From contig NZ_JAFLNC010000005.1 of NCBI RefSeq assembly GCF_017313765.1, positions 186,001-250,000 on the forward strand: a stretch of 64,000 bases of DNA, given 5' to 3'. The stretch's first letter is position 1; every line of letters starts with the position of its first letter. A program made the translations under genes and the position numbers. The notes beneath the pieces are model-generated. The model was not told where the DNA came from, ran no database searches, and saw only the letters and a program-made list of their open reading frames with translations. Shown here piece by piece: positions 1-64,000 of the stretch. This DNA comes from Sneathiella sedimenti (GTDB lineage: Bacteria > Pseudomonadota > Alphaproteobacteria > Sneathiellales > Sneathiellaceae).

Positions 1-731
1 TTCGCCGGGGAATGTGGAAAGAAGAACAGAACAATTCCCTGTCCATTTCGCGCCAGAAGTTTTTTGACCTCGTGATCGAACCGACAGATATCGCGGAAAG
101 CAGGGATAAAGGGGTCACGGCCTATAACCGCGCCGTTACCGTCAAGGTTCCTCCCATCCGCTTGCTGGACAAGGAAGAAATACTTTCCAAGGGGCAGGCC
201 TGCGAGGAGCTGGGGATCGACCCGAACCGACCCGCCGTCCTTATCCAGCTGGGGTCAGGATCCAACCGGGATATCGTGTCGATGATTGACACGGTTCTTG
301 ACAAGCTCAAGGCCAACCCGAGTATCCAACCGGTTATTGCGGAATGGATGATCGCGCCGAAATCGCTCGATTTCTGGCCCGGTATCAAGCGCTTGAGAGG
401 CTTCCCGTTAAGCCGTTACTTCAATGCCTTCGATTTCACGGTCAGTGCCGCCGGCTATAACTCCTTCAACGAGATCATATCCTTCTCGCTGCCGGCGATT
501 TTTATGGCCAACGAGCATGCCACCATGGATGATCAGGGCGGCCGCGCCGCCTTTGTCCAAGAAGAGGAGGCGGCTTATCATATACCCGGCCTCAACCTGG
601 ATATCGTCGAGAGGTCCATAGAGAATATTCTCGACCCTGAAATCCAGAATACCATGCGATATAACTGCGAACGGCTGGCCCTGGAAAACGGGGCAACCGC
701 CGCTGCGGAATCAATTGTGAATTTCTTATAG
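1..731 (+). CDS. Glycosyltransferase, C-terminal part (GT-B/MurG-like), cut by window start
   Basis: The reading frame is open to the left edge, so this is the 3' part of a longer gene; the ATG at 12 is probably internal. The protein end resembles the C-terminal nucleotide-sugar-binding half of GT28/MurG-like GT-B enzymes: a beta-strand plus Gly-rich loop (LIQLGSGSNRD), then a segment with a conserved SAAGYNSFNEI and LPAIFMANEHATMDDQGGR, where such enzymes contact the donor nucleotide. A transfer of a sugar to a lipid or polysaccharide acceptor is inferred from fold only; donor and acceptor cannot be read. The next gene starts 51 bp downstream in the same direction, so the two may be co-transcribed. 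Confidence 0.6.
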   Translation, partial: RRGMWKEEQNNSLSISRQKFFDLVIEPTDIAESRDKGVTAYNRAVTVKVPPIRLLDKEEILSKGQACEELGIDPNRPAVLIQLGSGSNRDIVSMIDTVLDKLKANPSIQPVIAEWMIAPKSLDFWPGIKRLRGFPLSRYFNAFDFTVSAAGYNSFNEIISFSLPAIFMANEHATMDDQGGRAAFVQEEEAAYHIPGLNLDIVERSIENILDPEIQNTMRYNCERLALENGATAAAESIVNFL

Positions 732-782
732 ACGCTTAATCAATACTCTTGATCAGAGTTACGAGATCAGTGGGAAAAGACG

Positions 783-1541
783 ATGACAAATTTTGTATTT
801 AGCGACAGTTTCCGGCCCGCAACTTCTGAAGCGAGACAGCTGCGGGAACATGTTCAGATCCAGTCACGCCATGCCGATGTCGTCGAGGCTCATCTTATGC
901 GCCTGTTGGACGAGCTGGGCCTGAAAAGCGAGACCCTTCAGGTTTTTCATGAATTTGAACCGTTGGGTGAGGGGGTAAACCTCAAGCATTTTCCAACGGG
1001 AAGCCGGCCTTACGCGGACGCTCCGCCGCCGGCACCGCAAAGAGCGGAAACGGATAACGAATGGTGGCCCAGCAATCGCAAGCAAGCCAACTATCTTGTG
1101 CCAAATGCCGGGTGGATAAACCATTCGGTGCAGGGGACGACGACGCTGGTTTACGGGATCTCGTTATTCGGTGTCGCCACGGAAGAAATGGAGAAGGTCG
1201 TAGAGCAGATCAGCTCCCAACAGGCCATCCGGGAGGATTTTGTGCCTCTCTTCATCACGGATTCCACTGATTTCCACATGTTCAGAAAACACGGCTATGT
1301 ATTCGAGTACTTCCCGTCACCGGAAAAGCAGCATCCCGTCGCCGGTTCTGTGTCCTGGGAGGAATATGCGCAAAAAAGACTGGATCTTGTAATCCGAAAA
1401 TGGGGGATCGTGAATATGATCAATATTGGCGAAAAAACGATCCTGACCCAATCATCGGCACCCAAGGACAAGCCTAAAGCGCGGCGCCGGACTGAAAACA
1501 ATAGTCGATCACACAAACGCGCACGGGACAAAGCGGCCTAA
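783..1541 (+). CDS. Hypothetical protein with basic C-terminal tail
   Basis: I do not recognise the family of this 252-residue protein. It has no signal peptide or membrane segment. The N-terminal ~75 residues look helical, followed by a proline-rich link (PPPAPQ, about 81-86), a mixed alpha/beta middle and a strongly basic, probably disordered tail (about residues 230-252, many R/K). It follows the glycosyltransferase by 51 bp on the same strand and could belong to a polysaccharide locus that begins left of the window. It has the normal codon texture of its neighbours. Confidence 0.6.
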   Translation: MTNFVFSDSFRPATSEARQLREHVQIQSRHADVVEAHLMRLLDELGLKSETLQVFHEFEPLGEGVNLKHFPTGSRPYADAPPPAPQRAETDNEWWPSNRKQANYLVPNAGWINHSVQGTTTLVYGISLFGVATEEMEKVVEQISSQQAIREDFVPLFITDSTDFHMFRKHGYVFEYFPSPEKQHPVAGSVSWEEYAQKRLDLVIRKWGIVNMINIGEKTILTQSSAPKDKPKARRRTENNSRSHKRARDKAA

Positions 1542-1562
1542 ACTCGCGCATACACCCACCTG

Positions 1563-1910
1563 TTAGCCGGCGTGTTTCACTTTGCTGTCAGCAGGGGCCT
1601 CGTCCCGTTCATACATGCCATAGTCGCGGATGACGCTGGCGATACGTATCCGGTAATCCTTAAAGACGGAGGCGCGGCCCTTGGCCTGGGCATTGCGGTG
1701 CGCCGAGATATTGCGCCATTGCTCAATCGCCGCTTCGTCGCGAAAGAACGAGATGGAAAGAATTTTTTTCTCGTCCGTCAGGCTCTGAAAACGTTCAACC
1801 GAAATAAATCCGTCTATTTCCTCAAGTGTCGGGCGCAAGCCCGCCGCGATATCCAGATATTCCTGTTTATGGTTGTCATGGGGATAAACTTCAAAAATTA
1901 CGGCTATCAT
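1563..1910 (-). CDS. Antibiotic biosynthesis monooxygenase (ABM)-domain protein
   Basis: A 115-residue protein of the ABM/dimeric alpha-beta barrel type: an opening strand MIAVIFEVYP, a helix with HKQEYLDIAAGLRPTLEEIDGFISVERF, then a second strand LSISFFRDEAAIEQWR and an AxxRASVFKDYRIRIA segment. Family members are small cofactor-free oxygenases or haem/quinol-handling proteins; the substrate here is unknown. The frame extends upstream to 1964, but the start at 1910 is preferred because GGAAAGG lies about 9 nt upstream of that ATG. It is single-gene and convergent with the gene ending at 1541, 21 bp away. Confidence 0.72.
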   Translation of the reverse strand: MIAVIFEVYPHDNHKQEYLDIAAGLRPTLEEIDGFISVERFQSLTDEKKILSISFFRDEAAIEQWRNISAHRNAQAKGRASVFKDYRIRIASVIRDYGMYERDEAPADSKVKHAG

Positions 1911-2517
1911 TGTTCGCATCCTTTCCAAATGACGGCTTTTCCGGTTCATCGGTAATTGCCGCAACCAAACGAGGCAACGTTAATATCGCGGCATACCCCT
2001 GAACTCAGCGTTTCGTCCGGTAACAAGTTTGCAGAAATAATAGGCTTTAGTAAATTGGCAATCACTTATATGCGCTAGATGGAAACAATGCTGATTAGGT
2101 TTCTCCACGCATTGCCTTCACAATACACGATTGCCGTATTGGTTGATCTTGGAATATCGCGAACCGGGAATTTTATAGCCGATCCAGAGCCCTTGAGAAT
2201 TGCGGGTTCGTTGATGCGGATAAACGCCCGCGGTTGATTGACTTGTGAAACGGAAGGCATTTTGTTTCCGTGATGATCACTTGGAGCCAGCAACGGGATT
2301 TTGCTGGCAAAGCAATCACAGTTATTGGACGTGTCGGCAAGGCAAATTCAACATGCGGTACCTATGCGGCATTTGCCACGACGATTACCGTCAGGAGAGG
2401 GGCGCAGAGGAGAGCGCGCAGACCTCTTTCAAGAAGACGCAACGCACTGCGTCTCTCTTGTGTTTTTTTTAATGTATTTTATCCACGCAGAACGCAAGAC
2501 GCCTGCGGAATTAAAAA
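1911..2517. other. Intergenic region, no convincing gene
   Basis: About 600 bp between the ABM-domain gene and the next minus-strand gene. Open frames here overlap each other on both strands and show no family motif or good ribosome site. The one clear element is a strong plus-strand terminator near its right end, which suggests a short plus-strand transcript, possibly non-coding, starting around 2240-2300. A hairpin (CCAGCAA with TTGCTGG, about 2286-2308) lies within that stretch. Confidence 0.4.
2431..2470 (+). terminator. Rho-independent terminator
   Basis: AGACGCA (2435-2441) and TGCGTCT (2448-2454) form a perfect 7-bp stem around a 6-nt loop, extended by AAGA/CTCTT pairing, and followed by GTG and a run of eight T. 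It points to a plus-strand transcript ending here, although no plus-strand gene is evident just upstream. Confidence 0.7.
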
Positions 2518-2868
2518 CTAGATATTTTCCGCAAGAGCATTTTGACAGGCTTCTGCCAGTTCACGATCCGGCTTTTCAGCTCCTAATGGAGTTGCCCAGC
2601 CTGCATCCTCAACAATCCCACGTCGTTTATAGCTATTGGCCTCTCCAAACTTGGCGAGCACGTCCATTGAATTGGGGTCATTCTTGGAGTTCTGCAAGCA
2701 ATAGGGTATAAGTGCCGTCGCAACCGCCATTTTGGCGTTTTCGCTCGACATATCATTGGCTGCGTTCTCCGTCATCCAGCCACCCCAGTTGAATCCCACT
2801 ATAGCCACGGCGATAGCGCCTGCTCCCGCGCCCATAAGCGCAGGTTTAATCCATGTAGGAATTTCCAT
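2518..2868 (-). CDS. Conserved small membrane-anchored protein of unknown function
   Basis: A 116-residue protein with one N-terminal hydrophobic segment (PALMGAGAGAIAVAIVGFNWGGW, residues ~9-31) and a soluble helical remainder that includes CLQNSKNDP. The opening METI/V-P-TW-KPAL pattern and GFxWGGW motif are typical of a hypothetical protein widespread in Rhizobiales and Rhodospirillales. The N-in anchor with the C-terminal part in the periplasm is inferred. No partner gene is adjacent. It is convergent with the terminator at 2431-2470, whose T run lies within 50 bp of its stop. Confidence 0.75.
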   Translation of the reverse strand: MEIPTWIKPALMGAGAGAIAVAIVGFNWGGWMTENAANDMSSENAKMAVATALIPYCLQNSKNDPNSMDVLAKFGEANSYKRRGIVEDAGWATPLGAEKPDRELAEACQNALAENI

Positions 2869-3296
2869 AAATAAGTCCGATCTGTATCAGGACAGGCACG
2901 CAGTATCGCGTGCAAGATGCTCTATCGTAACACACTATCCCAAATATCTAGCATGGTTTAAGGCTTATTTAATTCTCCTTCCGATTGCTCAAATTTTTAT
3001 TAGTGTCCTGGACCCAATAAAAATGCGGAATAATTATTATGTGAAACTACAAAGTAGGGAAAGGATTTAGACCTAATTACAAATAGATCGCTATTCAGTG
3101 ATATAATAGTTGGTTGCAGTCAATACGATTTTGAGTTGAGAATTTAGACTATAAGCCTCAAGGATAGAGATGATATGGGGTTCTATAGAATTAAGCATCT
3201 TTAGTATTTGTGGTTTATCACCATTTTTCCTGGTCACTTGTGCCCCTAGGCTACATAGGATCCAGCGTCGAAATTACAAAAAATGTTTATTAGAAC
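2869..3296. other. AT-rich intergenic region, nothing recognised
   Basis: About 430 bp of AT-rich sequence between two minus-strand genes. I see no RNA gene, repeat or coding frame with a recognisable product. It should hold the promoter of the small membrane protein to its left and the 3' end of the cyclase transcript. Confidence 0.4.
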
Positions 3297-5096
3297 TCAG
3301 GCTCCCTCTGGCAAGCCGGCTAGCTGGAGTGCCCCAAGGACCAGTTCAAGGGAATCTGGGTTCCTGATAGGCAGTGCTTTTCTATATTTAGTAACCGTTG
3401 CTTCTGGTGACATCGCTAAAATTTTCCTGGCCGCAACTCGGGCTTCTGACAAGCGATCAAGCTGGGTGTAGGCTGCAATCAACACCCAGTAGGTCGAGTC
3501 CCATTCCGAGTTGAGGGCAAGAGAGCGCTCAGCCAATTCAGCGGCGAGATCAGCGCGATCGTTGAAAAGGTGAGCTACTGCCGAAACAGTCAGATGGCTA
3601 AAGAAATTGGGGTCCATCGGGCCGAGTGCCCTTGCTCGCTCCAAAAGACGCAATCCGGCCTCTGAATCATCGCCGAATACAAGAGCACAGCCGGCCATTG
3701 CATTTACAAAACCTGATCCTGGATTAAGTTTAACCGAGCGACGGACAGCATCCAGCCCAGTCGCGTAGTCCTGTTTCAACATCACGAGCGTAAAGCCCCC
3801 AAGCACGATACTCACCGCGTCGTCTGTCTCGGCAGTGAGCGCTCGGCGGGCCATCGAGATTGCAGTGACTAAATCATCGCTGCCGTAAGGTGGCCAGGGT
3901 CGACTGATCCGTTGCACAAAGCACCAGGCTGCATGTGCAAGAGCCGGTCCGTAAGACGGGTCAAGATCAATAGCATGAATGAGTAAATCAAGCGCTATCC
4001 GGTTTTCATCAGGACGTATGGCATAAATATGGGGGAGCGCCTGAAGATAAAGATCGTAAGCATCTAGATTGCCGGCTGATTTGCGTCGTGAGCGTTCGAT
4101 CTCTGCCTTGCGTACCGTCGGTTCAATCGCTCCGATCACATTGTCAGTAATTCTGTCCTGAAGATCAAACACATCTTCCAACTCACCGTCAAAGCGGTCT
4201 GCCCACAGGTGAGCGCCTGAGGTAGCATCAATTAACTGTCCGGTAATACGCAACCGGTTCCCTGCCTTACGTACGCTGCCTTCTAACACGTAGCGTACAC
4301 CAAGCTCACGACCGACCTGCTTTATATCCACAGCCCGGCCCTTGTAAACAAAGCTCGAATTTCGGGCGATAACGAAGAGCTGGTTAAAGCGTGACAGCGC
4401 CGTGATGATATCCTCAACCATACCGTCAACAAAGTATTCTTGCTCGTTATCCCCAGACATGTTCGTAAACGGTAGAACGGCAATCGAGGCTTTTTCGGAC
4501 GTACTATGGTTGGTGGCCTTTTCTGTCTGCAAAACGAGTTGTTCCGCCGACTTATCCTTCATAGGCAGCTCATTGCCAACCGCCAGCGAATAGATCCGGA
4601 TGGGTTCTGCAATATTTTTGAGAGTCGTTTCGCCGAGGTCCGTAACAGACAGATTGATCTTTGCTCTTACTTGGCGATATGCGTCCTCTGATAGGCAGAC
4701 TGCGCCAGGTTTGGCAACCCCTTCCAAACGTGCCGCAATATTAACGCCGTCACCCATCAAATCGCCATCGCTCTGTTCAATTACATCTCCGAGATGGATG
4801 CCTATGCGAAGCACGAGGGTGTGCTCCTCCTGCAAACCGCCGTTGTGCTCGATCATTGCTTCCTGCACGTCAATTGCACAGCGCACAGCATCAACCACAC
4901 TTAGGAATTCGACTAAGACACCATCTCCCGTTCGCTTGAACACACGTCCATTATGGGCGGTTATGTTTGGATCAACCAGATGATCAAGCACTGTCCGTAA
5001 ACGCGCCAGTGTGCCTTCTTCGTCAGCCCCCATGAGGCGGCTGAACCCGACTACGTCTGCGGCGAATATTGCTGCTAGCTTCCTTCGTTCAGTCAT
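3297..5096 (-). CDS. Class III adenylate/guanylate cyclase with TolB-like and TPR domains
   Basis: 599 residues from the chosen start. The N-terminal ~170 residues are a class III nucleotide cyclase domain with the two metal-binding aspartates D14 (IFAADVVGFSRL) and D58 (KRTGDGVLVEF). A linker leads to a TolB-like segment (SIAVLPFTNMSGDNEQEYFVDG, DIITALSRF, YVLEGSVRK, GAHLWADRFD), then TPR-type helices to the end. This architecture is common in alphaproteobacteria; the C-terminal part probably senses or scaffolds. It is cytoplasmic, with no membrane segment. The frame continues upstream inside the sulfotransferase gene, but the MTERRKLAAIFAADVVGFS start at 5096 fits the family. The preceding gene stops 7 bp upstream, indicating an operon. 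Confidence 0.85.
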   Translation of the reverse strand: MTERRKLAAIFAADVVGFSRLMGADEEGTLARLRTVLDHLVDPNITAHNGRVFKRTGDGVLVEFLSVVDAVRCAIDVQEAMIEHNGGLQEEHTLVLRIGIHLGDVIEQSDGDLMGDGVNIAARLEGVAKPGAVCLSEDAYRQVRAKINLSVTDLGETTLKNIAEPIRIYSLAVGNELPMKDKSAEQLVLQTEKATNHSTSEKASIAVLPFTNMSGDNEQEYFVDGMVEDIITALSRFNQLFVIARNSSFVYKGRAVDIKQVGRELGVRYVLEGSVRKAGNRLRITGQLIDATSGAHLWADRFDGELEDVFDLQDRITDNVIGAIEPTVRKAEIERSRRKSAGNLDAYDLYLQALPHIYAIRPDENRIALDLLIHAIDLDPSYGPALAHAAWCFVQRISRPWPPYGSDDLVTAISMARRALTAETDDAVSIVLGGFTLVMLKQDYATGLDAVRRSVKLNPGSGFVNAMAGCALVFGDDSEAGLRLLERARALGPMDPNFFSHLTVSAVAHLFNDRADLAAELAERSLALNSEWDSTYWVLIAAYTQLDRLSEARVAARKILAMSPEATVTKYRKALPIRNPDSLELVLGALQLAGLPEGA

Positions 5097-5103
5097 GTCT
5101 GAT

Positions 5104-5727
5104 TCAGATCTTGCCAGATACGCGATCCCAAAACTCTGCACGATCATTGGTGCGTGGAAAAAGATCATCGGGAACAGGAACATCCAGAAAGTCACAGAGA
5201 GGTTTCCAACCATCTTTAACCTGATAGACAAGAAGTTGATCGGCGGGAATCCTTGCTACGACTGCCTCATTATGAGCGATGAACGCTTCCCTCAAATCTG
5301 CTTCACTAAGTCCAGAAGGAAATCCTGTTTTACCAATAACCTCGCTGGTCATATCAAGCCACTCCTGTAATTCCTCGGGGGCCTGATCCCGTTCGGCAAG
5401 CAATCGGTAAATCGTCTGTGAAAAGCTTTGCGCCCAACTTTCCGGGGTGCGATGCGTCAGGATGAACTTAGCTGTTGGATAGGTCGCGTACAATTCCCGA
5501 AAAAATCCAGCGGTGGGCCAATCGACGGCACTTTCATATCCCTCATAAATTGCCATCCAATCAGGAGCGCCTTTGGCAGCTGCCGACCATAGCGGCACTT
5601 GCACAGATAGATTGTGGAGCACTTCTTCCATGTGATGGCAAGGCCCCAGCCCAATCTGATTTATCGCGAGCTTAAGGGAATAGGTTCCTGTTCTGCCTAC
5701 GCCGACGCCGATGACATTTATTGGCAT
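5104..5727 (-). CDS. Sulfotransferase family protein
   Basis: 207 residues. The N-terminal loop INVIGVGVGRTGTYSL (residues 3-18) is the PAPS 5'-phosphosulfate-binding type of P-loop, and FILTHRTPESWAQSF fits the 3'-phosphate-binding strand. The rest matches the short bacterial/eukaryotic 'Sulfotransfer_4' type (CDFLDVPVPDDLFPRTND near the end). The acceptor is unknown. The start at 5727 is chosen for the strong GGAGGG site 7-12 nt upstream; an in-frame ATG at 5775 is less likely. It lies directly upstream of the cyclase gene with a 7-bp gap, so the two are likely co-expressed. Confidence 0.8.
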   Translation of the reverse strand: MPINVIGVGVGRTGTYSLKLAINQIGLGPCHHMEEVLHNLSVQVPLWSAAAKGAPDWMAIYEGYESAVDWPTAGFFRELYATYPTAKFILTHRTPESWAQSFSQTIYRLLAERDQAPEELQEWLDMTSEVIGKTGFPSGLSEADLREAFIAHNEAVVARIPADQLLVYQVKDGWKPLCDFLDVPVPDDLFPRTNDRAEFWDRVSGKI

Positions 5728-6286
5728 ATTGACCCTCCAAGAAATATTGGCAAGTACAAAGGACGCGTAAAACATTTAACAACTTAATCAACACTGCCCC
5801 AACAAGGAAAAACTGGCAACGGAAAAGGACTGCCCCAGATGGAAAGTGCACAATAAAACGACGATTGATTGACCTATACACCTCAAGCGGATTGGAAGGT
5901 CTACTGGAGAATCTGCAAACAAAGCATTATGCTTTCAGCATGCTTTACCTGATCGGTGCTATTCTTTCTGGGGCCTTTGCTGCATTTAAGCACGCTACGA
6001 TTTCGAGGGTTTGCTTGCCGGTATCCTTGCTTTGCTGTTGGCAAGTGATCAAGATAATCTCGCTGATACACATGTAATTTCAATTCATCTGCGCTTGGTC
6101 ACAAGCAAACATTTGTGTTCGTTGAAGATAGTATCCGCTATTTGTTCAAATACTGTCTCCAACTTTCTGTGCAATAGTCATGTCGTTTCTGAAAGTATTG
6201 CACCGACGACGCTTGCAGCAAGTATTGCCTTTTCAACTTCGCAGGTTCATTATCTATGCAAATTAAAAGCAGGTAGGTTGATCGGT
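5728..6286. other. Divergent intergenic region with a possible frameshifted remnant
   Basis: About 560 bp between the minus-strand sulfotransferase and the plus-strand binding-protein gene. It must hold both promoters. At 5940-6060 two overlapping plus frames join into a hydrophobic stretch (MLYLIGAILSGAFAAFKHAT, then EGLLAGILALLLASDQDN) if the frame slips near 6000. This could be a decayed two-helix membrane protein. Nothing else is recognised. Confidence 0.3.
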
Positions 6287-7294
6287 ATGATAAGACGCTC
6301 ACTATTTGTGCCTTTTTTAGTTTTTATTGCCTTACTATTAGGTTCTGTGACAAATGGATACGCCGCAAGCAAGCTAATTTATGTGGCACTTTGGCGTGGA
6401 TGCGAAGAAGTTTGCAACGGATTTCAAGACTATGTCTCAGAAAAAGGTCTGGACACCGAACTTGTCCTCCGTGATGCAGCGCAAGATAAAACCAAGCTCC
6501 CCGGTTTTCTGAAAGAAGCCCGCGAGATGAAGGCGGATTTAATTCTGTCGTGGGGAACTTCCGTGACGCTTGGTATCGCGGGTACGCTTGAAGACCAAGA
6601 CAGTCCGAAGTTTAACAATGATATTCCTCAGGTATTTACAGTCGTAGCCGATCCGGTCGGCGCTCGCATTATTGAAAGCCTGGTAAATACGGGGCGACGG
6701 AATATTACGGGTACATTTAACCGTGTTCCTGAAGTGGTCAATATCAATACAATCCGATCCTATAAACCCACGTTTAAGCGTCTTGGGCTTCTCTATAATA
6801 CAAATGAGCCAAACTCATTACAAAAGCGCGATGAAATAATGGCCCTGTCAAAAGCGCTGGATTTTGATTTGGTCGCCCTTGAGTTAAAATTAGGAAATGA
6901 CGGGTACCCGCAAGTAGACGACATTCAGAAAAAAGTGGTCGAACTAAAAGACAGGGGGGTCGATTTCATTTATCTTGGCTCAAGCTCTTTTCTCCGTAAG
7001 AACGGCGCAGCTTTCACGGGGGCGGCCGTCGAAAATGGCATTCCTGTCCTAAGCCCTTATGAAAATCTGGTTCGGAAATCCGATGCACTGCTCTCAATAG
7101 CAGCTCGTTATTATGACCTTGGAAAACTGGCGGGCGAACAGGCAGAAAAGATATTGATGGATAACAAAATACCCGGAGATATTCCGGTACTTCAAATGAC
7201 TGATTTTGCCTATGTCATAAATATGAAAGTTGCTCAGAAACTCAATCTGTATCCGCCTGTTGAGATTCTTCAGTTCGCTGAGACTGTGAACTGA
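6287..7294 (+). CDS. Orphan ABC-type periplasmic substrate-binding protein (ABC_sub_bind/TrpX-like)
   Basis: 335 residues with an N-terminal signal peptide (RRSLFVPFLVFIALLLGSVTNGYAA). The mature part matches the ABC_sub_bind fold: LIYVALWRGCEEVCNGFQDYV, ADLILSWGTSVTLG, VFTVVADPVGARIIESL, FKRLGLLYNTNEPNS, GVDFIYLGSSSFLR, GIPVLSPYENLVR and a closing ILQMTDFAYVINMKVAQKL-type segment. Ligands in this family are varied (for example aromatic amino acids), so none is assigned. The start at 6287 is chosen because a signal peptide follows directly; the frame is open farther upstream. No permease or ATPase gene is in the window. Its 3' end overlaps the convergent sensor-transporter gene by 53 bp, suggesting a functional pair. 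Confidence 0.82.
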   Translation: MIRRSLFVPFLVFIALLLGSVTNGYAASKLIYVALWRGCEEVCNGFQDYVSEKGLDTELVLRDAAQDKTKLPGFLKEAREMKADLILSWGTSVTLGIAGTLEDQDSPKFNNDIPQVFTVVADPVGARIIESLVNTGRRNITGTFNRVPEVVNINTIRSYKPTFKRLGLLYNTNEPNSLQKRDEIMALSKALDFDLVALELKLGNDGYPQVDDIQKKVVELKDRGVDFIYLGSSSFLRKNGAAFTGAAVENGIPVLSPYENLVRKSDALLSIAARYYDLGKLAGEQAEKILMDNKIPGDIPVLQMTDFAYVINMKVAQKLNLYPPVEILQFAETVN

Positions 7295-10163
7295 AGAAAT
7301 TGCTATAGAATGTTAGCGCAAATGCTGCCGCGCCTGTAATCACTATGACCACAATTGCCGCAATCGCATTCAAATACCCGACATAGCTGGATAAAAACGC
7401 GATCAGAAGTAATCCGACAATACTTCCCAACCTCTCAAAAGCGCGCAGAGAAGCCAGCACTATGTCCGAGTCCAAATGAACTAGGTCCCGCTCTGCAATC
7501 TCCAACGCGGCAGCGACTTGGGGATCCCGAATTAGGCCATGGGAAATACCGGCTCCAGCGACGGCGACAAGGATGGACCACTGTGCGGGCCAGATAACGA
7601 CGGCGCACAAACTGACTGCCGATAACACCGCCCCCAAAAGGCCGACCTGAGAAGGATTCAGTTTTCGTTCAAGGAAATGGGGGGCGGCGGGCCCAACAAA
7701 TACGATCGCCAGAAAATAGGTCATCAAAATGCGGCTGGTATCGGCAGTGGAAGCGCCAAGGGCGTTAAGTTCCAGAGCCACAAGGAATGAGATGAAAGCC
7801 TGGAGAAGAATATTAGCTGGCACAGCAATCCCGAACACGAGCGCCGCGAATTGTGGGTTGCCAAGTGGCCGCCAAATGGGGGGTAAATAGGAAGTGTGCG
7901 CAATGGGTGCGGAGACATTTTTGCCAGTGTATGTTGGGAGTAACCTGTAGGTGAGGGTGCCTGAAAGCAGGACCAACCCGGCACTGACTACAAAAACCGA
8001 AGGTTGCCCAAGCCGGTCTGCTAGTATTCCACCTAACGCGGTTCCGGCGAAAATGCCACTGAACAATGCAGCGGTAAACAAACCCAGCGAGCGGTTCCTA
8101 TCTTTTTTTGGAACTGCTCTAAGGACATAATCTTGGCAAGCCATTACTGCAAAAGCATATCCCAGGCCTGTGACCATACGGAACACTACAATTTCTGTAA
8201 CGTCGGTAGAAGCGTAAAGCCCTATATGAGCTAACAATGTGGGTGCCGCTGCATATAGCAACAACTTGCGATGCCCGAATTTCCCTGTCAGAGGGCGCAC
8301 CAATAACGAACCGACAACGATCGCAATCAGATATCCAGCTATCGGTAAACTGATGACAATGCCTGTATCCAGCCAAGGCAGAGAATTGTTGGCGGCTCTG
8401 GTAAAAATAGGAAGAAATGCTATGGGCAACTGATCCGCCGCTGCAAACAGAAACAGCGGTAGCCGCACATCGTTCAAGTAAGAAAACTTTAACTGGGTAG
8501 GCCATCCATGACGGAGTTTGAAGCGGTCACCGAGTTTTTCGAGCGATATCAGTTCACTGTTATTGGACTGGTGCGATGTGGCAGCGGTGAAAGCCCGGTG
8601 AAGCCGCATGGCATGTTCTGACAATTTGTTGTTAAGGCGATCGATGGCGGTCAAACCTTTAGCGACTATCACGCTGGAAAAATCGCCCGCTGCTTGAAGC
8701 CCCGCCAAATATTGAAGCTGCAGGAAGGGGGCTGTCAATGAACGGCTCATAACCACTGTTATGATCTGGAACGCCAGCAACATAACGACAAGGACCACTA
8801 CGCCAAAATCCAGCAACATATCCCTGAATTGAAGGGCAAAGTAATCGGGATTAATATCGACAATAATGTAACCGATTTGATTTCCGTCAGCGATAATTGG
8901 AAAAGTTGGTACATCCTTTCGCGACTGAGCCGGTGCAAAAATGTAATTTTGCCGTGTTCCCGCCTCATAGACGATGCGGCCAGTCGCGACTCCAAAGTAA
9001 GACACTTCCGGAAAATGCTTCAATAGTTCGCTGAAATAGTTTTCCGCACCGACGAGATTTGTCAGAGGAACTCCGGCATTAACCGCGCGCTGAATGTTCC
9101 TGTTAGCGACGGCACCTATCACCTTCGTACGCGCGGCTAATTCCGGCTCCAGCGAACGCGTTACTTCGTTATGGGCATATAGCCCCAATACTAATGCTGA
9201 TCCCAATATGATCGCGGCGGACCATGGGGAGAGGCTGCGGGCAAATACATTTGCCAACGCCGTTTCGGGGGCCGGTGCAATTGCGGTTTCAAGCGACGCA
9301 GTATTCTCTTGTCCGACATCGGCAACCTTTTGATTGTGGTTCGAGAATTCTGATATTATCCGACGGACGCTTTTAAATTTTCGGAAAGCCGCGTCTAGCT
9401 TCGATTCAAGCTCTACTATCTCACTACTTAAAAATCCGTCATCAGCAATGAAAGGAGCTTTGGTCTCCGCCAGGCGGCTATTTTTTTGGTCTTCACTATA
9501 CTCGTCTGATAACCGTTCCAGCTTTTCCAGCCCGTGCATTGCGCTTCCAAGTTTTATGCGCAGCATCAAGAGAGCAAGAAGCGAAAACACAACAAAGATA
9601 ACCGCCGCAGCCGAGGCTATCTGAAAAGACATAGTCCGAGATTTTTCCTTAAAATCGGTATTGGCAGCGGACACGAGAATACCGCCGATCCTGTCCCCTT
9701 GAAGATTCCGGAGGGTAAGCCCAGCCTGTAGCTCACTATCGTTTTCGGTATCCCAGCGATCATCCGCACTCAAGGACTGCACTATAAGAGTATCTTTGGC
9801 AATTGGTTCGCGCCCGTTGGCGATGGTGCTATGCACAATTATTCCGGTCGGGTTAAATACCTGAATAGAGGTAACCGCGGGATCAATATCTTCAGCCCAA
9901 GCCAAAACCTCCTTGGCGTTGCGAACGCTCGCTATAGGTAAACCGAGGTTGATCACCGAACGAAATGATGAGGCTGTTGTCTCAGCTACAACGGCGAGCC
10001 GTTCCTGTATCAATCTCGATAAAACCGTTTCATATTGCAGGATTGAAAGTACGGCCAGTATACTGAGAGTGGTTGCCAAAACAGCTATGAATGCGGTCCA
10101 ATTCCTCCAGAGCATCGACATCCAAGAAATTTCCCTTTTCCCTAATCCTGCTGAATATTTCAT
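7242..10163 (-). CDS. Fusion of two membrane sensor modules with an MFS transporter
   Basis: 973 residues. Module 1: TM at ~20-42, periplasmic sensor ~43-178, TM ~179-202, then a charged coiled linker ~203-310. Module 2: TM ~311-330, periplasmic sensor ~331-450, TM ~451-472, and a HAMP-like stretch ~473-525. The two periplasmic parts share a pattern (A..GxPL/I..L/V...., then a V..I/F.V strand), as in Cache-type sensors of kinases and chemoreceptors. From ~565 to 953 follows a 12-TM major facilitator, with a loop-2/3-like GKFGHRKLLL and a TALGGILADRLGQP repeat signature. There is no kinase or cyclase output domain, so sensing is probably coupled directly to transport. It faces the orphan binding-protein gene and overlaps its end. 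Confidence 0.8.
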   Translation of the reverse strand: MKYSAGLGKREISWMSMLWRNWTAFIAVLATTLSILAVLSILQYETVLSRLIQERLAVVAETTASSFRSVINLGLPIASVRNAKEVLAWAEDIDPAVTSIQVFNPTGIIVHSTIANGREPIAKDTLIVQSLSADDRWDTENDSELQAGLTLRNLQGDRIGGILVSAANTDFKEKSRTMSFQIASAAAVIFVVFSLLALLMLRIKLGSAMHGLEKLERLSDEYSEDQKNSRLAETKAPFIADDGFLSSEIVELESKLDAAFRKFKSVRRIISEFSNHNQKVADVGQENTASLETAIAPAPETALANVFARSLSPWSAAIILGSALVLGLYAHNEVTRSLEPELAARTKVIGAVANRNIQRAVNAGVPLTNLVGAENYFSELLKHFPEVSYFGVATGRIVYEAGTRQNYIFAPAQSRKDVPTFPIIADGNQIGYIIVDINPDYFALQFRDMLLDFGVVVLVVMLLAFQIITVVMSRSLTAPFLQLQYLAGLQAAGDFSSVIVAKGLTAIDRLNNKLSEHAMRLHRAFTAATSHQSNNSELISLEKLGDRFKLRHGWPTQLKFSYLNDVRLPLFLFAAADQLPIAFLPIFTRAANNSLPWLDTGIVISLPIAGYLIAIVVGSLLVRPLTGKFGHRKLLLYAAAPTLLAHIGLYASTDVTEIVVFRMVTGLGYAFAVMACQDYVLRAVPKKDRNRSLGLFTAALFSGIFAGTALGGILADRLGQPSVFVVSAGLVLLSGTLTYRLLPTYTGKNVSAPIAHTSYLPPIWRPLGNPQFAALVFGIAVPANILLQAFISFLVALELNALGASTADTSRILMTYFLAIVFVGPAAPHFLERKLNPSQVGLLGAVLSAVSLCAVVIWPAQWSILVAVAGAGISHGLIRDPQVAAALEIAERDLVHLDSDIVLASLRAFERLGSIVGLLLIAFLSSYVGYLNAIAAIVVIVITGAAAFALTFYSNFFSSQSQRTEESQQADTD

Positions 10164-10597
10164 CGAGACAGAATAGCCAACACAGGATACTTCCTAATAA
10201 TGATCGCTTTGGTTCAAAAAGCAATCGTTCTATCCGTGTAAGTAATTGGCAGTTTTATACCTGAAAGTTAGATACAAACTGTTCTGATAATATGTCTTTT
10301 TACTACAAACATATGTCGAACCGCTGCTGTCGCTTTTGGATCTAATCTATGCTGCAAACAGGGATTATCATAAATTCCAAATAATCACGTGCAGGGACGA
10401 CAACGATCTGCCGACAGACAGATAGTGCGTCTACGTGTTTTGTTATTGTCGTATCTGCGGTTAAAGAGTCAGGGAGAAACCGCCGCGTTTTTCCGATGTA
10501 ATTATATCAAGGGATTAGAATTAAGTAGTCCCTTTGCATCGGCTAATCTGCACCAGATTTCTTTATTAGTCCTGTGAATTTGTAATTAGGTTCAATA
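10164..10597. other. Intergenic region upstream of the sensor-transporter gene
   Basis: About 430 bp, AT-rich, between two minus-strand genes. It should carry the promoter of the sensor-MFS gene and the 3' end of the cueR transcript. No RNA gene, repeat or convincing small coding frame is seen. Confidence 0.4.
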
Positions 10598-10987
10598 TCA
10601 CCCCGACATTCCACTGATGATTGGGCAGTCAGGGCGATTATCTCCATTACAGCTGTCTGCAAGATGCGTTAGCTCTTGGTGAAGGGACCGTAGTTCCAGT
10701 AATTTTTCTTCAATCTCCGCAATCCGGTGCAGGGCTATGGCCTTGACGTCTCGACTTGAGCGGTCCTTGTCTTCATATAAGCCCAATAGCTCCCGGCATT
10801 CTTGCACGGAGAACCCAAAGCTTCTGGCCCGCCGGGTGAAGATAAGTTTGTTTATTTCCTTGCCGCTGTATAGACGGTAGCCGTTAGTCGATCGGCCGCT
10901 CGGTATAACGAGGCCAATATCAGCATAATAGCGGACAGTTTTCGTTGGTAAGTTCGTTGCTTTTGCAACGTCACCGATTGTGTACAT
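10598..10987 (-). CDS. cueR: Cu(I)-responsive MerR-family regulator CueR
   Basis: 129 residues: an N-terminal winged-helix DNA-binding domain (MYTIGDVAKATNLPTKTVRYY, wing GYRLYS), a dimerisation helix (~80-112), and a C-terminal metal loop with C113 and C121 in the CNGDNRPDCPI motif. Two cysteines seven residues apart, together with Ser77 in place of the cysteine found in divalent-metal sensors, mark the monovalent Cu/Ag/Au group. It is divergent from the DUF4396 and cytochrome genes, and the operator lies between them, starting 12 bp from its own start codon. It is expected to bend that 19-bp-spacer promoter into an active form when Cu(I) is bound. Confidence 0.92.
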   Translation of the reverse strand: MYTIGDVAKATNLPTKTVRYYADIGLVIPSGRSTNGYRLYSGKEINKLIFTRRARSFGFSVQECRELLGLYEDKDRSSRDVKAIALHRIAEIEEKLLELRSLHQELTHLADSCNGDNRPDCPIISGMSG

Positions 10988-10993
10988 TTTCCC

Positions 10994-11024
10994 TTGACCT
11001 TCCAGTTACTGGAAGCATTACAAA
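10994..11024 (+). promoter_or_regulatory. CueR-type promoter/operator
   Basis: A -35 hexamer TTGACC (10994-10999) and a -10 TACAAA (11019-11024) are separated by 19 bp, the over-long spacing typical of MerR-family promoters. Within the spacer, CTTCCAG (10999-11005) and CTGGAAG (11009-11015) form a perfect 7-bp inverted repeat around TTA, closely matching known CueR operators. It reads toward the DUF4396 gene. Confidence 0.88.
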
Positions 11025-11065
11025 TCCGGTCATTGGAGTCAATTCACTTTATTTGAGAGGATAAA

Positions 11066-11512
11066 ATGAGTATCGCAGAAACTGTTATTGGAATTAGCTG
11101 GACCTGCCGACACACCTGGCGTCGTGCTTCGGTCAATACTTTATGGTGCCTAGTGGGTTGTTCGATCGGTGATATGGGAACTATCCTGTTCTTTCAGGTT
11201 ACGGGTATCCCGTGGCCGACCATGGCAATTATGGCTTTGGCAATTGTCAACGGACTGTTGACGTCCATAGCGCTGGAGACGATTATTTTATCTCGGCAGA
11301 TGATTTTCAAACTAGCGTTTAAAACAGCCATAGGCATGTCCTTGATTTCGATGATATCAATGGAAGTTGCCATGAACTATATTGATTATCTGTTTACCGG
11401 AGGCGCCAGACTGACCCTGTGGGTTCTGCCTTTGATGTGGTTTGCCGGGTTTATTACACCACTGCCCTACAATTACTGGCGCTTGAAAGCATTAGGCAAG
11501 GCCTGTCACTGA
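11066..11512 (+). CDS. DUF4396 domain membrane protein
   Basis: 148 residues with about four hydrophobic segments (WCLVGCSIGDMGTILFF; MAIMALAIVNGLLTSIALETIIL; FKTAIGMSLISMISMEVAMNYI; LWVLPLMWFAGFITPLPYNYW). The RHTWRRASVNTLWCLVGCSIGD opening and the PLPYNYWRLKALGKACH ending fit DUF4396. Function is not established; members commonly sit near copper-resistance genes. Position directly behind the CueR operator makes it a predicted copper-induced gene. Cys, Met and His residues in or beside the helices (for example C and M in helices 1 and 3, H148) could bind copper, which is inference. The cytochrome gene follows after 10 bp. Confidence 0.78.
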   Translation: MSIAETVIGISWTCRHTWRRASVNTLWCLVGCSIGDMGTILFFQVTGIPWPTMAIMALAIVNGLLTSIALETIILSRQMIFKLAFKTAIGMSLISMISMEVAMNYIDYLFTGGARLTLWVLPLMWFAGFITPLPYNYWRLKALGKACH

Positions 11513-11522
11513 AGATGGATAA

Positions 11523-11948
11523 ATGAAGCGACCGAATAGTAAATTATATGTTATCACTCTGGTCTTGGCCTTGGTCGCGGTAGCTGGCTATTTCTGGCTA
11601 TATCCTGGCCAACCAGAGGTAAAGACGGGACAGCCAATTGTTGTCGTCAACGTTCCCGAGTTGTCGATTGCCTCTCAGTCCGGCAAACAGGCTTTCGATA
11701 AATATTGCGCCTCCTGTCACGGCAGTAATGCGGCCGGGCAGGAGGGCAGGGCGCCACCGCTCATTCATCGGATATATGAGCCCAATCATCATGGTGATAT
11801 GGCTTTTTTACTGGCCGCTAAAAATGGTGTGCGGGCGCATCATTGGCCTTTCGGTAATATGCCGCCAGTGGAAGGCATATCCGAAGCGGAAATTCAGAAT
11901 ATCATTCTTTACGTTCGAGAGTTACAGCGCGCGAATGGGATAAATTAA
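11523..11948 (+). CDS. Membrane-anchored c-type cytochrome
   Basis: 141 residues. An N-terminal membrane anchor (YVITLVLALVAVAGYFWLY, about 9-27) is followed by a periplasmic mono-haem domain with the CASCH haem motif (C62, C65, H66) and a likely distal methionine in FGNMPPVEGISEAEIQNIILYVREL. The size and the SEAEIQNIILYVRELQ end are typical of small class I cytochromes tied to copper oxidases and copper tolerance. It is 10 bp downstream of the DUF4396 gene and so probably under the same CueR promoter. Confidence 0.85.
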   Translation: MKRPNSKLYVITLVLALVAVAGYFWLYPGQPEVKTGQPIVVVNVPELSIASQSGKQAFDKYCASCHGSNAAGQEGRAPPLIHRIYEPNHHGDMAFLLAAKNGVRAHHWPFGNMPPVEGISEAEIQNIILYVRELQRANGIN

Positions 11949-12069
11949 ACCCAACAAAACCCAGCACTATAATATGTATTCTAGGCATGACGATTCCCTA
12001 GTTGGGGCATATCTCTGGAGAGAGCCTTATGCTCCCCCCAGAATCGGTAAAAATCCGTCATACGACGTA

Positions 12070-12795
12070 TTAGAACATTAGCTTGGCACCGATTACGGCA
12101 TACCAAATATCCGCACTTTCACCCTCTGCTTCGACGTAATTTGCGGTCTGCCCGAACTTACGCTCGTAGACGACACCAACGTAAGGCGAGAGAATTCTAT
12201 CCCAGACGTCATAGCTGAGCCTTAGGCCTGCCTCTACACTGTTAATACCGGAGCCGACTCCAATTTCCCGATCACTCGAAAAGGCCGCATCGATATTTGC
12301 GGAAGGCGTCAAGGTCAGATAGTTGGTTAGCAAAATCTCGTACTCGATATCGAGATCGGCAGAAAGCTTCCCTTTTTCACTCAGGAACAGATGCGTATCG
12401 ACCTCTATCCACTGCGGAGCCAGCCCACTCAGGCCAACCACAGCATACCATCGGTCGGGCCCTTGCGGACTCGAATATCGAACGCCCCCTTTAATGTCCC
12501 AAAAATCCGATATGGGTGTTTGCAAGGCAAGCTGATTGGAAAGGGATTCAAAGCGATTAACATTCAAATCCAACTCACCGCTGCCTTCCCAACGGAGTTT
12601 CAGTTCATCGGTCCCGATGAAGGCATCACCATCAAAGGCGAACAGTTTTTCTCCGCCTTCTCCGTATCGATATTCAAATTCCTCCATCTGAACGCCATAG
12701 TAAATATTCGACGTCTCCATCGCGTGGCCGGCGACGGGCATCAAAAGAGACAGGCTAAAAGCGGTCGTCAGAAGAGGTTTCTTCAATTCAATCAT
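12070..12795 (-). CDS. copB: Copper resistance protein B (outer membrane)
   Basis: 241 residues with a signal peptide (KKPLLTTAFSLSLLMPVAGHA) and a CopB-family body: an N-terminal YYGVQMEEFEYRYGEGGEKLFAFDGDAFIGTDELKLRWEG region, alternating amphipathic strands and a C-terminal aromatic residue (GAKLMF), as in outer membrane beta-barrels. The Met/His-rich N-terminal extension present in many CopB proteins is absent. Its ATG overlaps the copA stop in an ATGA arrangement, so translation is probably coupled. It is the last gene of the cop operon. Confidence 0.88.
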   Translation of the reverse strand: MIELKKPLLTTAFSLSLLMPVAGHAMETSNIYYGVQMEEFEYRYGEGGEKLFAFDGDAFIGTDELKLRWEGSGELDLNVNRFESLSNQLALQTPISDFWDIKGGVRYSSPQGPDRWYAVVGLSGLAPQWIEVDTHLFLSEKGKLSADLDIEYEILLTNYLTLTPSANIDAAFSSDREIGVGSGINSVEAGLRLSYDVWDRILSPYVGVVYERKFGQTANYVEAEGESADIWYAVIGAKLMF

Positions 12796-14452
12796 TGCAG
12801 TTCTCCCTTATCCAAAGGGTTAAGACTTGCGGATTTCGGGCCACCTTCAACGACTATCTTCCGGAACATTCCAGCATCCATGTGAAAGGATAGGTGGCAA
12901 TGGAACGCCCACTGACCAGGCGCATCAACCTCGGTTTCGGAATAAACGGTTGTTCCGGGCGCGACGCTGATTGTGTGCTTTGCCGGATCCCATTTACCGG
13001 CACCGACATCCAAAATGCTCCACATACCATGCAGGTGCATTGGGTGGGTCATCATGGTTTCATTGACGAACTTAAACCGGACACGCTCTCCATACTGAAG
13101 GACAATCGGATCTGCATCCTCATATTTTACGCCATTGATCGACCAGATATAACGTTCCATATTCCCGGTCAGGCGCAACTCAATCTCCCGCGTGGCCTCC
13201 CGGTCGTCATAGAGTGGCTTCTGTGCTTTCAAATCCGCATAGGAAAGGAATTTGCCACCATTTGCCGCTGTGGGAACTAGACCGCTGCCATTTGCATAGA
13301 AGCTATCCTTCTCCTGCTCCATACCCATCATGTTTGAATGATCCATTCCTTTCATGTTGGAATGGTCCATTCCTTTCATGTTGGAGTGGTCCATCCCCAT
13401 ATCTGCCATAGTCAGAAGCGGCGCCTTTGACATGTCCGGGATGTCAGCTACCATACCTTCGCGCGGGGCAAGTGTTCCCCGTGCATAGGCTGTCCTTCCC
13501 ATGCTTGCCCCGAAAATCGTATAGGCCTTATCGTCCATGGGCCGGACGATAACGTCATAGGTTTCAGCAACGCCCAAACGAAGTTCGTCGACTGTAACGG
13601 GCTGTACATTGTTTCCGTCAGCCGCAACCACTGTCATCTTCAATCCCGGGATACGGACATCAAAATAGGTCATGGCTGAGGAATTGATGAGCCGCAGGCG
13701 GATGCGTTCTTTTGGCTCGAACAACCCGGTCCAGTTCTGTTCGGGGCCCTTGCCATTGATAAGCGGTGTGAAGCCCTGTACGTCTTCAATGTCTGTCTTC
13801 ATCATCCGCATGTCACCCCAGGCCATCCGGTCATCGATAGTTGCTTTCAGGCCGTTCTTGCTGACATCTGAAAAGAAATCCCCGATGGTTTGTTGCTGGC
13901 GATTGTAATAATCCGCCGACATTTTCAAGTTCCGAAAAATTCGCTTGCCGGAATGCGGATGGGTGTCCGTAAACTGAACAACATAATCCTTGTCGAAACG
14001 AAACGGATCTCGCTTCTCTGGCTCGATAACAATTGATCCGTAAGCGCCATCAGGCTCCTGAAAACCGGAATGGCTATGGAACCAGTAGGTTCCGGATTGG
14101 ATAATCGGAAATTTATAGGTGAAGGTTTCACCTGGTGCGATTCCGGGGTAACTGATTTTTGGCACACCATCCATCTGGAAGGGGAGGATAAGACCGTGCC
14201 AGTGAATTGACGTCGATTCATCGAGATTATTTGTCACATTGATCGTGACATCTTCGCCTTCCTTGAACCGGAGTACGGGTCCAGGGGATTTTCCGTTATA
14301 ACCGATCCCTTCTTTTTGGAAGTCGCTGTATCAATGGTAACCCTGTCCACCGTCAAATCATAGATTCCGGCAACACTCATACTTGGTAGAATTGCGATGC
14401 TTGCAGCTGCCATAAAGCCGATCTGCAGAGATTGCATAAATGATTTTCTCAT
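12792..14452 (-). pseudogene. copA: Multicopper oxidase CopA, interrupted by a frameshift
   Basis: Two frames together encode one CopA. The first (14452 to about 14313) gives a signal peptide (MRKSFMQSLQIGFMAAASIAIL) and YDLTVDRVTIDTATSKK. The second gives GIGYNGKSPGPVLRFKEGEDV and continues through HWHG, WFHSHSGFQEPDG, the Met/His repeats, HPMHLHG and the HCHLSFHMDAGM copper ligands to the stop at 12792. The shift lies at a run of five A on the coding strand (14313-14317); one more A restores S-K-K-E-G-I-G-Y-N-G. All copper-binding motifs are downstream and intact. It could be a real mutation, a homopolymer sequencing error, or -1 slippage on an AAAAAG-type site. Alone, the second frame would lack the signal peptide. 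Confidence 0.85.
13329..13400 (-). repeat. Three 24-bp tandem repeats in copA encoding Met/His motif
   Basis: Three consecutive 24-bp units (13329-13352, 13353-13376, 13377-13400) encode the octapeptide MDHSNMKG with small changes. Such MDHSxM repeats are known periplasmic Cu(I) ligands in CopA. The near-identity of the units suggests that copy number can change by slippage. Confidence 0.85.
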
Positions 14453-14515
14453 TCTGCTGTTCCTTTTGATTTAGAATAGTTGAAATACGCAGCCACAGAG
14501 GGCTGCGCAGAGCAT

Positions 14516-15073
14516 TTACTCAAAATGAACTTCCCCCATCATGCCGGAGGCATAATGACCGGGAACATTGCAGGCGAATTCCAATTCGGCATCGTCCGTA
14601 AACTTCCAGACAATTTCCGCTGTTTCCTTGGGCTCCAACAGCACACTGTTTGGATCGTTATGTTCCATGGTTTTGCCATTTCCCATATCCATCTTCATCA
14701 TGTCCCGATTGATCTTATCCACTTCCAATACACCATGTTCTACCATCATAATCATTTCTTCCTGATGCGCGGCATGCATGGAGGCTGTCCCGATATTGAA
14801 TTCATGAACGAATTCCCCGGTATTGATGATCTTGAAACGAACCGTTTCACCTTTCTTGATGGAAATCTCTTCCGGTTCGTAAAAATTATCTCCCATCTTG
14901 ATCTCGATGGTTCGAGTAACATCTGCGGCGTTACCGGGGATGCCAATGCCCGATTTCTCGCCGTGACTCCCGTGATGATTCCCTGCCGCAAATGCAATCG
15001 CTGAGCTTAGTGCCAAGACGGCAGTGAGAGTTGCTCCGGCAACACCGGATAAAAAAGTACGCTTAATCTTCAT
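14516..15073 (-). CDS. copI: Periplasmic cupredoxin-like copper-binding protein (CopI-like)
   Basis: 185 residues. A signal peptide (MKIKRTFLSGVAGATLTAVLALSSAIAFA) is followed by a short His-rich stretch (GNHHGSHGEK) and a cupredoxin domain beginning IEIKMGDNFYEPEEISIKKGETVRF. Type 1 copper ligands are visible: H in EFVHEFNIG, and C, H and M in FACNVPGHYASGMMGEV. An insertion rich in Met and His (MHAAHQEEMIMMVEHG ... MMKMDMGNGKTMEHND) fits copper-handling members. It is the gene just before copA in the operon; the stop-to-start gap is about 63 bp. Confidence 0.85.
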   Translation of the reverse strand: MKIKRTFLSGVAGATLTAVLALSSAIAFAAGNHHGSHGEKSGIGIPGNAADVTRTIEIKMGDNFYEPEEISIKKGETVRFKIINTGEFVHEFNIGTASMHAAHQEEMIMMVEHGVLEVDKINRDMMKMDMGNGKTMEHNDPNSVLLEPKETAEIVWKFTDDAELEFACNVPGHYASGMMGEVHFE

Positions 15074-15229
15074 CTAATCAGTTCCTATTCCAGTCTCCAT
15101 CTAATGCAGACCTCACTTCGGTCAGGCAGGGAGACAGATTCAAATTTCAATAGTCGAAGTTTGAGAAAGGCGCATAACCGCATTGACAGCACAAACATGG
15201 CTGCCTTGAGAAATGGCCTAAAAGAGGAA

Positions 15230-15580
15230 CTAAATCTTTGGTGGGTGCTCGGGCGGCGCAGAAGCGAGGGAAAGTACTTGCACGGCAATGACGTCAAACG
15301 GCGTTTTCGTTCCGAATGTCGTTGTTGTTACGTGAAAATTTGCGGGCAAACCAATCGCACAAGAGACCATGCCACATTTTTCGATATGATTATGCCGGTC
15401 AGTTTCATGACTTTTTGACAGATCACCCGTCGCTGAAACCATAAAATGAGAAGGGCTTTCATTAGCCTCATGACTTTCGGCAGAAGGTATTATCGCAAAA
15501 ACATTAAGCGCAATTGCAAGAGCAACGAAAATGCTCACACTTTTCCTACGCCAGTTCAGTGTTTTCCGAATTTCTGCCAA
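15230..15580 (-). CDS. Small secreted His/Cys protein, first gene of cop operon
   Basis: 116 residues from a TTG start with an N-terminal signal anchor (SVSIFVALAIALNVFAIIPSAES). The mature part has H/C residues in SKSHETDRHNHIEKCGMVSCAIGLP and a short C-terminal SLASAPPEHPPKI. Similar small proteins with a C-x(4-5)-C motif and a PPEHPP ending lead copper operons in other proteobacteria; a copper-binding or regulatory leader role is inferred. A GAGAGAAG site precedes the TTG; a GTG 14 codons in is an alternative. The cupredoxin gene starts 157 bp downstream. A possible promoter (TTGAAA, 17 bp, TACATA) lies about 55-80 bp upstream. Confidence 0.6.
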   Translation of the reverse strand: MAEIRKTLNWRRKSVSIFVALAIALNVFAIIPSAESHEANESPSHFMVSATGDLSKSHETDRHNHIEKCGMVSCAIGLPANFHVTTTTFGTKTPFDVIAVQVLSLASAPPEHPPKI

Positions 15581-15750
15581 CTGCTTCTCTCAGAAAGTAA
15601 ATATCTCCTGAACCTATGTATACTCTGACAGATATCATTTCAACAACCATTCTGGAAACGTGTTTATTGTACAATTGGGGGACTGAACGGGGGACCGCTA
15701 GAACAACATAACGTTTAAGTATTTATTTTTACTGTAATTTTTCAAGTATG

Positions 15751-15765
15751 GTGGCGGAGGGTCGG
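15751..15765. other. attL core: left end of the tRNA-Ser island
   Basis: The 15-bp GTGGCGGAGGGTCGG is identical to the 3' end of the tRNA-Ser gene (25465-25479). Immediately after it comes TCCGCCAC, forming a short inverted match to its own first half. It marks the far end of the element inserted at the tRNA. Confidence 0.82.
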
Positions 15766-15810
15766 TCCGCCACAATTTGATGTTTTTAAATGCTTTTACA
15801 GTGAAATTTA

Positions 15811-15833
15811 TTTCTACCCATATTTATACCCAT
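15811..15833 (+). repeat. Arm-type integrase repeats near attL
   Basis: Two direct copies of TACCCAT (15815-15821 and 15827-15833) begin 12 bp apart. The 15-bp TTTCTACCCATATTT (15811-15825) recurs exactly at 25329-25343 near the other end. Confidence 0.7.
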
Positions 15834-15853
15834 CTTTTAAAGATGAAGAAACG

Positions 15854-16082
15854 TCAATTTGAGCCGCATAGTACAGCATAAGTATACTTTACACTTGACC
15901 AAAATAGCGGGGCAAAAACCAATATAGCAACAAATGCCAGGATTACGCCCAAAGTGTTTTTTTAATAGCCCTGGCGGCCTTCTGATTGCGAAAACAAATA
16001 CTGAAGAGTACAAGCAAATCAGAATAGCGAGTACAGGAATGAATGAGTAAATTTGGAAAGCTACTCTTGCGCAGCTATTCAT
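15854..16082 (-). pseudogene. Small two-helix membrane protein, probably frameshifted
   Basis: From the ATG at 16082 the frame gives MNSCARVAFQ and a first membrane helix (YSFIPVLAILICLYSSVFVFAI), then RRPPGLLKK. At a run of seven A (coding strand) removal of one base switches to a frame reading NTLGVILAFVAILVFAPLFW and SSVKYTYAVLCGSN, ending at a TGA at 15854. That second segment is an excellent membrane helix, whereas the unshifted frame ends in an implausible Cys-rich tail (stop at 15837). The gene is therefore read as a two-helix protein with a one-base insertion or slippage at the A run. Family unknown. Confidence 0.45.
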
Positions 16083-16112
16083 TTGACTTTCCCTATCTCA
16101 ACCCAAATTGCG

Positions 16113-16316
16113 CTAAGAAGAGATGAAGTAGTGGACGAGCACCATTCCGACAGCAAAAAGCAACGCCACAACCTTACCAATAACCATATACCGCATATTT
16201 TTCCGTTGTTTCTTTTGAATGGCAAATATCGAAGCTTGTTTATAGTCCTCTCCCTTTAGTTCAAGCTTGGAAATGCCTTCTTCAGCATTTGCCATATCTC
16301 CGGAACTGCCAGCCAT
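16113..16316 (-). CDS. Small tail-anchored membrane protein, unknown
   Basis: 67 residues. The first half is polar and acidic (MAGSSGDMANAEEGISKLELKGEDYKQAS), followed by a basic patch QKKQRKNMRYM and one C-terminal membrane helix (VIGKVVALLFAVGMVLVHYFI). The clean polar-basic-hydrophobic order supports a real protein. No family is recognised. It lies on the island between the frameshifted membrane gene and the divergent Coq7-like gene. Confidence 0.5.
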   Translation of the reverse strand: MAGSSGDMANAEEGISKLELKGEDYKQASIFAIQKKQRKNMRYMVIGKVVALLFAVGMVLVHYFISS

Positions 16317-16352
16317 ATTGGATCCTCTTACAAATTAGTATGCTTCTCAAAA

Positions 16353-16988
16353 TTGTGCGATATGATAGCACAAATCAACCATAATATTTTCTCTGCTAAA
16401 ATATCAAAAATTCCAACCTTCTTTGACAATAGCTCAACAGGAAATACTTTCTTGATAATATCAACTTTGCGGCCAGCCCAAACAAAAGCCGAAAAAATGA
16501 TAAAGGTTAATCATGCAGGGGAAAATGGCGCTGTTAATATATATCGCGCACAAAGAATTGTTGCCCGCTTTCGATCTAAGTCACTCGTTTATCAGCTTGA
16601 ACAGAATATGGAGCATGAACTCGCCCATCGGAAGATATTTGCAAACTACCTGGTGGAAAACGGCATACGGCGATGCAAAAGTTATTTCGCTTGCGGGGCA
16701 GGGGGATATGTATTGGGTTTTGTAACTGGGATAATCGGACCGGGAGCCGTTGCAGCGACCACCTATGCGGTTGAAAATGTCGTTCTTGAGCATCTGGAAG
16801 AGCAGAGAGCATATTTATGTAATAATGATTTAGCTGCCCATGCTTGCGTGGCACAGATAATTGAAGATGAAAAAGCGCATCACGATGCAGCAAAAGACCA
16901 GCTTGAAGAAAACCAGCTAATGACAAATATCCTGATACAGGTAGTCAAGTTTTGTACAGAATGCGTTATAAGGTTCGGTATGCGATAA
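16353..16988 (+). CDS. Coq7/demethoxyubiquinone hydroxylase family di-iron protein
   Basis: 211 residues, of which about 49 to 211 align with Coq7. All carboxylate/histidine ligands of the ferritin-like di-iron site can be found: E in MIKVNHAGENGAVNIY, E and H in NMEHELAHRKIF, E in TYAVENVVLEHLEEQ, and E..H in IIEDEKAHHDAAKDQ. A Gly-rich membrane-associating helix (GAGGYVLGFVTGIIGPGAVAATTYAV) is present as in Coq7. The family hydroxylates demethoxyubiquinone at the membrane in ubiquinone synthesis. The first ~48 residues are unlike the family, so the start may be at the later ATG in AEKMIKVNHAGE (16497). Being island-borne, it may be an additional or specialised copy. Confidence 0.75.
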   Translation: MCDMIAQINHNIFSAKISKIPTFFDNSSTGNTFLIISTLRPAQTKAEKMIKVNHAGENGAVNIYRAQRIVARFRSKSLVYQLEQNMEHELAHRKIFANYLVENGIRRCKSYFACGAGGYVLGFVTGIIGPGAVAATTYAVENVVLEHLEEQRAYLCNNDLAAHACVAQIIEDEKAHHDAAKDQLEENQLMTNILIQVVKFCTECVIRFGMR

Positions 16989-17015
16989 AGCGAACTGCTG
17001 AAGAACCTCTAAGAG

Positions 17016-17633
17016 CTAAAACATGCCCCCAAACCGTTGCGCAGCCATAGAATTGCAGCGCTGCTCATAGAGCTCGCATTTCGCCTGTAGTTTTTCATAT
17101 GTCTTCCAGTGCATGCCTTTGGGTTTTTTCGGGAACCACTCATCAATGCAGGTACTCCCGCCAAGCCGACGGCGGATATCTTGCGCTTGCGATAGATAAC
17201 GGAACATCGGGCTTTCTTGCTGGCTGTTATATCCGAGCCTGTAGGCCGCTCTACTCGCAAAAAGGTTGCCACCTGGGGGAAGGTGTAGCTTTGCCACCCT
17301 GGAGCCATTAGCAGGGCAAACAAACCACCAGCGCATGCCGCCATAGTGAGGATAGGTTACAGCCATTCGAACCTTGTAATCTTCTGGAGTGCCGTCGCGA
17401 TGATAATGCAGCCGCACCCATGCCGCATATGGATCGATCAGGTCCGCTTCATAGCTAATGCTAGCCCGCTCTTCATCTGTCCGGTTATTCCACCAGGTGA
17501 GGGAACCCCTAACATGCTTTCCCGGAATGATTGCCTTCTCCCGAACCAACTTGAACAGGTCCAGCGTCAAGCCGTCTTCCACAACCGTTTTCTTGCTCCA
17601 CCGATACCAGGTACCGGAACCACTTCCGCCCAT
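17016..17633 (-). CDS. Conserved hypothetical protein of alphaproteobacterial islands
   Basis: 205 residues, soluble. It opens MGGSGSGTWYRWSKKTVVEDGLTLDLFKL and contains RGSLTWW, ASISYEADL and a VTYPHYGGMRWWFVCP segment with GSRVAKLHLPPGG, then a helical Arg-rich C-terminus. The GGSGSGxWYRW opening is shared by an unnamed protein frequently found on prophages and islands of Rhizobiales and Rhodospirillales. The VCPxxGxRVxxLYLPPG-like region resembles zinc-ribbon strands, but only one cysteine (C in VCPANG) is kept there. Function unknown. Confidence 0.7.
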   Translation of the reverse strand: MGGSGSGTWYRWSKKTVVEDGLTLDLFKLVREKAIIPGKHVRGSLTWWNNRTDEERASISYEADLIDPYAAWVRLHYHRDGTPEDYKVRMAVTYPHYGGMRWWFVCPANGSRVAKLHLPPGGNLFASRAAYRLGYNSQQESPMFRYLSQAQDIRRRLGGSTCIDEWFPKKPKGMHWKTYEKLQAKCELYEQRCNSMAAQRFGGMF

Positions 17634-17802
17634 AATCCACCCAATAATTTTTTTGTCGAAATCAATAGGAAATTATACCATAAACAGCAGATTCCTGCAC
17701 CAAATCAGGCTCGGAACAGAGCTTTTTGTGCAAGACAGGAATATCTACTTTTCTCTACTTTAGATAAGCAGTTTCTGCGCCTGCGCTGGTTTCCTTACTC
17801 CC

Positions 17803-18174
17803 TTACCCCTTTTCGAAGAACCCAGGATGGTCCTGATGCTCTCCATATTTCACGATGCGCTCTCCAAAACGGCGGTTGATATGGTCGATGACGGTGGCGA
17901 GCTTTTCGGGCTTATTTGGCATTCCCGGCGAGAGAGGCGCGAACAGGTCGCCATTGCGCTCCGTAAGCAGGATCAAATCCCCAAAATGAACGGTAATCGA
18001 CAGAATGTCGCCATTCGTTCTGCGACGCATCTCCCGCCACAAGTCCTCGTAGACTGCCAGTATGAATTTAGTATCCATCGTGGGAGATATTTTCCAGCCG
18101 ACCTCCCATCGGCGATAGTCAATGAACACGATAGAAAGCTGAAACTGTCGCGCGCAAAATCCATCCCTACTCAT
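17803..18174 (-). CDS. Hypothetical protein resembling the C-terminus of Y-family DNA polymerases
   Basis: 123 residues. Features such as a FDYRRWEVGWKIS-like strand pair, a strand ILSITVHFGDL, the NGDLFAPLSPG motif and VIDHINRRFGERIV are reminiscent of the little-finger and tail of Y-family polymerases (there often VxLxxL, QxDLF and DxINxRxG). No palm or finger domain precedes it, so it would be a remnant or a stand-alone domain. A decayed copy of its first half lies at 19395-19490. The family assignment is tentative; an independent island protein is possible. Confidence 0.45.
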   Translation of the reverse strand: MSRDGFCARQFQLSIVFIDYRRWEVGWKISPTMDTKFILAVYEDLWREMRRRTNGDILSITVHFGDLILLTERNGDLFAPLSPGMPNKPEKLATVIDHINRRFGERIVKYGEHQDHPGFFEKG

Positions 18175-18186
18175 CCACCCTATTGC

Positions 18187-18873
18187 CTAACTCATTGCAG
18201 GAGCAGGCAACATCAAGAATTCTATTTTATTTCCTAATGTGTCTACACCAAACCCACTCGAGCCTTTTCCGGGACCGCGAGTTCTTAGCGTCCCAGTGGC
18301 ACTTGTTCCGTCAGTGCAATTTACGTCCCAATCTCCCGTACCAGAAATATCATAGTATGTGAAAGTAGCGTCACACGTCTTGCCATCAGTAATAGTCGTA
18401 GGTTTCACTGTCCCTGTGCGGCCAACTTGCTTGACCATGACAGGATAAACTTCTCTACCTTTGAGTACGTTTTCCCAGCTAACATCCAGATAGAAACGGG
18501 CGTTCTTTTCTTGGGTCTGAGTAGGGTAGCCGGGCTTCGAAGTGGCAATCTGCCCGCTATACACAGCCTCCACGACTGCTTTTGCCTTGTCGCAGTTATA
18601 AAGATTTGTAACTCCATCAAACGCAAGTAAGCCATGGTTTAAATCGTAGCCTTTTTTAAAGCGCTCATTCCCGCGGTAACGCTCTATAACAGCCTGTATT
18701 TTCTGGTTGCTCGCACCGCTTCCTAGGAAATGACCGCATACTTCGCTTTTCGTCGTATACCAACCAACTGTATAAGAATTAGTGAGGTCAACATCAGAAA
18801 TGTCTACTGGTTCACTCGTCGTATTGCACCCTACCAACACGAGCATCCCAAACAGAATAGCAAAATATCTCAT
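18187..18873 (-). CDS. Lipoprotein, unknown function
   Basis: 228 residues. Signal peptide MRYFAILFGMLVLVGC ends in a lipobox (LVGC, lipidated Cys16). The mature part has several cysteines (in SEVCGHF, YNCDKAK, KTCDATF and VNCTDG) that could form periplasmic disulfides. The ending KIEFLMLPAPAMS has no anchor. No family is recognised. It is divergent from the lipoprotein at 18981; the two start regions share the same AAGGATGAGATA-type ribosome site and start, suggesting relatedness of the leaders. Confidence 0.65.
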   Translation of the reverse strand: MRYFAILFGMLVLVGCNTTSEPVDISDVDLTNSYTVGWYTTKSEVCGHFLGSGASNQKIQAVIERYRGNERFKKGYDLNHGLLAFDGVTNLYNCDKAKAVVEAVYSGQIATSKPGYPTQTQEKNARFYLDVSWENVLKGREVYPVMVKQVGRTGTVKPTTITDGKTCDATFTYYDISGTGDWDVNCTDGTSATGTLRTRGPGKGSSGFGVDTLGNKIEFLMLPAPAMS

Positions 18874-18980
18874 CCTTAACTCCCATAAGCTAAATTTTAC
18901 CTACGATAGTACGACAAAGCATTAGGGAACAACGCTTATTTACCGCAAGACTTCCGCGCCAATGTGATTATATTCAAAGG

Positions 18981-19385
18981 ATGAGATACTTAATCATACT
19001 ATCTATGTTGGTTTTGGCAGCCTGTGCCGCTAACTACAAAGACCCCAATCTTGTCAAAAAATACTTGGCAGAGGTGAATGCCGAACTGCCTCAAGGGAAG
19101 CAATTTGTTTTAGAAAAAATTGAGGTGAGGGGTACTAGCCTTGTTACCGTTATTGTATTTGACGCGACAGTCATGAGCGCAGAAGAACTGACGAAAGCAA
19201 AGAAAACAAAAGACCAAGACATTCAACAGGTGCTTATTGAATATTGCGAAAGAAACCGCCCATATGCCGATCTCGAAACACAAGGGTACACCTTCAAAAT
19301 AGAGATGACTGTCAAAGGCTATAGTAGAACAAAAACAGGAGTTAAAGCCTTATCGCAACAAGCCTGTAAAGCAGCTGGCTATTGA
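18981..19385 (+). CDS. Small lipoprotein, unknown function
   Basis: 134 residues with a signal peptide and lipobox (MRYLIILSMLVLAAC, lipidated Cys15). The mature region is a compact alpha/beta protein (KYLAEVNAELPQGKQFVLEKIEVRGTSLVTVIVFDATVM) and contains CERNRPYADLETQG. It resembles small island lipoproteins with no known role. AAGGATG at the start places the ribosome site close to the ATG. It is divergent from the lipoprotein at 18187-18873 with 107 bp between them. Confidence 0.65.
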   Translation: MRYLIILSMLVLAACAANYKDPNLVKKYLAEVNAELPQGKQFVLEKIEVRGTSLVTVIVFDATVMSAEELTKAKKTKDQDIQQVLIEYCERNRPYADLETQGYTFKIEMTVKGYSRTKTGVKALSQQACKAAGY

Positions 19386-19394
19386 GGCAGGAAT

Positions 19395-19490
19395 AAAAAC
19401 GCCTTCTCCTGCGAAAAGACGGCGTAAATTGACAGAATGAAGTTAGTATCCTCGTGGAAAATATTCTTCAATCGCCACCCATCGGCTGCA
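19395..19490 (-). pseudogene. Decayed copy of the 17803-18174 gene
   Basis: On the minus strand this stretch matches the region of the 17803-18174 gene that encodes RRWEVGWKISPTMDTKFILAVYEDLWRE. Shared blocks include CCGATGGG, AATAT, CCACGA, GGATACTAA and TTCAT(T/A)CTG. A frameshift and several changes break the reading. It is too short and damaged to be functional. Confidence 0.6.
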
Positions 19491-19629
19491 AAAATACCTG
19501 TCCGTAATTGAGCAGGCTGCACAGGATTGCACCAGCCGCAATATTCACAGTCGCCAGTTTTAGAAAGGGTCGCAACTGACGCGGCAGTTTATGAGGGCGC
19601 TTGCAGAACCAAACCCCGGCTTGAGGCAT
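19468..19629 (-). CDS. Possible 53-residue membrane protein
   Basis: The frame gives MPQAGVWFCKRPHKLPRQL, then RPFLKLATVNIAAGAILCSL and LNYGQVFLQPMGGD, with one hydrophobic segment after a basic N-terminus. The composition looks protein-like, and the frame is open about 13 codons farther upstream. There is no convincing ribosome site, and its end overlaps the decayed copy at 19395-19490, so it may itself be a remnant. Confidence 0.3.
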   Translation of the reverse strand: MPQAGVWFCKRPHKLPRQLRPFLKLATVNIAAGAILCSLLNYGQVFLQPMGGD

Positions 19630-19798
19630 ATGGAAGCCAACAAGGTGGCGCGGATTATAAATAGGTCAATTGGGTAGGTACTAGATAGCACTGCATAACC
19701 TCAACCTACGGCAGTGCAAAGATTAACCTTAGTTACGTAAAAATTTTACAAAAACGCGAATTAATTTATAGTTTTCTCAACTAGAAAAGAGGGGCAAA

Positions 19799-20413
19799 AT
19801 GATCCGAATTTTAATACTCTTGGCATGCTTACTTCCATTCTCAGCCAATGCAAGTATCATTCCGATGCAAATAACCTTCAACGTTCCGGATAGCTACACG
19901 CAGTTAGACTTACATAGTGGCGAAGAATTTACTCAGACGCCCCGCTATCCATCGCCCTTTCTTGAAGGGTTTTACGCTAAATTTGAGTATGACAATGAGG
20001 TTGGCGCTGCAGGCTCTAGATCCATTCAAAATGTTGTTTTCTACGGTACGCCATTTGCGGAATTATTTCAGTTATATAACGAAACCTACGCCAGACCTTT
20101 CGCAACAGGGGAATATGACAAAACAAAGAACTCACTAAATTTATCAGCGTTTTATAACGATGGCCCGCGAAATAGCTGTCCCACCAGCGATTTTTGCAGT
20201 TATTTTGGTGGATATGCAGACTTTTGGATCAGCATACATGCCTCACCCGACGGTCGTTACAGCGAAGTGGTAACAAACAACTTTTCGGACTTCGACCATA
20301 CGCGAAGTGGGACCTACTCAATCTCTGCGGTACCATTACCCGCCGCGCTTCCGCTATTCGGAGCCGGATTGCTGGCATTTGGTTTATTTCGGAAGTTTAA
20401 GAAATCAGCGTAG
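19799..20413 (+). CDS. Secreted VPLPA-CTERM sorting-domain protein
   Basis: 204 residues. Signal peptide MIRILILLACLLPFSANA, a beta-rich mature part, and a C-terminal sorting signal: AVPLPAALPLFGAGLLAFGLF followed by RKFKKSA. The Pro-rich motif, membrane helix and basic end are the three elements of the VPLPA-CTERM tag recognised by exosortase-type systems. The exosortase is not in this window. The protein is expected to be exported, processed and attached to or released at the surface. Ribosome site AAAAGAGGGG precedes the ATG. It is a paralogue in layout (signal and tag) of the gene at 21917. Confidence 0.82.
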   Translation: MIRILILLACLLPFSANASIIPMQITFNVPDSYTQLDLHSGEEFTQTPRYPSPFLEGFYAKFEYDNEVGAAGSRSIQNVVFYGTPFAELFQLYNETYARPFATGEYDKTKNSLNLSAFYNDGPRNSCPTSDFCSYFGGYADFWISIHASPDGRYSEVVTNNFSDFDHTRSGTYSISAVPLPAALPLFGAGLLAFGLFRKFKKSA

Positions 20414-20591
20414 GATGCCGTTGATAGATATCGTGTATCGGGCCTTCACTTTTCGCGCGATTGTTCAGATAGTAACAACTGGCCACACAGTTCAGAATAA
20501 AGAACCCGATGCTTTCTGTATCAGCAAATTAGAGTATTTAGACGAAAGTTTAGTCTCAGCTTATTAAGGCTTTATGCCTAAACACGATTAA

Positions 20592-20619
20592 GGCAGATGC
20601 TAGTTAGGAAGCATCTGCC
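20592..20619. terminator. Hairpin between convergent genes, likely bidirectional terminator
   Basis: GGCAGATGCT (20592-20601) and AGCATCTGCC (20610-20619) make a perfect 10-bp stem with an 8-nt loop. The flanks are AT-rich but lack a long T run. It lies between the convergent genes ending at 20413 and 20646. Confidence 0.55.
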
Positions 20620-20645
20620 ATTTAGTATCTGTTTTATAAGAACTA

Positions 20646-21053
20646 TTATGTTCTCTTGAGATCCATCTTGTCAGTCGAGCAAAGTGTAGTGCTCATCTTC
20701 CCGGTTGTAGTCCCATCTGTATTGAACTTGACGATGCCGGATACGTCTGCGGGATATTTCGCTAGGATAGGAACCATTTCGCCGTTTTTATTCAGCTTGC
20801 CAATAAAGCTGTCAGTAACTAGCCGACCGCTATTGCTTATTGAAATATCTCCCGAGGCATGGCCATTTGTGATAGTTGCCGTAATTTTGATATCGTCACA
20901 ACGCATATTGTCGCCCCGGCTCATGTCGCCTACCCAAACACCGTCATAGGCCGTGCCTGCCGCGGTGGGTATGCTTGTGTCTTGTGGGGTCGTATTGCAC
21001 GCGGTGATGAGCAAGCAAAGGGATGCTGTCGCGACAATTTTAATAATGTTCAT
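20646..21053 (-). CDS. Lipoprotein with META/lipocalin-like strand pattern, unknown
   Basis: 135 residues. Signal peptide with lipobox (ASLCLLITAC, lipidated Cys19). The mature part is mostly beta: AYDGVWVGDMSRGDNMRC, IKITATITNGHASGDISIS, DSFIGKLNKNGEMVPI, SGIVKFNTDGTTTGKMS. Two cysteines (in NMRCDD and TTLCST) may form a disulfide. The 'DGxWxG ... xGxI ... GxGxF/L' pattern resembles small periplasmic beta-barrel lipoproteins, but no named family is assigned. It is a monocistronic island gene with an AT-rich 5' region. Confidence 0.65.
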   Translation of the reverse strand: MNIIKIVATASLCLLITACNTTPQDTSIPTAAGTAYDGVWVGDMSRGDNMRCDDIKITATITNGHASGDISISNSGRLVTDSFIGKLNKNGEMVPILAKYPADVSGIVKFNTDGTTTGKMSTTLCSTDKMDLKRT

Positions 21054-21470
21054 TTTTGTTGAGCCTTTTTATGTTTCTTGATTAGTATAGCGCTCGATAA
21101 AAGAATAATTTCTAAAATCAATTCATTCTTATCGGGTGTAAATCTTTTAATCAACCAGCGATTTCATAAACTTGGTAAACGATGGAGTTAAACATCTAAA
21201 GTCTGCTTGTTGTTTACATATCTAGGCATTTGTATCTTTACTGGGTTTAAGATCGCGATGCCGTTGTTATAAATCCTGATTGTTTTTCAGTTTCTGCCAG
21301 TTGCTCCAAACTCTCATTGTCCAAACACCACCCAAGAAGTTCATAAAATTCATCTGAGGGATGGCATAGCTAAAGCCGTAACACTCATCACGCCCATTAA
21401 TATCCAATTAAGGTTACATAAATACAATCTGAGGTAAAATCGCGCTTCGGATTTCGTTGAACCAGGAATT
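21054..21470. other. AT-rich divergent intergenic region
   Basis: About 420 bp between the lipoprotein at 20646-21053 and the DUF1294 gene. A TTG-started minus frame of ~46 codons (about 21270-21415) has no ribosome site and is not called. Promoters for both neighbours are expected here. Nothing else is seen. Confidence 0.4.
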
Positions 21471-21791
21471 TTGAATTTGTCCGCTAATTATACCATTGCG
21501 CTCATTGCCGCCGCCTATGTAGGCGTTATCAGTATCATTGGGTTCCTGGCATTCGCCTGGGATAAGCATTGCGCGGTTCAAAACACACGGCGCATACCGG
21601 AATCAGAATTACTGTCCATCGCATTCATAGGGGGAATTGTTGGCTCGATTGCCGCTCAGCACCTTCTAAGGCACAAGACACGCAAACAACCGTTTAAATC
21701 TTTTCTGTATGGAATTGCCGCTTTGCAGGTTTTGCTTATTCTCGCGTTATCATTTCCTGATATGCTGCTAGAACTCTCAGACTTTCTATGA
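21471..21791 (+). CDS. DUF1294 membrane protein
   Basis: 106 residues from a TTG start preceded by CAGGAA. Three hydrophobic segments: IALIAAAYVGVISIIGFLAFAW, LLSIAFIGGIVGSIAAQHLL and FLYGIAALQVLLILALSF. The DKHCAVQNTRRIPESELLSIAFIGGIVGSIAAQHLLRHKTRKQPF core matches DUF1294 (DKxxA, RRIPE, RHKTRK). The role of the family is unknown; in other proteins it is fused to cold-shock domains. It lies alone on the island in front of the second VPLPA-CTERM gene. Confidence 0.78.
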   Translation: MNLSANYTIALIAAAYVGVISIIGFLAFAWDKHCAVQNTRRIPESELLSIAFIGGIVGSIAAQHLLRHKTRKQPFKSFLYGIAALQVLLILALSFPDMLLELSDFL

Positions 21792-21916
21792 CAGCAACCA
21801 AGCAACCGGCTTCCTGATAGTATTGCCCTATTAACTAATAATTTTTAGATAATTTTATTGATATTTCCACACAGACCGTATTATTTTCCTACACAATCAC
21901 AACAAGAAAGGGAATC

Positions 21917-22453
21917 TTGGTCATGATACGTATATTAGCGCTTGTGCTGTGCTTACTTCCAATTTCTGCAAATGCAGCAATCTATAATTTTATCGGCCAG
22001 GGAACGACTTTCACGGGAACCGAATCCATTTCAAATAAGGCATTACTGTCTTTTGAAATTGACGAATCAGATTTTGGTAGCCGAATTAGTCTTGATCAAT
22101 CCAACAATGGCGTTTTCAAACTGATATTCGACGGTACAATAGATCAAACATCCGTCCGGTGGAATGACTTCAACGTGCCACCTGGAATTGGTTGTTTATG
22201 GGAATGTGCCTATGCAGAAACAGATTTAAATGGAACACTCGTAGATTTCACGTGGCTTGCCTTTGAAATGCCGGGGTCTTATTCCGCTAACCTTGCAGGT
22301 TTTGAAACTAGAGACACCAGGATTGGGAACCTTTATAGTAGCGGAAAATGGACTATTTCACCTGTTCCTCTTCCAGCAGCTTTGCCGCTATTTGGCGCTG
22401 GCCTGCTTGCGTTTGCGGCAATTCGTAAATTTCGCGTGATCGGGCGTAGTTAA
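21917..22453 (+). CDS. Secreted VPLPA-CTERM sorting-domain protein
   Basis: 178 residues with a signal peptide (MIRILALVLCLLPISANA from the second Met at 21923), a beta-rich mature domain beginning AIYNFIGQGTTFTGTESISNKALLSFEID, and a C-terminal sorting tag PVPLPAALPLFGAGLLAFAAI followed by RKFRVIGRS. The pattern YNFxGxGTTF..SFEID resembles the beta-sandwich of many PEP/VPLPA-CTERM proteins. A GAAAGGGAA ribosome site fits either start. The signal peptide and tag are nearly the same as in the gene at 19799, while the middle differs. Confidence 0.82.
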   Translation: MVMIRILALVLCLLPISANAAIYNFIGQGTTFTGTESISNKALLSFEIDESDFGSRISLDQSNNGVFKLIFDGTIDQTSVRWNDFNVPPGIGCLWECAYAETDLNGTLVDFTWLAFEMPGSYSANLAGFETRDTRIGNLYSSGKWTISPVPLPAALPLFGAGLLAFAAIRKFRVIGRS

Positions 22454-22581
22454 TAACAAGCATCATACCCACTCAAATTCGAACATCTTTATCGGGTAGA
22501 GTATTGGAGGGAGAGATTAACGTTCCCCCTCCAGCTACGCTTGTACATGGTAATTATAGGTACATCTGAAATGGAATATAA

Positions 22582-22603
22582 TCAGGCGCGAAATGACGCC
22601 TGA
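22582..22603 (-). terminator. Hairpin downstream of the island regulatory operon
   Basis: TCAGGCG (22582-22588) and CGCCTGA (22597-22603) form a 7-bp perfect stem with an 8-nt loop just past the stop at 22611 on the minus strand. The tail TTATATT is only weakly T-rich. Confidence 0.45.
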
Positions 22604-22610
22604 CGATGCC

Positions 22611-23093
22611 TCATGCGGAACATGCTTTCTTCTCTCGCATCTGAAACGGAACCGTCAGCACGTTTGTATATTCCGTTTCGGAGGCGACTTCTGTTTTCAG
22701 GAATGACATACCCGGCTTCCATTGTCGCCACTCATTAGTGGCGATATGCCCCTTGTAAGGTTGATCGGTCACACGCCATTCCGTTGCCTTGCGCCCATAC
22801 CAGTGACCAGGTTTTACCATCTCTATAAAACCCTTTTCCTCAAGCTCTGTTAAAGCCCGCTTAATCGTCGCAGAAGCCATATTCAGCTTTTTTTGGGTCA
22901 TGGCATAGGGGAGCAGTATTTCGCCATTATTGCGCCCGTTAAACCCGCGATGGAGCTCTGCCCAGACTTTAACAGACGCGGGCCGCAAGCTCGTCCAGGC
23001 ATCGCTGTCCAACATACGGTAGGGGAGCGGAACAAACTGCTCATGCTTGTTCCGGCCCTTTTGGTTCACACCGGCTTTACGCGGCTTTGCCAT
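22611..23093 (-). CDS. Winged-helix/replication-type DNA-binding island protein
   Basis: 160 residues. The core is a helix-turn-helix: ASVKVWAELHRGFNGRNNGEILLPYAMTQKKLNMASATIKRALTELEEKGFIEMVKPG, typical of a winged helix in which the last helix pair reads DNA. The MAKPRKAG start at 23093 has a strong GGAGG 8 nt upstream and is preferred over the ATG at 23117. It overlaps the end of the preceding gene by 17 bp and is the last gene of the alpA operon. Related proteins accompany AlpA and integrase on alphaproteobacterial islands; a regulatory or replication-start role is inferred. Confidence 0.7.
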   Translation of the reverse strand: MAKPRKAGVNQKGRNKHEQFVPLPYRMLDSDAWTSLRPASVKVWAELHRGFNGRNNGEILLPYAMTQKKLNMASATIKRALTELEEKGFIEMVKPGHWYGRKATEWRVTDQPYKGHIATNEWRQWKPGMSFLKTEVASETEYTNVLTVPFQMREKKACSA

Positions 23094-23397
23094 TGGCAAC
23101 CTCCGCACTACTATCAACCGGTTCCAGGCTTACATTAGACTGAAGCACATACCGGGCATGGTTGCCGGGAAAGGGACCTTTGTGGGTTTCCCAAATGGTT
23201 TGAATATCCAGCCCGTATTCATGGCGCAGCTGATGAATATAGGCGCTCCAGCGCGGGGCAGGATTGTCAATTGGCGTGCAGCCTCGCTTGCCTGCCTTTT
23301 TAAGCTCTAGGAGTGCCCAGGCATATCGACCGATGATTTCACGGGTGATGCGCTTGCCGTCCACATCATAAGATGCATTGATTTCGAACCGCTTCAT
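23077..23397 (-). CDS. Winged-helix-domain island protein
   Basis: 106 residues, soluble: MKRFEINASYDVDGKRITREIIGRYAWALLELKKAGKRGCTPIDNPAPRWSAYIHQLRHEYGLDIQTIWETHKGPFPGNHARYVL. The 'G.TP.D.PAPRWSAYIHKLR..G..I.T..E.H.G...G.HARYVL' pattern is that of a small winged-helix protein found with AlpA and integrase on many alphaproteobacterial islands. Its ATG overlaps the stop of the 59-residue gene (ATGA), and its own end overlaps the next gene, so the operon is translationally coupled. Confidence 0.75.
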   Translation of the reverse strand: MKRFEINASYDVDGKRITREIIGRYAWALLELKKAGKRGCTPIDNPAPRWSAYIHQLRHEYGLDIQTIWETHKGPFPGNHARYVLQSNVSLEPVDSSAEVANGKAA

Positions 23398-23573
23398 TGA
23401 TCCACCCCATAGTGGTCTGACGCGATCAATTTTGCGTGGGCATCTGATAGATTGTGCCTATGCCGAACGAGTGAGGCTGTAAGGGGAAGGGAGGTGTTCT
23501 GAGCCTTCTCTTTGTTGGCCCAATGAAACAAGGGAAGCTTGTCACTTGGACAAAATACTGTTACTCTCTTCAT
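23394..23573 (-). CDS. Small island protein, 59 residues
   Basis: The frame reads MKRVTVFCPSDKLPLFHWANKEKAQNTSLPLTASLVRHRHNLSDAHAKLIASDHYGVDQ-type sequence (59 residues; first part basic, C-terminal helix SLVRHRHNLSDAHAKLIA). AGGAA lies about 8 nt upstream of the ATG, and its stop overlaps the next ATG in an ATGA junction. Both facts support a real gene. Similar short proteins stand in this position on other alphaproteobacterial islands. Function unknown. Confidence 0.6.
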   Translation of the reverse strand: MKRVTVFCPSDKLPLFHWANKEKAQNTSLPLTASLVRHRHNLSDAHAKLIASDHYGVDQ

Positions 23574-23586
23574 CTATAAATTCCTA

Positions 23587-23670
23587 TTATTGGTGGGATT
23601 TTTTGAGAGCGGCTATGCAAAGTTTGGTCGCGGCGCATAGCCGTTCTCGTTTCTGATTGACGTTTTTCAT
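23587..23670 (-). CDS. Possible 27-residue peptide overlapping alpA stop
   Basis: The frame MKNVNQKRERLCAATKLCIAALKKSHQ starts in an ATGA overlap with the alpA stop and has GGGGAGG 6 nt upstream. It is basic, with two cysteines. The ribosome site and coupling suggest translation; it may be only a leader for the next gene. Confidence 0.4.
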   Translation of the reverse strand: MKNVNQKRERLCAATKLCIAALKKSHQ

Positions 23671-23870
23671 TGGGCCTCCCCAATTTCTGGCAAACGTCCA
23701 AGCCAATCTTCAAATTCTGTCACAGGTATGATTGTCCGGCGACCGCATTTGCGAGCCTTCAATCTTCCTGACGCGATTTCCTGATAAAGTTTTGTCCGGC
23801 CTATTCCTGCCCGCTGACAAGTTTCGTTTACAGAAAGTACGGCTTTATAATCAGTGTTGCTATTATCCAA
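23667..23870 (-). CDS. AlpA-like excisionase/regulator
   Basis: 67 residues: VLSVNETCQRAGIGRTKLYQEIASGRLKARKCGRRTIIPVTEFEDWLGRLPEIG, the MerR-like helix-turn-helix of excisionase/AlpA proteins with a wing (RRTIIPVTEFEDWL). Such proteins control integrase transcription or act as directionality factors in excision. It is the first gene of the minus-strand operon to 22611 and lies 202 bp downstream of the integrase stop, also on minus. Confidence 0.82.
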   Translation of the reverse strand: MDNSNTDYKAVLSVNETCQRAGIGRTKLYQEIASGRLKARKCGRRTIIPVTEFEDWLGRLPEIGEAQ

Positions 23871-24072
23871 ATTGGTGTCCTCTTGTTACTATATTTCTGC
23901 CGATTTTCACGATTCGTTCTACGGCCGCTATTATACGCGAAAACTCTTTGAAGTTCAGACGTTAATTAGTAATTCAGCAAGAAGTCTGTGGATAACTTTT
24001 TCCCACATTATGTGGGTGTTGGGGATAAAATCGAATTTAGCTCAAAATATAGTATGCCACTTAATTTAGGAG

Positions 24073-25302
24073 TTATCTTATCGTTACTATTTTATCCTCG
24101 AAAACAGTTTCGTGTCGGGCGCAAAAGCGTCCCCAATCCCGCATAATTCGCACCCTTTTCTCGTATAAGTCGCCCCGGCGGTAAGCTGCTTCCACTTTAT
24201 TACCGACACTATGCGCCAGTGCCATTTCAGAAACTTCATTCGGGTAGTTTGTTCGCTCCGTTGCCCAGTCTTTGAATGTTGACCGAAATCCATGCGCCGT
24301 CAGGTCATTGCGGTTCATCCGTTTCAATAGCTGCAGGAATGCCATGTTAGAAAGACCGCTTTTTGGCCTTTGCCCTGGCAGGATAAATTCGTTCTGAGAT
24401 ACTTCTCTTAATCTGGCGAGAACATCTAGCGCAGGCGCTGACAGGGGAACACGGTGTTCCTTACCCGCCTTCATTCGCTCCGCCGGGATAGTCCAAATTG
24501 CCGCGTCCAGATCAAACTCGGACCAGCGCGCCTTAATAATCTCACCCGTGCGCGCCGCTGTTAGAATAAGTAATTCAAGCCCCATCGCAGCTATGCCTTC
24601 CTGCTTCCGCAGTGCCGCCATGAAGTCGCCCATTTCATCATAGGGCAGGGCGGCATGATGTTTGACCTGCTGCACCTTGGAGCGTGCGGGCAGTATCTTG
24701 TCCAGATTGCCTTTCCATCGCGCTGGATTCTCACCTTCACGGTATTTCCTCGCCGTCGCCCAATCCAGCACAGATTCAATCCGGCCTCGCACCCGACTGG
24801 CGGTTTCAGATTTTTCGGACCAGATAGGCTCCAGAATTTTCAACACCAAGCCTATATCTACGTCTTTGACAGAAAGATTACCGATAACCGGATACACATA
24901 TGTTTCAAGGGTACTGGTCCATTGGCGGGCATGCTTGACGTTCTTCCAGCCCTTGCTGTGTGCGGCAACGTATTTATCGGCGCATTGCTTGAACGTCATT
25001 GTTTTAACAGTTTCCGCCTGCAAGGCTTGACGCTCAGACTTCCTGATTTCTATCGGGTCTAATCCTTTACGAACCAGTTTGCGGCAATTCTGCGCTTCCT
25101 CTCGGGCTTCAGATAAGGAAACGTCAGGGAAACCACCCAACCCCATATCCCGCGTGCGCCTGTTTCGGGTGAAGCGGTATATCCAGGATTTCGTATCAAA
25201 ACTGCTCACCTGGAGATAAAGCCCGCCACCATCGGCATACATGCCTTTGCGGGTTTCAGCCTTGACCGAGAGTGCATTCAGCCTGTGAAGTTGCCTTGCC
25301 AT
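24073..25302 (-). CDS. int: Tyrosine recombinase (P4-type integrase)
   Basis: 409 residues with the three expected parts: an N-terminal DUF4102 arm-binding domain (ALSVKAETRKGMYADGGGLYLQV, SWIYRFTRNRRTRDMGLGGFPDVSLSEAREEA), a SAM-like core-binding domain (~100-180), and a catalytic domain with R in LTAARTGEI, H-x-x-R in THGFRSTF-like HGFRSTFKDW, H in MALAHSVGN and the Tyr nucleophile in VEAAYRRGDLYEKR. The catalytic set looks complete. It starts 163 bp inside the tRNA-Ser 3' end, with the right-hand arm repeats immediately upstream, so integrase binding there could repress its own promoter. Confidence 0.93.
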   Translation of the reverse strand: MARQLHRLNALSVKAETRKGMYADGGGLYLQVSSFDTKSWIYRFTRNRRTRDMGLGGFPDVSLSEAREEAQNCRKLVRKGLDPIEIRKSERQALQAETVKTMTFKQCADKYVAAHSKGWKNVKHARQWTSTLETYVYPVIGNLSVKDVDIGLVLKILEPIWSEKSETASRVRGRIESVLDWATARKYREGENPARWKGNLDKILPARSKVQQVKHHAALPYDEMGDFMAALRKQEGIAAMGLELLILTAARTGEIIKARWSEFDLDAAIWTIPAERMKAGKEHRVPLSAPALDVLARLREVSQNEFILPGQRPKSGLSNMAFLQLLKRMNRNDLTAHGFRSTFKDWATERTNYPNEVSEMALAHSVGNKVEAAYRRGDLYEKRVRIMRDWGRFCARHETVFEDKIVTIR

Positions 25303-25320
25303 CCGCCTGCCTTTCGTTGT

Positions 25321-25343
25321 TACCCATTTTTCTACCCATATTT
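25321..25343 (+). repeat. Arm-type integrase repeats near attR
   Basis: Two TACCCAT copies (25321-25327 and 25333-25339) begin 12 bp apart, the same spacing and orientation as near attL. The 15-bp TTTCTACCCATATTT (25329-25343) is identical to 15811-15825. Confidence 0.7.
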
Positions 25344-25464
25344 TAACACAGGCTTTAGGCGAACGCTAGCGGATATCAGGAATTACTGATGTATCATAAA
25401 TAGCAGAATTACTGGGCATTTGGAGGATGTTAGCGAATGGTGGGAAACATTGAAAAACAGGAAA

Positions 25465-25479
25465 GTGGCGGAGGGTCGG
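25465..25479. other. attR core within tRNA-Ser 3' end
   Basis: GTGGCGGAGGGTCGG, identical to 15751-15765. It covers the encoded CCA, the discriminator and the acceptor 3' strand of the tRNA, so integration leaves the tRNA sequence intact. Confidence 0.82.
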
Positions 25480-25555
25480 GGATTCGAACCCCGGAAGGGC
25501 TTGCACCCTTGCTGGTTTTCAAGACCAGTGCATTCAACCGCTCTGCCAACCCTCC
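25466..25555 (-). tRNA. tRNA-Ser (UGA anticodon)
   Basis: 90 nt on the minus strand. The acceptor stem GGAGGGT pairs with ACCCTCC, then discriminator G and encoded CCA. The anticodon loop CTTGAAA gives anticodon TGA (plus-strand 25519-25521). A long variable arm (AGGGTGCAAGCCCT) and a T loop in GGGGTTCGAATCCCC fit a class II serine tRNA. It is the integration target of the island on its 3' side. Confidence 0.95.
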
Positions 25556-25778
25556 GTATCGCATTTCCGGCACAGCGTCGGTCAACGGACGCTCGCGGCT
25601 GCGGATAGTCCTGATCGTTTAAAGTTCCCGTCCGAAGCTGTCAATATATTTGATTTTAAAAACTGCATTTCTGCCCGTCATGAGAATTAGGGCCCGAAAT
25701 CAGGTCTTTTCCACCTGAAACCGTTGCGAATCCACGGAAGTTGTGGCAAAAAGGGGAGATTAGTAAATCGGAGTTCCA

Positions 25779-26765
25779 ATGGCAAAGAAATCGGCGCGTA
25801 GTATAATTTTCTCTTTGGTCGGCATTTTCTTAATTGCTCTCTCAACACCAAGCTTTGCCGCGAAAGAACCGTTCGATCAATGGCTGTCCAAGCTGAAGGT
25901 CGAGGCGCGGGAGAATGGCATCAGCCAGACAACAATCGACAGCGCCTTCGCCAATGTCACGCTGATCGAGAAAGTGGTCAAGCTGGACCGCAAGCAGCCC
26001 GAGACTGTCCAGACATTCCAGGAATATATGGCGCAGCGCCTGCCGCAATCCCTCATCGATACCGGCAAGACCATGCTCAACCAGAATCGCGTCCTTCTGG
26101 AGGAAGTCGGACGTAAATACGGGGTGCAGCCGCGCTTTATAGTCGCCCTCTGGGGCGTCGAGACCCGTTACGGAAAATATACCGGCGGTTTCAGCGTGAT
26201 CGATGCCCTAACGACACTCGCCTATGATAACCGGCGTGCCGCCTATTTCAGGAAAGAGCTGCTGCTTGCGCTCAAGATCCTCGATGAGGATCATATTCAG
26301 CTAGCAGATATGAAGGGATCCTGGGCCGGCGCGATGGGGCAATCACAGTTCATGCCGTCAAGTTTCGTCAATTTCGCTGTCGATTTTGATGCGGATGGCC
26401 GTCGCGACATCTGGACAACGAAAGCCGATGTGTTTGCCTCGGCGGCAAATTATCTCTCCAAGTCCGGCTGGAAGGACGACCAGACATGGGGCAGGGAGGT
26501 CCAGTTGCCAAAGGATTTCGACCTCTCCCTGGTTGACCTGAAGATCGCCAAGCCCATGAAGGAGTGGGAAGCCCTCGGCGTGACCAAGATCGGTGGCGGC
26601 CCGCTGCCCTCACGCCAGCTTGTCGGATCCCTGGTGCAGCCGAAAGGCGGCAATGGTCAGACATTCCTGGTCTATGATAACTACCGGACGATCCTGAAGT
26701 GGAACCGGTCAACCTATTTCGCAATGTCCGTCGGCCATCTCGCCGACCTGATCGGAGACGGATAA
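25779..26765 (+). CDS. mltB: Lytic murein transglycosylase (MltB-like)
   Basis: 328 residues. Signal peptide (IIFSLVGIFLIALSTPSFA), then an SLT_2 domain: FIVALWGVETRYGKYTGGFSVIDALTTLAYD with the catalytic Glu in GVETRYG, AWAGAMGQSQFMPSSF-like SWAGAMGQSQFMPSSFVNFAVDFDADGRRDIW, and ANYLSKSGWKDDQTWG. It cleaves glycan strands of peptidoglycan in the periplasm to form 1,6-anhydro ends. No lipobox is present, so it is soluble rather than lipid-anchored as in E. coli. The rlpA gene follows at once, also a glycan-cleaving protein. Confidence 0.92.
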   Translation: MAKKSARSIIFSLVGIFLIALSTPSFAAKEPFDQWLSKLKVEARENGISQTTIDSAFANVTLIEKVVKLDRKQPETVQTFQEYMAQRLPQSLIDTGKTMLNQNRVLLEEVGRKYGVQPRFIVALWGVETRYGKYTGGFSVIDALTTLAYDNRRAAYFRKELLLALKILDEDHIQLADMKGSWAGAMGQSQFMPSSFVNFAVDFDADGRRDIWTTKADVFASAANYLSKSGWKDDQTWGREVQLPKDFDLSLVDLKIAKPMKEWEALGVTKIGGGPLPSRQLVGSLVQPKGGNGQTFLVYDNYRTILKWNRSTYFAMSVGHLADLIGDG

Positions 26766-27812
26766 ATGTTGATTAAGCGTAGCGTAAAAGGCGAAATCGA
26801 AATGAAAAAATTTGCCCCGAATTCCGGTATCCTGGCCCTACTTGCAACCGCCTTGCTGATCGGCGGCTGCTCCGAAGTCAACCTGCTCAGTTACGGGGCC
26901 AAAAAATATCACGCGACTCACGAGCAAGCCAACCCGACCGTCGACGAGAATGGCATTGATCGCGGGCTTCCGAAACTTGGCAAGCCGTATGAAGTAGCGG
27001 GCATCTGGTACTATCCGAAAGTGGATAACAGCTATGATGAAACCGGCATCGCCTCGTGGTACGGGGAACCCTTCCATGGACGCAAGACCGCCAATGGCGC
27101 GATCTATGACATGCATCAGCTCACCGCGGCCCATAAAACACTGCCGCTGCCGTCCGATGTACGTGTAACAAACCTCGAGAATGGTCGCTCCATCATCGTG
27201 ACGGTCAATGACCGCGGCCCGTTCGCTCATTCGCGCATCATCGACCTTTCCTACAGGGCCGCCCAGTTGCTTGGCATGGTGGAGAAGGGAACCGCAAAGG
27301 TCCGCGTCCAGATTATTAACGGGAGCAACGACCTGGATCAGAAAATCATCGCCAAGCCGGAAACGCCGATGAACGAGCAAAACAATGTTGCTGCGGCGCC
27401 GCAGGCCAAGGTAGTCTCCAATACCCTTGCGCCGCCCCCGAATATCAAGTCAGCGCCACTCCCTGAAATTCAGTCGCTGCCTGCCCCGACGGCCACAACC
27501 GCGACAGCGACCGGGACGCAGGTGGCATCGACATCTGCCTACAGCGCCCCAACCCCAACGGTCAGCGTCTCGCCAATCACAGGGAGCGAGATTTTTATTC
27601 AGGCCGGGGCATTTATCGACTATAACAACGCCAATATCTTGAGCGCGCGGCTCTCTGCCATGGGACCGACGAAAGTGAGCCAGGTTCTCGTCAACGGCCA
27701 GGATTTTTACCGGGTGCGCGTCGGTCCCGTGCAGGATATTGACAAGGCAGACCAATTGCTGGCCGACCTGATCAATACCGGCCATGCAGATGCCCGGATT
27801 ATTGTCGAATAA
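26766..27812 (+). CDS. rlpA: RlpA-family septal ring lytic transglycosylase lipoprotein with SPOR domain
   Basis: 348 residues (or 336 if translation starts at the ATG at 26802). A lipoprotein signal ends at LLIGGC. The double-psi beta-barrel domain (GIASWYGEPFHGRKTANGAIYDMHQLTAAHKTLPLPSDVRVTNLENGR, TVNDRGPFAHSRIIDLSYRAAQLLG) carries the expected active-site Asp and His. A Pro/Ala/Thr-rich linker (~195-265) leads to a C-terminal SPOR domain (IFIQAGAFIDYNNANILSARL ... DFYRVRVGPVQD), which binds denuded glycan at the division septum. It starts in a TAAATG overlap region right behind mltB, so the two are co-transcribed. Confidence 0.92.
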   Translation: MLIKRSVKGEIEMKKFAPNSGILALLATALLIGGCSEVNLLSYGAKKYHATHEQANPTVDENGIDRGLPKLGKPYEVAGIWYYPKVDNSYDETGIASWYGEPFHGRKTANGAIYDMHQLTAAHKTLPLPSDVRVTNLENGRSIIVTVNDRGPFAHSRIIDLSYRAAQLLGMVEKGTAKVRVQIINGSNDLDQKIIAKPETPMNEQNNVAAAPQAKVVSNTLAPPPNIKSAPLPEIQSLPAPTATTATATGTQVASTSAYSAPTPTVSVSPITGSEIFIQAGAFIDYNNANILSARLSAMGPTKVSQVLVNGQDFYRVRVGPVQDIDKADQLLADLINTGHADARIIVE

Positions 27813-27879
27813 CGGTCATAAACTGGCCAAATTACTGCCTTAGGACATTAAACTGATATCGGCTGGCCATTGCCAACCT

Positions 27880-29070
27880 ATGACAGGAACGAGACTAACT
27901 GAAAGCATGAGTGCGATGACACACAAGACATCACCAACAGGCCTTTTTTCCGCTCTTTGCTTCTGCCTGACGCTCTTTGCGGGCGGCGCGGCTGCGCAAA
28001 GCATTGAGACACCGGCGCGGGAGGCCTTTGTCTATGACATGAATACGGGCACTGTACTTCTGGAGAAAAATGCCGATGAGTTGATGTCGCCGGCTTCCAT
28101 GAGCAAGCTGATGACGGTGACGATGGTGTTTGAGCGCCTGAAGGAAGGCTCGCTCAAAATGGATGACACGCTGCCTGTCAGTGAAAAGGCGTGGAAAAAG
28201 GGCGGCTCGAAAATGTTTGTCGAGGTGGATACCCGGGTCGCCGTGGGTGACCTGCTGCGCGGGATCATCGTACAATCCGGAAATGACGCCTGTATTGTGG
28301 TGGCGGAAGGACTCGGCGGCTCCGAAGAGGGGTTTGCGGACGCGATGACGACGCGCGCGCGGGAACTTGGCCTTGAAAAAAGTACCTTCCGGAATGCGAC
28401 GGGCTGGCCGGATCCGGACCATAAGATGACAGCGCGGGAGCTCGGACTGCTCGCAAAGCATATCATCCAGGACTTTCCGGAATATTACCCCATATTTGCC
28501 GAAAAGGATTTCACCTTCAGTGAGATCAAGCAAGGCAACCGTAATCCGCTTTTGTACAAGAACAACGGGGCGGATGGTCTCAAGACCGGCCATACGGAAG
28601 AATCCGGTTATGGCCTTGTCGGCTCCTCGGAGCGGGACGGGCGGCGCATCATTCTCGTGGTCAATGGTCTCGATAATGCAAAAGAGCGCAGCCGTGAATC
28701 CGAACGGCTGATGGAATGGGCCTTTCGGGAGTTTAACAACTATGCCCTCTTCAAGGCTGGCGATGTTGTCGACAATGCCCGGGTCTGGCTGGGCAGCAAG
28801 GACCTGGTTCCGCTCACCCTGGAATCCGATCTGACGGTCACGCTCAATCGTGCGGCGCGCAAATCCATGACGGTGAAAGTTGTCTATAACGAGCCAATCC
28901 CAGCCCCGATCATCAAGGGAACCCCGGTGGCCCAGCTGGTCGTAGAAGGCCCTGAAATGGACACGGTGACAGTGCCATTGATCGCAATGGAGGATATTAC
29001 CCGGCCCGGCCCGCTAAAGCGCCTGACCTCGGCTGTCGAGTATCTCGTCTTTGGCCCGTCCGCGAACTAG
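27880..29070 (+). CDS. dacC: D-alanyl-D-alanine carboxypeptidase (PBP5/6 family)
   Basis: 396 residues (387 if the ATG at 27907 is used, which places the signal peptide more naturally). Penicillin-binding motifs are all present: SxxK in SPASMSKLMT, SGN in VQSGNDACIV, KTG in GLKTGHTEESGYG. The C-terminal domain (LVPLTLESDLTVTLNRAARKSMTVKVVYNEPIPAPI) and a final amphipathic helix (LKRLTSAVEYLVFG) match the family and attach it to the outer face of the inner membrane. It trims the terminal D-Ala of pentapeptides. The tmk gene follows after 15 bp. The exact paralogue symbol (dacA/C/D) cannot be told from sequence alone. Confidence 0.9.
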   Translation: MTGTRLTESMSAMTHKTSPTGLFSALCFCLTLFAGGAAAQSIETPAREAFVYDMNTGTVLLEKNADELMSPASMSKLMTVTMVFERLKEGSLKMDDTLPVSEKAWKKGGSKMFVEVDTRVAVGDLLRGIIVQSGNDACIVVAEGLGGSEEGFADAMTTRARELGLEKSTFRNATGWPDPDHKMTARELGLLAKHIIQDFPEYYPIFAEKDFTFSEIKQGNRNPLLYKNNGADGLKTGHTEESGYGLVGSSERDGRRIILVVNGLDNAKERSRESERLMEWAFREFNNYALFKAGDVVDNARVWLGSKDLVPLTLESDLTVTLNRAARKSMTVKVVYNEPIPAPIIKGTPVAQLVVEGPEMDTVTVPLIAMEDITRPGPLKRLTSAVEYLVFGPSAN

Positions 29071-29085
29071 GCTGAAGCAAACAGG

Positions 29086-29727
29086 ATGCAGACGAAAAAG
29101 CGGAATGGAAAATTCATCACATTTGAAGGCGGGGACGGAAGTGGCAAGTCGACGCAAAGCCGCCTGCTTGCCGAATTCCTGAAAGAGAAGGACATTGACA
29201 GTCTGCTGACACGGGAGCCGGGCGGCGCGCCGGGTGCGGACGAAATCCGTGAGCTGATCCTTACAGGAGAACCGGACCGATGGGACGCCATCGGGGAAAC
29301 ACTGCTTTTCTATGCTTCCCGCAGAAATCATCTCCGCCTTACCATCTGGCCAGCGCTGGATGCCGGACGCTGGGTTATCTCCGATCGGTTTGCCGATTCC
29401 ACCCTGGCCTATCAGGGGTATGGAAATCAACTCGGTGAAGCGGCCGTACGGAGAATTCATGAATTCACGGTCGGCGACTTCGTGCCCGACCTGACCTTCA
29501 TTTTCGACCTTCCGGCGGAAGAGGGGCTTCAACGCACCATGGGGCGAACCCATAATGAAGACCGGTTCGAAAAGATGGATCTTGGCTTTCACGAACGGCT
29601 GCGGGAAGGCTTTCAGGAAATTGCACAGAAGAACCCGGATCGATGCGTGCTTATCGATGCAACGCGCGCCGTCGATGACATCCAGCAGGAGCTGCGCGAC
29701 ATCCTGAATGCGCGCCTGCTGTCGTGA
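29086..29727 (+). CDS. tmk: Thymidylate kinase
   Basis: 213 residues, normal size. P-loop FEGGDGSGKSTQSRLLAEFL, the LTREPGG DRY-like substrate motif, and VISDRFADSTLAYQGYG are all standard, as is the LID FDLPAEEGLQRTMGRTHNEDRFEKMD. It converts dTMP to dTDP using ATP. Its TGA overlaps the GTG start of holB, indicating coupled translation. tmk-holB-tatD-MBL is a conserved alphaproteobacterial order. Confidence 0.95.
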   Translation: MQTKKRNGKFITFEGGDGSGKSTQSRLLAEFLKEKDIDSLLTREPGGAPGADEIRELILTGEPDRWDAIGETLLFYASRRNHLRLTIWPALDAGRWVISDRFADSTLAYQGYGNQLGEAAVRRIHEFTVGDFVPDLTFIFDLPAEEGLQRTMGRTHNEDRFEKMDLGFHERLREGFQEIAQKNPDRCVLIDATRAVDDIQQELRDILNARLLS

Positions 29728-30824
29728 GCGACCTACCGCAATCCGACAAGCTCGATGGTTATCCTCATCCGCAGGATACGACCAGGCTCATCGGTCATGA
29801 GTCAGCGGAGGCGCGCTTTCTCGACAACTTTCTGAGTGACCGCTTCCATCATGCCTGGCTGATCACCGGCGCAAAGGGCGTCGGCAAGGCTACCTTCGCC
29901 TACCGCGCAGCGAAATTCCTCCTGAGCCGCCAGGCCAGTGGAGGAGGGGGGCTGTTCGGCCCTCCCGACACTCTCGATGTGCCCGAAGACGACCCGGCCC
30001 TTGCGTTGATACATGCGGGATCGCATTCCGGCCTTGCGGTTCTGCGTCGGCAGTATGATACCAAGAACAAGAAATTCTACACTGCGATCCGGGTCGATGA
30101 CGTCCGCACCCTGAGCCCGTTTTTTCAGCTCACGGCGTCCGAGGGGAGCTGGCGGATTGTTATCATTGATCCCGTCGACGACATGAACACAAGTGCCGCC
30201 AACGCGATCCTTAAAACCTTGGAGGAGCCGCCGAAGAAAACCCTGTTCCTGCTGCTTTCCCACACGCCGGCGGGGCTGCTGCCAACCATCCGGTCGCGCT
30301 GCCGCCAGCTTGCGCTGCGGCCACTCGATGACGCCCATATGAGGGCCGTCCTCGCCCCGCATTGCGAAACCTTGTCGCCGGGCGAACTTGATATGCTGTT
30401 GACTCTCTCGGAAGGGAGCCCGGGGAAGGCACTCCGTCTGCTGGAAGCGGGGGGACTTGAAATCTTTACCTCTCTCCTCGATATCTTTAGGGAATACCCC
30501 CGTCTCGACGCAGAGAAACTTCATGCGCTTGCGGATAAGAGTGGCCTGAAGGATGGGGATACACGATACCGGAGTGTCTGCGAGATTTACCCCTGGTGGC
30601 TGACCCGGCTAGTACGCGCCGCCAGTGAGGACTTTACCGGCGACACCCTTATTCCCGGGGAAGCGGATATCATGAAACGGATGATCTCCCGTCATCTCCC
30701 GTCTGCCTGGGCCGAACTTTGGGAAAAAGGGAATGAGTTGATTAAAAGGGCGGATTCAATCAATCTCGACCGCAAACAGGTTGTCCTCAACCTGTTTTTG
30801 AATGTAGAACGCATGAGCAGATAA
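29724..30824 (+). CDS. holB: DNA polymerase III delta-prime subunit
   Basis: 366 residues from a GTG that overlaps the tmk stop by 4 bp. AAA+ clamp-loader features: LIGHESAEARFLDNFLSDRFHHAWLITGAKGVGKATFAYRAAKFLL (P-loop-like GAKGVGKA), WRIVIIDPVDDMNTSAANAILKTLEEPPKKTLFLLLSHTP and LLPTIRSRCRQL (sensor 1 and SRC motif). The C-terminal helical collar region follows. It is part of the sliding-clamp loader. tatD starts 24 bp downstream; the metG gene frequently found between them in related genomes is absent. Confidence 0.93.
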   Translation: MSDLPQSDKLDGYPHPQDTTRLIGHESAEARFLDNFLSDRFHHAWLITGAKGVGKATFAYRAAKFLLSRQASGGGGLFGPPDTLDVPEDDPALALIHAGSHSGLAVLRRQYDTKNKKFYTAIRVDDVRTLSPFFQLTASEGSWRIVIIDPVDDMNTSAANAILKTLEEPPKKTLFLLLSHTPAGLLPTIRSRCRQLALRPLDDAHMRAVLAPHCETLSPGELDMLLTLSEGSPGKALRLLEAGGLEIFTSLLDIFREYPRLDAEKLHALADKSGLKDGDTRYRSVCEIYPWWLTRLVRAASEDFTGDTLIPGEADIMKRMISRHLPSAWAELWEKGNELIKRADSINLDRKQVVLNLFLNVERMSR

Positions 30825-30848
30825 CAACAACAATGTTGCGGATAACGA

Positions 30849-31634
30849 ATGTTAGTCGATAGCCATTGCCATTTGAACTTTGAACAGCTTTCCAGCGAGA
30901 TAGACGATGTCGTCGCGCGGGCGAGGGCGGCCGGGGTCGGCCATATGCTGACCATCGGGACCAAACTTCGCGAATTCGAGGGCGTGCGTGCCATTGCCGA
31001 GCGGTTTGACGACATCCACTGTTCCGTCGGTGTGCACCCGCATGAGGCCGAAAGCGAGGGCGACGAGGTCACGGCAGCGAAGCTGATCGAGCTTAGCAAT
31101 CACCCGAAAGTCGTCGGCATTGGTGAGACCGGCCTTGATTATTTCTACGAGCATGCTCCACGCGAGCTACAGAAAAAATCCTTTCGCCTGCATATCGAGG
31201 CGGCGCGTGAAACCGGCCTGCCGATCATCGTACATACCCGCAATGCAGATGCGGATACTGTTAAGATTTTGCATGAAGAGTATGAGAAGGGGCCTTTCAC
31301 CGGGGTAATCCATTGCTTTAGTTCTGGCTGGGAAGTCGCGGAGAAATCGATGGAAATTGGTTTTTATATCTCCATCTCCGGAATTGTGACTTTCAAGCCT
31401 GCCGAGGAACTTCGCGAGCATGTCCGCAAGATTCCGGTAGAAAAATTGCTGGTCGAGACGGACAGCCCGTATCTGGCGCCGGTACCCAAGCGCGGCAAAA
31501 CCAATGAACCGTCCTTCGTGGCCCATACGGCCGCGAAAGTCGCCGAACTCAAGGGGCTCGACCCGGATCGGCTCGCCGCCATCACGACGGATAATTTCTT
31601 TAACCTTTTCAATAAGATAGAACGGAACCTCTAA
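30849..31634 (+). CDS. tatD: TatD-family metal-dependent deoxyribonuclease
   Basis: 261 residues. Metal ligands appear as DSHCHLNF (H-x-H), CSVGVHPHEAE, GIGETGLDYFYEHAP (E), LPIIVHTRNAD (H), GVIHCFSSGW (H) and LLVETDSPYLAP (D). This is the full TatD set. Family members have 3'-5' DNase/RNase activity and take part in DNA repair. Its stop TAA shares the last A with the ATG of the next gene, so they are coupled. Confidence 0.94.
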   Translation: MLVDSHCHLNFEQLSSEIDDVVARARAAGVGHMLTIGTKLREFEGVRAIAERFDDIHCSVGVHPHEAESEGDEVTAAKLIELSNHPKVVGIGETGLDYFYEHAPRELQKKSFRLHIEAARETGLPIIVHTRNADADTVKILHEEYEKGPFTGVIHCFSSGWEVAEKSMEIGFYISISGIVTFKPAEELREHVRKIPVEKLLVETDSPYLAPVPKRGKTNEPSFVAHTAAKVAELKGLDPDRLAAITTDNFFNLFNKIERNL

Positions 31635-32392
31635 TGGAAGTGACGATCCTTGGTTGCGGCACCTCCGGTGGGGTACCGCGCATCGGGAATGATTGGGGCG
31701 CCTGCGACCCGAACGAGCCAAAAAACCGCCGCCGTCGTTGCTCAATCCTGGTCAAGGAAAAGGACACGACGGTCCTGATCGATACGTCTCCGGATATCCG
31801 CGAGCAGCTCCTCGATGCCAATATCGGCCGGCTCGACGGGGTTGTCTGGACCCATGAACATGCCGATCAATGTCACGGCATTGATGAACTTCGCGTGCTC
31901 GCCATTCGCAACCGCGAACGCGTTAACGTTTGGAGCGACAAGAAAACCCTCGATATCCTGACGACACGTTTTGATTATTGCTTCCGTCAACTGGACGGCA
32001 ATCCATATCCGGCCATTTTAAAAGAGCATTATATTAAGGGGCCGTTCAGCATCGGCGATATCGAGTTTATTCCATTCGATCAGGATCACGGCAGCATCAC
32101 GAGCCTTGGCTTCAGGATGGGTGCGATCGGTTATTCAAACGATCTTGTCCATCTCGACGATCATGGATTTGAAATCCTTAACGGCGTCGATACCTGGATT
32201 GTTGATGCCATGCGTTATACGCCGCATCCGACACATGTAAATCTGGAAACCGCGCTTAAATGGATTGAACGGCTGAAACCACGGCGCGCGATCCTGACGA
32301 ATATGCATGTGGACCTGGATTACCAGACCTTGATCAAGGAACTGCCAGACGGTGTCGAACCGGCCTATGACGGCATGGTGATCACTGTATAA
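31634..32392 (+). CDS. Metallo-beta-lactamase-fold hydrolase (PhnP-like)
   Basis: 252 residues. MEVTILGCGTSGGVPRIGNDWGACDPNEPKNRRRRCSIL opens as in PhnP/RNase Z relatives; the metal site is WTHEHADQCHGIDELR (HxHxDH variant), with further ligands in FDQDHGSITSLG and TNMHVDLDY. Residues DTSPDIREQLLDA match the family. Members act on cyclic phosphodiesters in some species; the substrate here is not assigned. It ends the tmk-holB-tatD operon, as in many alphaproteobacteria. Confidence 0.88.
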   Translation: MEVTILGCGTSGGVPRIGNDWGACDPNEPKNRRRRCSILVKEKDTTVLIDTSPDIREQLLDANIGRLDGVVWTHEHADQCHGIDELRVLAIRNRERVNVWSDKKTLDILTTRFDYCFRQLDGNPYPAILKEHYIKGPFSIGDIEFIPFDQDHGSITSLGFRMGAIGYSNDLVHLDDHGFEILNGVDTWIVDAMRYTPHPTHVNLETALKWIERLKPRRAILTNMHVDLDYQTLIKELPDGVEPAYDGMVITV

Positions 32393-32476
32393 GAAAACAT
32401 ACCCTTATTTTCAGCGCGCTCAGCGCTGAAGACGCTCCCTTGTATCGACGAACCCCCTCAGAATGGGGACTTAAAA

Positions 32477-32500
32477 GCCCCCCGGCCTGTGGGGGCCCTA
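32477..32500 (-). terminator. Terminator between convergent MBL gene and recX
   Basis: GCCCCC (32477-32482) pairs with GGGGGC (32491-32496). On the minus strand the stem is followed by TTTTAA, so it best serves recX; the plus side has only CCTATTTATCC. Confidence 0.6.
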
Positions 32501-32609
32501 TTTATCCATACCCGATATTTTCCATAATATATATTATGCGCAAAATTGATATTTGAATAAATACCGTATTCCGCTGCCCTCTTCAGAGAATTATTTAAAT
32601 GGCATGCAG

Positions 32610-33197
32610 TTATTCTTCGCCATAGATAATGGTTTCTATGACATCAACACTCTCGGCATCAATCACCAGCGTGGCGACATCGAAAGAAAACCCCTGTCGT
32701 GCAAGTGATGCCAGTTCCTTGTTGCGGCGCTCGGCGCGTGTCTCTTCCGGTTTATACGGCCCAAACCGCCGCCGCTTCACGAAACGTGCTGCCGCACGCC
32801 TGTCAAGCGCCTGCCTGTCGTCGCCAAGCGCGTCAAGCGCGTCCGATTGATCATTATCGGAAAACTCCATCTCCTGCAGCTTGAGGCCGATCTGGGCGAC
32901 CGACCGTCCCTGCCGCGCCATTATCCGCACCTTGCTGGCCGCAAATTCGCTGTCATTGATAAAGCCGGCCTTGATCATATCCTCAACGACCTTTGCGATA
33001 TCCTCTTTCAGCTTTTCCTCAGGCAGATCAAAATGCTCCCGTTGCGGCGCGGCCTTATTAAACAAATGCTGCGCCATTTTTCGGCTGGTTGCCGGAAAGC
33101 GGTTCAAATAACGAAGTGCCTGATCGCGCAGCCATTTTGGCGTTGGCTCCACCGGTTTTCGGGGGCGTTTTGCTTTCGGTTCTTTCTCGTCGGTCAT
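32610..33197 (-). CDS. recX: Regulatory protein RecX
   Basis: 195 residues: a basic N-terminal tail (EPKAKRPRKPVEPTPKW), then three-helix repeats: LRDQALRYLNRFPATSRKMAQHLFNKA, VEDMIKAGFINDSEFAASKVRIMARQGRSVAQIGLKLQEMEF, and RQALDRRAAARFVKRRRFGPYKPE...RNKELASLARQGFSFDVATLVI. This matches RecX, a modulator of RecA filaments. It is not next to recA here. It is divergent from mazG with 106 bp between starts. Confidence 0.88.
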   Translation of the reverse strand: MTDEKEPKAKRPRKPVEPTPKWLRDQALRYLNRFPATSRKMAQHLFNKAAPQREHFDLPEEKLKEDIAKVVEDMIKAGFINDSEFAASKVRIMARQGRSVAQIGLKLQEMEFSDNDQSDALDALGDDRQALDRRAAARFVKRRRFGPYKPEETRAERRNKELASLARQGFSFDVATLVIDAESVDVIETIIYGEE

Positions 33198-33303
33198 CCA
33201 AAACTCGATTATTTCGTCAGTATGCGTATGTTACTTATGGCCAGGGTCAAAGGAAATCCTTTAAACTGGTACTGCTTTAAAGTTCTTTCGCGAGAGATCC
33301 TAC

Positions 33304-34128
33304 ATGTCACAACCAAAATCCTCGACATCGATCAATCAACTCCTTGATATCATGGAGAAATTACGTAATCCGGATGGCGGGTGCCCATGGGATCTGGAAC
33401 AGAATTTCGAGACCATTGCCCCCCATACGATCGAGGAAGCCTATGAGGTCGCCGAGGCCATTGCCAGAAACGACATGGCAGAGCTGAAAGACGAGCTCGG
33501 TGACCTGATGTTCCAGGTGGTCTTCTATGCGCAAATGGCAAAGGAAGCCGGTGATTTTGACTTCAATGACGTGATAGAGGCGATTTCGGAGAAAATGATC
33601 CGCCGTCACCCCCATGTGTTCGGCACCGCCGATATCGCAACAGCAGAAGCGCAAACCACGGCCTGGGAAGAAACAAAAGCACAAGAACGCGCAGAAAAAA
33701 CCAAGGATAGCGACAAGGCGCCGTCCGCACTGGATGGCGTGGCCGAGACACTGCCTGCCCTCACACGCGCCGTGAAGCTGCAGAAACGGGCCGCCCGCGT
33801 CGGGTTCGACTGGCCATCAATTACTCCGGTGTTTGACAAAATTGAAGAGGAACTTGGGGAACTGAGAGCGGAAATCGACGAGAACGGCAGTAAGGATCGT
33901 ATCGCCGAGGAATATGGCGACCTACTTTTCGTACTCGCCAATCTCGGACGCCACCTCGAACTCGACCCCGAAACAGTCCTGAGAGCCGCCAACCGAAAAT
34001 TCGTGCGTCGCTTTCAAATAGTAGAGCAACGCCTTGAAAATAAGGGAAAATCCCTGGATCAATGCAGCCTAGAGGAAATGGATGACGTGTGGAATGAAAT
34101 TCGGATTGAGGACAAAATAAATCAGTAA
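33304..34128 (+). CDS. mazG: Nucleoside triphosphate pyrophosphohydrolase MazG
   Basis: 274 residues with two MazG domains. The N-terminal one starts INQLLDIMEKLRNPDGGCPWDLEQNFETIAPHTIEEAYEVAEAI and has EELKDELGDLMFQVVFYA-type metal ligands (AELKDELGDL). The second repeats the pattern: EEELGELRAEIDENGSKDRIAEEYGDLLFVLANLGRHLELDPETVLRAANRKF. The enzyme hydrolyses NTPs, including ppGpp-related or non-canonical ones, to NMP and PPi. It ends 10 bp before the convergent hflX stop. Confidence 0.94.
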   Translation: MSQPKSSTSINQLLDIMEKLRNPDGGCPWDLEQNFETIAPHTIEEAYEVAEAIARNDMAELKDELGDLMFQVVFYAQMAKEAGDFDFNDVIEAISEKMIRRHPHVFGTADIATAEAQTTAWEETKAQERAEKTKDSDKAPSALDGVAETLPALTRAVKLQKRAARVGFDWPSITPVFDKIEEELGELRAEIDENGSKDRIAEEYGDLLFVLANLGRHLELDPETVLRAANRKFVRRFQIVEQRLENKGKSLDQCSLEEMDDVWNEIRIEDKINQ

Positions 34129-34138
34129 AAACAGAGGA

Positions 34139-35452
34139 TTAATTCAGCTTTTTAAGAATCTTCTCTAACCGTCCAAGATTCTCCGGAGAGAATTTTGCCT
34201 CAATATGCACCGTGTCGTCCCGGTCCGAACGATCGAGCACCGTCCCATGACGATAGATCCAGGAAAGGGTCGCGCCGTCTTCGGCCGGAATATCAAGCTC
34301 CAGAATTTTCTGCTTCGCCGTCAGCCTCTCTTCAATAAGCGCAAGAAATACGGGCGTCCCCTCACCTGTTACGGCGGAAATGGCAACCTGTCCGTCTTCG
34401 CGTGCCACGCTGTTGAAAAGTTTATCGCGCGACTCATCCTCGAGGAGGTCGATCTTGTTCAATATTTCCAAGTAACCGCTCGTGTCATCCGTATCAACAC
34501 CGAGGCGCCCCAAGACGTCGAGGACGTCCTGACGTTGCGCGGCCGTGTCTTCGTGGGTGATGTCACGGACATGGACAATCAGGTCCGCCTCGAGCACCTC
34601 CTCAAGGGTTGCTCGGAATGCCGCGACCAGTTCCGTCGGCAAGTCAGAGATAAATCCCACAGTGTCGGAGAGAATCACCGGTTGGCCGCCCGGCAGGACG
34701 ATTTTTCGCATCGTCGGATCAAGGGTCGCAAAGAGTAAATCCTCCGCAAACACGTCTGATTCTGTCATCCGGTTGAAAAGCGTTGATTTTCCAGCGTTGG
34801 TATAGCCAACAAGGGCAACGATAGGATACGGGACCTTTTTGCGCTTGGCCCGGTGCAACTCGCGGGTCTGGACAACGGAATTGAGCTGCCGCTTGATCTT
34901 CGTGATCCGCTCGTCAATCAGCCGCCGGTCAATTTCCAACTGCGATTCACCGGGCCCCCCGATAAAGCTCAAGGAACCGCGCTGCCGCTCCAGGTGGGTC
35001 CAGGACCGAACAAGCCGCGTACGCTGGTAGCTGAGATGCGCAAGCTCGACCTGCAGCGCGCCTTCGCGGGTTTGCGCGCGCTCCCCGAATATCTCGAGGA
35101 TAAGGCCCGTCCGATCGACGATCTTGACATGCCAGCGTCGTTCCAGGTTGCGCTGCTGGACCGGTGTTACCGGTCCGTCGATAATGACGACTTCTATGCC
35201 GGAATTTTTTATGAACGCCCCAAGATCAGTAATCTTGCCCTCACCGAACAGCGTTCCCGGCCGGGCTTTCGCCAAGGTGACGACTTCCGAATGGACCACA
35301 TCAAGTGATATGGCCGCAGTCAGGGAAACGGCCTCTTCCAGGCACCCTTGCGGATCCCGGAGCTTGCTTTGCGTCCTGGTTTTTATGGAGGGATGCAGAA
35401 CAAGCGCCGCCTCCCCCGAACGCAGGCTGTCGCGTTCCGTATTAGAGTCCAT
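34139..35452 (-). CDS. hflX: Ribosome-associated GTPase HflX
   Basis: 437 residues. The glycine-rich N-terminal HflX domain contains VFGEGKITDLGAFIKNSGIEVVIIDGPVTPVQQRNLERRW-like sequence and FIGGPGESQLEIDRRLI. The G domain shows GYTNAGKSTLFNRMT (G1), DTVGFISDLP (G3), and LNKIDLLE (G4). It binds the 50S subunit and splits stalled or hibernating ribosomes. It lies 36 bp downstream of hfq on the same strand, the classic hfq-hflX order. Confidence 0.95.
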   Translation of the reverse strand: MDSNTERDSLRSGEAALVLHPSIKTRTQSKLRDPQGCLEEAVSLTAAISLDVVHSEVVTLAKARPGTLFGEGKITDLGAFIKNSGIEVVIIDGPVTPVQQRNLERRWHVKIVDRTGLILEIFGERAQTREGALQVELAHLSYQRTRLVRSWTHLERQRGSLSFIGGPGESQLEIDRRLIDERITKIKRQLNSVVQTRELHRAKRKKVPYPIVALVGYTNAGKSTLFNRMTESDVFAEDLLFATLDPTMRKIVLPGGQPVILSDTVGFISDLPTELVAAFRATLEEVLEADLIVHVRDITHEDTAAQRQDVLDVLGRLGVDTDDTSGYLEILNKIDLLEDESRDKLFNSVAREDGQVAISAVTGEGTPVFLALIEERLTAKQKILELDIPAEDGATLSWIYRHGTVLDRSDRDDTVHIEAKFSPENLGRLEKILKKLN

Positions 35453-35488
35453 AGGATGGATATAGGGGTAGCATTGCGATGTTGAAGG

Positions 35489-35731
35489 TCAGCTTTCTGC
35501 CGAAGGATCAAAAAGCTGTATGGGGCCGGCAGGCATTACCGTCGAAATGGCGTGCTTGTAAACAAGCTGTTCGTGGCCATCCCGTCTCAGCAATACGCTG
35601 AAATTATCAAACCAGCTGATTGAGCCTTGAAGCTTTACACCATTAACCAGAAACACGGTTACCGGAATCTTGTCCTTGCGTACCTTGTTTAGAAAAACAT
35701 CCTGTACATTCTGTGACTTCTCAGCGCCCAT
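35489..35731 (-). CDS. hfq: RNA chaperone Hfq
   Basis: 80 residues: [62 protein letters not shown]. Sm1 and Sm2 motifs are intact, with the proximal-face Q (SQNVQD), the YKHAIST Sm2 signature and a short C-terminal tail typical of alphaproteobacteria. It forms a hexamer that pairs small RNAs with mRNAs. It lies in the known alphaproteobacterial order ntrX-trkA...hfq-hflX, here with dat and trkH between. Confidence 0.97.
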
Positions 35732-35944
35732 CTTGAATTATCTCTCGTCTGTCAAATCGTTTTCAGCTCGCCTTTTGTCAGTCAAATCAGGGACATTCTG
35801 ATTGCTTCTTTAAAATAAAAGGCAAAAAAGTTTCCCTGACATAAGGATTTCTCCCCCTAAACACAAGCATTATAACGCCGAAATTGCAACAAATAACGAC
35901 TTTGGCAAAAAAAGCACAGTCTCAACTGTATTATTCGGGAAATA

Positions 35945-36802
35945 CTAGGCATCCGCAGACATAAATTTCTCGTAAATCTTCCTAAGCTTTAACGAAATGA
36001 GGCCGGGATGACCATTCCCGATCACCTGATCATCAACTTTTACAACAGGAAGGACATATGATGTGCTACTGGTGATAAATACTTCACGGGCTGAAAGCAG
36101 CTCCTCGACTGAAAAACTGCGCAGTTCCAGCTCGATTCCGTTTTTCTCCAGTTCCCGGATCAGGGACGCCCGTGTAATACCTGCGAGAATGGAATTGCTG
36201 GTCGGGCGGGTCACGATCTTCCCTTCCTTGCTGACGATCCAGGCATTTGTTGAGCTGCCCTCCGTGACCATGCCATCCTCGTCCACCTGAAATGCCTCAT
36301 AGGCTCCATTTTCCTTGGCTTCCTGCTTCGCCAGGACATTCGGCAGCAGGGAGACGGACTTGATATCCCGCCGGGTCCAGCGAATATCCGGCACCGTGAT
36401 CACGCTGACCCCTTCCTGTGCCTTTTTCGCCGCCTTTTCCATCGACAGCCTTTTCGCGGTCATCACCAGCGATGTCGGGATGTCATCTGGAAAGGGATGG
36501 TCTCGCGGCGCAACACCGCGCGTTACCTGAAGATAGATGATGCCATCGCGGATACCGTTCTGCCGGATTACCTCTCGCATCACCATTTTTAGCGGTTCCC
36601 GTTTCATCGGGGCGTCGATTCTAAGCTCGCCCAAGCTCCGCCACAGCCGATCCAGATGTCCCTCTTCATCGATCATCCGGCTTCCGACAATGGTGACAAC
36701 CTCATACACGCCATCGGCAAATTGATAGCCGCGATCCTCGATATGGACGCTAGCGTCCCGGTGCGGGAGATACTGGCCGTTTACATATGCAATTCTGGAC
36801 AT
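35945..36802 (-). CDS. dat: D-amino-acid aminotransferase
   Basis: 285 residues, PLP fold type IV. YVNGQYLPHRDASVHIEDRGYQFADGVYEVV opens the family; the PLP lysine is the K of RRDIKSVSLLPNVLAKQ, followed by GAYEAFQVDEDGMVTEGSSTNAWIV and a phosphate-binding TNSILAGITR. The HxEDRGYQFADGVYEV motif and RGVAPRDHPFP region fit D-amino-acid aminotransferases, which make D-Glu and D-Ala for cell wall synthesis, better than branched-chain enzymes. It lies between hfq and trkH; the trkH stop is 15 bp upstream. Confidence 0.9.
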   Translation of the reverse strand: MSRIAYVNGQYLPHRDASVHIEDRGYQFADGVYEVVTIVGSRMIDEEGHLDRLWRSLGELRIDAPMKREPLKMVMREVIRQNGIRDGIIYLQVTRGVAPRDHPFPDDIPTSLVMTAKRLSMEKAAKKAQEGVSVITVPDIRWTRRDIKSVSLLPNVLAKQEAKENGAYEAFQVDEDGMVTEGSSTNAWIVSKEGKIVTRPTSNSILAGITRASLIRELEKNGIELELRSFSVEELLSAREVFITSSTSYVLPVVKVDDQVIGNGHPGLISLKLRKIYEKFMSADA

Positions 36803-36817
36803 TGTTTTCCTATAATT

Positions 36818-38305
36818 TTAACGCCGCCAAAGGGCCGGATTGAACAGGGAAAGGACCGCAAAAAATTCCAATCGTCCCACGAGCATGGTGACACATAATA
36901 CCCATTTAGAAAACTTGGGTAAGGCTTCATAGCTGATAAAATTTTCCTCTCCAACAACAACATCGGTGATCAATGGCTGCGCTGCCGAGCCGGCGCTGGC
37001 AAGATTTGTGATGGCGAGAGTGATTGATGACTGCAGGTCCAGTCCGTCAAAGGCCAGAAGCAATGTTGCCGCGACAAGCACCAGACAATAAAGCACGAAA
37101 AAGCTCCAGGCCGCCGTAATCTGTTCACGCAGGATGCGCTGTCCGCCATAGGTCAGGGGAAAGATACTGCTTGGAAAGCTCAGGCGGTTGACCTCGGCAT
37201 TGGACACCTTCAGGAGAATGGCGATGCGCATCATCTTGATTCCGCCGGCGGATGAGCCAATTGATCCACCGATCGTCGTCAGGACAAGAATTACAAAAAG
37301 CGCGCCGATCGGCCAGTAATACTGCCCGGTCTCGGAGACAAGCGGCAGGTTGTAACCAGTTGTGGTCACAGCAGACACCGTATTAAAGACCGCATACCGC
37401 ATGGTATCCCCGGTCGACATATCCGTTTGTGTCATCATCAGGGAGAAAACAAAAAGGCTGCCAAGAACGATGGCGATCATGAGGTAGCGATATTCGGGAT
37501 CCTTGAAATAGGAAAGGCGGTCCCCATTGAAAAACGACCAATGCAGGGAAAAATTAATCGCGCCGAATACCATGAAAATCATCAGGATGACTTCAATCCC
37601 GCGGCTGGCAAAAGCCGTCCCGGCTGAATTCGATGTCATAAAGCCGCCGGTAGACAGGGTGCTGAAGGCATAACAAATGGCATCAAAGGCCGACATGCCG
37701 GCAAACCACAGGGCAACAATGCAGATCGCTGTCAGCAAACTATAGATTTTCAGCAGCGACAGCACGGCGGAGGCGATTCGCCGGGACATGCGCCGTCTGC
37801 TGCTCTTGGCGATGGCCCGCGTCAAGGGATTGCTGCGCGGCAAATTGAAGGCGCTTGCCATTATCGCCAGGAAGACAATAACTGAATAACCGCCCACCCA
37901 CTGGATCAGGCTGCGCCACAGGATAATCGCCCGAGGCTGAGCATCCACATCATCAATAACGGTTGCCCCGTTTGTCGTGAATCCGGAAAATGCCTCGAAG
38001 TACGAGTTGGTCGCCGACGGGATGGCATCGCTTAGATAGAAAGGAAGGCCGGCGAAGGCCGGCACGATAATCCAGATCAGTGTTGCCGCCAGAAAGGTTT
38101 CACGACGCCCGAGAATGGTTATTTCCCGCCGCACCGCGAGTATCATACCGCCGCCGAAAAAGAGCGTTATGATGGCCGAAACAAAGAAACTCAGGGTAAG
38201 TTCTGTCTGCCCCTGGGCCAGGGCGAACAGAAGCGGCACGCCCATCAACATCGCCATAAACCCGAGCGACCAGCCAACAAATGAAAAGACAGGGGCGAAC
38301 AACAT
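36818..38305 (-). CDS. trkH: TrkH-type potassium uptake membrane subunit
   Basis: 495 residues with about ten or more hydrophobic segments. Four pore repeats carry the selectivity-type glycines: YFEAFSGFTTNGATVI, CYAFSTLSTGGFMTSN, FNTVSAVTTTGYNLPL, and TNLASAGSAAQPLI. GGSIGSSAGGIKMMRI follows pore 3, as in Trk/Ktr channels. It moves K+ across the inner membrane, with cytoplasmic TrkA as gate. trkA lies directly upstream with a 5-bp gap, so both come from one transcript. Confidence 0.95.
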   Translation of the reverse strand: MLFAPVFSFVGWSLGFMAMLMGVPLLFALAQGQTELTLSFFVSAIITLFFGGGMILAVRREITILGRRETFLAATLIWIIVPAFAGLPFYLSDAIPSATNSYFEAFSGFTTNGATVIDDVDAQPRAIILWRSLIQWVGGYSVIVFLAIMASAFNLPRSNPLTRAIAKSSRRRMSRRIASAVLSLLKIYSLLTAICIVALWFAGMSAFDAICYAFSTLSTGGFMTSNSAGTAFASRGIEVILMIFMVFGAINFSLHWSFFNGDRLSYFKDPEYRYLMIAIVLGSLFVFSLMMTQTDMSTGDTMRYAVFNTVSAVTTTGYNLPLVSETGQYYWPIGALFVILVLTTIGGSIGSSAGGIKMMRIAILLKVSNAEVNRLSFPSSIFPLTYGGQRILREQITAAWSFFVLYCLVLVAATLLLAFDGLDLQSSITLAITNLASAGSAAQPLITDVVVGEENFISYEALPKFSKWVLCVTMLVGRLEFFAVLSLFNPALWRR

Positions 38306-38310
38306 CGGTT

Positions 38311-39687
38311 CTAGAAAAATTCAAGGCCGACAGAAAACATTTCCTCAACCTTCTGAACAGAATCCTGAAGGCTCAGGATAACGACCCTGTCATCGGCCTG
38401 AATGACCGAATCCCCTCGTGGAATTTCAACCGTATCCCCCCTGATGACCGCACCGATTATGGTACCATGCGGGAGCTTGATGTCCCGTAAGGGTTTACCC
38501 ACAAGCAAGGAGGTTTCCAGCGCGTCCCCCTCAACCACTTCCGCCGCTCCATCACGGAAGGAATGTAGTCCCCGGATCCGACCTCGACGGATATGGCGAA
38601 GAATTTCCGACACGGTGGTTGCCCGCGGATCCACTACGACCTCAATCCCGAGGGAGGTGACCAAATTACCGAAAACCGGGTTATTTATCAGCGTGACGGC
38701 GGTTTCCGTCCCTTGCCCCTTGGCCAGCAAGGACGCCAAAATATTCACTTGGTCATCATTGGTGAGCGCAACAATTGTCTCGGCCTGCGCCGCATTTGCC
38801 TCCTGCAACAGTTCGGGATCAAGCGCACTGCCATGCAGCACGACCGTCCTGTCGAGCTCATCGGTAATTTTCTCGGCCCGCTCCCGGTTCGTCTCAATCA
38901 GCTTGAGCGAGACCTTGCGCATGTTCTCTTCGATATACCGGGCAAGATGAAAACCGATATTACCACCGCCAACAATGACGATACTGCGCGCCTCCTGCTC
39001 CTCATGACCGAAAAGCGGCATGGCGCGGGCGACATGGGCGCTGTCGGCGGCAAAATAGACCTCGTCCCCGGGGAACATCTGGTCATCGCTGGCCGGCACG
39101 ATCATCTTGCCGTCACGATAGATGGCCACGACAACAACATTCAGATCTGGAAACAGCTCGGTCAGCTGCTTGAGCGGGGTATTGACGATCGGACAGTTTT
39201 CATCGAGACGGACGCCGATAACCTGCACTTTGCCATCCGCGAAGGAAACCGTATCGAAGGCGCCGGGGACTTTCAGGCGTCGTTCAATCGCATGGGCGAC
39301 TTCATCCTCCGGGGAGATAATCACGTCAATCGGCAGGTTCTCGCGACTGAATAGATGCGCCCAGAGAGGATCCGTATATTGATGTGCGCGAATTCGGGCG
39401 ATCTTCTTCGGGATATTGAAGATCGAATGCGCAATCTGGCAGGCGACCATGTTGACTTCATCACTATAGGTCACGGCGATGATCATGTCCGCGTCATAGG
39501 CCCCTGCCCGTTCCAGCGCATCGGGATGAGACGCATGACCGACCATGGCCCGCACATCCAGTTCATCCCCTATCTTGCGCACCAGTTCAGGGGACTGGTC
39601 GATCAAGGTGACGTCATTGTTTTCCCGGGCAAGCTGCCGCGCGATATTGGAGCCGACCTGCCCCGCACCGCAAACGATTACCTTCAT
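38311..39687 (-). CDS. trkA: Trk system potassium regulatory protein TrkA
   Basis: 458 residues as two tandem RCK units. Rossmann 1: MKVIVCGAGQVGSNIARQLARENNDVTLIDQSPELV; TrkA_C 1 around residues 140-220 (GAFDTVSFADGKVQVIGVRL). Rossmann 2: SIVIVGGGNIGFHLARYIEENMRKVSLKLIE; TrkA_C 2 to the end (VVEGDALETSLLVGKPLRDIKLPHGTIIGAVIRGD). It binds NAD(H)/nucleotides and gates TrkH. It lies between ntrX and trkH, an order conserved in alphaproteobacteria. Confidence 0.96.
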   Translation of the reverse strand: MKVIVCGAGQVGSNIARQLARENNDVTLIDQSPELVRKIGDELDVRAMVGHASHPDALERAGAYDADMIIAVTYSDEVNMVACQIAHSIFNIPKKIARIRAHQYTDPLWAHLFSRENLPIDVIISPEDEVAHAIERRLKVPGAFDTVSFADGKVQVIGVRLDENCPIVNTPLKQLTELFPDLNVVVVAIYRDGKMIVPASDDQMFPGDEVYFAADSAHVARAMPLFGHEEQEARSIVIVGGGNIGFHLARYIEENMRKVSLKLIETNRERAEKITDELDRTVVLHGSALDPELLQEANAAQAETIVALTNDDQVNILASLLAKGQGTETAVTLINNPVFGNLVTSLGIEVVVDPRATTVSEILRHIRRGRIRGLHSFRDGAAEVVEGDALETSLLVGKPLRDIKLPHGTIIGAVIRGDTVEIPRGDSVIQADDRVVILSLQDSVQKVEEMFSVGLEFF

Positions 39688-39719
39688 CGCTTTTCTGTCC
39701 CCCTACCCAAGTTACGCAT

Positions 39720-41126
39720 CTAATCTGACGACCTTTTTCGCTCACCATTACTCACGCCAAGCGTTTTCAGCTTCCGATGCAAGGCTGACCTCTCCATACC
39801 AACAAATGACGCAGTACGCGAAATATTTCCGCCGAATCTGTTGATTTGTGCTTCGAGATATTCCTTTTCAAACCTTTCACGCGCCTCACGCAATGGAAGC
39901 GCCATAATCTCCGTATTGTCGTTCTGCCCGATCATGATTGACTTCGCCGCCCCGGCGTCCGCCGGTACCATATTCGCGGTAATGGGCGCCGATTTATCGC
40001 CGGTCGCCAGAATCATGATCTGCTCTATCACATTCTTGAGTTGACGCACGTTGCCCGGCCACGAAGAGGCCTGCAATGTCGCGATTGCATCCTCCCCAAT
40101 TTTCCGCGGAGGCAGTCCGGCGCTTCTTGAAAACCTTTCCACAAAGTGACGGGCAAGCGGCCCGATGTCTTCCGGCCGCTCCTTCAGGGAAGGTACGGAT
40201 ATCGGGACAACGCCAAGACGGTGGTACAGATCCTCGCGCAAGCGTCCGTTGGCCATTTCCTCATGCAGGTCCCGGCTGGAGGAGGAAATGACGCGTGCAT
40301 CAACCTTGATTTTCTCCGTGCCGCCGACCCGTTGGAACGTCTGGTCAACCAGCACCCGCAATATCTTGCCCTGTGTTTCCATCGGCATATCCGCGATCTC
40401 GTCAAGGAAAAGCGTGCCGCCATGCGCCTGTTCCAATAAGCCGCGGCGTTCTCCCTTGACTGAATTCATGCGGCCATCTTCAACACCGAACAGCTGAATT
40501 TCCAGCCGTTCCGGCGCCAATGTAGCCGCATTGAGGACCACAAACGGACCGGTTTTGCGATGGGACTGTTCATGGATAAGACGAGCGACCACTTCCTTGC
40601 CGGATCCGGAGGGACCCGAAATGAGGACCCGGCTGTTTGTGGGTGCCACTTTTTCGATACTCTGCTGCAGTTGAATCATGACATGGGACCGACAGATAAG
40701 TTCCGTCATCATCCCCCCGCCACGAGTCTTGAGGTCCGCCACTTCACGCCGCAGTCTCACAGCCTCCAGAGCCCGGTCAACGAGCTGGATAAGCCGCTCT
40801 GCCTTGAACGGCTTTTCGATAAAATCATAGGCTCCCAGCTTGATGGTCTGGACCGCCGTTTCAATATTGCCGTGCCCAGAAAACATCAGAACCGGCAGAT
40901 CCGGCTGATCCTTCTTCACGGCCTGCAAAATCTCTATCCCATCGAGCTTGCTTCCGCGCAGCCAGATGTCCAGGATAACCAGGTTCGGTCGCCGATGAGC
41001 GATCTCGGAAAGACATTGGTCGCTATTCGCTGCCATGCGTGTCTCATACCCCTCGTCTTCCAGGATCCCGGCCACAAGTTCCCGAATATCGGCTTCGTCA
41101 TCGACGATTAGAATGTCTGCTGACAT
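39720..41126 (-). CDS. ntrX: Two-component response regulator NtrX
   Basis: 468 residues. An N-terminal receiver domain (DILIVDDEADIRELVAGILEDEGY, phospho-Asp in LVILDIWLRGS, K in FIEKPFKAERL), a central AAA+ domain (Walker A GPSGSGKEVVARL, Walker [14 protein letters not shown]) and a Fis-like DNA-binding end (NRFGGNISRTASFVGMERSALHRKL). The sigma54-contact GAFTGA loop of NtrC is replaced by VEDGRMNSVKGER, as is usual for NtrX, so it is probably not a sigma54 activator. It is paired with NtrY, the gene ending 2 bp upstream. Confidence 0.95.
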   Translation of the reverse strand: MSADILIVDDEADIRELVAGILEDEGYETRMAANSDQCLSEIAHRRPNLVILDIWLRGSKLDGIEILQAVKKDQPDLPVLMFSGHGNIETAVQTIKLGAYDFIEKPFKAERLIQLVDRALEAVRLRREVADLKTRGGGMMTELICRSHVMIQLQQSIEKVAPTNSRVLISGPSGSGKEVVARLIHEQSHRKTGPFVVLNAATLAPERLEIQLFGVEDGRMNSVKGERRGLLEQAHGGTLFLDEIADMPMETQGKILRVLVDQTFQRVGGTEKIKVDARVISSSSRDLHEEMANGRLREDLYHRLGVVPISVPSLKERPEDIGPLARHFVERFSRSAGLPPRKIGEDAIATLQASSWPGNVRQLKNVIEQIMILATGDKSAPITANMVPADAGAAKSIMIGQNDNTEIMALPLREARERFEKEYLEAQINRFGGNISRTASFVGMERSALHRKLKTLGVSNGERKRSSD

Positions 41127-41128
41127 CG

Positions 41129-43360
41129 TTAGTCATTCCCCGTTTTCAAGTTCGCTTTACTTACCGGGAAAGAGATCCTGACACAGGCCCCCGTCCCTTC
41201 TTTCGCGTCTGTCATGGCGAGACTGCCGCCATGTTCCTCCATGATCTTATTGACGATCGCCAGACCAAGGCCCGTCCCCTTTTCCCGGTGGGTGACATAG
41301 GGTTCGGTTAACCGACTGCGGTTTTCTTCGGGCAGACCGCGCCCGTTGTCCGTGATTTCGACGCAGATTTCATCCGCCGTGACGGCAAGAGATACCTCTA
41401 TCCGGCCCCTTGGAAGCTCGCCGCCCGCCACGTCCCGCCCCTCAATCGCATCTGCCGCATTTTGCAGGAGATTTGTCAGAACGCGATTCACCTGCGGCGC
41501 ATCACAGGCACAGGTCATCGGGGACACCGGTACCTCAAAAAGATACTCGATTTCAGGATGCGCAATTTTCTGCAGGAAAATAGCCTGCCCGACAAGCTCT
41601 CCGAGATCCTCCGGTTTGAATTCCGGGGTCGGCATCCGCGCGAAAGCCGAGAATTCATCCACCATCTGGCCGATATCCCCGACCTGACGGATGATCGTGT
41701 CCGTGCATTGATTAAAAATATCAACATCTTCCTGAATCTGCCGACCGTATTTGCGCTTTATCCGTTCGGCGGAAAGCTGTATCGGGGTCAGGGGGTTCTT
41801 GATTTCATGGGCAATTCGGCGCGCAATATCACCCCAGGCCGCCATTCTCTGTGCCGAAACAAGATCCGTAATATCGTCCAGCGTCACCACGAACCCCTGA
41901 ATGCTGCCGTCGGAGATTTCCGCTGCCGCACGTACGAGCAAATGTCGGTGGCCATTTGTGGATTGGAGCTGGATCTGGCGTTCGGCAACACGATAAGGCT
42001 TTTCCCGGATTTCATCCAGAAGTGCCGCCATCTGCGGCTGTATTTCGGAAAATGGTCGGCCAATAAGCTCCGCCTCGGAATGCCCCAAAAGCTCTGTCGC
42101 CTTGCGGTTGGGCAGATTTATCACGCCTTTCTTGTCCAGTCCTATGACGCCAGAGGAAACGCCGGATAGAACAGCTTCGGTAAAGCGACGGCGCTCATCC
42201 AGCTTGGTATTGGTTTTCTCGAGTTCCTGTCGTTGCGTAGACAGCTGTTCTGTCATCCGGTTGAAGGCGCGGCTCAATGTCGCCATCTCGTCATAGGCGC
42301 GGCTTTCATCCACCTTGGCCGTCAGGTCGCCGGAACGGACCTGCTCCGCCGCCCGAACAAGACTTTCGATCGGGCCAACAAGGCGCGAGGCAATCACCAG
42401 GCCAAACCAGACGGCGGCCAGGACCACCATCAGCGAAATGAGAAAGAAAATGACGGCGAACTGGATCTGGATACCGAAGCCTTCTTCCTTCAATTGCTCA
42501 TATTCCGCCGCCGCGGCGCGCGTTCTCTCCATATGAGCGAGAACCCTGGGCTCGATAAAGCGCCCGACATATAGGAAGCCATCCAGCAAGCGATCGAGCC
42601 GTATCAACGCCCGCACCTGGTCATCCCCGTCGTTCGTGGTGATGACGATCTCCCGCTCGCGCGCCTCGCTGAAAAGCGTGGGAGCGATTTTATCAAATTC
42701 GAGCGCAAAGCTGAGGTCAGACTGGGCAATGATATTCTGGTTGCCGTCCACGACTACAGCCTCACTGAGGTTACGGGCGATAACCTGATCGCTGAGATAG
42801 GAATCAAACAGACTGCGATTTTCCAGAACCCGTGTCGGCGCACGGTTAATCTGCCCGGCCATCGCCAGGACATCGGATCGGATATTCTGGATATGCTCCT
42901 TGATATAGGCGTCGGCCACCGCAATCGATTCCGACACCGCCATATTCACCGGATCGGAGAAATGCCGCTGAAAATAAATGTTGAAAAACAGTGCCGAGAA
43001 AAGCGCGACCATCAACGCCGGGGCGACGGCAATCAATGAAAAAAGTCGCAGAATGCGACGATGCATCATGCTGCCCGTGCCGCCGACCTGACCTTTTCGC
43101 CAGGTCCTGATCAAACGATGGGTAATGATAATCGCCAGAATGACGACAATCGCCACGTCTATGATAAGAAGAACGCGCGTATAGGCAGCGTTTTCTATGG
43201 TCAGTGATTCATAGGTGGCGATACCGCTCGCGATGGCCAGCATGGCGACGAAGAAAGAGGTCTTCGGACCCAGCCCGATCTTTTTTGTCCAGCGGACAAA
43301 GGAAAAGGGACGTTTCACATTAGATTGCTGTGATTCTGCCACAACATCCTCCGACCGCAC
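41129..43360 (-). CDS. ntrY: Sensor histidine kinase NtrY
   Basis: 743 residues. Three N-terminal membrane segments (TSFFVAMLAIASGIATYESL, VLLIIDVAIVVILAIIITHRL, LFSLIAVAPALMVALFSALFF), a periplasmic sensor of ~170 residues, a fourth segment (FAVIFFLISLMVVLAAVWFGL), then HAMP (ASRLVGPIESLVRAAEQVRSGDL), PAS (VLSGVSSGVIGLDKKGVINLPN), HisKA with the phospho-His in ARRIAHEIKNPLTPIQLSAERIK and an ATPase domain (NLLQNAADAIEG, DNGRGLPE, GTGLGLAIV). It signals through NtrX in nitrogen/envelope/redox responses of alphaproteobacteria. ntrC ends 84 bp upstream. Confidence 0.95.
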   Translation of the reverse strand: MRSEDVVAESQQSNVKRPFSFVRWTKKIGLGPKTSFFVAMLAIASGIATYESLTIENAAYTRVLLIIDVAIVVILAIIITHRLIRTWRKGQVGGTGSMMHRRILRLFSLIAVAPALMVALFSALFFNIYFQRHFSDPVNMAVSESIAVADAYIKEHIQNIRSDVLAMAGQINRAPTRVLENRSLFDSYLSDQVIARNLSEAVVVDGNQNIIAQSDLSFALEFDKIAPTLFSEAREREIVITTNDGDDQVRALIRLDRLLDGFLYVGRFIEPRVLAHMERTRAAAAEYEQLKEEGFGIQIQFAVIFFLISLMVVLAAVWFGLVIASRLVGPIESLVRAAEQVRSGDLTAKVDESRAYDEMATLSRAFNRMTEQLSTQRQELEKTNTKLDERRRFTEAVLSGVSSGVIGLDKKGVINLPNRKATELLGHSEAELIGRPFSEIQPQMAALLDEIREKPYRVAERQIQLQSTNGHRHLLVRAAAEISDGSIQGFVVTLDDITDLVSAQRMAAWGDIARRIAHEIKNPLTPIQLSAERIKRKYGRQIQEDVDIFNQCTDTIIRQVGDIGQMVDEFSAFARMPTPEFKPEDLGELVGQAIFLQKIAHPEIEYLFEVPVSPMTCACDAPQVNRVLTNLLQNAADAIEGRDVAGGELPRGRIEVSLAVTADEICVEITDNGRGLPEENRSRLTEPYVTHREKGTGLGLAIVNKIMEEHGGSLAMTDAKEGTGACVRISFPVSKANLKTGND

Positions 43361-43444
43361 GGGTCACGATGCGACCTCGGTCTGCCGGTCCAAGTCGCCG
43401 ACGTCAGTCATTTGTTCAAAATACCACATTGTGGCATTTAAGCA

Positions 43445-44887
43445 TCACTTCATGCCGCGCACAACCTGAATATCCAGTTCCCGTATTTTTTTACGCAAAG
43501 TATTCCGATTGACGCCCAAAAGGTCGGCGGCCTTGATCTGGTTTCCATTCGTCGCTTCAAGGGAAAGCGTTAAAAGCGGCCGCTCAACTTCGCGAATAAC
43601 CCTCTCATAAAGGCCGCTGGGAGGCAAACTGCCCGCATGTGCCGCGAAATACTTGGCAATATGCCGCTCCACGGCCATACCGAGGTTCTCGTCTTCACCC
43701 GGACTACCTTCAATACTGCCGACTTCCTGCGGTTGCAGCTCCTGCTCGACCACGGAGAGATTGATGACATCATCGGAATATAGCGCGGCTAGACGGCGCA
43801 CCAGATTTTCAAGTTCCCGCACATTGCCCGGCCATTTATGCTTTTTCATGGCTTCGAGCGATTCCTTGTCGATGCTTTTGACCGGCAGGCCCTCCTCCTG
43901 CGCCTGGGAGAGGAAATGACGCACAAGATCCGGAATATCCTCTGCCCGCTCCCGGAGTGGAGGCAAGCGAAGCGGCACCACATTCAATCGGTAATAAAGA
44001 TCCTCGCGAAACAGTCCCTGCCGCACGAACTGACGCAAATCCCGGTTGGTCGCAGCAATAATCCGGACATCCGTCTTGATCGCCGTCCGGCCGCCCACCG
44101 TCGTATACTCGCCCTGCTGCAACACGCGTAGCAACCGCGTTTGCGCCTCAATCGGCATATCCCCGATCTCGTCAAGAAAAAGGGTGCCGCCCTGAGCCTG
44201 CTCAAAGCGACCGATTGCGCGTGAGTCAGCGCCCGTGAACGCGCCTTTCTCATGCCCGAACAACTCGGATTCAATCAGTTCTTTCGGGATGGCCGCCATA
44301 TTGATCGGGACAAACGGACCTGCTTTTCGCTTGCCATATTCATGAAGCGCACGGGCCACGAGTTCTTTACCTGTACCACTTTCACCGGAAATCAGAACGG
44401 TAAGGTCTGTGCCCATGAGGCGCGCCAAGACCCGATAAATCTCCTGCATAGCCGGAGAGCGGCCGATCAGGGGCGTTTTCGTCTCTTCTTCTTCCGGCTT
44501 GCCAAACCGGTTCGCGGCTTTCTTTGGCTTGGAGAGTGCACGGTCTACAACCTGCAGCAGGACCTTGAGGTCAAATGGCTTGGGAAGATAGTCATACGCG
44601 CCCCGCTCCGTCGCCTTGATCGCGGTCAGCAGCGTGTTCTGTGCACTCATGACCACCACAGGCAGTTCCGGCCTGATCTTCTTGATCCGCGGAAGCAGGT
44701 CCAGCCCGTTTTCATCGGGCATAACGACATCGGTCAGGATGACATCGCCAAGCCCTTCCATGACCCAGTTGTAGAGCGTTGAGGCATTGCTGGTGGAACG
44801 CACATTGTAGTCTGCACGGGAGAGAGCCTGTTCAAGGACCGTGCGGATACTCTGGTCGTCATCTGCGACTAAAATTGTTCCCGGCAT
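43445..44887 (-). CDS. ntrC: Nitrogen regulator NtrC (sigma54 activator)
   Basis: 480 residues: a receiver ([23 protein letters not shown], phospho-Asp in [18 protein letters not shown] in [11 protein letters not shown]), a sigma54-activating AAA+ domain ([34 protein letters not shown] with the intact GAFTGA loop, [13 protein letters not shown]) and a Fis-type end ([24 protein letters not shown]). When phosphorylated by NtrB under nitrogen limitation it activates sigma54 promoters. The ntrB stop lies 2 bp upstream. Confidence 0.97.
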
Positions 44888-44889
44888 GT

Positions 44890-46020
44890 CTATTCCAAAT
44901 CCGTTTTAATAAAATTATAGACCGGCAGGCGGATCAGCACCTTGCTGCCCACTACCGATGAATCAAATTCGACAATCCCGCCGTGATCTCCGACAACTTT
45001 CGCCACCAGGGCCAGTCCGAGTCCGCTGCCGCCTGCCTTGGTGGTGACGAATGGATCGAAGATATGGGGTAATATCTCCTCTGGAATACCCGGACCATTG
45101 TCCTGCACCCCGACCTCCAGCGGTAGCTGCACTTTTTCCTGTGCGCCCGGGATGGCCAGGCGGATGCCATGGCGGTAGGCGGTGCTGAGGATAATCTCTC
45201 CGCCGTCGTCGGGTGCCGCTTCAACCGCATTCTTAATCAGATTGAGCAGCACCTGCACAAGCTGATCCCGGTTACCGTAGACAAAGGGCAGCGACGGATC
45301 ATATTGCTCCCGGAATACAATGTTGCGGCCAAATCCCGCCTCGGCGACCCGACGGACATGTTCCAATACTTCATGAATATTGACCGCATCCCGATCGATC
45401 GGACGATCGTCTGAGAACGCCTCCATCCGATCGACGAGCGCACAGATACGATCCGTTTCATCGCAGATCAGCCGGGTGAGCGCCCGGTCTGCATCCGAGG
45501 CGTTCATTTCCAGCAGCTGCGCCGACCCCCGAATGCCCGAGAGCGGATTTTTCACCTCATGCGCCAGCATGACTGCCATGGCGGTAACAGAGCGAGCGGC
45601 GCCGCGGTGGGTCAACTGCCGGTCCATCTTGGCGGCAATGGTCCGCTCCCCGATCTGGACCATGACATTGGACGTGCCATAAAGCTGAGAAACCTGGAGA
45701 TTGACGTTCTTGATCCCGGTTTTCGGGGTGCCAAGATCTACGCTATATTCCGACACATAATCGCCCGTTGTGCGTACCTGCTCCACCAGGCCCAGCAACG
45801 GGCTGTCGAACGGCACAATCTCGTTGACCGACATGCGCAGAAGCTTTTTCGAGGACAGGCCGAAAAATTCCTCTCCGGCCGGATTTGTCAAGCAGATGTA
45901 GCCGTCGTCATCAATAACGATCAGTGGATCGGGCAAGGCGTTCAATACAGCAAGGGCATCAACTTCCGTTTTCTTGCGTTTCGTCCCGCTAAATGGGTTT
46001 GGCAGAGCCATCTTATGCAC
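44890..46020 (-). CDS. ntrB: Nitrogen sensor kinase NtrB
   Basis: 376 residues, soluble. A PAS domain ([36 protein letters not shown]) is followed by HisKA with the phospho-His in [24 protein letters not shown] and a HATPase domain ([48 protein letters not shown]). It is the partner of NtrC and is expected to be controlled by PII proteins. Its start region overlaps the dusB end by 8 bp (or the start is the Met at 46011), matching the dusB-ntrB-ntrC operon of many alphaproteobacteria. Confidence 0.95.
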
Positions 46021-46999
46021 TTTCCTTCAACTGCAAAGCTTCATAAAAACACTTAATTTCGCCGCGAACGTCATCCGGATCGGTAAGGCGGACGACTTTT
46101 TGCCGGAATCCCTCTCCGCCCGGCAGTCTTTCGGAATACCACCCGAGATGCTTCCGCGCGACGCGGACCCCGACCTCTTCCCCATACAATCCGATGAGCG
46201 CGTCATAATGCTCGAGCAGGACGGCTTTCTGCTCGTTAAAATCCGGATCAGGCCGCTTGACGCCTGACTTCAAATATTCCGCCACCTGCGCGACAAACCA
46301 GGGGCGCCCATAGCTGCCCCGTCCGATCATCACACCATCTGCCCCGGACTGGCGTTTCGCCATCGCGGCATCCTCGACCGACTGGATATCGCCATTGGCA
46401 ATCACGGGCAGCGAGACCGCTTCCTTGACCTTGGCAATAAACCGCCAATCCGCCGACCCCTTGAAGAACTGGCAGCGGGTGCGACCATGCACAGTGATCA
46501 TGCGGATGCCAACATCCTCGGCAATCCGGGCAAGCTCCGGCGCGTTGCGGCTGTCCTCATCCCAGCCCGTCCGCATCTTGAGCGTGACAGGTATGTTCAC
46601 GGCGCTCACCGTCGCCTCCAGTATCTTCGCCGCATGATCAAGATCGCGCATCAGCGAGGAACCGGCCATGCCGGAGGTCACCTTCTTGACCGGACAGCCC
46701 ATATTGATATCAATGATCCGTGCGCCCATGTCCTCGTTGAGCTTTGCCGCCTCCGCCATGATGTCGGGATCACAACCCGCAAGCTGAACCGCCATTGGCT
46801 GGTCATCATTCGCAGACCGGACAATGCGAAGCGATCGGCGTGTCTCCGCCACCATGGCCTTGCTCGCAACCATCTCGGTAAAGACCAGCCCCGCGCCATA
46901 TCGTGTCACCAGGCGGCGAAAAGGGAGATCGGTAATTCCGGCCATCGGCGCGAGAAACACCGGGGGATCAATTGTAATGGCGCCAAGAGTGATGATCAT
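46013..46999 (-). CDS. dusB: tRNA-dihydrouridine synthase B
   Basis: 328 residues. FMN TIM barrel opening [37 protein letters not shown], the [25 protein letters not shown] segment with the catalytic Cys in [38 protein letters not shown] and [18 protein letters not shown]. It reduces specific uridines in tRNA D-loops. It is first in the dusB-ntrBC operon and divergent from ispDF. Confidence 0.95.
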
Positions 47000-47127
47000 T
47001 TTTTAAGCAATAAATATTATGACTATAATTTAGGCAATATAGGCAGGTTTTTATTGCACTGCAACAGATTCATTACCGGCCGGTCAATTTTATTGAACCT
47101 TGCGAATTAGCAATCTATTGTCGCCTC
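47000..47127. promoter_or_regulatory. Divergent dusB-ntrBC / ispDF promoter region
   Basis: 128 bp of AT-rich sequence separates the two divergent start codons and must hold both promoters. No single motif is clear enough to name. Confidence 0.4.
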
Positions 47128-48279
47128 ATGACAAGCATCGCCCTTATCGTCGCCGCCGGAAAAGGCATCCGGACCGGACTTGACACTCCAAAGCAATATA
47201 TTGAAATTGCGGGGAAATCCGTTCTTCGGCGAAGCATTGAGGCGTTTCTGGCGCACCCCGGCATTGACAATGTTTGCGTAGTCATCGGAGAGAAAGGTTC
47301 GCCGCATTACAATGATGCCGTATCCGGGCTGGACCTTTTGCCGCCGGTAATCGGCGGCGCGACACGGCAGGAATCGGTCCGGAACGGCCTTGAGAGCCTG
47401 ATCGATCTGGCACCGGAATTCGTCCTGATACATGACGCCGCACGACCTTTCGTAAGCGAGGCTCTTATCAGTCGGTGCCTGGAAAAGCTTGCGACCTCCG
47501 ATGCGGTCCTTCCCTGCCTTCCCATGACAGACAGCCTGAAATCCTTTGACGGGGAGCGCATTACCGGCGCGCTGAACCGGGACAAAATTGTTGCCGCGCA
47601 AACGCCGCAATGCTTCGCGTTTAACCCCATACTGGCGGCGCACCGGGCCTTTGCGGGCGAAAATATGACAGATGATACCGCGCTTGCCGATCGGGCCGGA
47701 ATAGAGGTTGCCATGGTTACGGGAGAGACCGAAAATTTCAAGATCACCACGGTCGACGACATAGACCGTGCACGCGCCATGATCACAAGAAACCTTACTG
47801 ATGTCCGGACGGGATTTGGTTTCGATGTGCATGCCTTTGAGACCGGCGAGAGTGTCTGGCTCGGTGGCGTCAACATCCCCCATGATAAAGGACTGAAAGG
47901 ACATTCGGATGCGGATGTGGCCCTCCATGCCCTGACCGACGCCTTGCTCGGCTCCATTGGCGCAGGCGATATCGGCACGCATTTCCCCCCGTCAGACGCC
48001 CAATGGAGAGGCGCCGCCTCCGACCGGTTTCTGCGCCATGCAGGCGACCTTATCAGCGATAAAGGCGGCCAGATCAATCATGTTGATCTCACCATTATTT
48101 GTGAGGCTCCGCGTATCGGCCCGCATCGTGCCGCCATGCAGGAACGCATTGCCGATATCCTCGGGCTGGAAAAGGAACGGGTGAGCATCAAGGGCACAAC
48201 AACAGAAAAACTTGGCTTCACCGGCCGCAGTGAAGGCATCGCCGCCCAAGCCATAGCAACCGTGAGACTTCCCGAATGA
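47128..48279 (+). CDS. ispDF: Bifunctional IspD/IspF isoprenoid enzyme
   Basis: 383 residues. The N-terminal half is IspD (IALIVAAGKGIRTGLDTPKQYIEIAGKSVLRRSIEAFL, VLIHDAARPFVSE, ALNRDKIVAAQTPQCFAF), the CTP-dependent MEP cytidylyltransferase. From residue ~225 is IspF (TGFGFDVHAFETGESVWLGGVNIPHDKGLKGHSDADVALHALTDALLGSIGAGDIGTHFPPSD) with the D-x-H zinc site, forming the cyclic diphosphate. Fusion of the two steps is typical of alphaproteobacteria. Its stop overlaps the pgpA ATG. Confidence 0.96.
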   Translation: MTSIALIVAAGKGIRTGLDTPKQYIEIAGKSVLRRSIEAFLAHPGIDNVCVVIGEKGSPHYNDAVSGLDLLPPVIGGATRQESVRNGLESLIDLAPEFVLIHDAARPFVSEALISRCLEKLATSDAVLPCLPMTDSLKSFDGERITGALNRDKIVAAQTPQCFAFNPILAAHRAFAGENMTDDTALADRAGIEVAMVTGETENFKITTVDDIDRARAMITRNLTDVRTGFGFDVHAFETGESVWLGGVNIPHDKGLKGHSDADVALHALTDALLGSIGAGDIGTHFPPSDAQWRGAASDRFLRHAGDLISDKGGQINHVDLTIICEAPRIGPHRAAMQERIADILGLEKERVSIKGTTTEKLGFTGRSEGIAAQAIATVRLPE

Positions 48280-48767
48280 ACCAGAAGATCGCCCCCCTCT
48301 CTCTCTGGCATCCGGCGGTTATCCTCTCCACATGGTTCTGGAGTGGTTTGGCGCCGAAGGCTCCGGGAACCATTGGCACCCTCGCCGCGCTTCCCTTTGG
48401 TATTTTGATTTACTACTTCTTTGGGGCACCGGCGCTCGGCATGGCGTCTCTTGTTGCCTTGTTCGTCGGTTGGTGGAGCACAAAAATATATCTCGAGAGG
48501 ACCGGCAAGTCCGATCCCGGCGAGGTGGTAATTGATGAGGTGGCGGGAATCTGGCTCGCGCTCCATGCGGCAGACCTGACGCCGCTGATGATCTTTCTTG
48601 CCTTCGTTATCTTCCGGATACTCGACATCTGGAAGCCCTGGCCGATCGGCTGGCTGGACCGGAAAGTAAAAGGCGCATTCGGCGTTATGATTGATGACTA
48701 TGCGGCGGGACTGATTGCCTCTGTCCTGCTGGTAATAATAAAAAAGGTGTATTATGGGAATTTTTAG
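48276..48767 (+). CDS. pgpA: Phosphatidylglycerophosphatase A
   Basis: 163 residues. It has about three to four membrane segments and the PgpA signatures LAPKAPGTIGTLAALPFGIL, VVIDEVAGIWLALHA and DIWKPWPIGWLDRKVKGAFGVMIDDYAAGLIA. It removes the phosphate from PGP in phosphatidylglycerol synthesis at the inner membrane. It overlaps ispDF by 4 bp and cinA by 14 bp, so the three are read together. Confidence 0.95.
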   Translation: MNQKIAPLSLWHPAVILSTWFWSGLAPKAPGTIGTLAALPFGILIYYFFGAPALGMASLVALFVGWWSTKIYLERTGKSDPGEVVIDEVAGIWLALHAADLTPLMIFLAFVIFRILDIWKPWPIGWLDRKVKGAFGVMIDDYAAGLIASVLLVIIKKVYYGNF

Positions 48768-49254
48768 CAGTGAAATCGAAAATCTGGCAACCGAGGTCCT
48801 TGAAAAATGCCGAGGTAAGAAATGGCAACTGGCAACGGCAGAATCCTGTACCGGTGGTTTGATTGGCGGGGCACTCACGGATATCGCGGGTTCCTCTGAC
48901 GTGTTCGACCGCGGTTTTGTCACCTACAGCAACAAGGCAAAGGCCCGCGTGATCGGCGTGAGCACAGACATCCTGCGGGCCCATGGGGCTGTATCCGAGG
49001 AAACAGCACGGGAAATGGCGCTTGGTGCCTTAAAGACAGCCGGGGCCAACATCACAGTCGCGGTAACGGGCATTGCGGGCCCGGGCGGAGGCGGACCAGG
49101 CAAGCCTGTCGGCCTCGTTCATTTTGCCGTCGCGACCGAGAACGGCATCGCCGAACATCGTAAAATGGAATATGGAGAGATTGGCCGTTCGGAAGTTCGC
49201 CTTGCCACGGTCAAGACAGCCCTTGAAATGCTGCTTGCCGCCGCTGACCGCTAG
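48754..49254 (+). CDS. CinA C-terminal domain protein (NMN amidohydrolase)
   Basis: 166 residues. It is the PncC-type domain only, without the N-terminal MoaB-like half of full CinA: QLATAESCTGGLIGGALTDIAGSSDVFDRGFVTYSNKAKARVIGVS, VAVTGIAGPGGGGPGKPVGLVHFAVA. The Ser of AESCTGG and the GIAGPGGG loop are kept. The family deamidates nicotinamide mononucleotide in pyridine nucleotide salvage. The stop overlaps the convergent ratA stop by 4 bp. Confidence 0.92.
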   Translation: MGIFSSEIENLATEVLEKCRGKKWQLATAESCTGGLIGGALTDIAGSSDVFDRGFVTYSNKAKARVIGVSTDILRAHGAVSEETAREMALGALKTAGANITVAVTGIAGPGGGGPGKPVGLVHFAVATENGIAEHRKMEYGEIGRSEVRLATVKTALEMLLAAADR

Positions 49255-49700
49255 CGGGTGTCGGACTTGGGGCCGTAAAGCTCTTTTGCGCGCCCCTCGA
49301 AAGCCGAAATCATGCGGGCAACCGCCTCGTTAAAGAGCATCCCGATGGTTTTCTGCAGGATCATCGAGCGAAACTCGAAATCGACGAAGAAATCAACCTC
49401 GCAGCCGTCCGGATGCTCGTTGAACTGCCAGTGATTGTTGAGATACCGGAAAGGCCCGTCCATATACTCAACATCAATGTGGTTATTGGCTTCGTCCAAT
49501 GTCACTTTCGACGTGAATTTCTCGCGGAAGAGCTTGAAACCGATCACCAGGTCGGCAAGGACGACGTTGTCCTTTCGCTCCTTGATACGCGCGCCGATGC
49601 ACCAGGGCAGAAACTCGTCATATTTGTCAATCGCCGCCACAAGATCGAACATTTCTTTTGGCTTATAGGGCAGAACCCGTTTTTCGGCATGTGTTGGCAT
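49251..49700 (-). CDS. Coq10/RatA-type START-domain protein
   Basis: 149 residues. AEKRVLPYKPKEMFDLVAAIDKYDEFLPWCIGARI, the DLVIGFKLFREKFTSKVTLDEANNHIDVEYMDGPFRYLNNHWQF core and FRSMILQKTIGMLFNEAVARMISAFEGRAKELYG match the Coq10/RatA SRPBCC family. Eukaryotic members bind ubiquinone and E. coli RatA affects ribosome assembly; alphaproteobacterial copies next to lipA are usually treated as coenzyme Q-binding. It lies 35 bp downstream of lipA. Confidence 0.9.
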   Translation of the reverse strand: MPTHAEKRVLPYKPKEMFDLVAAIDKYDEFLPWCIGARIKERKDNVVLADLVIGFKLFREKFTSKVTLDEANNHIDVEYMDGPFRYLNNHWQFNEHPDGCEVDFFVDFEFRSMILQKTIGMLFNEAVARMISAFEGRAKELYGPKSDTR

Positions 49701-49735
49701 ACTCTACATTCTACCCATACAACACGGCATAAACG

Positions 49736-50686
49736 TTATTTTGAGGCGTTGGCCCGCTCCCGCGCGGCTTTCAACTTCGCGAAATCCTCGCCCGCATGAT
49801 GGCTGGAACGGGTGAGCGGCGATGCGGAGACCATCAGGAAGCCCTTAGCATAGGCCTGTTTCTCCAGAACCGCAAATTCATCCGGTGTCACGAAACGATG
49901 GATCGCATGATGCTTCACCGTTGGTTGCAGATACTGACCGATGGTAATGAAATCGATGCCGGCAACGCGCATGTCATCCATGACCTGCGACACCTCGTCC
50001 TTGTCTTCGCCGAGGCCAACCATCAGGCCGGATTTGGTAAACATGTTCGGGTCAAGTTCCTTCACCCGCTCCAGCAGCCGAAGCGAATGGTAGTAGCGCG
50101 CGCCCGGACGGACGGAGGGATAGAGCTTTGGCACGGTCTCAAGATTGTGATTAAAGACATCAGGTTTGGCTGCAACAACGACCTCTAACGCCCCGGGTTT
50201 CTTGAGAAAATCCGGTGTCAGAATTTCTATGGTGGTGTTCGGCGCCGCCTCGCGAATGGCCTGGATGACGTCCGCGAAATGCTGTGCCCCGCCATCCTTC
50301 AGATCATCCCGGTCAACGGAAGTGATCACCACATGGTTAAGCCCCATGGTCTTGACCGCCGTCGCCACATTTGTGGGCTCAAACGGATCGAGCGCGTTCG
50401 GCTTGCCGGTGGATACGTTGCAAAAGGCGCAAGCCCGGGTACAAATCTCCCCCATGATCATCATGGTGGCATGCTTCTTTGACCAGCATTCGCCAATGTT
50501 CGGGCAGGCCGCCTCCTCACACACCGTGGTGAGGTTGAGGCCACGCATCAATTCACGCGTCTCATGATAGGTCTTCGAGACAGGTGCTTTTACCCGGATC
50601 CAGGCGGGCTTGCGCTGGATCGGGTTATCCGGACGATTTACCTTTTCCGGATGGCGTACACGCTTTATGGCGGTCGTCTCAGTCAT
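49736..50686 (-). CDS. lipA: Lipoyl synthase
   Basis: 316 residues. Both iron-sulfur cluster motifs are visible: the auxiliary [12 protein letters not shown] (C-x4-C-x5-C) and the radical-SAM CTRACAFC (C-x3-C-x2-C). The C-terminal [14 protein letters not shown] carries the RSSxxA serine ligand of the auxiliary cluster. It inserts sulfur into protein-bound octanoyl groups, making lipoyl for the pyruvate dehydrogenase encoded just upstream. lpd lies 46 bp upstream on the same strand. Confidence 0.97.
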
Positions 50687-50732
50687 GATCTTACCTTATC
50701 ATACATTCACAGGCTGTCGGAACAGCTTATAC

Positions 50733-52136
50733 CTACATGTGGATGACCTTGCCATAGGCGTCAAGCACAGATTCATGCATCATTTCGGAAAGTGTCGGAT
50801 GCGGGAAGATCGAATGCATCAACTCGACTTCGGTCGTCTCCAGCGTTTTGGCGATGCCATAGCCCTGAATTAGTTCCGTCACTTCCGCACCGACCATATG
50901 CGCGCCCAGCATCTCGCCGGTTTTCGCGTCAAAAATGGTCTTGATCAGCCCTTCTGCCTCACCAAGCGCAATGGCCTTGCCATTCCCGATAAAGGAAAAG
51001 CGCCCGACCTTGATGTCATAGCCTTTTTCTTTCGCCGCCGCTTCCGTCATCCCGACGGAGGCAACCTGCGGATGGCAATAAGTACAGCCCGGAATATTGG
51101 AGGTGTTGAGCGGATGCACATCCTTCTCGCCCGCGATCTTCTCAACACAGATCACCCCTTCATGGGATGCCTTATGCGCGAGCCATGGGGGACCGGTCAG
51201 ATCCCCAATGGCATAGACGCCGGGCTCCCCAGTACGGGAGAATTCATCGACAACCACATGGGTTTTCTCGACCTTCACCTTGGTGCCCTCAAGCCCGATA
51301 TTCTCGACATTGCCGACAATACCAACAGCGAGGATGACCCGATCGAAGCTATCAGAGGAGGTTTTATCCTTCTTGTCCTTGAAGGTGGCCGTGACCTTAT
51401 CGCCTGACTTCTTAAGCTCCGACACCGTCGTGCCCTTGTGGATGGTCATGCCTTGCTTCTTGAAGGATTTCTCGGCGAAGGCGGAAATTTCCGCATCCTC
51501 CACCGGGAGGATCCGGTCCATCACCTCGACAACCGTAACATCGGATCCCAAGGCGTTGAAAAAGCTTGCAAACTCGATCCCGATCGCACCGGAGCCGACA
51601 ACCAGCAGCTTCTTCGGCATTACGTCAGGAACAAGCGCTTCCTTATAGGTCCAGATCAGCTTGCCGTCCGGCTCCAGCCCCGGCAGTGTCCGTGCCCGCG
51701 CGCCGGTGGCGAGAATGATATGCTTGGCGGCAACAGTAGACACAACCTTGCCATCCTTGCTCACCTCAACCTTGCCCGAGCCAGCCAACTTGCCATGCCC
51801 GTCGATCACGGTGATCTTGTTCTTCTTCAGCAGATGCTTCACACCACCGGATAGCTGTCCTGCCACCTTGCGGGACCGATCAACGGTTTTCTTCAGGTCA
51901 ACCGTTGCGCCTTCCACCTTGATTCCGAACTCATCGGCATGCTTGATCAGGTTGTAGATATCTGCCGTCCGCAGCAGTGCCTTGGTGGGGATACAGCCCC
52001 AGTTGAGGCAGATGCCCCCCAAATGCTCTCTTTCGATTACAGCGGTTTTCAAGCCGAGTTGCGCCGCCCGGATCGCTGCTACGTATCCGCCGGGTCCGGA
52101 ACCGACAACAACCAGGTCGAAATTCGTTTCGCTCAT
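50733..52136 (-). CDS. lpdA: Dihydrolipoamide dehydrogenase (E3)
   Basis: 467 residues. FAD motif FDLVVVGSGPGGYVAAIRAAQLGLKTAVIE, redox cysteines in GGICLNWGCIPTKALL (C-x4-C), NAD motif KLLVVGSGAIGIEFASFFNALGSDVTVVE, VYAIGDLTGPPWLAHKA, and the catalytic His/Glu dyad in HPTLSEMMHE. It reoxidises dihydrolipoamide of PDH and shares the operon with E1 and E2. pdhC ends 10 bp upstream. Confidence 0.96.
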   Translation of the reverse strand: MSETNFDLVVVGSGPGGYVAAIRAAQLGLKTAVIEREHLGGICLNWGCIPTKALLRTADIYNLIKHADEFGIKVEGATVDLKKTVDRSRKVAGQLSGGVKHLLKKNKITVIDGHGKLAGSGKVEVSKDGKVVSTVAAKHIILATGARARTLPGLEPDGKLIWTYKEALVPDVMPKKLLVVGSGAIGIEFASFFNALGSDVTVVEVMDRILPVEDAEISAFAEKSFKKQGMTIHKGTTVSELKKSGDKVTATFKDKKDKTSSDSFDRVILAVGIVGNVENIGLEGTKVKVEKTHVVVDEFSRTGEPGVYAIGDLTGPPWLAHKASHEGVICVEKIAGEKDVHPLNTSNIPGCTYCHPQVASVGMTEAAAKEKGYDIKVGRFSFIGNGKAIALGEAEGLIKTIFDAKTGEMLGAHMVGAEVTELIQGYGIAKTLETTEVELMHSIFPHPTLSEMMHESVLDAYGKVIHM

Positions 52137-52146
52137 ATCCGGTTCC

Positions 52147-53478
52147 TCACAGCATCATGGTTAAAGGTTCTTCAATATAACCCTTGAAATGTTTCAGCAG
52201 TTCCGCGCCCAGTGCCCCGTCAATCACGCGGTGATCGCAGGAGAGCGTTACACTCATCATCGTCGCCATGGCGAGCGCGCCGTCTCTAACAACAGGACGC
52301 TGTTCCCCGGCACCAATCGCAAGAATGGCAGACTGCGGCGGGTTGATCACGGCGGAGAATTCCTTGATCCCGAACATACCAAGGTTCGAGATGGAGAAGC
52401 AGCCGCCCTGATATTCCTCCGGCATCAATTTTCCGGCCTTGGCTTTGGTTGCCAGTTCCTTCATCTCGTTGGATATGACGGCAAGGCCTTTCTGGTCCGC
52501 CTTTCGGACCACCGGGGTAATCAGGCCCCCCTCAATCGCCACCGCGACCGACACATCAAAATCCTTATACTGCAGGATCTTGTCGCCACCCCAGCAGGCA
52601 TTGGCTGTCGGGACTTTCTTCAGCGCCAGGGCTGAAGCCCGGATAATGAAGTCATTGACCGAAATCTTGTAGTCATCAGAGCGCCCGTTCAGCTCCTTGC
52701 GCATGGCCAGGAGGTTATCAAGCTCGCACTCAATGGTGAGATAGAAATGCGGGATAGTCTGCTTGGCTTCCGAAAGCCGCCTTGCAATGGTCTTGCGCAT
52801 GCTGGTGAGTGGGATTTCCTCGTAATTCCCCTCTGGCGGTGGGGTCGCCGCAGCCGGTGCAGGTGCAGATGCCGCCTTCTCGGGCGCTGCCGCTTTCGCG
52901 CCACCGGAGGCAAGCGCCTTCTCGACATCCGCCTTGATAATCCGGCCATGCGGACCACTGCCCTTGATGGACTTAAGGTCGAGGCCCTCGTTCGCCGCAA
53001 TCCGGCGGGCGACCGGGCTTGAGAAAATACGCTCGCCGTCCTTCGTCACCAGCGCCGGTCCGCTGCTGCCTTTAGCTTCCGGGGCCGCGTCTTGTTTTGA
53101 AGTTTTTGCCGCCTCGTCAGCGGATTTCTTTTTCCCGCCGTCATCTGCGTCTTTCTTTGGTGCCTCATCAGATTCTTCGGTTGCTGGCTCTGGTGCCGAT
53201 CCGGCATCGAAACCGTCAAGGGCGGACGCATCCTCCCCCTCCTCCAGCAGGATCGCTATCGGCGTATTCACGGCAACATTTTCGGTGCCGCCCGGAACGA
53301 GAATTTTTCCGAGCGTTCCCTCGTCAACCGCCTCGACCTCCATGGTTGCCTTGTCAGTCTCGATCTCCGCGAGGACGTCCCCGGAGGAGACCGTATCGCC
53401 CTCTTTCATCTGCCAGTTGGCAAGCGTACCCTCGGTCATTGTCGGTGAGAGGGCTGGCATGGTAATGGTAATTGGCAT
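52147..53478 (-). CDS. pdhC: Pyruvate dehydrogenase E2, dihydrolipoamide acetyltransferase
   Basis: 443 residues. A single N-terminal lipoyl domain (~1-80; lipoyl Lys in [13 protein letters not shown]), an acidic/Ala-Pro linker, an E3-binding domain ([38 protein letters not shown]), a second Ala/Pro linker and the catalytic domain ending [20 protein letters not shown], with the active-site His and Asp in DHRVIDG. It transfers the acetyl group from lipoamide to CoA. pdhB ends 11 bp upstream. Confidence 0.97.
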
Positions 53479-53489
53479 TTTCGCCCCCT

Positions 53490-54890
53490 TTAATCGCGAT
53501 AACAGACAGATTTGGCCGCCGCCACAACTTCATCGGTATGTGGCAGCGCCAGTTTCTCGAGATTGGCCGCATATGGCATCGGCACATCCTTGCCCGACAC
53601 CCGGAGAACCGGTGCATCCAGGTAATCGAAGGCGTGGTGCATGATCTGCGCCGTTATTTCGGCGCCGATACCGCTTTGTGGCCAGCCTTCCTCAACAGTG
53701 ACGCAACGGTTCGTCTTGCGAACGGAGGCCAGCACTGTTTCCATATCCATCGGGCGAATAGTTCGAAGGTCGATCACTTCGGCCGAAATATTTTCTTCGG
53801 CGAGCTTGTCCGCCGCCTCTAGCGCATACCTCATCCCCATCGCGAAGGACACAATGGTCACATCGTCGCCGGGACGCTCGATCTTCGCCTTGCCGATGGG
53901 CAGGACAAAATCATCCATCACCGGCACGTCGAAACTCTGGCCATAGAGAATTTCATTCTCCAGGAAAATGACGGGGTTCGGATCGCGAATTGCCGCCTTC
54001 AACAGCCCTTTCGCGTCCGCCGCCGTATGGGGCGCAATTACGATCAGCCCAGGAACATGGGAATACCAGGAGGCATAGCATTGGGAATGCTGTGCCGCCA
54101 CGCGGGAGGCCGCGCCGTTGGGGCCCCGGAAAACGATCGGGGACGACATCTGGCCGCCGGACATATAGCGTGTCTTGGCTGCCGAGTTGACAATCTGGTC
54201 AATCGCCTGCATGGCGAAGTTGAAGGTCATGAACTCTACAATCGGCCGCAGACCATGGAACGCCGCGCCGACACCGACACCGGCAAATCCATGTTCGGTA
54301 ATTGGCGTGTCGATCACCCGGCGACCACCGAATTCATCCAGCAACCCCTGCGTGACCTTATAGGCACCCTGATATTCGGCAACTTCCTCACCCATGACAA
54401 AAACGCGCTCGTCTTTGCGCATTTCCTCTGCCATGGCATCCCGCAAGGCCTCGCGAACAGTCATCTTGACCATTTCCGTCCCCTCAGGAATCTCCCCGCT
54501 GGCGTCATAGGCATCGGGCGTTTTTGAAGTGCTGACGCGCGGCGCAGGCTCTTCCTTGTCAGAGGTATCCTCGGTCGTATCGTCCGATCCTTCTGAAGCA
54601 AATGGCGCCGCGCTAGGTGTGAAATCATCTAGGTCGCTGGCATCCTCGCCTTCTTCAAGAAGAACGGCAATCGGCGTATTGACGGCAACATTATCGGTAT
54701 CCCCCTCAATCAGGATCTTGCCGATTTTGCCTTCATCAACGGCCTCGACCTCCATTGTGGCCTTGTCAGTCTCTATCTCTGCGAGCACATCACCCGAACT
54801 GACCGTATCGCCCTCCTTGACCATCCAGCGGGCCAGCTTGCCTTCTGTCATCGTCGGCGAGAGAGCCGGCATCAAAATTTCTGTTGGCAT
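53490..54890 (-). CDS. pdhB: Pyruvate dehydrogenase E1 beta subunit with N-terminal lipoyl domain
   Basis: 466 residues, about 130 longer than a plain E1 beta. The extra N-terminal lipoyl domain (1-80, [13 protein letters not shown]) is nearly the same as that of E2. An acidic linker follows, then E1 beta from about residue 135 ([88 protein letters not shown]). This extended form is typical of alphaproteobacteria. With E1 alpha it decarboxylates pyruvate using thiamine diphosphate. Confidence 0.97.
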
Positions 54891-54920
54891 TTATCTAGTC
54901 CTTCTCAAGCTGATCGGCGC

Positions 54921-55964
54921 TCAGGCCAAAACATCCGTGTAAAGCTCTTCCGGCTGTGGCTCCGGACTGTTCTGGGCAAACTCGACCGCATCGGCAATGA
55001 TAGCCTTGATCTCGCGATCGATTTCCTTGAGTTCGTCCTCCGTATTGATTTTATCGTCCAGCATGGTCTGCCGCAGGTGGTCGATCGGGTCATGCTCCGC
55101 CCGCTTCTTGTTGACCTCCTCTTTTGAGCGGTATTTCGCTGGGTCCGACATAGAATGGCCGCGATAGCGATAGGTCTTCATTTCAAGGATGTAGGGACCT
55201 TTACCTGCACGGACATAGTCGACCGCCTTCTTGCCCGCGGCGGCAACGGCGAAAACATCCATGCCGTCAACCTGTTCACCGGGAACATTAAAGCTGTCAC
55301 CGCGCTTATAGAGTTCCGTCTGGGCGGACGAGCGTTTGACAGAAGTCCCCATGGCATATTCATTATTTTCAATGACATAGACGACCGGCAGGTTCCAGAG
55401 CTCCGCCATATTGAAGCTTTCATAGACCTGGCCCTGGTTCACCGTGCCATCGCCCATATAGCACAGGGTGATGTCCTTGCTGCCCTGGTATTTCTGGCTG
55501 AAGGCGAGCCCTGTGCCGAGCGGGACGCAGGCCCCGACGATACCATGACCGCCATAGAAATTGGCCTCTTTGGAGAACATATGCATGGAGCCGCCCTTCC
55601 CCTTGGAATAGCCGCCCTCGCGCCCGGTAAGTTCCGCCATAACGCCCTTCGGGTCCATCCCGCAGGCCAGCATATGGCCATGGTCACGATAAGAGGTGAT
55701 CACCGCATCATCATCCGTGATGGCAGATTTCATGCCGACAACGACAGCTTCCTGGCCGATATAGAGATGGCAGAACCCGCCGATCAGGCCCATGCCGTAA
55801 ATCTGTCCGGCTTTCTCCTCGAACCGGCGGATCAGCAGCATATCGTAATAAAATTTCTGGATTTGCTCTTTTGAGAACTTCGGGGCTGCCTTTTTGGCAC
55901 CCTGTGTCGACTTCTTGGCATTCGACGCAGAACTTTTTGCCCTGCTGGCGGATTGACGTGCCAT
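54921..55964 (-). CDS. pdhA: Pyruvate dehydrogenase E1 alpha subunit
   Basis: 347 residues from the ATG at 55964, chosen for a GGGAG site 6-10 nt upstream. After a basic, Ala/Ser-rich tail (ARQSASRAKSSASNAKK...) comes the E1 alpha fold: FYYDMLLIRRFEEKAGQIYGMGLIGGFCHLYIGQEAVVVG, TSYRDHGHMLACG, and the thiamine-diphosphate motif GDGTVNQGQVYESFNMAELWNLPVVYVIENN. RYRGHSMSDPAKYRSKEE is the phosphorylation-loop region of mammalian enzymes. It is the first gene of the pdh-lpd-lipA operon. Confidence 0.96.
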   Translation of the reverse strand: MARQSASRAKSSASNAKKSTQGAKKAAPKFSKEQIQKFYYDMLLIRRFEEKAGQIYGMGLIGGFCHLYIGQEAVVVGMKSAITDDDAVITSYRDHGHMLACGMDPKGVMAELTGREGGYSKGKGGSMHMFSKEANFYGGHGIVGACVPLGTGLAFSQKYQGSKDITLCYMGDGTVNQGQVYESFNMAELWNLPVVYVIENNEYAMGTSVKRSSAQTELYKRGDSFNVPGEQVDGMDVFAVAAAGKKAVDYVRAGKGPYILEMKTYRYRGHSMSDPAKYRSKEEVNKKRAEHDPIDHLRQTMLDDKINTEDELKEIDREIKAIIADAVEFAQNSPEPQPEELYTDVLA

Positions 55965-56141
55965 GATATCTCCCATTTTTATTGGCACCAGAGGCTTCCC
56001 TATTGCCTCCGATGCACGTTGACCATAGTCGGAATGTGGCCGACAGAACCCTAATAGACAAGTAGAATTTATTGATTAACGTAATATCGGTTAATAATTT
56101 AAATAGATTTTGAAAATTTAAAGATTAACTGAAATCATAGT

Positions 56142-56173
56142 AATTTATCGCATCAAGAAGAATGCGATAAATT
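56142..56173. repeat. Perfect 12-bp inverted repeat upstream of pdhA
   Basis: AATTTATCGCAT (56142-56153) and ATGCGATAAATT (56162-56173) are exact reverse complements with an 8-bp centre. It lies about 180 bp upstream of pdhA and 75 bp downstream of ftsB in an AT-rich gap. Neither side has a long T run directly after the stem on the ftsB strand, so an operator is as likely as a terminator. Confidence 0.65.
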
Positions 56174-56248
56174 CACCCATTTTTACGCAAGAAACGCAAA
56201 GAAAACGATAATCAACAGGATATAATCTTCAACCGGGCGCGTTCCCGG

Positions 56249-56560
56249 CTATTTCGTATAGATGACGATCTCATCCGGATGCGCGAGTCCCAAAACGTCG
56301 CGACTGCGCTCCTCCAGCATATCTATGTCAAGATTCTCCGGACGCAACAAGGCAACGCGCTTTTCGAGTGCCTGCTTTTCATTTTCCGTGAGTTGATAGA
56401 CGGCCTCGGCCCTATCGATCTCATGCTGAAGCTTGAGATAGGCAAAAAGCCCCCGATCACCCTCAATCAGATGATAACTGAAATAGGCGACGGCCAGGAT
56501 TCCTAGGATGGGTCCCGCTCCGGCTTTCGCACGCTTTCTTATCTCAAGGCTAATAATCAT
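56249..56560 (-). CDS. ftsB: Septum formation initiator FtsB/DivIC family
   Basis: 103 residues: a short basic cytoplasmic start (EIRKRAKAGA), one membrane helix (GPILGILAVAYFSYHLIEGDRG), then a coiled coil (LKLQHEIDRAEAVYQLTENEKQALEKRVALLRPENLDIDMLEERSRDVLGLAHPDEIVIY). The ARxxLGLxxPDEIVI ending is the FtsB/DivIC signature. It links early and late divisome proteins. In related genomes it lies between eno and pdhA, as here, apart from the lysozyme and methyltransferase genes inserted before eno. Confidence 0.9.
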   Translation of the reverse strand: MIISLEIRKRAKAGAGPILGILAVAYFSYHLIEGDRGLFAYLKLQHEIDRAEAVYQLTENEKQALEKRVALLRPENLDIDMLEERSRDVLGLAHPDEIVIYTK

Positions 56561-56675
56561 TTACGAAGTGAATCAAATACAAGAGTCGAGGTCAACCGTA
56601 AAATTGATTTGTGGATAAATTAGTTGCAATTAATCCGCTAATGGTCCGAAAACTGTGGATTTATTCTGTTTCGCG

Positions 56676-57173
56676 TCAGGAATAGGTCCCGCTTTTGAAA
56701 AGTTTGCCCTCACGCTCCCGTCGCGCCTTCAAGACCGGCGAGACCTCCTTGCCACTGCCCAGATGGGCCCAGCGGACAAATTTGGCAAACGCCCCCTTTT
56801 TCTCGCCTGCGTAAATCCATCGGCCCATCTCGGACTGGACGGATTTATAATCGCCCGAATTCAGCTTCTTCAGCAGCGTGGAGGATTTGAAGGCCCCCTC
56901 CCCGACATTAAAGGTGAAGGAAACCAGCGCATCGAATTGATTTTGCTGTAACTCCCCTTTTACGGACGAATTGACCGTATCGACCGCCCATTTGACGTCG
57001 CCGGCAAAATAGCTGTCTGCCTGGGCCTGTGAAATAGTCTGTCCTGCATTGACATCGCCCGTATGGCCATACCCGATGGTCATCACGCCGGTACCGTCAT
57101 TATAGGCCGTTAGCCGCAGGCCCTCGAATTGTTTGATAAATTCCGCCCCTTTCGCGGAAAGCTGCTGTGCCAT
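56676..57173 (-). CDS. Phage-type lysozyme (GH24 endolysin)
   Basis: 165 residues, about the size of T4 lysozyme. The opening SAKGAEFIKQFEGLRLTAYNDGTGVMTIGYGHTGDV has the full catalytic triad at T4 spacing: E17, D26 and T32. QFDALVSFTFNVGEGAFKSSTLLKKLNSGDY is the second family block. There is no signal peptide, membrane anchor or holin nearby. It stands between ftsB and eno, where it is not part of the usual order, so it looks like a phage-derived gene kept on its own. Export route and target cannot be read. Confidence 0.88.
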   Translation of the reverse strand: MAQQLSAKGAEFIKQFEGLRLTAYNDGTGVMTIGYGHTGDVNAGQTISQAQADSYFAGDVKWAVDTVNSSVKGELQQNQFDALVSFTFNVGEGAFKSSTLLKKLNSGDYKSVQSEMGRWIYAGEKKGAFAKFVRWAHLGSGKEVSPVLKARREREGKLFKSGTYS

Positions 57174-57313
57174 AAGTGACCTCCTACCCTAGAAACTCTC
57201 CTTTTTAGATATTAATTTTCAAATTATTTTCAATCTATAATTGTATTATCGGAAGAAAAAAATGCCCTCTCCGGGCGGCCTAACCATTGGACTCCTGCCT
57301 TCCTGAAGGGCGG

Positions 57314-57940
57314 CTAAATAGAACTGGCCTGTTTCTGGGCCAGCAGGACGCTACGCTGCCCGCAATCCGGATCCTCGGGCCGGAAATCAACAACCTTCAG
57401 GCCACCGGATGCCAGGATGGAGATGTATTCCTCAATGGAAAGGCTGGCATGATAAACTGCATCATCCCCAACGTGCCCGGCCACTTCACCGTCCGTCGGC
57501 CCAACCGTCAGCAGGAGCGCGCCGCCGGACTGAAGGTGAGCCGCCAGTTTCGGAAGAACCAACCTCTGCTCCTCGCGGCTCAGGTGAAAGAAGCTGTCCC
57601 ATCCGATAATGCCGTGAAACCGCTCCTGCAGATCGAGAGACCGCATATCCATCTGTCGCCAGTCACCGGCCGGAAACCGTCTCTCTGCCAGGCGGAGCAT
57701 CGCGGCAGACGCATCTATGCCGGCAAGAATGTATCCCTTGGAGAGGATGTAACGCGCGATGGGGTCGCCCGCCCCACATCCCAGATCGAGGACATACCCC
57801 TTTTCCGGGATAAGGGAGAGGAACCGGTCTAGCCAGTTCCTCTCAAACAGGGTTTTAGATCGCTCCGCATCAAAGCGCTCCGCATTGCGCTCATAGACAT
57901 CCTGCGTTGTCTTCGCAAGATCGGATAGCGAGAGCGTCAA
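57314..57940 (-). CDS. Class I SAM-dependent methyltransferase
   Basis: 208 residues. The SAM-binding motif I is GYVLDLGCGAGDPIARYILSKGY, followed by LAGIDASAAMLRLAERRFP (motif II) and DWRQMDMRSLDLQERFHGIIGWDSFFHLSREEQRLVLPKLAAHLQSGGALLLTVG. This is a small Methyltransf_11/25-type enzyme; the substrate is not evident. It starts 8 bp downstream of the eno stop and so probably uses the eno transcript. Confidence 0.85.
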   Translation of the reverse strand: MTLSLSDLAKTTQDVYERNAERFDAERSKTLFERNWLDRFLSLIPEKGYVLDLGCGAGDPIARYILSKGYILAGIDASAAMLRLAERRFPAGDWRQMDMRSLDLQERFHGIIGWDSFFHLSREEQRLVLPKLAAHLQSGGALLLTVGPTDGEVAGHVGDDAVYHASLSIEEYISILASGGLKVVDFRPEDPDCGQRSVLLAQKQASSI

Positions 57941-57948
57941 GTTGGGTC

Positions 57949-59244
<1,296 letters not shown>

Positions 59245-60078
59245 CTAGAGGTTTTTCGCGAGATTATCGAATTTTTGCAAGGTGGTGAGCAAGGCTTCCA
59301 TCTGATCGATGGGCACCATGTTCGGCCCGTCAGATGGGGCGTTATCGGGATCCTGATGTGTTTCCATAAAGACCATGGCAACCCCGACAGAGACAGCGGC
59401 ACGCGCCAGCACGGGCACGAATTCGCGCTGTCCGCCGGAGGATGTACCCTGCCCGCCCGGCTGCTGCACGGAATGGGTGGCGTCAAAAACAATCGGCTGG
59501 CCGGTCTGTTCCGCCATGATGGAAAGACTGCGCATATCGGAGACAAGCGTGTTGTATCCAAAGCTGGCGCCGCGTTCGGTCAACAGCACACGGTTGTTGC
59601 CGCTTTCGATCAGCTTGTTGGCGACATTCTTCATGTCCCAGGGGGCAAGAAACTGTCCCTTTTTCACATTGATCACCTTGCCGGTCTTGGCGGCTGCGAT
59701 CAGGAGGTCCGTCTGGCGGCAAAGAAAGGCGGGTATCTGTAACACATCCACCGCATCGCCCAACTCGGCGCAATGTTCGGGCAAATGCACATCGGTAAGG
59801 ACAGGTATGCCAAACTCACTCCGGATACGCTGGAACACCGGGATGGCGCCTTCCAGGCCCAGGCCCCGCTGCGCAGTCAGCGATGTCCGGTTGGCCTTGT
59901 CGAAGGACGTTTTATAGACAAGCCCCATGCCGAGCTTTTGTGTCATCTCGAACAGCTGGCCCGCCATATCCATCGCGTGGATCATGCTTTCCATCTGGCA
60001 AGGCCCCGCGATGAGTGCAAAGGGCAAATCATTGCCGACCGTAATGTTGCCGATTTGAACGTGATGGCTTTTGGTCAT
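59245..60078 (-). CDS. kdsA: 3-deoxy-D-manno-octulosonate 8-phosphate synthase
   Basis: 277 residues. [107 protein letters not shown] and [13 protein letters not shown] are the KdsA core. It condenses phosphoenolpyruvate with arabinose 5-phosphate for the Kdo of lipopolysaccharide. pyrG ends 2 bp upstream; its product CTP is used in the next Kdo step, which makes the cluster functionally coherent. Confidence 0.96.
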
Positions 60079-60080
60079 GT

Positions 60081-61721
<1,641 letters not shown>

Positions 61722-61755
61722 TTATAACCAATTCTGTATTCGACGGGAAGTAAAA

Positions 61756-61777
61756 GAGGCGGCAATTTTGCCGCCTC
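61756..61777 (-). terminator. Terminator downstream of secG
   Basis: GAGGCGGCAA and TTGCCGCCTC form a 10-bp stem. On the minus strand it is followed by TTTTA, on the plus strand by CCGAATTTTTTT, so it could work both ways. It separates secG from pyrG. Confidence 0.75.
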
Positions 61778-61802
61778 CGAATTTTTTTGTGATAGACCCC
61801 GG

Positions 61803-62144
61803 TTATTCCGACAAGGGAGCCGTGGGCTCCGCCGGGACTGCGGGGACGGCGGGTGCGCCGTTAGCCGGGGCTTCCGTCGTTGCCGGGGTGTCGAGAATGG
61901 AGGTCGGCTCGGAATGCGTGCCACTGACAATGGCGAGCAGAACACTCGTCAGCATAAAGGCTGCCGCCAGCCCTGCCGTTGTCCGGGTAAGCAAATTCGC
62001 GGCTCCGCGGCTCGACATTGCGCCGCCACCGCCACCACCGATTCCGAGCGCCCCACCTTCGGAGCGCTGCAACAACACAACCCCGATAAGGAAGATGGCA
62101 ATCATAACATGAATGACCAGAAGGACAGTTTCCATTCTCTTCAA
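61803..62144 (-). CDS. secG: Preprotein translocase subunit SecG
   Basis: 113 residues. First membrane helix TVLLVIHVMIAIFLIGVVLLQ, a cytoplasmic QRSEGGALGIGGGGGGAMSSRGAANLLTRTTAGLAAAFMLTSVLLAIV (Gly-rich loop and second helix), then an Ala/Pro-rich tail (TTEAPANGAPAVPAVPAEPTAPLSE). This is the standard alphaproteobacterial SecG. It joins SecYE in the protein export channel. tpiA lies 101 bp upstream, the usual tpiA-secG-pyrG order. Confidence 0.95.
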   Translation of the reverse strand: MKRMETVLLVIHVMIAIFLIGVVLLQRSEGGALGIGGGGGGAMSSRGAANLLTRTTAGLAAAFMLTSVLLAIVSGTHSEPTSILDTPATTEAPANGAPAVPAVPAEPTAPLSE

Positions 62145-62245
62145 ATCCAGCTTTACGGGCGGACAGCGCCGCCCCTTTATTCAACAATTGCAGGGCTTCT
62201 ACACCAAAGTTCACTTGATTGCTAGTAACTTTCCCGCCCTGGTTC

Positions 62246-63004
62246 TCAAATTGACGTGGCGACAATCGGCCAGAAATCAGCCGCCTTTAAACTCGCGCCA
62301 CCAACAAGTGCGCCATCCACATTCTCGACGGCCATCAGTTCCTCGGCATTGCTGCCCTTGACCGAGCCGCCATACAGGACGCGCACCTGAGCCGAATCAC
62401 TCATCAGCGCGGCCAACTCTTCCCGGATATGGGCATGGACAGTCGCGACGTCCAGAGGGGTCGGCGTCTTTCCTGTTCCGATGGCCCAGACAGGTTCATA
62501 GGCGATCACAGTGTTTGATGCGGTCGCCCCATTCGGCAGGGAGTTCCTGACCTGGTCGCTGATCACATCAAGGGTTTTATCGGCCTCACGCTCTGCCAGC
62601 GTCTCGCCGACACAGACGATCGCGATCAACCCGCCGCGATGTGCAGCCTCCGCCTTAGCCTTGACTACGGCATTGGACTCGCCATGATCCGCCCGACGTT
62701 CCGAATGTCCGACAATGCAATAGTTTGCCCCCGCATCTTTCAGCATTTCCGCCGCGATGTCCCCCGTATGCGCGCCGCTGTCATTCGCATGGCAGTCCTG
62801 GCCGCCGATCTGCACCGAACTATTCTCCGCAGCCGATGCCATTTCGCGAACAAGGGTCGCCGGAGGGCAAATCAAGATATCGCATTTCGGTGCAGTATGA
62901 TCTTTGGCAAGCGCCACCAGTTCTTTTAATTCACTCGTAGCCGCTGTCGCCAGGCCATTCATTTTCCAGTTCCCGGCAATCAGCGGGCGTCTTTGATTAG
63001 ACAT
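62246..63004 (-). CDS. tpiA: Triosephosphate isomerase
   Basis: 252 residues. [12 protein letters not shown] (K catalytic), [39 protein letters not shown] (H catalytic), [18 protein letters not shown] (E catalytic and flexible loop) and [36 protein letters not shown]. All key residues are in place. It interconverts glyceraldehyde 3-phosphate and dihydroxyacetone phosphate. It is divergent from the PpiD-type gene, about 206 bp away. Confidence 0.97.
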
Positions 63005-63210
63005 CTATTTCCCTCAGAATCTTCGCATAAATTAGGACAGATATTGTAAATTCACGTTCGTATGCCATTTTTTAAGCGAGAAAGATACCGCTTTGCAAAA
63101 TTCCATGTTGCCCCGCCCCGTCCTGTACCTATAATCTGGCGCGCTCACGCCGGGCGTCATGAGAGCGGCCGGCGAACTTTATACTAACGGGTTACTGGTA
63201 GACAATTAAT

Positions 63211-64000
63211 ATGCTTCATGCGATGCGAAAAGGAGCCAGCGGATGGCTCGCAAAAGGTTTGTTGCTTCTTCTGGTCGCAAGTTTCGGCGTTTGGGGTATC
63301 GGCGGCGATATGCTCACCAGTTCAGTCGGCAGTAACGTGATCGAGGTCGGCGATACTTCCGTCTCTCTCGGTGAGTTCCAGCGCGACTACCAGCGGAATC
63401 TCAATCTTCTCTCGGCGCGCTTCAATACGCAGCTGACGCAGGAGCAGGCGCGCCAATTCGGGCTGGCACAGATGACGATAAACCAGATTGCCTCCCGCGC
63501 GCTGGTCGATGAAAAGACCAAGTCCCTCGGCCTGAGTGCGGATGACGAGGCTGTGCGCAAGATGATTCAAAGCCAACCCGCGTTTCAAAACCAGTTTCAG
63601 CAGTTTGATCGCTTCATGTTCGAACAATTTCTCGCGCGGAACGGTTACAGCGAAGGTGAGTATATCGAAATTGTCCGCAATGATATTACCGGGAATCAGC
63701 TCTTTGGCACCCTGTCACAGGGTGTGAGCAAGTCGCCGGCGGTTCTGGTCGACACCTTCTATGCCTTTCTCGCAGAGAAACGGACGGCGAAGTATATCGA
63801 CATTCTCGACAGCAGCATCGGGTTCGCCCCTGCCCCGACGGATGAGGAACTTGAAATCCTGATCAAGGAAAACCCGGAGAATTACTCGGCGCCAGAGTAT
63901 CGCAAGGTCAGCTACATCCTGCTGACCCCGGAGACGATTGCGGCAGACACGGAAATTTCCGACGAGGACCTCAAGGCCGAGTATGACGCGCGGAAAAGCG
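63211..64000 (+). CDS. ppiD: PpiD-type periplasmic foldase/peptidyl-prolyl isomerase, cut by window end
   Basis: The 5' 263 codons are present and the frame is open at the edge. MLHAMRKGASGWLAKGLLLLLVASFGVWGIGGDML is the N-terminal cytoplasmic tail and membrane anchor typical of SurN-domain PpiD proteins; then NVIEVGDTSVSLGEFQRDYQRNLNLLSARFNTQLTQEQARQFGLAQMTINQIASRALVDEKTKSLGLSADDEAVRKMI is the SurA_N-like chaperone region. The parvulin domain would follow beyond the window. In alphaproteobacteria ppiD is commonly divergent from tpiA, as here. The ATG at 63223 is an alternative start. Confidence 0.92.
   Translation, partial: MLHAMRKGASGWLAKGLLLLLVASFGVWGIGGDMLTSSVGSNVIEVGDTSVSLGEFQRDYQRNLNLLSARFNTQLTQEQARQFGLAQMTINQIASRALVDEKTKSLGLSADDEAVRKMIQSQPAFQNQFQQFDRFMFEQFLARNGYSEGEYIEIVRNDITGNQLFGTLSQGVSKSPAVLVDTFYAFLAEKRTAKYIDILDSSIGFAPAPTDEELEILIKENPENYSAPEYRKVSYILLTPETIAADTEISDEDLKAEYDARKS

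Follow-up and report, generated by a model that had tools for sequence, protein, structure and literature searches.

Transporters are usually controlled through their expression or by cytoplasmic regulators, and binding proteins usually serve import. Periplasmic substrate-binding proteins (SBPs) also work with receptors, as in the pairs LuxP-LuxQ, TorT-TorS and NspS-MbaA, and in the LuxP-LuxQ type the SBP docks on paired periplasmic domains. Three families of SBP-dependent transporters, ABC, TRAP and TTT, were recognized in a 2018 review (PMC5812351), and the same three are given in a 2022 survey (PMC9602780). In a 64,000-nucleotide stretch of the Sneathiella sedimenti genome, hereafter the window, we found a locus that encodes two periplasmic sensor modules (A and B) and a carrier of the major facilitator superfamily (MFS) on one chain, beside a gene for a dedicated SBP.

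The locus resembles several described systems. With TRAP and TTT transporters it has in common the layout of an SBP, a small membrane subunit and a 12-TM carrier, as well as the recurrent fusion of the membrane subunits, but here the carrier matches MFS profiles only and is not DctM or TctA, Cache sensors stand in place of DctQ or TctB, and the SBP belongs to PF04392 instead of DctP or TctC. Amino-acid ABC importers of the PF04392 TrpX/CD0873 type draw on the same SBP family; however, the window SBP falls in a separate subfamily and its locus has no ABC permease or ATPase. SBP-coupled receptors likewise place a periplasmic SBP next to a TM-sensor-TM protein, yet their output is a kinase or cyclase where ours is an MFS domain. 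Known MFS transporters of the DHA1 type (VMAT2, NorA, MdfA, YajR) have the same 12-TM core, with an acid in TM1, an arginine in TM4 and the glycine-rich motif of TM5, but lack Cache or HAMP-like modules, and we know of no dedicated SBP for any DHA1-type transporter. Transporter and signalling parts also meet on one chain in the SLC5/STAC histidine kinases CbrA and CrbS (PMC9100948), where the transporter is fused to a kinase, whereas here the sensors precede the transporter and no kinase is present. Searches of the open-access literature found no description of a sensor-MFS-SBP system. By membership the protein belongs to the MFS, as a variant of a new type, and the arrangement hints at a transporter, controlled by a receptor or dependent on a binding protein, of a kind not described so far.

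The fusion gene lies on the minus strand at positions 7242 to 10163. A first-pass annotation had proposed here one continuous 973-residue protein with a TM-periplasmic-TM unit twice over, then a 12-TM major facilitator, and no kinase, cyclase or chemoreceptor output. The reading frame is indeed real and open for 973 codons from its first ATG, and the plus strand across the same interval is packed with stops. Because homologues begin at the residue equivalent to Met15 ("MSMLW" or "MSILW") and a GGGAAA stands upstream of its codon, the start is likely at position 10121, which would give a protein of 959 residues. Promoter and terminator scans returned signals no better than the shuffle level.

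Full-length AlphaFold2 prediction with a 35-sequence alignment (mean pLDDT 87.6, pTM 0.84) gave, in this order, a sensor fold between two TM helices, a linker, a second sensor fold between two TM helices, a pair of helices and the MFS domain, which bears out the proposed architecture. In the N-terminal half of the model a long TM helix (residues 9-71) leads into an alpha/beta sensor fold (72-167) and a second TM helix (169-204), after which the linker begins; the middle consists of a TM helix (302-362), the second sensor fold (363-438) and another TM helix (440-491), and the C-terminal half of two helices (506-547) and the MFS helices (564-972). Residues 1-552 were also modelled on their own, with a result that agrees with the full-length model. 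As the annotation had stated, the fusion protein showed no output domain of the kinase, cyclase or chemoreceptor type in Pfam and NCBIfam searches.

The periplasmic domain of sensor A (residues ~72-167, positions 9663 to 9950, minus strand) is flanked by TM helices on both sides and was assigned as Cache/PDC-like from the AlphaFold2 model, whose strands run from residues 97-103 to 158-167, from Foldseek and from weak dCache_1 matches in 14/38 homologues. The linker that follows (residues ~205-300, positions 9264 to 9551, minus strand) contains a helix at 246-274 and a low-confidence joint at 284-289, and it is to this linker that the A/B gene boundary of relatives maps. Sensor B (residues ~363-438, positions 8850 to 9077, minus strand) was assigned to the same fold class by profile-profile comparison, models and Foldseek, with sCache_3_2 matches in 4/35 homologues. 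When the two sensors were compared profile to profile, they aligned over 194 columns (probability 98.1, E 8e-14) and both contained the block that the annotation had pointed out ("LGLPIASVRNAKEVL...VTSIQVF" in one, "AGVPLTNLVGAENYF...VSYFGVA" in the other). Sensors A and B are paralogues, as had been suggested, and this fits the expectation for a sensor dimer.

Foldseek searches with the model of residues 1-552 retrieved extracytoplasmic domains of the PAS/Cache kind from the PDB, those of WalK, CitA and DcuS among them; the top three entries were long integrative models that superposed poorly, and no weight was given to them. Residues 1-550 are therefore sensor-like, which was the point that structure prediction had been expected to decide. 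The TM-(PAS-like alpha/beta)-TM fold is evident in the models and Foldseek matches, but the assignment rests on family-wide scans, profiles and models: the window sensors alone have zero matches in Pfam, which sees only the MFS domain in the window protein. Between sensor B and the MFS domain lies a segment (residues ~474-547, positions 8523 to 8744, minus strand) with helices at 506-530 and 535-547, and WalK/BaeS models match inside residues 391-531. PF00672 (HAMP) matches 2/35 family members (best E 1.7e-9) and not the window protein. As Pfam does not recognise HAMP in the window protein itself, we term the segment HAMP-like, the word that the first-pass annotation had used.

The 12-TM MFS domain (residues ~564-955, positions 7299 to 8474, minus strand) matches PF07690 (MFS_1) with E 3.3e-27 and folds like VMAT2, NorA and MdfA in Foldseek (target TM-score about 0.8 for VMAT2/NorA), the nearest solved chains by sequence being EmrB and YajR. 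Across the family the TM1 acid D577 is conserved at 94%, the TM4 arginine R662 at 91% and E910 at 97%, Q677, R811, R907 and R911 are conserved at 100%, and G707/G711 are conserved as well. In the window protein Gly627 stands where motif A has its acid, and Gln578 takes the place of Glu as second acid of TM1. Since the TM1 acid, Arg662, Gln677, Arg811, Arg907, Arg911 and Glu910 are all retained, the domain, which is DHA1-like and probably proton-coupled, looks functional as a carrier. Cues to the direction of transport conflict: the fold is exporter-like, whereas the SBP suggests import.

The SBP gene lies on the plus strand at positions 6287 to 7294 and encodes a 335-residue protein with a PF04392 match (E 1e-24), a signal-peptide-like N-terminus and a GCEEVC motif. 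It overlaps the fusion gene tail to tail by 53 bp (positions 7242 to 7294). The SBPs of the family form a separate PF04392 subfamily, most members of which carry a GCExxC motif, and the SBP is the best conserved component (mean pairwise identity 47-49%), ahead of the MFS domain (39-42%) and the sensors (33-40%). The window SBP is the one PF04392 gene in the source genome, which is rated 100% complete. In that genome we found no PF06541 ABC permease, the usual partner of PF04392 SBPs, and at the locus itself no ABC permease or ATPase, so that a TrpXYZ-type importer is represented here by its SBP alone. Three solved PF04392 relatives (3lft, 6hni, 3lkv) have Trp, Tyr and Phe as their ligands (PMC6816091), which prompts, as a first guess, an aromatic or other amino acid as ligand. 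In alignments read by eye, both selectivity positions of CD0873 (Glu263 and Tyr279) appear to correspond to Tyr in the window protein, which is too little to name a ligand.

For a tree we collected 80 loci from a genome scan, a 399-genome phylum sample, relatives and plasmids. The usual operon encodes A (the first sensor, about 260-280 aa), B (the second sensor with the MFS, about 660-710 aa) and the SBP, and where A and B are separate their genes often overlap. Sensor B is joined to the MFS domain in the family members examined, and sensor A alone is often separate; as A is separate in most relatives, the usual unit comprises three proteins and the window carries an A-B fusion. The loci come mainly from Alpha- and Gammaproteobacteria, together with two delta-type MAGs and one Acidobacteriota MAG; among 24 other genomes of the genus that were searched, only two hold a clear homologue. 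Three very divergent B matches (L115-L117) adjoin SBPs that are weakly similar.

The A-B-MFS order of the window recurs in 23/80 loci. The tree needs six state changes, which we interpret as five or more fusions plus a single split within Mesorhizobium (L036), with the caveat that a count of state changes cannot separate gain from loss and that the deep branches of this quick tree are unsure. Fusion on at least five occasions is consistent with A and B working in one complex. The window falls in a fully supported clade of 18 rows, 17 of them fused, and its closest homologues, at 46-48% identity, are fused in the same way. An artefact, whether a chance fusion, a frameshift or an assembly error, might be suspected from the separate and often overlapping A and B genes of most relatives; given the recurrence of fused loci in many genomes and the high-confidence model, it is hardly credible. 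The related worry, an erroneous join of independent sensor and MFS genes, is ruled out by the 23 fused loci and their at least five separate origins, and by the union of sensor B with the MFS domain.

An SBP gene is found nearby in 77/80 loci. In 75/80 it is directly downstream, on the same strand in 73 loci and convergent in two (the window and L035, where the overlap is 4 bp), and two further loci have it upstream. The three loci lacking it are two from Kiloniella and L063, which ends near a contig edge. Because the two Kiloniella genomes keep the fused protein together with only generic SBPs of ~100 bits, the SBP is not strictly obligatory. In a reciprocal scan of the 399 genomes, nine SBPs scored 278-488 bits, and 9/9 adjoin an independently found B gene; the next-best SBP reached 123 bits. 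High bits for these SBPs are expected, since family SBPs, some of them out of the same genomes, went into the profile; two other results are informative. Among the 399 genomes every high scorer has a B gene beside it, and, of the lower scorers whose flanks were read by eye from translations, L132-L135, L140, L142-L145 and Kiloniella L121/L122 have permease- and ATPase-like neighbours, while L141 adjoins a sensor-like protein. As a control, 23 further MFS genes in the relatives were examined, and these had neither a family SBP nor sensor A within 1.5 kb. With linkage at this level, the periplasmic signal or substrate is most likely carried by the SBP, and transport may depend on the SBP.

Taking these results together, we lean towards an SBP-coupled MFS transporter gated through Cache and HAMP-like modules. 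Such a transporter would have three functional parts: the periplasmic SBP, the Cache-type pair A and B, and the MFS domain tied to sensor B via the HAMP-like segment. We infer that the SBP, ligand-loaded or empty, docks onto the paired periplasmic domains of A and B, in the manner of LuxP and TorT with their receptors; the TM/HAMP-like bundle would then shift and switch the attached MFS domain on or off. The docking pair could be made up of the two unequal Cache modules, whose fusion on a single chain is recurrent, and the SBP may bind either the compound that is transported or a signal close to it. The first-pass annotation had read the protein as a transporter set directly by periplasmic ligands; periplasmic control of transport is still the natural reading and the MFS residues are kept, but that account missed the dedicated SBP. 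Against SBP-coupled gating speak the exporter-like MFS fold, the two Kiloniella genomes that have the fused protein and no family SBP, the HAMP segment unrecognised in the window protein and Gln578 in place of Glu.

If the SBP-coupled reading is true, the receptor is built into the carrier, with direct receptor-to-transporter control in one machine, and SBP dependence extends to the largest superfamily of secondary transporters. Whether this amounts to a further SBP-dependent class beside ABC, TRAP and TTT, MFS-based and with the SBP acting through a fused, paired Cache/HAMP-like receptor, we consider evenly balanced. Species of Azospirillum, Vibrio, Mesorhizobium and Pseudomonas have relatives of the system, so the reading is testable in cultivable strains.

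The same parts could be arranged differently, with the SBP capturing substrate and handing it to the MFS domain as in TRAP systems, and the Cache modules serving as a docking platform with no regulatory role. The source genome has the SBP without an ABC permease of the usual type, the SBP is the best-conserved component, its dedicated subfamily goes with the MFS where more distant relatives adjoin genes for an ABC permease and an ATPase, and the three-part layout parallels DctP-DctQ-DctM, which are also often fused (PMC5812351). Set against this, Cache folds and a HAMP-like linker are signalling parts, the MFS domain is nearest to exporter-type DHA1 proteins, and Kiloniella retains the fused protein without a family SBP. 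Moreover, to our knowledge neither TRAP nor TTT systems contain Cache or HAMP-like parts. We hold simple hand-over to be possible and distinctly less probable than gating. Far less probable still is direct sensing of a ligand by the Cache domains of a gated MFS, next to an SBP that has nothing to do with it: direct binding of small molecules is common among Cache domains, and the Kiloniella genomes lack a family SBP, but the linkage (77/80 loci, 9/9 reciprocal) is kept despite the change of orientation in the window and L035.

The protein could also be a transceptor, its MFS domain acting as a receptor or signal relay to another system, such as a type VI secretion system (T6SS), instead of moving solute. 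This idea draws on 27 loci within about 6 kb of T6SS-type genes (VgrG, ImpA_N/TssA or DUF6931), among them loci of Vibrio, Marinomonas, Oceanospirillum, Rhodobacterales and others, and on SpoIIE-phosphatase neighbours at eight loci. However, the MFS transport residues are retained, the protein has no downstream signalling domain, and none of the 27 loci belongs to the fused clade in which the window locus falls. The source genome lacks the T6SS gene TssK, and a T6SS role was rejected for the window copy; we regard the relay as improbable, if somewhat less so than direct sensing. The frequent T6SS adjacency of relatives is a separate testable question.

The remaining surroundings of the locus were also inspected. 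A PADLOC search for defence systems gave zero matches. The window has copper-related neighbours, namely a MerR-type regulator, a cytochrome c and a multicopper oxidase; a link to these genes is probably local, because they are absent beside the other loci read. The tree sister of the window locus, L035, comes from a gammaproteobacterial MAG and has 54% identity over the B part. Both loci have a nearby cyclase-TPR gene (40%) and a sulfotransferase gene (44%), an overlapping gene order and the convergent SBP, which suggests a common, possibly transferred block.

At 27 homologous loci, type VI secretion genes (VgrG, ImpA_N/TssA, DUF6931) lie within ~6 kb of the operon encoding the first sensor (A), the second sensor joined to the MFS domain (B) and the PF04392 substrate-binding protein (SBP), and at 21 of these at least two such genes are found. 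The linked loci include L031, L061, L062, L066-L077, L083, L085, L087, L099, L101 and L103, among others. SpoIIE-type phosphatase genes with HAMP-like parts adjoin the operon at L057, L058, L060, L063, L064, L088, L104 and L109. At L034 (2586-10920) the genes flanking the operon encode a DAO/GCV_T oxidoreductase and a TPP enzyme, the latter judged by eye to be sulfoacetaldehyde acetyltransferase-like; these enzymes possibly hint at the substrate of the system.

In the window, the fusion gene is adjoined by genes for a MerR-type regulator, DUF4396, cytochrome c, a multicopper oxidase and a cupredoxin (window 10598-15073), which probably constitute a copper-handling cluster. Close to the fusion/SBP pair, the window (3297-5775) and L035 (694-3245), its sister locus in the tree, share a class III cyclase-TPR gene that overlaps a Sulfotransfer_4 gene, and the fusion/SBP pair is inverted as a block between the two loci.

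In most SBPs of the family the first helix contains a GCExxC motif, which the solved ABC-type SBP relatives in the alignment lack; in the window SBP (6287-7294) this region falls near residues 39-43. The motif could represent a disulfide or a metal site. The fused gene is followed by a tandem pair of SBP genes at L039 (7945-10105) and L043 (7791-10107), and in the L038 genome the SBP gene is preceded by a remnant containing stops.

In Mesorhizobium loti (L036:4982-7965), A and B occupy two overlapping frames, while the rest of the clade is fused, reflecting either a recent split or a sequence error. An additional A/B-like pair lies upstream of the operon at L057 (1182-3145) and L063 (559-2549), its B-like partner being a 406-aa protein with a few hydrophobic helices at its end and no Pfam match. 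Downstream of the SBP gene, L058 (9121-11208; no Pfam match for the product) and L104 (9003-11141) encode a ~700-aa protein with two apparent sensor modules and many hydrophobic helices.
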